Virus record (IMG/VR): IMGVR_UViG_3300021137_000086
Coordinates: 1 to 25,506 of that record
Source of the DNA: a virus
Length of the DNA: 25,506 nt
Strand: one strand, 5' to 3'
Position numbers and translations under genes: made by a program. Of this stretch, positions 1 to 25,506 are shown piece after piece. The notes below the pieces were generated by a model. The model did not search any database and was not told the origin of the DNA. It saw only the letters and a list, made by a program, of their open reading frames with translations. Within the stretch, counting starts at the first letter, position 1, and each line of letters starts with the position of its first letter.

Positions 1-1095
1 GCCAACTTGCTTAACAGTCCAATTGGTTGATACAAAGTTAGACCCGCCAATTAAGCTCAATGCTTGTGCGGCTGAATTCCTTGCCACTTGGTCAATACCG
101 CCTAATCCAATAACTTGGAACTTAGACAAAACAGCGTTGTATTGAACGATTGAAGCGCCGGCTGGGATCGTATTAGTTGTGCTAAATACGTTTCCTTGTG
201 CATCCACTAATGCAGTAGCGCCACCACCCAAATTGATCGTTGCTGCCCCTGTAACAGGCGAAGGGAGATAAACAGTTACAGGCTCACCTAATGAAGCGTT
301 CGATGTAATCGCCGGAACTACAGAGCCAGTAAATACATTGCTTGCGCCTGTTAGCTGAATAGCTTGTCCAGCGTACTGTTCGATTAATTGACTAACTTGA
401 GCTGGTGTTGCGTAAAGGCTATCTGCCGTTACTTTGCTGATTTTCTGTGTAAGCGTTTCATTAATAAATGGAGCGCCACTAAGCAATGAGATATTTGAGG
501 AGGTAATTGATGTAGTCGTGGAAGATACTGTAACCACCCAAAGACCCGTATATCCAACATGAGCTGCCGGAGTAAGCTGATTGCCAGTAGTGGCAGAAAT
601 ACCAGCTTTTACTTGAATTGAGCAGAATCCACTTCTAATTGTGTTTTGGCTTGCTCCGCTATTATTCTGGCCGCTAAATGATTGCGATGGATTACTAGCG
701 TTGTAATAAGGAAGCAATACTGGGTTTTCATCAACGTCTTGATATGCAGCCTCAATTAGATAATTAATGCTGAATCCATTTGTTGTTGGTGCTGGGCAAT
801 TTAAGGTGATTGCATCTAGCAAAACACCCTGCTTAACAATTTGGTGAGTTGTATCTGCTGGGAGCGAGCTATACGCAGAGCCATCAATATTTTGTAGGCT
901 ATAAATCTCACCAGCGGAGATACTTACAGTCATGGAGGCTGGGCTTGATGCAGCGCAAGCTAATCCATTAACCGTGTTTGATGTACCAAGAATTGCAGAG
1001 GCTAGTTTTGATAAGCCAACCATGGCAAATTTATTGGTATTCAATAAATCGGTCTCTAAAGGCACGGCCCCGGGGAATACGATCTGACGATCCAT
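1..1095 (-). CDS. Tail fibre / tail collar protein, N-terminal part (runs off window)
   Basis: An open frame starts at ATG 1095 and stays open to base 1, giving 365 codons without a stop, so the C-terminus lies outside the window. The protein begins MDRQIVFPGAVPLETDLLNT and continues with low-complexity Ser/Thr/Ala/Gly-rich sequence, as in a fibre or collar protein. I recall very similar N-termini in Burkholderia-type phage tail proteins that follow the baseplate genes; that is recollection, not a search. It is the first gene after the baseplate wedge gene I, the usual place of the tail fibre in P2- and Mu-like layouts. A strong terminator sits 18 bases before its start, so it is transcriptionally set apart from the baseplate operon. 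The N-terminal part would attach the fibre to the baseplate. The receptor-binding end, if present, is not in view. Confidence 0.85.
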   Translation of the reverse strand, partial: MDRQIVFPGAVPLETDLLNTNKFAMVGLSKLASAILGTSNTVNGLACAASSPASMTVSISAGEIYSLQNIDGSAYSSLPADTTHQIVKQGVLLDAITLNCPAPTTNGFSINYLIEAAYQDVDENPVLLPYYNASNPSQSFSGQNNSGASQNTIRSGFCSIQVKAGISATTGNQLTPAAHVGYTGLWVVTVSSTTTSITSSNISLLSGAPFINETLTQKISKVTADSLYATPAQVSQLIEQYAGQAIQLTGASNVFTGSVVPAITSNASLGEPVTVYLPSPVTGAATINLGGGATALVDAQGNVFSTTNTIPAGASIVQYNAVLSKFQVIGLGGIDQVARNSAAQALSLIGGSNFVSTNWTVKQVG

Positions 1096-1112
1096 TTTTT
1101 AACCTTGATATG

Positions 1113-1136
1113 AAAAAACCCGCTAGATGCGGGTTT
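1113..1136 (-). terminator. Intrinsic terminator between baseplate gene I and tail fibre
   Basis: Arms 1116-1123 (aaacccgc) and 1129-1136 (gcgggttt) form an 8-bp stem with a 5-base loop, followed on the minus strand by six U residues (A run at 1113-1118, which overlaps the stem foot). It lies 18 bases upstream of the fibre start codon, leaving no room for a promoter between them. Confidence 0.85.
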
Positions 1137-1164
1137 AGGTGGAAATACTTAATTAGTCGCTTGG

Positions 1165-1863
1165 TTAATTCGGAGTATTAACCCAAAGGATTGTGGCTAC
1201 TGGTTTGGTTTTATCTAAAGCTGAATAGATTTGTGCGTCCGTAACCTGACTTACTAGAGAGCCGATAGGGAAATATTCTTCTTGCGATGGAGTTCTATAC
1301 GCCCCTACAGAAGATCCGTAGCCGGCAATAAAAGGAATACCCACTCTAGGCAATGCCTTGACCTTGATAAATGCCTGATAAGGCAAAAGATCGGAGCCAT
1401 ATCCGCCCGCTAAACCATACCCAAAATTGGGAGCGCCATAAGCGCCTGTATCGGGAACTCGTAGAGGCTCGAATATTCTAGGTGTTGACCCGGTTAATTG
1501 AAAAACGACATTATTTATGGCCTTTCTAGTAGCCTTCTCCTGAAATAACCCCATGAGGATTTCTCGCCTGAAAGAATCGTCCGACTGTACCGGGCCTCGT
1601 ACTAATGAATTGCCGTAATAGTCATAGGCAATCATATCTAGCCAGCCACCAGTAGCGGTGGATATTCTTGTTTGATATGTTGCGTAACGAATCAAGGAGT
1701 AAATGAAACTGTATGTATAAGCAATCCCCTGTAATAGAGCGCTTAATATAGGAGTGCCATCGCTATACCAATTCGGTAGTAACGATAAAAGCCTATCAAA
1801 TATATTTCCCTCAGTTCCAACACCTAAGTCTTTGACTGGTCCAGTTTTTGAGTTAAGCGCCAT
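1165..1863 (-). CDS. Baseplate wedge protein, P2 gpI-like position
   Basis: This 232-residue protein directly follows the baseplate J gene (1 base between the J stop and its ATG) and precedes the tail fibre, which is the position of P2 gene I / Mu gp48, the wedge subunit linking baseplate and fibre. The N-terminal half, about residues 20-115, is helical and aromatic (LLPNWYSDGTPILSALLQGI, then a run of Tyr and Phe). The C-terminal half is Gly/Tyr-rich (about residues 135-185, with YGAPNFGYGLAGGYGSD) and probably forms the fibre-facing part. I do not recognise a P2 gpI sequence signature strictly; similar proteins are annotated as phage tail proteins of the DUF2612 kind. The role is therefore mainly from synteny. 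It is the last gene before a terminator. Confidence 0.7.
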   Translation of the reverse strand: MALNSKTGPVKDLGVGTEGNIFDRLLSLLPNWYSDGTPILSALLQGIAYTYSFIYSLIRYATYQTRISTATGGWLDMIAYDYYGNSLVRGPVQSDDSFRREILMGLFQEKATRKAINNVVFQLTGSTPRIFEPLRVPDTGAYGAPNFGYGLAGGYGSDLLPYQAFIKVKALPRVGIPFIAGYGSSVGAYRTPSQEEYFPIGSLVSQVTDAQIYSALDKTKPVATILWVNTPN

Positions 1864-1864
1864 A

Positions 1865-2998
1865 TTATCCCGATGTGACTACTATTGAGCCAGATTTAAT
1901 TGAATTGTTATATCCAGCAGAAAAATCACTAGATAACCCATTTATAGCTATTTGTGAAACATTGATAACGCCACTTGATGCACCGTAAGCCACTTGCACA
2001 AGTCTTGTATTTGCAAGTGACACACCAAGACCAAGGCTATTTACATAGTCTTTAATTGCCAAGCTAACAATGTCAATTGTTGCGGAATTGTTATAGGCCG
2101 GATCTATGGTGATGACTAGAGAAACATCAGCCATTAATACTGTTGGCGCAAAAATTCCAAATGTTGAAGTAATAGGTCTAACTGCATCTACTGAGTTATA
2201 AACGCTTGATAGTAGAGAGCTAGACGGATAACCCGTGCCATCATCCACCACCAAATAGAAGTAGCCTAGCTTTGGAGTTCCGTCTAATTGCTGATTTTCA
2301 ACAAGAACATAACTCAGCCCTATTTGAAGGCTTGAGGCAGCATAGCCTACTGACTGTTTTGTAGCCTTGGAAAGACTTGCGATATAGGCGATAAATCTAG
2401 CCCTTAAATCTGCGTCGGACTCTGCATCTGAGCCGTTCTCAATGGCAGCGCTATTTGTTACTGCATCAACACCGGGAATTGATTGTGCGACAGTATTTAT
2501 GCCGCCAATGGCTGCGTTAGCTGAGAAGCCAGCAATAACCGCTTGAACTGGAATAGTTATAGACTGAACCCCAGCAAGCAGGATATACAACCCTGAACCT
2601 TGGTAAAAGTTAATATTAGTCGTATCTGCCGTTACAGCGTATTGCTGAGAGCCGTCAGAACTTTGAACTAAAGCCCCAACTGGAATGGTGGCTTGGTTTG
2701 TGGCTGTGAATCTTGAAAATGTTACTCGACCTGTAGCCCTATTTGCAGGCAAGCGAGTAATCCCATAATCGGCTACCCAAGAATCTAAGTCCGATCCTGT
2801 GGAGGTTGTAGCCCTTGTTATGGCGAGCAATTGCAGGATCATGCCCTGTAACCACATTGCAACGGCAGAGCTTGATTCCACGATTGATCTCAAAATACTA
2901 CCAATGGATAAATCAACTAAGGACGAGCTACTACCTTGAATGGCGGTTACTTGATCCTGAACTAATTGCTGAAAACTTTTAATTTGTAGATTTGCCAT
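1865..2998 (-). CDS. Baseplate J-like protein (wedge, P2 gpJ / Mu gp47 family)
   Basis: A 377-residue protein with the features of the baseplate J family: N-terminal helix (residues 1-80) including SIGSILRSIVESSSAVAMW, then DLDSWVADYGITRLPANRAT, which matches the family pattern of a D-x-W followed by an R-x-P-A turn. A central beta region (about residues 88-190) is followed by DAESDADLRARFIAYIASLS, another family hallmark. The C-terminus is a predicted repeat of small beta domains. Family members are wedge components that surround the hub and switch the baseplate before sheath contraction. Its ATG overlaps the stop of gene W by one base (TAATG), indicating translational coupling. The length is normal for the family. 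Confidence 0.9.
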   Translation of the reverse strand: MANLQIKSFQQLVQDQVTAIQGSSSSLVDLSIGSILRSIVESSSAVAMWLQGMILQLLAITRATTSTGSDLDSWVADYGITRLPANRATGRVTFSRFTATNQATIPVGALVQSSDGSQQYAVTADTTNINFYQGSGLYILLAGVQSITIPVQAVIAGFSANAAIGGINTVAQSIPGVDAVTNSAAIENGSDAESDADLRARFIAYIASLSKATKQSVGYAASSLQIGLSYVLVENQQLDGTPKLGYFYLVVDDGTGYPSSSLLSSVYNSVDAVRPITSTFGIFAPTVLMADVSLVITIDPAYNNSATIDIVSLAIKDYVNSLGLGVSLANTRLVQVAYGASSGVINVSQIAINGLSSDFSAGYNNSIKSGSIVVTSG

Positions 2999-3381
2999 TA
3001 TTGGTTCACATTAAAATTTAGATTGACTGGGTTACCAGTAACAGCATCTTCGTATTGAATTTCTACAAAAATTCCACCAGTAATTCCACCATTAATCGGT
3101 GTTACATTGATTACAGGTTGAGATGATCTTGAAACCGCTTCCTCTAAAAATAACTGCCCTTGAATAAGAGCGGTAATTTTGGGAATATCGGCAAGTTGAC
3201 CAATGTACTGAGCAATCCCAGCGCCGTAATCAGGATGAAATAGATAATCGCCGGGGTTTGTTAATAACCTTCTTAGAACCCTTTGTTGGCCTAAGACTGT
3301 ATCGCTCACGCTTAATAAATCCCCGGAAGATGAAGTGCTTAAATCTGATCCGATGTAGTGGTAAAGATCATTTAATGTCAT
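2998..3381 (-). CDS. Baseplate wedge protein, gpW / gp25-like
   Basis: This 127-residue protein matches the T4 gp25 / P2 gpW lysozyme-like wedge family in size, place and motifs. It has an N-terminal region, then QQRVLRRLLTNPGDYLFHPD (about residues 32-51) followed by YGAGIAQYIGQ, the conserved loop seen in gp25-like proteins, and a C-terminal beta segment ending in N-x-N-x-N (NLNFNVNQ). The family joins the central hub to the wedges and initiates sheath assembly. The ATG overlaps the stop codon of the spike gene by 4 bases (ATGA), and its stop overlaps the start of J by one base. Confidence 0.85.
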   Translation of the reverse strand: MTLNDLYHYIGSDLSTSSSGDLLSVSDTVLGQQRVLRRLLTNPGDYLFHPDYGAGIAQYIGQLADIPKITALIQGQLFLEEAVSRSSQPVINVTPINGGITGGIFVEIQYEDAVTGNPVNLNFNVNQ

Positions 3382-4091
3382 GCCTGTGCCTTAGTAGTTG
3401 CTGCGCTTTGACCCTGTGCAGTATGGTGATGTGCCTCAAGATCAATACCATTGCTAGAGATGCCGCCTCCAGTATTGGTAACGCCTCCAGAAATACTTGC
3501 GCCTTTACCGCCTCCGCTATTGCTTCCTGACATACCGGATTGATAAGTTAAGAGACCTTGTACTGTCACTGCTTTTGTAAATGTCGTAATGGCGTTAACT
3601 GTCAAGTTAATAGCCTTTAACAGCATATTTCCAGCCGCCGTAATTGAGGCATCTCCTTTGACGCTTGCAGTCAAATTGCCACCTACAGTTGCATTTAAGT
3701 CTGATGAGGTAACCGCCTCCACCGTTCCATCATTGTGAAATTTTAGTAAAGATCCGCTTTTATGAACTAACCAAAACTCACCCGAAGGACAAGGCAATGG
3801 GCGGTCTTGATCGTTAAAAAATCTCAAGCCAACAGAGCCACCAAATCCATCTGCTTCCTGATAATTGATCTCGACTGCATCACCGATAGATGGAGGGCTA
3901 AATAAGCCCCACCCATTGCCTATCCAAAGAGATTTAAGAGGAATCCAGCCTGTTAAAACTCCGTCAGGCTGAATCATTACTTTAACGCTATAGGTAGATG
4001 GGTCATACCCTGAAATAGTGCCTTGGCGTGTATTTAAGCCTTGGTTAGCCATTTGTGCAGTAGCTTTAACACTATTTAAAAAATGGCGCAT
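3378..4091 (-). CDS. Baseplate spike / assembly protein V (P2 gpV-like)
   Basis: The protein (237 residues from the ATG at 4091) has an N-terminal OB-fold-type segment (about residues 20-110, with GTISGYDPSTYSVKVMIQPD and SPPSIGDAVEINYQEADGFG) followed by a beta-helical needle with short repeats (about residues 120-190, GTVEAVTSSDLNATVGGNL). Near the C-terminus is a HHHT segment (residues 221-224), matching the H-x-H iron-binding tip motif of P2 gpV / Mu gp45 spikes. The spike forms the membrane-piercing tip of the contractile tail. A GTG lies one codon upstream at 4094; I prefer the ATG because it makes a TGATG junction with the preceding hub gene. Confidence 0.9.
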   Translation of the reverse strand: MRHFLNSVKATAQMANQGLNTRQGTISGYDPSTYSVKVMIQPDGVLTGWIPLKSLWIGNGWGLFSPPSIGDAVEINYQEADGFGGSVGLRFFNDQDRPLPCPSGEFWLVHKSGSLLKFHNDGTVEAVTSSDLNATVGGNLTASVKGDASITAAGNMLLKAINLTVNAITTFTKAVTVQGLLTYQSGMSGSNSGGGKGASISGGVTNTGGGISSNGIDLEAHHHTAQGQSAATTKAQA

Positions 4092-5272
4092 CACGATGTA
4101 ACCACCAAATCAGGACTTGTATTTTTAGCTCTTATATTCATTCTGTAGCCTTCATGGGTACTCATGGAGCGCATTACGCTATCAGGGAAATAGTCTTGGT
4201 CAAAACTACTATTTGTCCCCTGCACTCTTAGCAACATTTCGCAATTTAAGATGGAATCAGCAGGCATATAAGCCGTTAATGTCATCTCATGCGCCACAAT
4301 TTGACCGTATCGTGTAACGGCTTCTTTAGTCGCTTGCTCTTGCGTTAAGTTTGGGACTGTATAGCGGTAATTCGTAGTATGTGGAACGGATTGCCCCGGC
4401 TTAATCCCCTTACTGGCTTTTGGGAAGTATGCGGAGAATCCTGTTTTTTGCTTTGAATTCCAGCTATGAATCTCAACAGTAACGCCCTTAGATATATGGA
4501 GCGCCCTTGAGAATGAAAGCTCTACTGCATTAGATATTGGATAAGCACGATTTTCATTTGATTCGTCCCAATTTAAGAGATAAACGTCCTTCTCCACTTT
4601 TTGCTTTCCGAAGAATAATTCTTTGCCTGAGATATAGACTAAGAACCCTTCCATATTTGCGAGAAATATTAGTAGATCCCAGTCGCTTGAATCGGTCTTA
4701 ACATTGTCATGGTCTATTTGGTAATAAACACCTGCTTTTGTTTTAGTGGGTGTAATGTTCTTTACGCCTAAACCATGCTTTTTAGCAAGTAAGGTAGCTA
4801 TTCCGCTGGAGGTCTCATTTACATAGTGATCGCTCGACTTGGTATCAATCAACAATGCCGTTAAATCACGACCATGAAGCTCAATAGTTCCTCGAACGGG
4901 GTTGTAGCTAATCTCATCAACAGAGCCATAAATAAGGCTATCTTCATCACTAGGTAGGTAGTTCTCAGGGCTTAATGGATCTTCATTGGCGTATATCTGA
5001 GCGCTAATAAAGGATTGATTAGAAAACCACTCAATGCCCATGCCTATTGGCAGAATTGAAGAAATTAAATGGATTCTGAAAGTATCAGCGCCACGGAAAG
5101 TATTATTTTCAACTTCCCATGACTCCCAGCAATCGAACAGGGTTACATTTGTGGTGGCCCTTGATTTCTCAACTCCAGCATCATCTCTAACAATTACTGT
5201 ACCGCTTAATTTGATGGCGCCTCTTGGCTGTCTAGCCATAGGCATCATCACCTCATCGGAAGTATTAAGCAT
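4091..5272 (-). CDS. Baseplate hub protein (P2 gpD / Mu gp44-like)
   Basis: A 393-residue protein between the LysM tail protein X and the spike gene, the fixed place of the tail hub (P2 gpD, T4 gp27-like). It shows hub-like features: SVDEISYNPVRGTIELHGRD (about residues 117-136), a region with SSGIATLLAKKHGLGVKN (about residues 155-172), and WDLLIFLANMEGFLVYISGK (about residues 198-217), which match late-control-D / hub proteins in layout. The hub trimer caps the tube and carries the spike. The ATG at 5272 overlaps the end of gene X by 8 bases. Alternative starts at 5248, 5245 or 5239 follow a GAGG and would shorten the protein by 8-11 residues, so the exact start is open. The stop overlaps the start of the spike gene. 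Confidence 0.85.
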   Translation of the reverse strand: MLNTSDEVMMPMARQPRGAIKLSGTVIVRDDAGVEKSRATTNVTLFDCWESWEVENNTFRGADTFRIHLISSILPIGMGIEWFSNQSFISAQIYANEDPLSPENYLPSDEDSLIYGSVDEISYNPVRGTIELHGRDLTALLIDTKSSDHYVNETSSGIATLLAKKHGLGVKNITPTKTKAGVYYQIDHDNVKTDSSDWDLLIFLANMEGFLVYISGKELFFGKQKVEKDVYLLNWDESNENRAYPISNAVELSFSRALHISKGVTVEIHSWNSKQKTGFSAYFPKASKGIKPGQSVPHTTNYRYTVPNLTQEQATKEAVTRYGQIVAHEMTLTAYMPADSILNCEMLLRVQGTNSSFDQDYFPDSVMRSMSTHEGYRMNIRAKNTSPDLVVTS

Positions 5273-5450
5273 TCCAAATACCTGTATTAATTTTGTTGTA
5301 GTCAGGAATATTTAAAGTAACTATTCCGATTAATTGTGGGTCGGTTAAGCCATTGGCTTGGGCAATTTGCACCCAGCCCATTGGGTCGCCGTAATACTGC
5401 GAAGCAATCTGATATAGGTTTCCACCAGCTACTGTAATTTGCTTACTCAT
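5265..5450 (-). CDS. Tail protein X, LysM domain (P2 gpX-like)
   Basis: This 61-residue protein is almost entirely one LysM-type domain: GGNLYQIASQYYGDPMGWVQ (about residues 9-28), IAQANGLTDP, then an IVTLNIPD strand close to the end. Its place between the DNA-circularisation-like protein and the hub is that of P2 gpX and similar small LysM proteins, which in contractile tails bind where the tube, hub and tape measure meet; peptidoglycan binding is not implied. ATG 5450 overlaps the preceding stop by 4 bases (ATGA), and it overlaps the hub gene by 8 bases. Confidence 0.9.
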   Translation of the reverse strand: MSKQITVAGGNLYQIASQYYGDPMGWVQIAQANGLTDPQLIGIVTLNIPDYNKINTGIWNA

Positions 5451-6244
5451 TTTCCAATAGTCCTCAAGTTATTCTGTATGCGCCCAATAACAGAGGCAGC
5501 ACTTACTAGCGCAATCCCTGTAGATACGGCATTGGCTTGCGTGGCGAATCCAGCAGTTTGAGAAGAAATGCCTGCACCAGAGACTACGCCGCCAACCGAC
5601 GAAGTGCCGCTAATTAAAGTGGAGTTTGCAGTTAAGAGCGTTCCTACTTGTGATCCCATTGCCGCCAAAGGAAGCGCTAACGCTAGGAGTGAGCTAGGGG
5701 AAGCATTTTTCAAGTTGCCAGCAGTAGCTAAAGCAATATTGGCAGTAATCAACATGGATGACAGAGTGGCATCATCTAAGCCGCCAGCGAGTAAACCTAA
5801 TGCCCCGAAGTCATCTCCAATAAGCTGATCTACGCTAGGTAGAGGCTTGGATAGAATTGGAGTGGTTAAGTCTTGAACTACCTCAAAGGAGATTTTGTAA
5901 GTGAGCCTATAGAACTGGTGGAAGTCGCACTTAAACGACTTAATAACCACCTCAAATCGAAATTGACTCCAAGAGAGAATCCACTTCTTGCCACCTTTTC
6001 TTAACCCGTCAAGGTACTTCGCTCTAGCCACACCCTGAGAGCCTACAAAGTGGCCCGACCATTCGATGTTGTCTTGGGTAGCACCCATTACATCAACCAC
6101 CCTAGAGCCTCCTACACGCTCATGGACAGTCATTCGTTGATCGCCGCCAAAGTTAATGGTTTGCGGAATCTCATAGCGTGCGAATGAGAAGAACTCAAGC
6201 GTCTTAGGATTTTTAAGCGTTAATAGTGTATTTGGAAATGACAT
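5447..6244 (-). CDS. Inner baseplate / DNA-circularisation-like tail protein
   Basis: A 265-residue protein. The N-terminal half (about residues 1-130) is beta-rich, with MTVHERVGGSRVVDVMGATQ and later YRLTYKISFEVVQD, resembling in layout the N-terminal domain of Mu gp43 / XkdP-type proteins (DNA_circ_N family) found between tape measure and LysM protein. The C-terminal half (about residues 135-265) is Ala/Ser/Leu-rich and probably helical, perhaps contacting the tape measure. In contractile tails this class joins the tape measure and tube tip to the hub. The old name 'DNA circularisation' is historical. Start ATG 6244 overlaps the tape-measure stop by one base (TAATG). Family assignment is from position and weak motif similarity. 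Confidence 0.65.
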   Translation of the reverse strand: MSFPNTLLTLKNPKTLEFFSFARYEIPQTINFGGDQRMTVHERVGGSRVVDVMGATQDNIEWSGHFVGSQGVARAKYLDGLRKGGKKWILSWSQFRFEVVIKSFKCDFHQFYRLTYKISFEVVQDLTTPILSKPLPSVDQLIGDDFGALGLLAGGLDDATLSSMLITANIALATAGNLKNASPSSLLALALPLAAMGSQVGTLLTANSTLISGTSSVGGVVSGAGISSQTAGFATQANAVSTGIALVSAASVIGRIQNNLRTIGK

Positions 6245-8199
6245 TAATTAACTCCTACGGATCTAGGACTCATGGATGGGTCATATTGAGATCCACTTAA
6301 TGAGGGTCTATTTGCTTCTATTGCTTGATGGGTGGTTACAGCTCTAGCAACTTCTCTGCTATTTATCTGAATAGATGTATTTACTTGAATTGGCTTTTCA
6401 GCATTTTTTACCCATGTACCGCTCCTTCCTGCTCGTACAAAATGCTCACCCTCATGGTCTTTTTTTGCAGCCGCTATTTTTTGCGCTTGAGAGGCAGGCA
6501 TACCAGTAGCATCATCAATCCATGTGCCAGTTTTAACGCCCCTACCATCAGGCCTCCAATGCTGACCAGGGTGAGAGCTATCAGTTTTGCTGTTGAAAAT
6601 ATCCCTTGAAAGCACCCAAGACATTGCGGAAACAGCCCCAACTAAAAGACCAATACCAGCAACAGCAGTCATAATAATTGTTCCTCCAGCCGCCAGAGAT
6701 CCAATTGATGCGCCCAACCTTCCAATTCCAGTGGATGACACAGCAGCTCCAGCAGAAACAGTAGGAAGCGATGCTCCTAAAATTTGCATAGCAATTGCGG
6801 CAGGCTTCAATAGGTCAAGACCCATTAAAGATGCTGTAAATAACATCATAGCCCCTCTTGCCAATGCAATACCGGCAATAAGCGCAAATGTCTTTAAGAT
6901 AAATTCCGTTATGGTCGGGTATTTCTTGGTGAAATCCGTAATCTTGTCAATAACGCTAATTAATATCTCTAGAGACTTAATGGCTATCGGCAAGATTTTC
7001 TGGCCGAGCTCCAATTTAAGACTTGCTAACTTGGCTTCATATTGAATTTCCTGACCCATCAGTGTTTTTGATCCAGCCTTGGCGAGATCGTCAATCCCCA
7101 TCGCTCCTTGTGCAGCATCTATATGCTTTTGAATGTTGAATCGCTCCATATACATAGAGGTCCAAAGATTGCCGGCGGTGCGATTGCTAAATAGCTTTGC
7201 TATAGCCATTTGCATTTCATCGCCATCCTTAATGCCCTGCTTTTTCAGCCTTGGAATGATTACCTCATTCATGTATCTAAATTGATCCGTTTTGAACAAG
7301 TCAGCCTGAACGATTGACTCAGAGTCTAGCTTTGTGACATGGCCAGTTTTCCCATAATGTATTTTTGATTTATCTAGCAATCCATCTTTAGCCATCAACT
7401 CCGCTACTTGTTGGGTTGTTCTCCCCATATACATATTTTGAAATCCGGACATTAAGCTAGTGCCAACCCTAGAGCCGCGTTGCTCTTGCATCATGTGCAT
7501 CAAACCAAAATAGAACGCTTGATCGTCTAAGCCTTTGGCGGCTACACCGCCAGTTTTAATCATTGCAAGGTAATCCGATGGCTTTACCAGACCGCCTGAT
7601 GCTGTATAAGCCCGGGTCATAAAGTCCATCGTTTCCTTTAGCTTTTCTTCGCTAAATTTTCCTGTAACCCTATCCGTTACAGCGCCACGCAATTCACCGA
7701 CCTTTAATGCCGCCATGAATTGCTGCTCCATGTTAGCCCCATGACCATTACCCATTACCGATTCAATCCCAAACTTCATCTTTAGAAGCATTGGCGTCAC
7801 AGCCTCCGCTTCATGCTGATCTCTTAGGATTGATGTGGTTTCGGATAGCATCTTCATGGTATCAGTTGCACTGGCGCCCATTATTTTCTGAGCCCTAGCA
7901 AACTTATCGGCCTGCACCAACGCGGAATCGCCAACACCTTGAGCAGATAGCTTGCCCATTTCCTGCTGGTATTTTTTTGCCTCATCCAGTGGACCCTTAA
8001 ACATATGAATCCCAATACCACCCATTGCTACCAGCCCACCGCCAATCATTGCAGTTTGACCAATCCGCTTTAATTGGGCGTTTAATTCTTTTGCCCCTAA
8101 ATTTGCTGTGGCAAAATGCTTTGACATACTGGCCAGACCAGCCGTAACATTTTCTACAAGCGCTATTTTTACCGCAATCTTATAGGCATCTATGCTCAT
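6244..8199 (-). CDS. Tail tape measure protein
   Basis: The largest gene of the tail operon (651 residues from ATG 8199). A TTG one codon upstream at 8202 is less likely, because an AGAGAG lies 6 bases before the ATG. The protein is helical, has a short hydrophobic stretch at about residues 50-67 (MIGGGLVAMGGIGIHMF) and a long hydrophobic, Gly/Ala-rich part at about residues 430-545, as in tape measures that insert into the inner membrane during DNA entry. It sits between the tail completion and chaperone genes and the baseplate genes, as expected. At roughly 0.15 nm per residue it would set a tail near 100 nm; this is a rule-of-thumb estimate. Its 5' end overlaps a divergent gene on the plus strand by 8 bases, which is unusual. 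Confidence 0.9.
   Translation of the reverse strand: MSIDAYKIAVKIALVENVTAGLASMSKHFATANLGAKELNAQLKRIGQTAMIGGGLVAMGGIGIHMFKGPLDEAKKYQQEMGKLSAQGVGDSALVQADKFARAQKIMGASATDTMKMLSETTSILRDQHEAEAVTPMLLKMKFGIESVMGNGHGANMEQQFMAALKVGELRGAVTDRVTGKFSEEKLKETMDFMTRAYTASGGLVKPSDYLAMIKTGGVAAKGLDDQAFYFGLMHMMQEQRGSRVGTSLMSGFQNMYMGRTTQQVAELMAKDGLLDKSKIHYGKTGHVTKLDSESIVQADLFKTDQFRYMNEVIIPRLKKQGIKDGDEMQMAIAKLFSNRTAGNLWTSMYMERFNIQKHIDAAQGAMGIDDLAKAGSKTLMGQEIQYEAKLASLKLELGQKILPIAIKSLEILISVIDKITDFTKKYPTITEFILKTFALIAGIALARGAMMLFTASLMGLDLLKPAAIAMQILGASLPTVSAGAAVSSTGIGRLGASIGSLAAGGTIIMTAVAGIGLLVGAVSAMSWVLSRDIFNSKTDSSHPGQHWRPDGRGVKTGTWIDDATGMPASQAQKIAAAKKDHEGEHFVRAGRSGTWVKNAEKPIQVNTSIQINSREVARAVTTHQAIEANRPSLSGSQYDPSMSPRSVGVN
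8121..8150 (+). promoter_or_regulatory. Sigma70-like promoter for the plus-strand moron genes
   Basis: TTGACA at 8121-8126 is a perfect -35 box. With an 18-base spacer it is followed by TAACAT at 8145-8150 (4 of 6 matches to TATAAT). It lies inside the 5' part of the tape-measure gene but faces the other way, and predicts a start near 8157, about 35 bases before the ATG at 8192. Promoter function is inferred from sequence only. Confidence 0.6.
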
Positions 8200-8578
8200 C
8201 AAATTCTCTCTTTTTTTGTCGATTCTTTTAGCATCTGTTAGCTATGGAGCTAATATGGGAAGCCCTAAAGCTGGGGATAAAGTCAGATTAATCAGCCCGG
8301 GCCATGTTTGCAGTACTAGGGAATCGGCAGAGCAGGCTTTAAATATGGCGCACTCTCAATTGCTTGGAAGGCACCCAAACTGGTACGCAAATAATTTAGG
8401 CTATGACATAAGCGTACTATGCAGGGATATGCTCAACACAAATACTGGAATTGCATCTGTTGTAAGTTCCGATAAAAATGATCTTCTTTTTATAAAAATC
8501 AAATTTCAGCCATATCAGACGAATAAAGAGCAGTTCATATACTTTGCGCCACAAGAATTCCTAGAGAAAGCTCAATGA
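8192..8578 (+). CDS. Secreted protein, moron-type gene 1 (unknown function)
   Basis: A 128-residue protein on the strand opposite to the late genes. The N-terminus is a good Sec signal peptide: MLIKFSLFLSILLASVSYGA, with a likely cleavage after SYG (residue 19) or the next Ala. The mature part has two Cys (in HVCS, about residue 40, and LCRD, about residue 77) that could form a periplasmic disulfide. A GDKVRLI strand near the start and beta-strand runs at the end suggest a small SH3-like beta fold; this is a guess. The ATG overlaps the 5' end of the tape measure gene by 8 bases, and no strong ribosome binding site is seen, only a weak AGG. It overlaps the next gene by ATGA. I do not recognise a family. 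Lysogenic conversion or superinfection exclusion would fit a secreted moron product, but nothing in the sequence proves this. Confidence 0.7.
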   Translation: MLIKFSLFLSILLASVSYGANMGSPKAGDKVRLISPGHVCSTRESAEQALNMAHSQLLGRHPNWYANNLGYDISVLCRDMLNTNTGIASVVSSDKNDLLFIKIKFQPYQTNKEQFIYFAPQEFLEKAQ

Positions 8579-8847
8579 AATCAATCGAAAAAATACAAAC
8601 AGTTTTAGCCGATAAATTTAGCTTTATTCAGTACCCACACATAAGGCAATCAATAAAGAGCCAAAAATGGGAGCGCCATGAATCAAACCCAATAATTGAG
8701 GTTGATAAAAATAGTGATAACGCCAAAATTAGTTTAGATGGGAAGATACTCATCCTCATTGGGTCTTTACTTATTGGGCTTATTTCCATCATTCCAATGC
8801 TTATCGGCGCAATTATTGTCTTTGCCGTAATATCCAGCCTTTTTTAA
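8575..8847 (+). CDS. Small membrane protein, moron-type gene 2 (unknown function)
   Basis: A 90-residue protein translated after gene 1 through an ATGA overlap, so the pair is probably co-expressed. Residues 1-52 are hydrophilic and charged. From about residue 55 the sequence is continuously hydrophobic (ILILIGSLLIGLISIIPMLI, then GAIIVFAVISSLF), long enough for a helical hairpin with a central Pro. The protein would sit in the inner membrane with its charged N-terminus on one side. It ends convergently with the minus-strand tail completion gene, overlapping it by 4 bases. A secreted partner plus a membrane protein might act together at the envelope. A class II holin is an alternative, but the long hydrophilic N-terminus makes this less likely. 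Confidence 0.65.
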   Translation: MKSIEKIQTVLADKFSFIQYPHIRQSIKSQKWERHESNPIIEVDKNSDNAKISLDGKILILIGSLLIGLISIIPMLIGAIIVFAVISSLF

Positions 8848-9347
8848 CTTTCGCTGATATTGTGGTCATACTCAAAATCTTGTGATATAGAACTTTCACC
8901 AAGCAACCCAGAGATTGCTGCGCCGCCAACAATCCTTTTAATTGCTTCTCTATTGAGTTCTACAGCAGCACCTAAAAATGGTCTTGGTGGAATTTTTGCA
9001 GTACCCAACTCTTGCCATACCGCTATATCAGAATTAGAGCCGATTGATGCCTCTAATTTGTTTACATCGGTTTGATGCTCAATAGAGTTGCGAAGTTCGC
9101 CTGTTCTTAGTAATGGGTCATTTTCACTAAACCCCTGAGATAGCCTATCTTTTTTAGTGCTATCAGCAAGCTCATCCCAACTTTGAAATGGCCCTATTTC
9201 CTGCTGATACTCTCCTAACTCATCTTTTGCCGTCTGTTTAACTTTTTTTGCAACCCTATCAAGACCTCTTGCGAGGTTCATGTGAAACCTAACTTCTACG
9301 GCTACCAACTCCGATGCAAATGATCCTAAATCACCAAATGACTTCAC
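8844..9347 (-). CDS. Tail completion / neck protein, HK97 gp10-like
   Basis: A 167-residue protein with a C-terminal stretch typical of the HK97 gp10 and Mu gpG / virion morphogenesis group: LLRTGELRNSIEH (about residues 79-91), then SDIAVWQELGTAKIPPRPFL (about residues 105-124). Members act at the neck or tail end in tail completion. The start is a GTG at 9347, supported by AAGGA six bases upstream and by a one-base overlap (TAGTG) with the stop of the frameshifted chaperone product. It lies between chaperone and tape measure, not next to the neck genes as in many phages. The last codons overlap the convergent moron gene. Confidence 0.75.
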   Translation of the reverse strand: MKSFGDLGSFASELVAVEVRFHMNLARGLDRVAKKVKQTAKDELGEYQQEIGPFQSWDELADSTKKDRLSQGFSENDPLLRTGELRNSIEHQTDVNKLEASIGSNSDIAVWQELGTAKIPPRPFLGAAVELNREAIKRIVGGAAISGLLGESSISQDFEYDHNISES

Positions 9348-9894
9348 TATTTATCCTTAAATTGCATTGTGTTCACATCGAATTCTTCACCATTAAATTC
9401 TTGGAATTTAATTGAAAAAGCCATTCTCGTTACATCATCAAGCGCAAAGGCAACATCAAATGGTATGCCGTTGTGGACAAGCCATAAGCAATCTCTTATG
9501 GCATTGTCCGTTAGGAGTTTTTTAACTCAAACTCACCCTTCTCTTTTGAATCTTCGCTCAGGATGTGGTTAAAGACACCAAGCATTGCTGCTTCATTCCC
9601 CTCATCACCAAGTCGCTTATATAGGGCTCTGAGCTCGCCCTCTGTGCTAGGGCATGAAACCGGTTGCCCATCAATTGATGAAACATATTTTAGGTGAAAT
9701 ACCTCACCCCAATAATTCACATTAACCTTTTCCCCTCCGGCTGCTTTAGCAAAATCAAGGTTTGCCAATGGATTAGGCTTCTTAATGACAATACACCTAC
9801 CGATAGAGTCGATGACTTCAAACTCTTTTGTTGCGGATTTAATAATCTGTTCGCTTGGGCTAACAGTTAAATTAACGGGTTTTTTTTCAGACAT
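9347..9894 (-). CDS. Tail assembly chaperone, -1 frameshifted long product (G-T type)
   Basis: Slippage by one base at the A AAA AAC heptamer (minus strand, 9523 down to 9517) joins the first 126 codons of the chaperone to a second frame of 56 codons that runs to the TAG at 9347-9349. The added part (LLTDNAIRDCLWLVHNGIPF, then DVAFALDDVTRMAFSIKFQE) is a sensible protein sequence, with no own start of note. The total is about 182 residues. In lambda-type and P2-type tails the long form links the chaperone to the tail tube protein while the short form coats the tape measure. The extension ends in a one-base overlap with the GTG of the next gene, which supports its being real. Confidence 0.85.
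9481..9523 (-). promoter_or_regulatory. Programmed -1 frameshift site with downstream stem-loop
   Basis: The slippery heptamer is A AAA AAC in frame (codons TTA AAA AAC), the most efficient bacterial -1 motif, at 9517-9523. Fourteen bases downstream lies a perfect 8-bp stem, GCCATAAG / CTTATGGC (9495-9502 and 9481-9488), with a 6-base loop. The spacer is longer than the usual 5-9 bases, so the stem may stimulate only weakly; the slippery site alone can work in bacteria. Confidence 0.8.
9511..9894 (-). CDS. Tail assembly chaperone, short (zero-frame) product
   Basis: A 127-residue protein upstream of the tape measure, in the position of lambda gpG / P2 gpE tail chaperones. It is charged, without membrane segments, and ends right after a slippery run at 9517-9523, with EFELKNS as the last residues before TAA. 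Chaperones of this type bind the tape measure before tube assembly and are absent from the mature virion. A GAGAG six bases before ATG 9894 is the likely ribosome binding site. A structured element lies 30 bases upstream. Assignment rests on position plus the programmed frameshift at its end, not on sequence recognition. Confidence 0.8.
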   Translation of the reverse strand: MSEKKPVNLTVSPSEQIIKSATKEFEVIDSIGRCIVIKKPNPLANLDFAKAAGGEKVNVNYWGEVFHLKYVSSIDGQPVSCPSTEGELRALYKRLGDEGNEAAMLGVFNHILSEDSKEKGEFELKNS

Positions 9895-9924
9895 TTTTTA
9901 CTCTCATAAATCACCATTTAAAGG

Positions 9925-9979
9925 TGTGCGGAAGGTGGGAGGTGTACCCCACTTTTCGGGAAGCGACCCTATCCGCACA
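9925..9979 (-). other. Possible three-way-junction RNA or DNA structure upstream of chaperone gene
   Basis: An 8-bp outer stem (tgtgcgga 9925-9932 with tccgcaca 9972-9979) encloses two smaller hairpins: gtggg 9935-9939 with cccac 9948-9952, and ggg 9958-9960 with ccc 9967-9969 (weak). The stretch is more GC-rich than its neighbours and lies 30 bases before the chaperone start, in what would be its 5' leader. It could be a leader element or a DNA cruciform. I match it to no known RNA family. A 26-codon minus-strand open frame (9990 to 9910) covers the same bases but shows no convincing ribosome binding site. Confidence 0.4.
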
Positions 9980-10012
9980 AAGGGGGGTCATGCGTTTATT
10001 GCCGTTTGTGGA

Positions 10013-10126
10013 TCACCACCAACGTATTGCGTGTAATAGAGAAGCTATTGCAAATATCCCTATGACAATTTCAGCGCCAAGGATCAATCTCCTGAGCTCC
10101 TTACTTCTTTCTAAAATTTCAGCCAT
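10013..10126 (-). CDS. Small single-pass membrane protein (37 residues, unknown)
   Basis: A short open frame in the 347-base gap between tail tube and chaperone. The ATG at 10126 has AGAGG eight bases upstream; a longer in-frame start at 10159 (48 residues) has a weaker site. The protein starts with a charged helix (MAEILERSKELRRL) and then one hydrophobic segment (about residues 15-34, ILGAEIVIGIFAIASLL), ending in IRWW. This is the composition of a small membrane protein, and not what random sequence gives. It lies just after the terminator of the tube gene. I know of no standard tail gene here, so it may be a small accessory gene. The rest of the gap is the structured element at 9925-9979. 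Confidence 0.5.
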   Translation of the reverse strand: MAEILERSKELRRLILGAEIVIGIFAIASLLHAIRWW

Positions 10127-10194
10127 GGCTAAAACCTCTTTATTTGCGTTAAAATCCATACATATTCTTTCGCTGCCTTATCAGTGATCGGATT

Positions 10195-10231
10195 AAAAAA
10201 CCCTTAGACGTTGATAGCGCTAAGGGTTTTT
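10195..10231 (-). terminator. Intrinsic terminator after tail tube gene (bidirectional)
   Basis: Arms aaaaacccttag (10196-10207) and ctaagggttttt (10220-10231) form a 12-bp stem with a 12-base loop. There is an A run on the left and a T run on the right, so it can end transcripts from both strands. It begins 10 bases after the stop of the tube gene. Confidence 0.85.
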
Positions 10232-10241
10232 GCTTTGATGT

Positions 10242-10676
10242 TTAAGCCTGTTTGATGCGGCGGGAAGCTACGAAACTCATTTTTTGGCTTACTGCTTTGT
10301 CGCCCATCCAATCTCCAGCGTCATCAAATTTAAGCAATGCGCCTTGAAATGAATATTGGGAAACTGAACCACTTGGCTCGGAGATTGTTTGTTGAATAGT
10401 TACAGGCAACTCAGCAATACCAGCATAGTAGTTAGCTTCTAAAGTAGAGAAGTAAACGTCTAAATCGTTTGCACGGCGTTCTACGTCAAACGAACCTGAC
10501 CAGCCCTCATAGAAGCGTAGGTGATCGGTAATGCCATCAATGCCTTTAATCTTCTGCTCAGTAGCGTCCTGTTTTGCAGTCCACTTGGTTACCTTGCCTA
10601 AATTCAATGAACTACCATCGGGGAGTGTTACAACTACAGTTAGGTCACGGCCTAACGAATAACCAGCTTGGGACAT
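10242..10676 (-). CDS. Tail tube protein
   Basis: A 144-residue protein directly after the sheath gene, the fixed place of the tail tube in contractile phages. It is mostly beta-strand, with LTVVVTLPDGSSLNLGKVTK near the start (about residues 11-30), GITDHLRFYEGWSGSFDVER (about residues 48-67), and a C-terminal FVASRRIKQA. The size and the GWSGSF.VER motif fit the Mu gpM-like / DUF3277-type tube family; this is from memory. The tube forms stacked hexamers inside the sheath and is needed in many copies. Terminators stand on both sides: two upstream within 65 bases and one right after the stop. Confidence 0.85.
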   Translation of the reverse strand: MSQAGYSLGRDLTVVVTLPDGSSLNLGKVTKWTAKQDATEQKIKGIDGITDHLRFYEGWSGSFDVERRANDLDVYFSTLEANYYAGIAELPVTIQQTISEPSGSVSQYSFQGALLKFDDAGDWMGDKAVSQKMSFVASRRIKQA

Positions 10677-10688
10677 ATTTTTTCCAAT

Positions 10689-10713
10689 AAAAAAGCCCCC
10701 CGTTTGGGAGGCT
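10689..10713 (-). terminator. Second of two tandem terminators between sheath and tube
   Basis: Arms agcccccc (10694-10701) and gggaggct (10706-10713) pair with one mismatch around a gttt loop, followed on the minus strand by a U run (A run 10689-10694). Its end is only 12 bases from the start of the tube gene. Confidence 0.8.
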
Positions 10714-10717
10714 ATAT

Positions 10718-10738
10718 AAAAAACCCGCTAAGTGCGGG
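10718..10738 (-). terminator. First of two tandem terminators between sheath and tube
   Basis: Stem cccgc (10724-10728) with gcggg (10734-10738), loop taagt, A run 10718-10723 giving six U on the minus strand. It closely resembles the terminator at 1113-1136, which suggests copying of a terminator module within the genome. Confidence 0.8.
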
Positions 10739-10747
10739 ATATGGGGA

Positions 10748-12298
10748 TTACTGGCCTGTAATGTTCTGTGAGGTAACTTTTACTGACTGTCCACCCTCTA
10801 CATTAATTAAGAGCTTAGTAATTACTGAGAAGTAAGTGATCCGGCAATCAATCTGCATATAACCAAGGGCGACACGGTTTGCTGGGTTATTGCTTGCATC
10901 CAATACGATTGAGAATGGTTGGTTTTGTGGACTATTGACATCGCCAATCATCTGCTGCGCCCACATATTGCTCAAGAAAGCATTGATTGTTCCCAATGCG
11001 TTAATGCGAACTTTAGGAGACTGCAATTGACCAACATATAAACCCATACCAGCATTTAAGGTGTAAGCAATGTAGTTAGTCATGCGGGTGTAGTTATCGC
11101 CATTGATAACGGCATTGCTTGATGTATTCACACCAATGCGAACACCAAACGAATTACCAGCCGGAATCGGATTAGCAATGAGATCAATACCAGCTTGAGC
11201 CAATACAGACAATTCAGCATTTGAATAAGTCAAATTCTGGTAGCTCTTTTGTGTGCCAACAATCCCGTACAAAGGCTTATTAAGACTTGATTGTTCAGGG
11301 CTTAATGCAGACAAACGACCAGCCACAAAGCCTTGTGGTGAAATCAAGCGAACTTGACCATTCACGGTGTCGTTGAAATAAACCCAATCGCCAAACAGGA
11401 GCTTCATGGCATAACTATCAATTCCAGCGGCAGCCTTGGCAGCCGTTGCGAGAGCGATAGTGTCGCCAACTGGGGTAACGGCCACAATGTAAACACCTTC
11501 GGATAGACCAAATGCAACCTGAGCAGTCCAAGTAGTTGAATCGTCGCAATCTGTAAGGAAGGCTACGCTAACACCAGTGTTTCTAAGGGCATACATACCC
11601 TTGCGTGGGCTTACATCAGAGCCAAGCAATGTAACGCATGTAACGCCTGTTGCGCCATCTGTACCGCCTGATAGGAGGGTTGTACCAGCTACAGGGTCAG
11701 CCGTGCTAACACCAGCAGTTACTACTACTAATTGTGATTTACCGCGAAGTCCTGATACGCCGTTATTAATTGCGCTTGCAATAGCTATCCATAAAGCATT
11801 AGCTGTCAAAGGTGTTGCACCGCCACCGATATTGTCGTAAACCTCTGGCACAAGTCCGGGCATTACCACTACGGCTTTCCATGAATTAACTTGGCTACCA
11901 GCAGATAAAGTGACTTGCAATGAATTGCCAAGTGAGCCTGTATAGATACCAGCTACAGTCAATCCAGTAGTACCAATAGTTGCAGAAGCTGCAATATCAG
12001 TACCATCGGTTACACGAACACAACGCATATCATTAGCACCGTTTAAAACTGCCGCCCACACTGCCGTACCCATATCGTGTTTACGAGCTTGGATATTGCC
12101 GAATTTTTGAACGTAATCAGATACGCTGCCAACAATCGTTGGAGCATTAACCGCACCCCATTGAGCTGTTCCGACTACGCCCAATCTATTGGTAGGTAAG
12201 CCGTTTAAGAAGTTTTCACTAGGCGCTTGAATTTGCACATAAACATCAGGCACAAATAATGCTGTGGTATTAATTGATCCAGATTGAAATACTGTCAT
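10748..12298 (-). CDS. Tail sheath protein
   Basis: A 516-residue protein with sheath-family features: the N-terminal region MTVFQSGSINTTALFVPDVY, NRLGVVGTAQWGAVNAPTIV (about residues 38-57) and, at the C-terminus, NRVALGYMQIDCRITYFSVI, where the handshake domain ends. The sheath contracts around the tube to drive it through the host envelope. An ATG four codons upstream (12310) begins right in the U-tract of the terminator at 12311-12331, so I prefer 12298, where the start matches the MxxFQ.G.NTTAL N-terminus I recall from related sheaths, with a GGGA about 8 bases upstream. The next gene is the tube, after two terminators. Confidence 0.93.
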   Translation of the reverse strand: MTVFQSGSINTTALFVPDVYVQIQAPSENFLNGLPTNRLGVVGTAQWGAVNAPTIVGSVSDYVQKFGNIQARKHDMGTAVWAAVLNGANDMRCVRVTDGTDIAASATIGTTGLTVAGIYTGSLGNSLQVTLSAGSQVNSWKAVVVMPGLVPEVYDNIGGGATPLTANALWIAIASAINNGVSGLRGKSQLVVVTAGVSTADPVAGTTLLSGGTDGATGVTCVTLLGSDVSPRKGMYALRNTGVSVAFLTDCDDSTTWTAQVAFGLSEGVYIVAVTPVGDTIALATAAKAAAGIDSYAMKLLFGDWVYFNDTVNGQVRLISPQGFVAGRLSALSPEQSSLNKPLYGIVGTQKSYQNLTYSNAELSVLAQAGIDLIANPIPAGNSFGVRIGVNTSSNAVINGDNYTRMTNYIAYTLNAGMGLYVGQLQSPKVRINALGTINAFLSNMWAQQMIGDVNSPQNQPFSIVLDASNNPANRVALGYMQIDCRITYFSVITKLLINVEGGQSVKVTSQNITGQ

Positions 12299-12310
12299 GG
12301 TTTTTCCCAT

Positions 12311-12331
12311 AAAAAAACCACCCGAAGGTGG
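12311..12331 (-). terminator. Intrinsic terminator just upstream of the sheath gene
   Basis: Stem ccacc (12318-12322) with ggtgg (12327-12331) and loop cgaa, read as a stable UUCG loop on the minus strand, followed by seven U (A run 12311-12317). It touches the 12310 ATG. The same hairpin occurs at 15246-15267. Confidence 0.85.
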
Positions 12332-12356
12332 CTTGTTGTTGATTTGAATAATGCTT

Positions 12357-12518
12357 TTATTCTGATTTAAACTCTTTTAGCTTTTTGACCTGATCTGCTT
12401 TGACTTTGACAACATAGCCAATTCGCTCAGAATCTAATACTTTTTTAATCTCATCCACATTCGTGATTTGATCCCCTACTTTGTAAAACCCAAATGCTTG
12501 GGTTACATGAATTTTCAT
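12357..12518 (-). CDS. Small conserved-looking phage protein (53 residues)
   Basis: An open frame of 53 residues from ATG 12518 to TAA 12357, with AAGGA five bases before the start. It begins MKIHVTQAFGFYKVGDQITN and continues with a Lys/Glu/Val-rich helix (VDEIKKVLDSERIGYVVKVK). The start-like pattern of a short beta strand, then GFYKVGD, resembles small phage proteins found beside tail and neck genes; their function is not known to me. It lies 8 bases after the preceding gene and ends 26 bases before the terminator in front of the sheath, so it probably ends the neck-gene transcript. No membrane segment or signal peptide. Confidence 0.75.
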   Translation of the reverse strand: MKIHVTQAFGFYKVGDQITNVDEIKKVLDSERIGYVVKVKADQVKKLKEFKSE

Positions 12519-12526
12519 AATGTTCC

Positions 12527-13132
12527 TTAATGATTGGTTACGTTAAATCTCCCGATTTCCAAATTCCCTACGGCGGCAACTGTTACGTTAGAGTCCGCCT
12601 CAAGGATTGTTTTGTATGACTGATTTAGCGTGGTTGCATAATTCACCGAATAAAATAGATCTCTACGATAAATGCCAATCTTCTGCTCATCATCATTTTG
12701 AGCGGAGTTCACATAAGCCAAAATACCTTTAGTTCCATCCGGAAGTGTTAGCCTTGTCACCATAGCCAGCGCACTATCTAGGGCACTTGCTACAGGATCT
12801 CGAATAGAGAAATTATTAGCCCATACCGTAATTTGATAAGTTCTTGTTTGGCGGCGAATCTCTGCTAAAGCAATGCCAGATTTACCATCATTGCTAATTT
12901 CCACCCAATCACTACCCATGGTCACGGAGGATACTTTATCGTTAGGCCTTGGGAATACTGATACATGAACCATTCCCGCCTTTAAATCTATAGGCAACTG
13001 TTGGTCATTAGGCCATCCTTGATAAATTACTATGGGTGCGCCAGTCATTGATGGCTGGCTTATTCCGCTTGGATAAGCAATTAAAGCAATTACCTGAACA
13101 ATTGCATCTCCTACATCGGTTATATCTGCCAT
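12527..13132 (-). CDS. Tail terminator / neck protein candidate
   Basis: A 201-residue protein from ATG 13132, which overlaps the previous stop by one base (TAATG). The longer open frame to 13165 adds 11 residues inside the upstream gene and is not needed. Features: MADITDVGDAIVQVIALIAY at the start, GMVHVSVFPRPNDKVSS (about residues 63-79), EIRRQTRTYQITVWANNFSI (about residues 102-121), and a long C-terminal strand-rich part. Size, beta content and place before the sheath fit a tail terminator (neck gp12-like) protein that caps the tube; this is inferred. Genes on each side are unassigned neck candidates. Confidence 0.55.
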   Translation of the reverse strand: MADITDVGDAIVQVIALIAYPSGISQPSMTGAPIVIYQGWPNDQQLPIDLKAGMVHVSVFPRPNDKVSSVTMGSDWVEISNDGKSGIALAEIRRQTRTYQITVWANNFSIRDPVASALDSALAMVTRLTLPDGTKGILAYVNSAQNDDEQKIGIYRRDLFYSVNYATTLNQSYKTILEADSNVTVAAVGNLEIGRFNVTNH

Positions 13133-13827
13133 TATTGATGAATCTCCACGGCTGCAATGCGCCATCCAATGTCGGTTAGCTCTGCGCCACTAACGCTGTA
13201 ATTTCTATTTAAGTCATCCGTTAGAACGTCGCCCGCCCTGATAATTTCAGGTATTGATGAAGGAAGCATGATTGACCAGCCAAACAAACTTAATGAACTT
13301 GTAGGTAATGCTCCCTGCACCCTTGACCCACCTTTACCCTGAATTATTGAGCAAGGCCAACCAATAAAACCACCACTAGCGGCACTTGTTCCAAATACAT
13401 CAACTGATAGCAAGACGCTGACACCAACATAAGGCATAGCCCCTATTTTTGTTGGCTCTGAAATTCCAGTATTGATATTTGATCGTGAAAGCATGATCGA
13501 CCTATTGCACTCAATAACGATAATTGGCAATAAAGGCTGTTGAGACGCAATGTATTTTATATTCGTCGCATCGGAAGATCTAACCAGATAATCACCAGCC
13601 TGCGTAATTCTTGCATCAAAGTCCCCGAACCAAATCGGATCGCCCGGCATATTCGGCATTGCATACTTGTTATCACCAGAGTTAAAAGATGCGCTTATTG
13701 TTGCAATAGGGTTTGTAAGTGGATTACTTGCTTTAAAAGGCCTGTAAACAACGTTGCTTGATCCAAGCCTAAGAGCTACCTTCCCTCTTCCAGCATAAAT
13801 CTTTGCGTTAATTTGATCTGCGTTCAT
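13132..13827 (-). CDS. Neck / head-tail joining protein candidate, unknown family
   Basis: The start at ATG 13827 has GAGAGGA five bases upstream, a strong site. The longer frame to 13875 would run 16 residues into the preceding gene, so I reject it. The 231-residue protein begins MNADQINAKIYAGRGKVALR, and carries ITQAGDYLVRSSDATNIKYI and QQPLLPIIVIECNRSIMLSR (about residues 98-117), then a Gly/Ser-rich beta C-terminus. I recall proteins with this start and a PLLPI.VIECNR core as uncharacterised neighbours of neck genes in proteobacterial phages. A head-tail connector or stopper role is inferred from the position between head and tail genes. Confidence 0.6.
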   Translation of the reverse strand: MNADQINAKIYAGRGKVALRLGSSNVVYRPFKASNPLTNPIATISASFNSGDNKYAMPNMPGDPIWFGDFDARITQAGDYLVRSSDATNIKYIASQQPLLPIIVIECNRSIMLSRSNINTGISEPTKIGAMPYVGVSVLLSVDVFGTSAASGGFIGWPCSIIQGKGGSRVQGALPTSSLSLFGWSIMLPSSIPEIIRAGDVLTDDLNRNYSVSGAELTDIGWRIAAVEIHQ

Positions 13828-13852
13828 TCGCTTCCTCTCTGCAATTTTGCTT

Positions 13853-14275
13853 TTAGGGCTTAATATTCGCCTCAATAAAAAACGACCACCTATATCCTAT
13901 GGTGTCCCCAGCTTGATAGCTTGTATTTACAATTGGCTTATTTAAAGTTGCACTTAAATCCAATGTTGCCAAAACTACACCCTGCTGCTGGGAAAGTAAT
14001 GATGTTGAAGCGCTAGTAAGGTTTACTAGAATTGAACCATCCCCTAATCCTGAGTCTGAAACAATCGCTTGCTCTGCTCCCCCGCTTCCAACATAAGCTC
14101 CAGCTGAAATAGTGGCATCGCCAAAAGAAATTGGTGTTTGAACTATGGAGGTTACTCCAGTAGCAGAATTCAGAATCTTTACTGGTACGGTGACAGTCAT
14201 TTGAATATAGGCCGTTGTTCCACCTATTACCGAATACGGAATTTTGCTATCACCAACATATAACAGATTAGCCAT
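13853..14275 (-). CDS. Hypothetical virion-associated protein, beta-rich
   Basis: A 140-residue protein with no signal peptide or membrane segment. It begins MANLLYVGDSKIPYSVIGGT and is rich in Ser, Thr, Val and Gly, with predicted strands throughout, ending YRWSFFIEANIKP. Such composition is common in decoration or fibre-attachment proteins, but no family is recognised. It overlaps the preceding gene by 8 bases and is separated from the next by 25 bases. Its place after the fibre cassette and before the neck genes suggests it is part of the virion; this is inference. Confidence 0.6.
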   Translation of the reverse strand: MANLLYVGDSKIPYSVIGGTTAYIQMTVTVPVKILNSATGVTSIVQTPISFGDATISAGAYVGSGGAEQAIVSDSGLGDGSILVNLTSASTSLLSQQQGVVLATLDLSATLNKPIVNTSYQAGDTIGYRWSFFIEANIKP

Positions 14276-14567
14276 GTATTGTTCCTGTCGCTACTACTAC
14301 ACCAGCCGTTGCTTGTGTAGCTTGAATTGTTTGGATTGTTGCGTTGCCTACTACTGGGGCACTCTCTAAGGATTGAATCCCCGCTCTTTGTAGTAAGACT
14401 GAGGTTTGTTGCTGTAGTTCTTGCCTATGGGCTATTTCTTCTGTTACTACTGAGGCTACCGTGTTTATTGCGCTACCTACGTTCTTAGCTAATACGCCAA
14501 CGGCTGTCCCTGTACTCGCTTGAGCACGAAGGCTATCGACAATTAAGTCACCCGTTGGCGTTGTCAT
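14268..14567 (-). CDS. Small fibre-cassette protein with shared N-terminal motif
   Basis: A 99-residue protein with residues 13-29 (LRAQASTGTAVGVLAKN) that match residues 12-27 of the preceding protein (LTAEATATGHAIGNVAKN) in the pattern L.A.A.TG.A.G..AKN. The rest is Ala/Val/Thr-rich, with a helix (EEIAHRQELQQQTSVLLQRA) and a loose C-terminus. The start lies 4 bases after the stop of the 212-residue gene. The shared block suggests a common attachment domain; the function of the protein is unknown. Compared with its neighbour it looks like a paralogue without the long coiled coil. Confidence 0.6.
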   Translation of the reverse strand: MTTPTGDLIVDSLRAQASTGTAVGVLAKNVGSAINTVASVVTEEIAHRQELQQQTSVLLQRAGIQSLESAPVVGNATIQTIQATQATAGVVVATGTIHG

Positions 14568-14571
14568 CTAA

Positions 14572-15210
14572 TTAAGCTACGTTTAAGGTTACTGACTTAC
14601 CGCCGATACTTACTACTGGGGCAGTTCCACCTACTGCTTGGAGGAATCCCATAGAAATAGCTGCGGGTGCGTTTACTGCTACTGCTGCTAAGTCGGATTT
14701 AAGGCTTGATACGTCTTGTTCTACTGCGTTTACTCGGCCTTCTACCGCTGTGAGGCGTGTTTCTGTTGCGGATACACGATCATTTAACGCTTGTGCTGCT
14801 GCTTGGATGGCTACAGTAAGACCTTGAAGTGCTGTAATGTCTGCGCCAGCTTTAGTTAATGCTGTATTTAAGCGTGCCTCTACTGCTTGTGCATCGGCAA
14901 TAGCTGTTTGATTGGCAGTAATTAAGCCTTGCAATGTGGTGATGGATGACTGTAAGCCTTCATCAGTGGTGATGATCTCTGCAATCTTTTGAAGATCAGC
15001 CAGGGTATTAGCATCAAGGCCAGCGGTTAGGCTTGTTACTTGTTGGGTTACTGCATCAATCTTGGCTTGTAAGTCTGTATCGCCTGTTGAGATTGCTTCG
15101 GATGTAGCAGAAAAGAGTGATACGAGGTTCTTAGCTACATTACCAATGGCGTGACCAGTAGCGGTTGCTTCGGCAGTTAGTTGGGCGATTAGTGTTTCAG
15201 TTACGGACAT
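14572..15210 (-). CDS. Coiled-coil fibre protein
   Basis: A 212-residue protein with a short N-terminal motif (residues 12-27, LTAEATATGHAIGNVAKN) shared with the next gene, then a long coiled coil (about residues 45-170) with heptad-like spacing, clearest in RVSATETRLTAVEGRVNAVE, and a short Gly-rich beta end (GGTAPVVSIGGKSVTLNVA). This is the layout of a trimeric phage fibre with an anchoring head and a folded tip. AAAGGA lies about 8 bases before ATG 15210. The gene follows the 1023-residue fibre, separated by a strong terminator, and precedes a paralogue of its N-terminus. Whether it attaches to the head or the tail cannot be read. Confidence 0.7.
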   Translation of the reverse strand: MSVTETLIAQLTAEATATGHAIGNVAKNLVSLFSATSEAISTGDTDLQAKIDAVTQQVTSLTAGLDANTLADLQKIAEIITTDEGLQSSITTLQGLITANQTAIADAQAVEARLNTALTKAGADITALQGLTVAIQAAAQALNDRVSATETRLTAVEGRVNAVEQDVSSLKSDLAAVAVNAPAAISMGFLQAVGGTAPVVSIGGKSVTLNVA

Positions 15211-15245
15211 AGTGTTCCTTTAATTTAGGGGAAAATTTAGGCAAT

Positions 15246-15267
15246 AAAAAACCACCCGAAGGTGGTT
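15246..15267 (-). terminator. Intrinsic terminator after the large fibre gene
   Basis: Arms aaccacc (15250-15256) and ggtggtt (15261-15267) with a cgaa loop (UUCG on the minus strand) are followed by a U run (A run 15246-15251). It is nearly identical to the terminator at 12311-12331. Confidence 0.88.
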
Positions 15268-15288
15268 GGTGGTTTGAATCGGTAAGGC

Positions 15289-18200
15289 TTATCCTGCGAC
15301 TACCCAGTATTGGAAGCCGGAAGGCTCAGTCATCGCATTAACAGTAAAGGTTGAAACCTTAATTGCGTTCATTGATAGTGCGACAGTAGAGTTGGCAGCG
15401 ATCATGCAAAATGTAGTGCTGTTACCTGATGCCGCTTGATAGTTTGCCGATACAGGGAGCGCTCTTTGTGTCCAATTGATTCCGTCAGGACTGGTTATTG
15501 AGTTTGCTGAATTCGCACTTATTCCTAGGAATAACGATCCGTTGTAAGCAAGGGAAGACCAAGATAGAGATACAGGAAGAACCCGTTGAGTCCAATTGAT
15601 TCCATCTGGACTTGTAGCGGATATTGTCGAGTTATAGGCGAGAGCACAAAATATACTTCCGTTCCAAGCTATCACAGTCCAATCTGCCATAACTGGCATT
15701 GCTCGTGTTGTCCATGTAATTCCATCGGGGCTTGTTGCACAGGTAGATGAACCAGTTGCAACGGCACAGAATATGTTTCCATTTGATGCAATGGAATTCC
15801 AAGATGCGGCGGACGGTAGCACTCCCTGTGTCCAAGTCAGCCCGTCAAGACTTGATACGCAACCTGTTGAACTTATAGCAATCGCACAAAAAGTAGTTCC
15901 GTTACAAGCCATTGAAATGTAGCTTTTGGAAACTGGTAACGCCCTTTGTGTCCAAGTTACTCCGTTTGGGCTGGTTGCATAAATTGTTGAGCCGTAGCAA
16001 ATAGCGCAAAATAATGAGCCATTCCACGATATAGCTTGCCAATTATTTGAAACAGGCATTGTCTGTTGATACCAACTAACTCCGTCAGGACTTGTCGCAC
16101 ATATTGCGGAATTTGAAATTGCGCAAAATACTGCACCATTCCAAGCAACAGAAACCCACCCCGTTGATGCTGGTAGAACTCTTTGGGTTGTTGTTACCGT
16201 ATATGAGGCTAAATTAGCCGAAAGAATTGGATAGCTTGCGCTTAAATTTCCTGTTGATGCTTGGCGTAAATATCCTGTGTATGGCGCTAATGAAGAAGAA
16301 AATAATCTGTATTCGCCAACGGTCTGTAAGCTGCTAGAAGTGCTTACTGAACTAGACCCGCCTAATGATTTCCATACTGCCCCTACTGTTCCTATAGCCC
16401 AAACTGTATTTGCAGGAACTGAGCCAACGGCAGAGTAAACACTGGAATCGGTATAGCGAACTATGTCACCAGCAATATAGGCTTTTGTTGCGTCATAAAC
16501 TGGTGCGTTTAAGTAATCAGCACGAGCTAAAGCGTTAAGACCTTGGTAACCCAAAGCCATGCCCTTATTAGAGAGCGATTCTTTTGATAACTCTGCGGTT
16601 GTAGCTCTGCTTGTTTCTGCCGTAACCGCCGTTGTTAAAGCATAAGAGGCATTTAATGCGGCCTGCGCTGTACTTGGCGGTTTAAGTAGGTCGCTTGTAT
16701 TGTTTACATTGTTAAGGCCTAAACTGGTTAATGTGGGCAATACCTGATCGCCTGTATTTACTCCACTAGCTGATCCTGTCCCTGTTGCATAAGTACCCGC
16801 TACTTGTGCGCCTACTTCTGAATAGGTGTATGCAGGCTTAGTAGGTGACTTAGCCCATGCGCTTACGTCTGAGGCGGGTAATGTTGTAGGGATTACCTGA
16901 TCGCCCGTATTCGATCCTGAGAACGCTAGATTAGGTATATCACCCAATCCGATCATTGCTTTAGTAATTCCGCTTACTGTTCCCGTAAATACAGGATTAG
17001 CCGATGGAGCTTTAAGTGATACGGCTATGGTTAATGCGCCAGCGGCACTTTCATCGCTTAATAATTGAGTTGCGATCTGCGCCAATGTAGCGAGGGCTGC
17101 TGGGGCTACTCCAATTACTGCCGCTATCTTTGAATCAGTTTGAGCGATTGTGTAAGTAGTCGATTGCGGGGCTAGTAATGAAGTTGCAGCAATACGATTA
17201 GCCGTTTCAGTAGCTAAGTTTGTTGCTAATAGCGTTTCGGCATTACCGGCTCTAGTTGCCTCTGCTGATACTGCCAGACCTCTATTTGTTACTTCTGCTG
17301 AAATTGATGCAGTCAGTACAGTTTCGGCAGAAATAGCCCGTGTGTTCTCAATCAGGACTTTGGCAGTTGCATCAGTTGAGGCCGTTGTTACTGCGGTGGC
17401 TTCTGCTGTCTGCGCTCTTGTTGCTTCGGCTGTAATAGCTAATGATCTATTAGTTGTCTCAGTCGCTAAATTAGTAGCGAGAGTAGTATCTGCCGTTGCT
17501 CTTGTATTTGATTCAGCTATTAGCGCTGTATTGAGTGCAAAAGTAGCATTTATCGCTGACTGAGCGTTACTGATCGGCTTCAAAAGATCAGAGGTGTTAT
17601 TGATATTCGATACTGCTGTCAATGGCGTTAATAGTGCTTCGGCATTGGTAGCACGAGTAATTTCGGCAGTTAATAAAGTTGGATCGACAACACCAGTATC
17701 ACCTTTAGCACCAGTTAAGCCTGTTAATCCAGTATCGCCTTTGATACCTTGAATACCTTGTGGGCCAGTTGAGTTAGTTGATCCTGTACCACCAGATAGA
17801 CCAGCCGTGATGCTATCTACTTCTGATTTTGTGTAAGTCGTTGCTTTAGGTGCAAGTAAGGCTTCGGCGGCTTGTGCTCTAGTAGCTTCAAGCGTGATAT
17901 TTGCAGAATTAGAGCTTATTTGCGAGGCAATAGAATCGAAGTCAGATAAGACTACCCAGCTTGTTCCGTTGCTTCTATATAGTCCAGCACTTTTTCTACT
18001 TACTCCCCATACGCCGCTTGAATTATCAACGGCATAGATTGCGTTTAGCGTAGTTAATGCGCTTGGTAAGTCAGCGAAGGTATTAACATTTCCAGCAATA
18101 ACATCGGATAAGGATGAAAGTGCAGTAAGTGTAGTTTGAATTTGAGCAATTGCTGTCAATGGAGCAAAAGTCAACGCAGTAACAGCTTGGACTCCGGCTG

Positions 18201-18360
18201 GATTGGTAGGCAAGCCAAGCGCGATTAAGCCACCAGCTACGTCAGTTGATCCGCCGCTTGAAGATAAGCCACTTGTAAGCAATGCGCCACTAGAATCCGC
18301 TTTTGCTGGAACTTCATTACCATTTGCATCAATAAGCATTAGCTTTACACCATGTGACAT
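15289..18360 (-). CDS. Large modular fibre: collagen-like, coiled-coil, propeller tip
   Basis: This 1023-residue protein has an N-terminal part (residues 1-150) of unclear fold, a collagen-like Gly-X-Y run (about residues 199-224, including GPQGIQGIKGDTG), and Ala/Glu/Thr-rich coiled-coil repeats with the motif AEATRA..AE (about residues 155-395). SG.NTGDQ motifs follow at about residues 482-538, as in many phage fibres. Around residues 622-645, YDATKAYIAGDIVRYTDSSV resembles a chitin/carbohydrate-binding strand motif. The C-terminal 280 residues hold seven repeats of about 40 residues, probably a seven-bladed beta propeller. AGAGGGT lies before ATG 18360. It lies among head and neck genes, unlike the fibre at the left end, so it may be a head or whisker fibre; this is inferred from order only. 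Low complexity makes the middle hard to align. Confidence 0.85.
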   Translation of the reverse strand: MSHGVKLMLIDANGNEVPAKADSSGALLTSGLSSSGGSTDVAGGLIALGLPTNPAGVQAVTALTFAPLTAIAQIQTTLTALSSLSDVIAGNVNTFADLPSALTTLNAIYAVDNSSGVWGVSRKSAGLYRSNGTSWVVLSDFDSIASQISSNSANITLEATRAQAAEALLAPKATTYTKSEVDSITAGLSGGTGSTNSTGPQGIQGIKGDTGLTGLTGAKGDTGVVDPTLLTAEITRATNAEALLTPLTAVSNINNTSDLLKPISNAQSAINATFALNTALIAESNTRATADTTLATNLATETTNRSLAITAEATRAQTAEATAVTTASTDATAKVLIENTRAISAETVLTASISAEVTNRGLAVSAEATRAGNAETLLATNLATETANRIAATSLLAPQSTTYTIAQTDSKIAAVIGVAPAALATLAQIATQLLSDESAAGALTIAVSLKAPSANPVFTGTVSGITKAMIGLGDIPNLAFSGSNTGDQVIPTTLPASDVSAWAKSPTKPAYTYSEVGAQVAGTYATGTGSASGVNTGDQVLPTLTSLGLNNVNNTSDLLKPPSTAQAALNASYALTTAVTAETSRATTAELSKESLSNKGMALGYQGLNALARADYLNAPVYDATKAYIAGDIVRYTDSSVYSAVGSVPANTVWAIGTVGAVWKSLGGSSSVSTSSSLQTVGEYRLFSSSLAPYTGYLRQASTGNLSASYPILSANLASYTVTTTQRVLPASTGWVSVAWNGAVFCAISNSAICATSPDGVSWYQQTMPVSNNWQAISWNGSLFCAICYGSTIYATSPNGVTWTQRALPVSKSYISMACNGTTFCAIAISSTGCVSSLDGLTWTQGVLPSAASWNSIASNGNIFCAVATGSSTCATSPDGITWTTRAMPVMADWTVIAWNGSIFCALAYNSTISATSPDGINWTQRVLPVSLSWSSLAYNGSLFLGISANSANSITSPDGINWTQRALPVSANYQAASGNSTTFCMIAANSTVALSMNAIKVSTFTVNAMTEPSGFQYWVVAG
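15352..16191 (-). repeat. Seven tandem ~40-residue repeats (120-bp period) in the fibre tip
   Basis: Seven units, each read as TQR.LP.s..W.sia.NG..FcAi..nS...ATSPDG..W, occur at about residues 724-1003 of the large fibre, such as TQRALPVSKSYISMACNG and ITWTTRAMPVMADWTVIAWN. The blades differ by substitution more than by length. Unit 7 is the most diverged and lacks the SPDG turn. The count fits a seven-bladed beta propeller. The DNA period is about 120 bases. Confidence 0.8.
17689..17766 (-). repeat. Collagen-like Gly-X-Y segment in the large fibre
   Basis: About eight Gly-X-Y triplets (GPQ GIQ GIK GDT GLT GLT GAK GDT) at residues 199-222. Collagen-like segments are known in phage fibres as trimeric stems. 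Confidence 0.8.
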
Positions 18361-18364
18361 AAAC

Positions 18365-18760
18365 TTACCCTCTATTTACTTTAACAATCCCGCTACTTAA
18401 CGATGGCCCTGTAGCCATGCCAAGAAAGCCGCACATATCAATGCGCTTCTGATTGAATAAAGCCGTGCGATCATGCACTTCATTTTTGTTATGCGTCCAA
18501 ACGGCAGCTTGATCCGTGTCTAAGTTGTCGCTAGAGCCTGTAACTGCATCCTCTAAGAGATTTAAAGGAGTTAAGTATTTGTTAATTAATATTGTTTCCT
18601 CATCAACGCTCAAAGAATTAAGGCGGTGAAATAAGGTTTGCATTACTCCGGGACTTACCCATGAGTACGCCATATCTCTCTGATCCCCAACATTGGTATC
18701 CCCTACTAATGGATAACCGGCGAATCTTCGAGCATCAGTAATTTGTGAGCTAGTCAGCAT
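18365..18760 (-). CDS. Head completion / connector candidate (131 residues)
   Basis: A mostly helical protein (MLTSSQITDARRFAGYPLVG at the start, then MQTLFHRLNSLSVDEETILI, and a NEVHDRTALFNQKRIDMCGF helix near residue 100). Its size and helical nature, and its position after the coat protein and two small genes, fit a head-tail adaptor of the gp6/gp15 or DUF4054 type. I see no diagnostic motif, so the role is inferred. It overlaps the preceding gene by 11 bases. Its stop is 4 bases before the start of the large fibre gene, and a good ribosome site for the fibre overlaps the gap. Confidence 0.55.
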   Translation of the reverse strand: MLTSSQITDARRFAGYPLVGDTNVGDQRDMAYSWVSPGVMQTLFHRLNSLSVDEETILINKYLTPLNLLEDAVTGSSDNLDTDQAAVWTHNKNEVHDRTALFNQKRIDMCGFLGMATGPSLSSGIVKVNRG

Positions 18761-18980
18761 TTGTCCAACCGCCTAATCTGTAGTTGTCTACTTCTTGATG
18801 GTGAACCAATGCGGAATGGGGCTCAGGGAATGAATCATCACGTACCATTTGAACTAGATCAACGGCTTGCTCAGGAGCAGAAGGCTCTACATTAGCCCGT
18901 TCAAAATCTTCACCATTGAATTCTTCATCCGTGTGCAAAGCTGTCTGATCTTCTGCTTGTTCGATTTTGTTCATTTTCAT
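18750..18980 (-). CDS. Small acidic protein with C-terminal MVR..PH..NY..GGW motif
   Basis: A 76-residue protein, acidic at the N-terminus, with AAGGA six bases before the ATG. Its C-terminal block (about residues 43-74, with MVRDDSFPEPHSALVHHQEV and NYRLGGWT) is shared with the gene just upstream. The pattern is M-V-R ... P-x-P-H ... V-H-x-x-E-V-x-N-Y-x-x-G-G-W-T. I recall such motifs in small proteins near phage capsid genes; no function is known to me. The tandem copies suggest a duplicated head-associated or assembly factor. Confidence 0.6.
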   Translation of the reverse strand: MKMNKIEQAEDQTALHTDEEFNGEDFERANVEPSAPEQAVDLVQMVRDDSFPEPHSALVHHQEVDNYRLGGWTNAD

Positions 18981-18989
18981 TTTTAATCC

Positions 18990-19205
18990 TTAGATTGTTT
19001 TTTCTTTAGTCCAGCCGCCAAATTGATAATTGCGAACTTCGTTGATATGCACTTGGCATTCATGAGGCGCAGGGTATCGGGCTGGATTGCGAACCATCCG
19101 AATGTACGGTGATTCTTGAATTTTTGGTAATTTCGGAGCTTCTTGCGATTCTCTTTTAGCTCTAGCTTCTAGCTTTTCAGCTTCGGTTAGTTTTCTTCTA
19201 CCCAT
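18990..19205 (-). CDS. Small basic protein, paralogue of the 76-residue protein
   Basis: A 71-residue protein with a highly basic N-terminus (MGRRKLTEAEKLEARAKRES) followed by the block MVRNPARYPAPHECQVHINE and then VRNYQFGGWT, matching the downstream gene. GGAAAG precedes the ATG. Charge at the N-terminus is opposite to that of the paralogue (basic versus acidic), so the pair may be complementary. It lies directly after the terminator that ends the HNH endonuclease gene. Confidence 0.6.
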   Translation of the reverse strand: MGRRKLTEAEKLEARAKRESQEAPKLPKIQESPYIRMVRNPARYPAPHECQVHINEVRNYQFGGWTKEKTI

Positions 19206-19218
19206 TTTCTTTCCAATG

Positions 19219-19240
19219 AAAAAGCCCGACTAGCGGGCTT
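19219..19240 (-). terminator. Terminator of the HNH endonuclease gene
   Basis: Arms aagcccg (19222-19228) and cgggctt (19234-19240) with an actag loop, followed on the minus strand by five U (A run 19219-19223). The stem overlaps the stop codon of the endonuclease gene, so it is part of that unit. Confidence 0.85.
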
Positions 19241-20114
19241 ATGTTTTTGATCGTTGTCTTATAGGTTGCGATATTGCTTTTTCAACAGTCCACCCTTCAT
19301 CTATCAACCTCTTGCTTAGTATGCGCCTTGGTATTCCAGTAACTTCCGCAAGATCGCTTGTATCTAGCATTTTGCCTTGGTATATGAATGTTTGACGAAT
19401 AAATTTAGGCGGTTTAACGGGCTTTTGATGGCCTTCCCATCGATTTTTTCTAGCAATCAACATACGCTCATTTTTATCAAGCGCTGGGGTTGTAATAGCT
19501 TTTGATACCGACCATCCCCACACATCAATGCGCTCGCTAATTACAGATCTAGCAACTCCAAATTCTTTCCCCCATTGGGTTACAGATTTTGCTTCGCCTC
19601 GAAAAGTTAATTTTCTGCCAGTGCTTCGGTTGTCGCAATTTTCTGATTTAGAAGCCCATCGAACATTGCTAGGCTCATAATTCCCATCATTATTAATGCG
19701 GTCAATTTCTGCTCCTTGAAAATATCCATCAGGCAAATCAGCTACAAAATTAGCTACATCGTGCCAACGCTCACAAACAGTAATACCTCTACCACCATAG
19801 TTTTTATATGATTTTGATTCGGGTTTGTAACACCGAGTCATCATATGAAACCACCTGTCGTAATGAGCAGATTTTGTTAAGCCATGAGTTTTAATTGCCT
19901 CACGCTGTAAGCAACCGCATGAATTTGTTGGTACTGGTTTTTTTAAAGCATCCGACCTTACTGAAATAATATTTCCGCAATCGCACTTGCAAACAGAAAA
20001 ATACCTGTAAGTATTTTGTATTTGACCAACAGCTAAAACTTTCAGCCGGCCATAAACATCCCCAACACCAACTGCTTTAGATGATGTGGGGACTAAACCA
20101 AACTTTTTAAGCAA
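19239..20114 (-). CDS. Free-standing HNH homing endonuclease with zinc N-terminus
   Basis: A 291-residue protein. A zinc-binding cluster lies at about residues 42-68 (VCKCDCGN, then SCGCLQ). HNH-type homing signature at about residues 83-163: YDRWFHMMTRCYKP, YKNYGGRGITVCERW, then IDRINNDGNYEPSNVRWA and SENCDNR. The first residue in the core is Asp in place of the usual His. The C-terminal half has two related DNA-binding modules, at residues 168-209 (KLTFRGEAKSVTQWGKEFGV) and 236-282 (QTFIYQGKMLDTSDLAEVTG), each ending W[ST]V.KAI[TS].P. The TTG start at 20114 has a strong AAAGGGGGG site, within a hairpin. It is inserted between the capsid gene and small head genes, consistent with homing near a conserved late gene. 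Confidence 0.85.
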   Translation of the reverse strand: MLKKFGLVPTSSKAVGVGDVYGRLKVLAVGQIQNTYRYFSVCKCDCGNIISVRSDALKKPVPTNSCGCLQREAIKTHGLTKSAHYDRWFHMMTRCYKPESKSYKNYGGRGITVCERWHDVANFVADLPDGYFQGAEIDRINNDGNYEPSNVRWASKSENCDNRSTGRKLTFRGEAKSVTQWGKEFGVARSVISERIDVWGWSVSKAITTPALDKNERMLIARKNRWEGHQKPVKPPKFIRQTFIYQGKMLDTSDLAEVTGIPRRILSKRLIDEGWTVEKAISQPIRQRSKT

Positions 20115-20146
20115 AATGAACCCCCCTTTAGTTAAGGATTCATTTT
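20113..20146 (-). promoter_or_regulatory. RNA hairpin overlapping ribosome site and start of the endonuclease
   Basis: Inverted repeat aaaatgaa (20113-20120) with ttcatttt (20139-20146) forms an 8-bp stem that includes two bases of the TTG start. Inside it, cctt (20125-20128) can pair with aagg (20134-20137), which would hide the purine-rich ribosome site. The arrangement resembles the hairpins that repress phage T4 homing endonucleases in long early transcripts; action here is inferred. Confidence 0.6.
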
Positions 20147-20159
20147 AACCTAATATTAA

Positions 20160-21290
20160 CTATCCGAGAAGTAGGGCGCTGTGCGCTGGCTTGATGTTAT
20201 CGAAGCCGTATGCAATAGCTACTTCATAACGGACACGGCGATATTGTTTGTACATGGCAAACTCAAAGCTCATGCCTGACAATGGATCGGTGATAACCAT
20301 GCGGTCATCAGCCATATCGCCTTCTTCTGGCAATGCTGGCGCACGAGTAGCCAAGATAATGGCAGAGCGTGAGAAAGCAAAGTTAGGCGTGTAAGCATTG
20401 CTATCAAGCACAACTGAACCGCCAGTAGCTTGTGCAGATACCAAGCCGGGGAAATTAATTCCGAATGATCCACCAGCCAATACGGAAGCTACTGGGTAGA
20501 TATTTCCACCAATAGTAACCAAGTCACCAACAATAATCGTACCTGTACCGGCTTGAACATTAATAACGACAGCACCTTTAGCATGTGCGCCATTCAATGT
20601 ATAGCTTGCGCCTGTACCAAGATGGGAAACTTGCTGAATACCAGCAGATTCACGCAACTTGAAGCCATGAATATCCAGCAATGTGCCTTGCTCGCGCAAA
20701 ACAGTAGTACCGGCTTCATTAGCCTTAGTCAAGATACCGAGTGAGCGAACTTTAGCGCCGGCAGTAGTATCAATAACCATCTGCAAATCGCTCAAAGGTG
20801 CGCCGTTATCAGCAAGAATCTTACGCACTTTAGCTGGATCTGAAAGATCAACCGCAAAAGGAGAAGTACCAGCAGTACCAGTTGCACGGGAAGCTGTATA
20901 AGCTAAACCGCCAAGTGAGCTTTCTACTTCATTAACCAGTGTACGAATCGCTTGAGCAATTTGATCTACACGCAAATTTCTGTAGCCGGGGCCTGTATTA
21001 ACGCCCTTTTGTTCTTCACCAGTCCAACGGAACGGAACCATACGGCTCTTGGAGATGGTGATTACTTTGTTAGTAACTGTTTGGTCGCCATCATCAGGAG
21101 GTAATTGACCCGGAGTTACATCTTCTGCGGCTTGAGCTGCGGAAATTGGAATACGGATAGTTTGGTTTAATGCAGCACGTTCAGCTTGTGCATCGAGCGT
21201 TACCGCAGGAATGAAGCCAACGAGTTCACGAGAAACAATATCCAATGATTCGAATAGGTCTGGTGCAAGACTTGTTAAATTATTACTCAT
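20160..21290 (-). CDS. Major capsid protein, P22 coat-like
   Basis: A 376-residue protein with the features of the P22-type coat family (HK97 fold): an N-terminal helix-rich start (ESLDIVSRELVGFIPAVTLD), IRIPIS with TVTNKVITISKSRMVPFRWT, VDQIAQAIRTLVNEVESSLG (about residues 108-127), GTLLDIHGFKLRESAGIQQV (about residues 201-220), and a beta-rich inserted part (about residues 228-300, with GTIIVGDLVTIGGNIYPVAS) before the C-terminal domain that ends YRRVRYEVAIAYGFDNIKPA. It forms the shell after scaffold loss. It directly follows the scaffold gene, separated by a terminator. Family-level identity is from memory of P22-like coats; the core role is well supported by position. Confidence 0.87.
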   Translation of the reverse strand: MSNNLTSLAPDLFESLDIVSRELVGFIPAVTLDAQAERAALNQTIRIPISAAQAAEDVTPGQLPPDDGDQTVTNKVITISKSRMVPFRWTGEEQKGVNTGPGYRNLRVDQIAQAIRTLVNEVESSLGGLAYTASRATGTAGTSPFAVDLSDPAKVRKILADNGAPLSDLQMVIDTTAGAKVRSLGILTKANEAGTTVLREQGTLLDIHGFKLRESAGIQQVSHLGTGASYTLNGAHAKGAVVINVQAGTGTIIVGDLVTIGGNIYPVASVLAGGSFGINFPGLVSAQATGGSVVLDSNAYTPNFAFSRSAIILATRAPALPEEGDMADDRMVITDPLSGMSFEFAMYKQYRRVRYEVAIAYGFDNIKPAHSALLLG

Positions 21291-21321
21291 ATTTAATGCT
21301 TTCTTTAGTAATTTGCGACAT

Positions 21322-21346
21322 AAAAAAAGCCCCGATTAAGGGGCTT
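21322..21346 (-). terminator. Terminator between scaffold and major capsid genes
   Basis: Arms aagcccc (21327-21333) and ggggctt (21340-21346) with a gattaa loop, and a run of seven A (21322-21328) giving a U tract on the minus strand. It lies 31 bases before the capsid start. Confidence 0.85.
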
Positions 21347-21366
21347 ATATCCATGCAGTACGGGGT

Positions 21367-22122
21367 TTAATCAATAAGAGATCCGCCACCTTTAATGAAT
21401 CCCATGCGCTCAGTAGCGCCTAGTCCATCAAACTGTTCACGGTTCATTTGTTTAGCTCCAGTAGCCACCGAACCAGATCCTTTTGAGCCTGTGCCAACTG
21501 CGCCAGTGCCTTTAAGGATTGAATCTCTATGTGGGTATTGGTCAATCAAAAACTCAAGTGCTTCGTCGAAAGTAGCAACTTCGCCCGGTCTTGCTCTGCT
21601 ATAGATTTTGTTTCCGTCTTGACCAAAAGCCACGACATTGCCATCCTCTACTTTGAAAGCGCCACCAAAACGAGCCTGAACCATGTCAGCAGGGATAGCG
21701 AGCTTTTCAGAGATCAATTGTGATCTAGCAAAACTACCGCCTACTTTTTCTTGGTAAAGGGAATCACGGAAAGCGTCACGCTCTTTAATTACTGGAGCGT
21801 ACTTATCCTCAACCGCCTTGATTGCCTCTGCTTTTACACGATCAATTTCACCTGAATCAACGAGTTTTTTAGTATCGAGATTCTTGGTAATTTTGATTGC
21901 TTCAAGAGCAAGAGCGGGATCTTCAATTCCGTCAAAATTCTTTAGGCTTGTCTCTGCTTTTTCTGCACGTTCACGGTTTCCTTTTGCTTCGCCGTTTAAG
22001 CGGGCAATAGTGGCTACGGTTTGAGCGGCATCAAAGGGTAATTCTTTGCCGTCATCGTGAACATATACTGGCTTTCCGTCTTGCAGAACTGCATTGCCGT
22101 TTTCGTCTAACTTGAGTTTCAT
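21367..22122 (-). CDS. Capsid scaffolding protein
   Basis: A 251-residue protein between portal and coat genes, the standard scaffold position. It is highly charged and largely helical: GNRERAEKAETSLKNFDGIE, VDSGEIDRVKAEAIKAVEDK and APVIKERDAFRDSLYQEKVG (about residues 103-122). The N-terminus (MKLKLDENGNAVLQDGKPVY) forms a short beta hairpin, and the C-terminus carries a Gly/Ser linker and a short basic tail (GAKQMNREQFDGLGATERMG). I recall similar proteins as DUF6651-type phage scaffolds. It guides coat assembly and leaves the prohead. ATG 22122 follows a GGATGA-type site. Confidence 0.8.
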   Translation of the reverse strand: MKLKLDENGNAVLQDGKPVYVHDDGKELPFDAAQTVATIARLNGEAKGNRERAEKAETSLKNFDGIEDPALALEAIKITKNLDTKKLVDSGEIDRVKAEAIKAVEDKYAPVIKERDAFRDSLYQEKVGGSFARSQLISEKLAIPADMVQARFGGAFKVEDGNVVAFGQDGNKIYSRARPGEVATFDEALEFLIDQYPHRDSILKGTGAVGTGSKGSGSVATGAKQMNREQFDGLGATERMGFIKGGGSLID

Positions 22123-22189
22123 GGGTCATCCAACCTTAATTAATTGCTCATCCGAGCGTTGCGCCCTCTGCTATCTAGCTTTGGGCAAT

Positions 22190-22211
22190 AAAAAACCACC
22201 TTGTTAGGTGG
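22190..22211 (-). terminator. Terminator overlapping the end of the portal gene
   Basis: Stem ccacc (22196-22200) with ggtgg (22207-22211), loop ttgtta, A run 22190-22195 giving U on the minus strand. The portal stop codon TAA (22204-22206) lies in the loop, so the last codons are part of the hairpin. Confidence 0.8.
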
Positions 22212-23556
22212 CTTGGGAATCTTTACTTCTGAGTTCTTTTATCTTTTCCGGTGAGGGTAAGAATGTTTGTGTTTCTGGTTCGTTTGTAGAAATCATGTTT
22301 CTTCTCACCATCTCATCAATCACCTTCTCTTTTGAGAGAATAGTTAAGCCGCAAGCCTGAATGATGTAATCCATGTCGCTATCGGTAGCACCAATGGAGA
22401 AGTCTTTATACATTTCCACTTCAGGATCATAGGCTTCATTGATCCATAAAGAGAGGTTCTTAATGCAACTCTCAACACTATCCTCAAACTCCACTACGAT
22501 ATTTTGCAATGTTGATCTATTGGCTTCGTTCTCACTCATTATCTGAGTAGCAGTAGTGTGACCATCACGCTTAGTAAGAAGCTCTGCGCCTGCTTGGAGC
22601 ATCCGTTCTTCTAACTGCCTAATAGCCTCTACTCCGGCAGAAATAGCCGCTCCTGAGTGTTCTACATAGCGTAGATCAGCACCTTCACTATCTGAGGAAG
22701 TAGCGCAACCCGCCCCAATAGTGATTTCATTCTGACCGAACATTCTGGCGAATAGGATTGGCACTCTCGCAACGTGCAAGATACTTTGTTGATCCGAACA
22801 ACTCTGCCAATGCTCTACGTTTTGGTAAGCCAAGTCCACTAATGGGCTTTGACCTACTCCAAAGGATTTCTTTTCACCATAAAAGAATGTAAATGGGATT
22901 ACATCGAGGCTAGTAGAACCTTCTGTAAACAATACCCACTCGTCTTTTTCATTCTTTCGGTAAATCTGCCAAGCGCCAATGGTGAGCACTCGAACTTGGG
23001 CAATAGTCTTATCGCCCCACTCCCCATCGTTCTCTGTAATGCTTTCCATTAAGCGAAGTTGGGTTAATTTGTTATTTTCATAACGCCAGCCAAGAATAGA
23101 GGCCGGAGCATAGGCGCATAAATACGGCCTTGCGCCTGCTTGCTTCTCATCGGCTACTGTCCTACCACCATTACCTGAATAGTCAGCTAGAACGCCTGTA
23201 ATGCCATGAGAAAGGCACTCTGCGAAGCGATCAGCAAAGAACTCATTAAGCCCCGTTTGCTGTAAGTCGCAATCTTCATTTAACAGAGTAATGGAGCTGG
23301 GTAGCTCAGGCTCTAGCTTCATTGCCTGAATAAATGGTTTGGCAGCCATGATCTGAATGGTTCTACTAAATACAGGGTGCAGTACGCTATTAGCTAGGCG
23401 CACCTTATAGCTACTATCCGCTTCATTAGGCCATTGTGGGAGTAATAACTTACCCGCTTTACGCATGGAGTTAGTTTTTCCCATTAACGCATCCACCATA
23501 GGCCATGTTTCACCCATGGCGCTTACTAAATCTGAGGTTTCCGATACATTTTTCAT
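22204..23556 (-). CDS. Portal protein (DUF4055-like)
   Basis: A 450-residue protein between the large terminase and the scaffold. Portal features: residues 36-57 with KLLLPQWPNEADSSYKVRLA, then PVFSRTIQIMAAKPFIQAMK (about residues 61-80), AGARPYLCAYAPASILGWRY, and a C-terminal part with long helices (AIRQLEERMLQAGAELLTKR). I recall this set in the DUF4055 portal family. The portal dodecamer is the DNA entry channel and binds terminase and neck proteins. Start ATG 23556 overlaps the terminase stop by 4 bases. The gene ends in a terminator hairpin. Confidence 0.85.
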   Translation of the reverse strand: MKNVSETSDLVSAMGETWPMVDALMGKTNSMRKAGKLLLPQWPNEADSSYKVRLANSVLHPVFSRTIQIMAAKPFIQAMKLEPELPSSITLLNEDCDLQQTGLNEFFADRFAECLSHGITGVLADYSGNGGRTVADEKQAGARPYLCAYAPASILGWRYENNKLTQLRLMESITENDGEWGDKTIAQVRVLTIGAWQIYRKNEKDEWVLFTEGSTSLDVIPFTFFYGEKKSFGVGQSPLVDLAYQNVEHWQSCSDQQSILHVARVPILFARMFGQNEITIGAGCATSSDSEGADLRYVEHSGAAISAGVEAIRQLEERMLQAGAELLTKRDGHTTATQIMSENEANRSTLQNIVVEFEDSVESCIKNLSLWINEAYDPEVEMYKDFSIGATDSDMDYIIQACGLTILSKEKVIDEMVRRNMISTNEPETQTFLPSPEKIKELRSKDSQAT

Positions 23557-24857
23557 AGGCTCAAGGGTTTAACTTTTGCCGATTCTCTGCGTTTTATTCT
23601 AGGGCTTAGCCCATAACGAAGTGAGTCAGCAAAATGATTGTTTGCATCTAAGATATTTGATGTAATGTTGTCGTTTCTATCCACCTTGTAGCAATAGGCT
23701 CTTAACTCACTTAATGTATTAGGAGCGCAATCAGGGTGAACCACGATTTCATTAAAACTTTGTAATACGGCTACACCATCCTCAACACTTCCAGCCCACT
23801 TATCAACACCTCTCATTAAGCGAACTTCACGCTTAACCATGGATATGGTTTCAGGACGGGCAGAGTCGGCAAAACTGGTGAACTTGCCAATATTGGGACA
23901 TTTATCTAAAAGCCACTCTGCTGTATCTACCAACTCTAGGCGAACTTTAGAAGCGGCTCTGCGAATGAATAAAGTGTTTTCCTTGATGTAGCACTCTGTT
24001 ACGGCTGTTGGGTCTTGTGAGAATCCCCAGTCCACACCAATAAAAGGAGTGGAATAGCTCTCATCTACTTCAAAGGCATAGCCTCTTAGCTTACGTCCCA
24101 AAATGGAGGCTTCGCTTTGTTGCCAGAACTCACCTTCAAATACATGAAGATAGCGTTCATAGTCTGAGGCTTTTAATGCCAAGGCATCAGCAACTAATTC
24201 CTCGGTAATCCAAGGATTGTGTAAATAATTTGTTAGGCGGGTAACGCAACCTAATGGGTGATTGGCATAAATCTGTTGAATATTCTCAATAGGATCGTCC
24301 CGTTCTTCGGGGTTATAGCTAAAAATCAGCATTGACCCTTTTTTACGAAGTGTAGGAGTTACCTTATCAAGCGTTGATCTGGTGGCGGCGTTTGCTTCCT
24401 CCCACCACAGGGCATCAAGTGATTCAAATGATTTAAAGCTGTCAGGATTACGCTCTAAGCCTTTAAAGGTGCAAGTAGCTCCTGTATCGCTCTCGATGTA
24501 TTTGTCGGTAATGGTAAATCTATGCTGTAGATTTAAAGCATTTATCTGATCAATAATTGCCTGTTTATTCGATTCTGCGACAGAGTTCTGAAAACTTCGT
24601 GCGGCACAAAGACGCACTGGGCGATCAGCCATCCAATCAACGAACACCCTTGCAATAGAAGTAGTCCGCATACCGCCACGGCCACCCTTGAAGAAATTGA
24701 AGCGTTTACCAAAATCCTCGTGGCCAGGATCAATGAGATGGTGAAATGCTTTATGGATTTGGTCTTTTTGAAGATCGGAAAATAACTCTCTGTCTTTACT
24801 CCTGGCTAATTCTCTTATTTGTAGCTTGGCATTATTTATTTGTATCGTATTCGTCAT
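23553..24857 (-). CDS. terL: Terminase large subunit (ATPase and nuclease)
   Basis: A 434-residue packaging motor. ATPase: a deviant Walker A, KGGRGGMRTT, at residues 57-66; Walker B ALWWEEAN (residues 149-156, acidic 153/154); motif III SYNP at 180-183. Nuclease: VDWGFSQDPT with D276, FADSARPE with D331, and HFADSLRYG with D411. These three Asp form the RNase-H-like metal site. The protein cuts and translocates concatemeric DNA through the portal. The canonical Lys of GxxxxGK[ST] is replaced: Arg64 stands at this position and Met63 in place of the Gly, while Lys57 is at the beginning of the loop. Start ATG 24857 overlaps terS by 26 bases. Confidence 0.95.
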   Translation of the reverse strand: MTNTIQINNAKLQIRELARSKDRELFSDLQKDQIHKAFHHLIDPGHEDFGKRFNFFKGGRGGMRTTSIARVFVDWMADRPVRLCAARSFQNSVAESNKQAIIDQINALNLQHRFTITDKYIESDTGATCTFKGLERNPDSFKSFESLDALWWEEANAATRSTLDKVTPTLRKKGSMLIFSYNPEERDDPIENIQQIYANHPLGCVTRLTNYLHNPWITEELVADALALKASDYERYLHVFEGEFWQQSEASILGRKLRGYAFEVDESYSTPFIGVDWGFSQDPTAVTECYIKENTLFIRRAASKVRLELVDTAEWLLDKCPNIGKFTSFADSARPETISMVKREVRLMRGVDKWAGSVEDGVAVLQSFNEIVVHPDCAPNTLSELRAYCYKVDRNDNITSNILDANNHFADSLRYGLSPRIKRRESAKVKPLSL

Positions 24858-25398
24858 TACCTAGTGATCCAAGGGCTTTAACCATTGCCCTCATCTGCGC
24901 TGGTGTCGTGTCGTTTGAGATGTTGAGAACGGGTTGACTCGAAATCAAGTCTTTTCCGTCTTTTCCAGTAATTTCTTGGGTAATTTTGTCCCCATACTTC
25001 TTGGGGGAAAGTTTTGCTATTACCCACTTTCTAGCGTCAACACGAAGTCGCGATCTAGCAATTACATCTTGATTGGTAATCTCCCTGCCATCCTCAGATG
25101 TATAGGTGTCATTACTGCCGTCGTCGGCAATTTGTACTAACTCCTCAAGTAGATAATCTGCCTGAGCCTCGCGTGCGCATGCGTATCTGACCGAAAACCC
25201 TTCATGCTTAGTAAGCCATAATATTACTGAACTTCTTGATGGCATATGGGGATCGAGGCAGATCTTTACCAAACTTTCCCCGCCTGCAATGCGCCCACAA
25301 ATTGCTTCGATTAGCGCATCAGAATACTTTGATGGCCTACCGTTTACCTTAATTGTTTTTTTAGATTTATTTACTGCAGGCTTCTTCTTTGTCATCAT
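24832..25398 (-). CDS. terS: Terminase small subunit
   Basis: A 188-residue protein from ATG 25398, which follows the stop of the upstream gene by one base (TGATATG) and has GGTGG nearby. A GTG at 25407 would add three residues and overlap that gene. After a basic tail there is an HTH-like region (about residues 22-60, GRPSKYSDALIEAICGRIAG then MPSRSSVILWLTKHEGF), then ARSRLRVDARKWVIAKLSPK (about residues 112-131), the pattern of Sf6 gp1 / terminase_5-like small subunits that bind the packaging site. It overlaps terL by 26 bases, as expected in a coupled terS-terL pair. The acidic C-terminus may bind TerL. Confidence 0.88.
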   Translation of the reverse strand: MMTKKKPAVNKSKKTIKVNGRPSKYSDALIEAICGRIAGGESLVKICLDPHMPSRSSVILWLTKHEGFSVRYACAREAQADYLLEELVQIADDGSNDTYTSEDGREITNQDVIARSRLRVDARKWVIAKLSPKKYGDKITQEITGKDGKDLISSQPVLNISNDTTPAQMRAMVKALGSLGNDEYDTNK

Positions 25399-25399
25399 A

Positions 25400-25506
25400 T
25401 CAACCACCGAATAACGCCCTTAACTGGGCTTTTGCATTTTCAGCATTAACCATCCCACCCTTCGGTGGTTTTAATTTGTACTCGCCGCATATAGATAGAT
25501 CGTTTC
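25400..25506 (-). CDS. 3' end of an upstream gene, unknown function (partial)
   Basis: Reading the minus strand from the window edge, one frame stays open for about 34 codons (…DLSICGEYKLKPPKGGMV then NAENAKAQLRALFGG) and stops at TGA 25400-25402, one base before the terS ATG. The junction looks translationally coupled. The N-terminus and start lie outside the window. The C-terminal composition is compatible with a small soluble protein; I do not recognise it. An internal ATG (the first Met after GG) would give only 17 residues and is unlikely to be the true start. Confidence 0.5.
   Translation of the reverse strand, partial: NDLSICGEYKLKPPKGGMVNAENAKAQLRALFGG
25455..25472 (+). terminator. 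Possible plus-strand terminator inside the partial gene
   Basis: Stem ccacc (25455-25459) with ggtgg (25464-25468), loop cttc, followed by tttt (25469-25472). It faces right, opposite to the genes, and lies inside the coding end of the partial gene. It resembles in sequence the CCACC/GGTGG terminators of this window. It could be accidental or could stop antisense transcripts. Confidence 0.3.

Follow-up and report, generated by a model that had tools for sequence, protein, structure and literature searches.

Known blocks to DNA entry and the setting of the locus

HK97 gp15, TP-J34 Ltp and P22 SieA are proteins that block the entry of phage DNA, and the routes of escape from these blocks lie in the tail tube and tape measure genes (gp15), in the tape measure protein (Ltp) and in the ejection proteins (SieA) (PMC10883804). 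The ltp gene of TP-J34 is located in the lysogeny module (PMC3952083). Tape measure proteins are also the partners of the SNIPE nuclease, which associates with them at the membrane (PMC13190303).

The stretch of DNA analyzed here, which we call the window, is a 25,506-base IMG/VR virus record that encodes head and contractile-tail genes, nearly all of them on the minus strand. In agreement with the initial annotation we found two plus-strand ORFs, gene A (8192-8578) and gene B (8575-8847), within a block that is otherwise transcribed from the minus strand. They are located between the genes for a tape measure protein (TMP; 6244-8202, minus strand, phrog_28, E 8.6e-17) and a tail completion (neck) protein (TC; 8844-9347, minus strand, phrog_26, E 4.7e-16). 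The divergent genes TMP and A overlap at their starts, and the convergent genes B and TC have a TTAA in common at their stops. Gene B encodes a protein of 90 aa with an EWLADR-SWVQYP motif (here TVLADKFSFIQYP) and a C-terminal hydrophobic helix or hairpin. In dinucleotide shuffles of positions 8151-8850, plus-strand ORFs of at least 128 codons, the length of A, occurred in 0.15% of cases and those of at least 90 codons, the length of B, in 3.75%; for B, comparative evidence therefore outweighs length. The G+C content was 0.40 for A, 0.35 for B and 0.43 for the window, GC3 values were alike, and the foreign composition expected of a moron was not seen for either gene.

Like B, HK97 gp15 is a small membrane protein whose gene adjoins that for the tape measure protein, being located directly upstream of it, and gp15 is a dispensable moron of a temperate phage. 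The gp15 gene is however parallel to the tail genes and has its own terminator, whereas B is antiparallel. Moreover, gp15 is 62 aa long and has an N-terminal hydrophobic segment, while that of B is C-terminal, and HK97 is a siphovirus whereas the tail encoded in the window is contractile. An hhalign comparison of B with gp15 gave a probability of 0.2% with one aligned column. B might resemble gp15 in function but is not a homolog of it. TP-J34 Ltp and the lactococcal Sie2009-type proteins are likewise prophage-encoded, envelope-anchored and active against DNA entry, but they act in Gram-positive hosts, and neither A nor B matched the Sie-like family. P22 SieA is an inner-membrane prophage protein that stops DNA injection by its own phage type (PMC10883804); it differs in that its target is the podovirus ejection proteins and not a tape measure, and B showed no family match. 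No homology was found between B and known exclusion proteins.

Further observations were made among the minus-strand genes of the window. The gap between TC and an assembly-chaperone-like ORF (9347-9511) is kept in length among relatives, with a median of 166 bp, and probably represents a frameshifted second chaperone reading frame, as is common in tailed phages. An HNH endonuclease ORF among the head genes (19239-20114; phrog_374, E 2.3e-61) is probably a free-standing homing endonuclease. A 1023-aa ORF (15289-18360) ends in repeats of the form SPDGxxWTQRxLPxSxxWxxxxWNGxxFC, similar to those of a beta-propeller tail fibre tip.

Gene B: family, site and distribution

Eighty viral contigs were gathered as relatives of the window by their sheath genes. 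Among those reaching the interval between TC and TMP, this interval was about 250 bp long and mostly contained one B-related ORF of 70-95 aa on the opposite strand. A second search, independent of position, with a DNA motif from a 36-member alignment retrieved 86 stretches in viral contigs and nine bacterial genomes. The bacterial matches were from Burkholderiales and one Rhodocyclaceae MAG, and a match in Leifsonia contained no B ORF. After removal of duplicates there were 120 distinct contigs with relatives of B, and in each of the 111 contigs in which both neighbours were visible (111/111) B was located between TC and TMP on the opposite strand. The initial annotation had described A and B as a single 640-base insertion, a two-gene moron. 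This description did not hold, as B occupies the site in most relatives and only A is phage-specific. Nor did we see the varying insertion site of a moron: the site of B is fixed save for a single displaced copy in the Rhodocyclaceae MAG (L173/L186).

The contigs with the displaced copy, L173 (1-8000) and L186 (G029:C134:12000-21000), encoded a DnaB-like helicase, homologs of TMP and gpD and small ORFs, followed by B on the same strand, and after B an NlpC/P60-like ORF and host-like genes. Sheath, tube and TC genes were not detected there. This copy may belong to a decayed prophage, to a rearranged assembly or to a satellite-like element that has retained TMP and B. It sits at a prophage end, a usual place for prophage-expressed genes.

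Members of the B family share the motif R..EWLADR.S[WF][VI]QYP..R, in which A, Q and Y were invariant in the alignment of 36 sequences and which was kept across 93 non-redundant members. In these 93 sequences the net charge of the part ahead of the hydrophobic run averaged +5.5, and the run itself comprised a median of 31 uncharged residues and stopped about one residue short of the C-terminus. By the positive-inside rule the charged part of such a protein is expected on the cytoplasmic side, so the N-terminal motif of B should face the cytoplasm. A hydrophobic hairpin had been proposed for the C-terminus of B. The hydrophobic run of about 31 residues was confirmed, but it is long for a single pass through the membrane and short for two, and the hairpin form did not appear in an AlphaFold2 model built on the alignment. 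This model showed helix 3-14, a less certain middle part and a single long helix 54-89, with a mean pLDDT of 84 and a pTM of 0.48. The C-terminus may cross the membrane as a single tilted helix or fold into a tight hairpin.

In 18 independent pairs of B sequences dN/dS was 0.07-0.34 with a median pN/pS of 0.23. B is thus a coding gene under purifying selection. Searches of B members against Pfam, PHROGs, NCBIfam and PADLOC resulted only in scattered single matches at chance level; among these, the 36 members scanned against the PADLOC defence families gave one match with E 0.045. No relatives of B were found in annotated phages, and a fold search with the B model retrieved no viral fold below E 0.001. 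We likewise found no match of A or B to tail gene families; it was such a match that had been named beforehand as speaking against a moron. The B family is undescribed and unnamed, although the kind of system it resembles is already known.

The size of B and its C-terminal hydrophobic segment would also suit a small membrane toxin, an antiholin or a lysis regulator, and a YafQ-type toxin gene is present in the same interval of one relative (L021). A conserved soluble motif is however atypical of hydrophobic type I toxins, and most loci were without an antitoxin-like partner. No match to a holin, antiholin or toxin family was obtained and no lysis cassette was located nearby, and we regard such a role as quite improbable.

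In nine contigs, some of them near-identical, B was cleanly absent and TC abutted TMP; in the more distant phage phiKX1 there was also no gene ahead of the putative TMP. The clean absence from sister phages that the initial annotation had proposed as a check was thereby found for B and, as described below, for A. On the sheath tree the phages without B required five changes, at least three of which were forced by well-supported branches, and the TMPs of some of these phages were more than 50% identical to TMPs of B-bearing phages. Judged from this comparison, B is near-fixed in its phage lineage yet dispensable. The near-invariant position of B by TMP and TC and the strong conservation of its N-terminal motif could also fit a role in the lytic cycle, in which B would be a membrane- or virion-associated factor for tape measure insertion, tail assembly or injection of the phage's own genome. 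We consider this rather unlikely, as the direction of B opposes that of the late operon and relatives with homologous TMPs lack B, which indicates that tails of this type can do without it. An integrase was encoded in 15 of the 18 B-bearing records that were searched for one, which makes the lineage mostly temperate. B is carried by contractile-tailed, mostly temperate phages whose hosts are Burkholderiales and relatives. Cultured strains with such a prophage include Duganella guangzhouensis and Pararobbsia alpina.

A promoter of its own had been attributed to the locus. The site itself stood up: a candidate sigma-70-like promoter on the plus strand at 8121-8150, antisense in the 5' part of TMP, consists of TTGACA, an 18-nt spacer and TAACAT, and scored 13.0 bits on a sigma-70 matrix, more than 98.8% of its own shuffles (p 0.012). 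A plain consensus scan of the region, in contrast, showed no excess of promoter-like sites, with 7 found and 9.6 expected. Because a plain comparison between loci is confounded by G+C content, we scored the B-driving strand over the 110 bp at the start of TMP against shuffles of the same DNA and included loci lacking B as controls. Loci with B (n=68) reached a sigma-70-like score of 5.17 vs 4.04 in shuffles (p 0.001), and those without B (n=10) showed no enrichment (2.96 vs 3.03). This enrichment is modest and the control group is small, and together the scores suggest that B is probably expressed independently. A gene placed antisense in the tail operon, with a promoter overlapping the TMP start, might also matter through its transcript and not its protein, by antisense RNA or transcriptional interference on TMP or TC. 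With dN/dS well below 1 in the 18 pairs, the protein motif kept in 93 sequences and no match in Rfam, this is highly improbable, and a reading based on antisense RNA only was rejected because of the selection at the protein level.

Gene A and the envelope partners of gene B

Gene A (8192-8578, plus strand) encodes a phage-specific protein of 128 aa that is predicted to be periplasmic. As had been noted initially, it begins with a classical-looking signal peptide, judged by eye (MLIKFSLFLSILLASVSYGA, approximately residues 1-20), which is followed by two cysteines, C40 and C77. The proposed ATGA overlap between the stop of A and the start of B was also present (8575-8578, plus strand) and suggests translational coupling. 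The only relative of A was found on one near-identical contig of 7.7 kb, and A was absent from every other relative of the window. The approximately 370 bp of A are the sole part of the A and B stretch peculiar to the window phage. Homology searches for A in phages, plasmids, PDB, Pfam, PHROGs and NCBIfam gave chance-level matches only, and among 399 genomes of the same order the only matches had E values of 6e-4 to 6e-3, two of them with internal stops. A structure model of A was unusable (pLDDT 52). Neither protein had been recognized in the initial annotation, and the profile searches of both and the fold search of B, all at chance level, bear this out. A is a separate, phage-specific addition beside B.

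Five lineages encoded an envelope partner on the strand of B, namely A and four others. Two of the latter are encoded downstream of B, namely a 118-aa signal-peptide protein with two cysteines (L048/L092 and L115) and, in L187, a protein whose signal peptide depends on an inferred start. In L049 the gene for a signal-peptide protein overlaps the end of B, and in L062 a signal-anchored protein is encoded upstream of B. These partners are unrelated secreted or anchored proteins, and A showed no similarity in BLASTP to two of them. The partner in L062 is coupled to B by an ATGA in the same layout as in the window and showed a weak match (E 2.7e-5) to phrog_8545, annotated as "superinfection exclusion Sie-like". 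This family is broad and is also matched by non-phage control genomes, and its name therefore gives no more than a lead for the L062 partner. With A and B from the window no match to the phrog_8545 profile was obtained.

Two further observations concern genes of these phages. In L188, the 45 kb record of the near window relative L006, bases 7318-7752 matched phrog_8545 with E 3.9e-23 at a place remote from the tail genes. In L021 a gene for a YafQ toxin (PF15738, E 2.6e-34) with a RelB/DinJ-like neighbour was located between B and TMP (4739-5414); the YafQ gene is on the strand of B, and the adjacent copy of B appeared truncated.

That B and five partner proteins are directed to the envelope, in temperate phages and with a candidate promoter for B itself, could also point to lysogenic conversion of the host envelope. 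B and its varying secreted partners would then alter inner-membrane or periplasmic physiology to the benefit of the lysogen. This would leave the confinement of B beside TMP in 111 of 111 contigs unexplained, although linkage by descent could account for it, and the match of the L062 partner to a Sie-like family also argues against it. We regard conversion as unlikely.

Predicted role of the locus

Superinfection exclusion is most likely the function of the locus, as predicted from the sequences compared here. The initial view was partly supported: an envelope-directed, dispensable and probably independently transcribed gene is consistent with the integrases, the purifying selection, the modest promoter enrichment and the clean absences, but the two-gene unit did not hold. 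Specifically, B may be an inner-membrane protein that the prophage expresses and that excludes superinfecting phages at the injection step, with A as an optional periplasmic accessory, a prediction that in our estimate has about an even chance of being correct.

In this proposal B would have a promoter of its own, located at the beginning of TMP and antisense to it, and its transcription would thereby be independent of the late tail operon. The N-terminal part, which carries positive charge and the EWLADR-SWVQYP motif, would be cytoplasmic and the C-terminal hydrophobic run would serve as inner-membrane anchor. In a lysogen B might then hinder related phages as they inject their genomes, at the inner-membrane step and most likely via the incoming tape measure protein, and A, being coupled to B, could act from the periplasm to extend or change this block. 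We infer the topology of B, its expression in lysogens, its exclusion activity and TMP as its target from the comparisons above. For TMP as the target the support from sequence lies in position, because in the full set of pairs the correlation of distances between B and TMP was no stronger than that between B and TC. An excess for TMP in a filtered set of pairs was dropped, given that the full set correlates equally with TC.

Exclusion genes usually vary, and the near-universal presence of B in its lineage is therefore unusual and counts against an exclusion function. Tentatively, B and its neighbours could represent a lineage-wide exclusion locus, in which an inner-membrane core, B, is kept beside its target gene TMP and interchangeable periplasmic partners alter or widen the excluded range; we consider this possible, though on the doubtful side. 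Its position on the opposite strand would allow the prophage to express B while the tail operon is silent.

Few prophage blocks to DNA entry are known, and some of these consist of small membrane proteins that are connected with tape measure or ejection proteins. The published exclusion cases cited here are from phages with non-contractile or short tails, whereas the B family belongs to contractile-tailed phages. It is missing from family libraries despite its presence in more than 100 phage contigs and has thus been overlooked by automatic annotation. The B family would allow a lineage-wide comparison of exclusion and its presumed target, with natural controls lacking B and natural variation of the partners.
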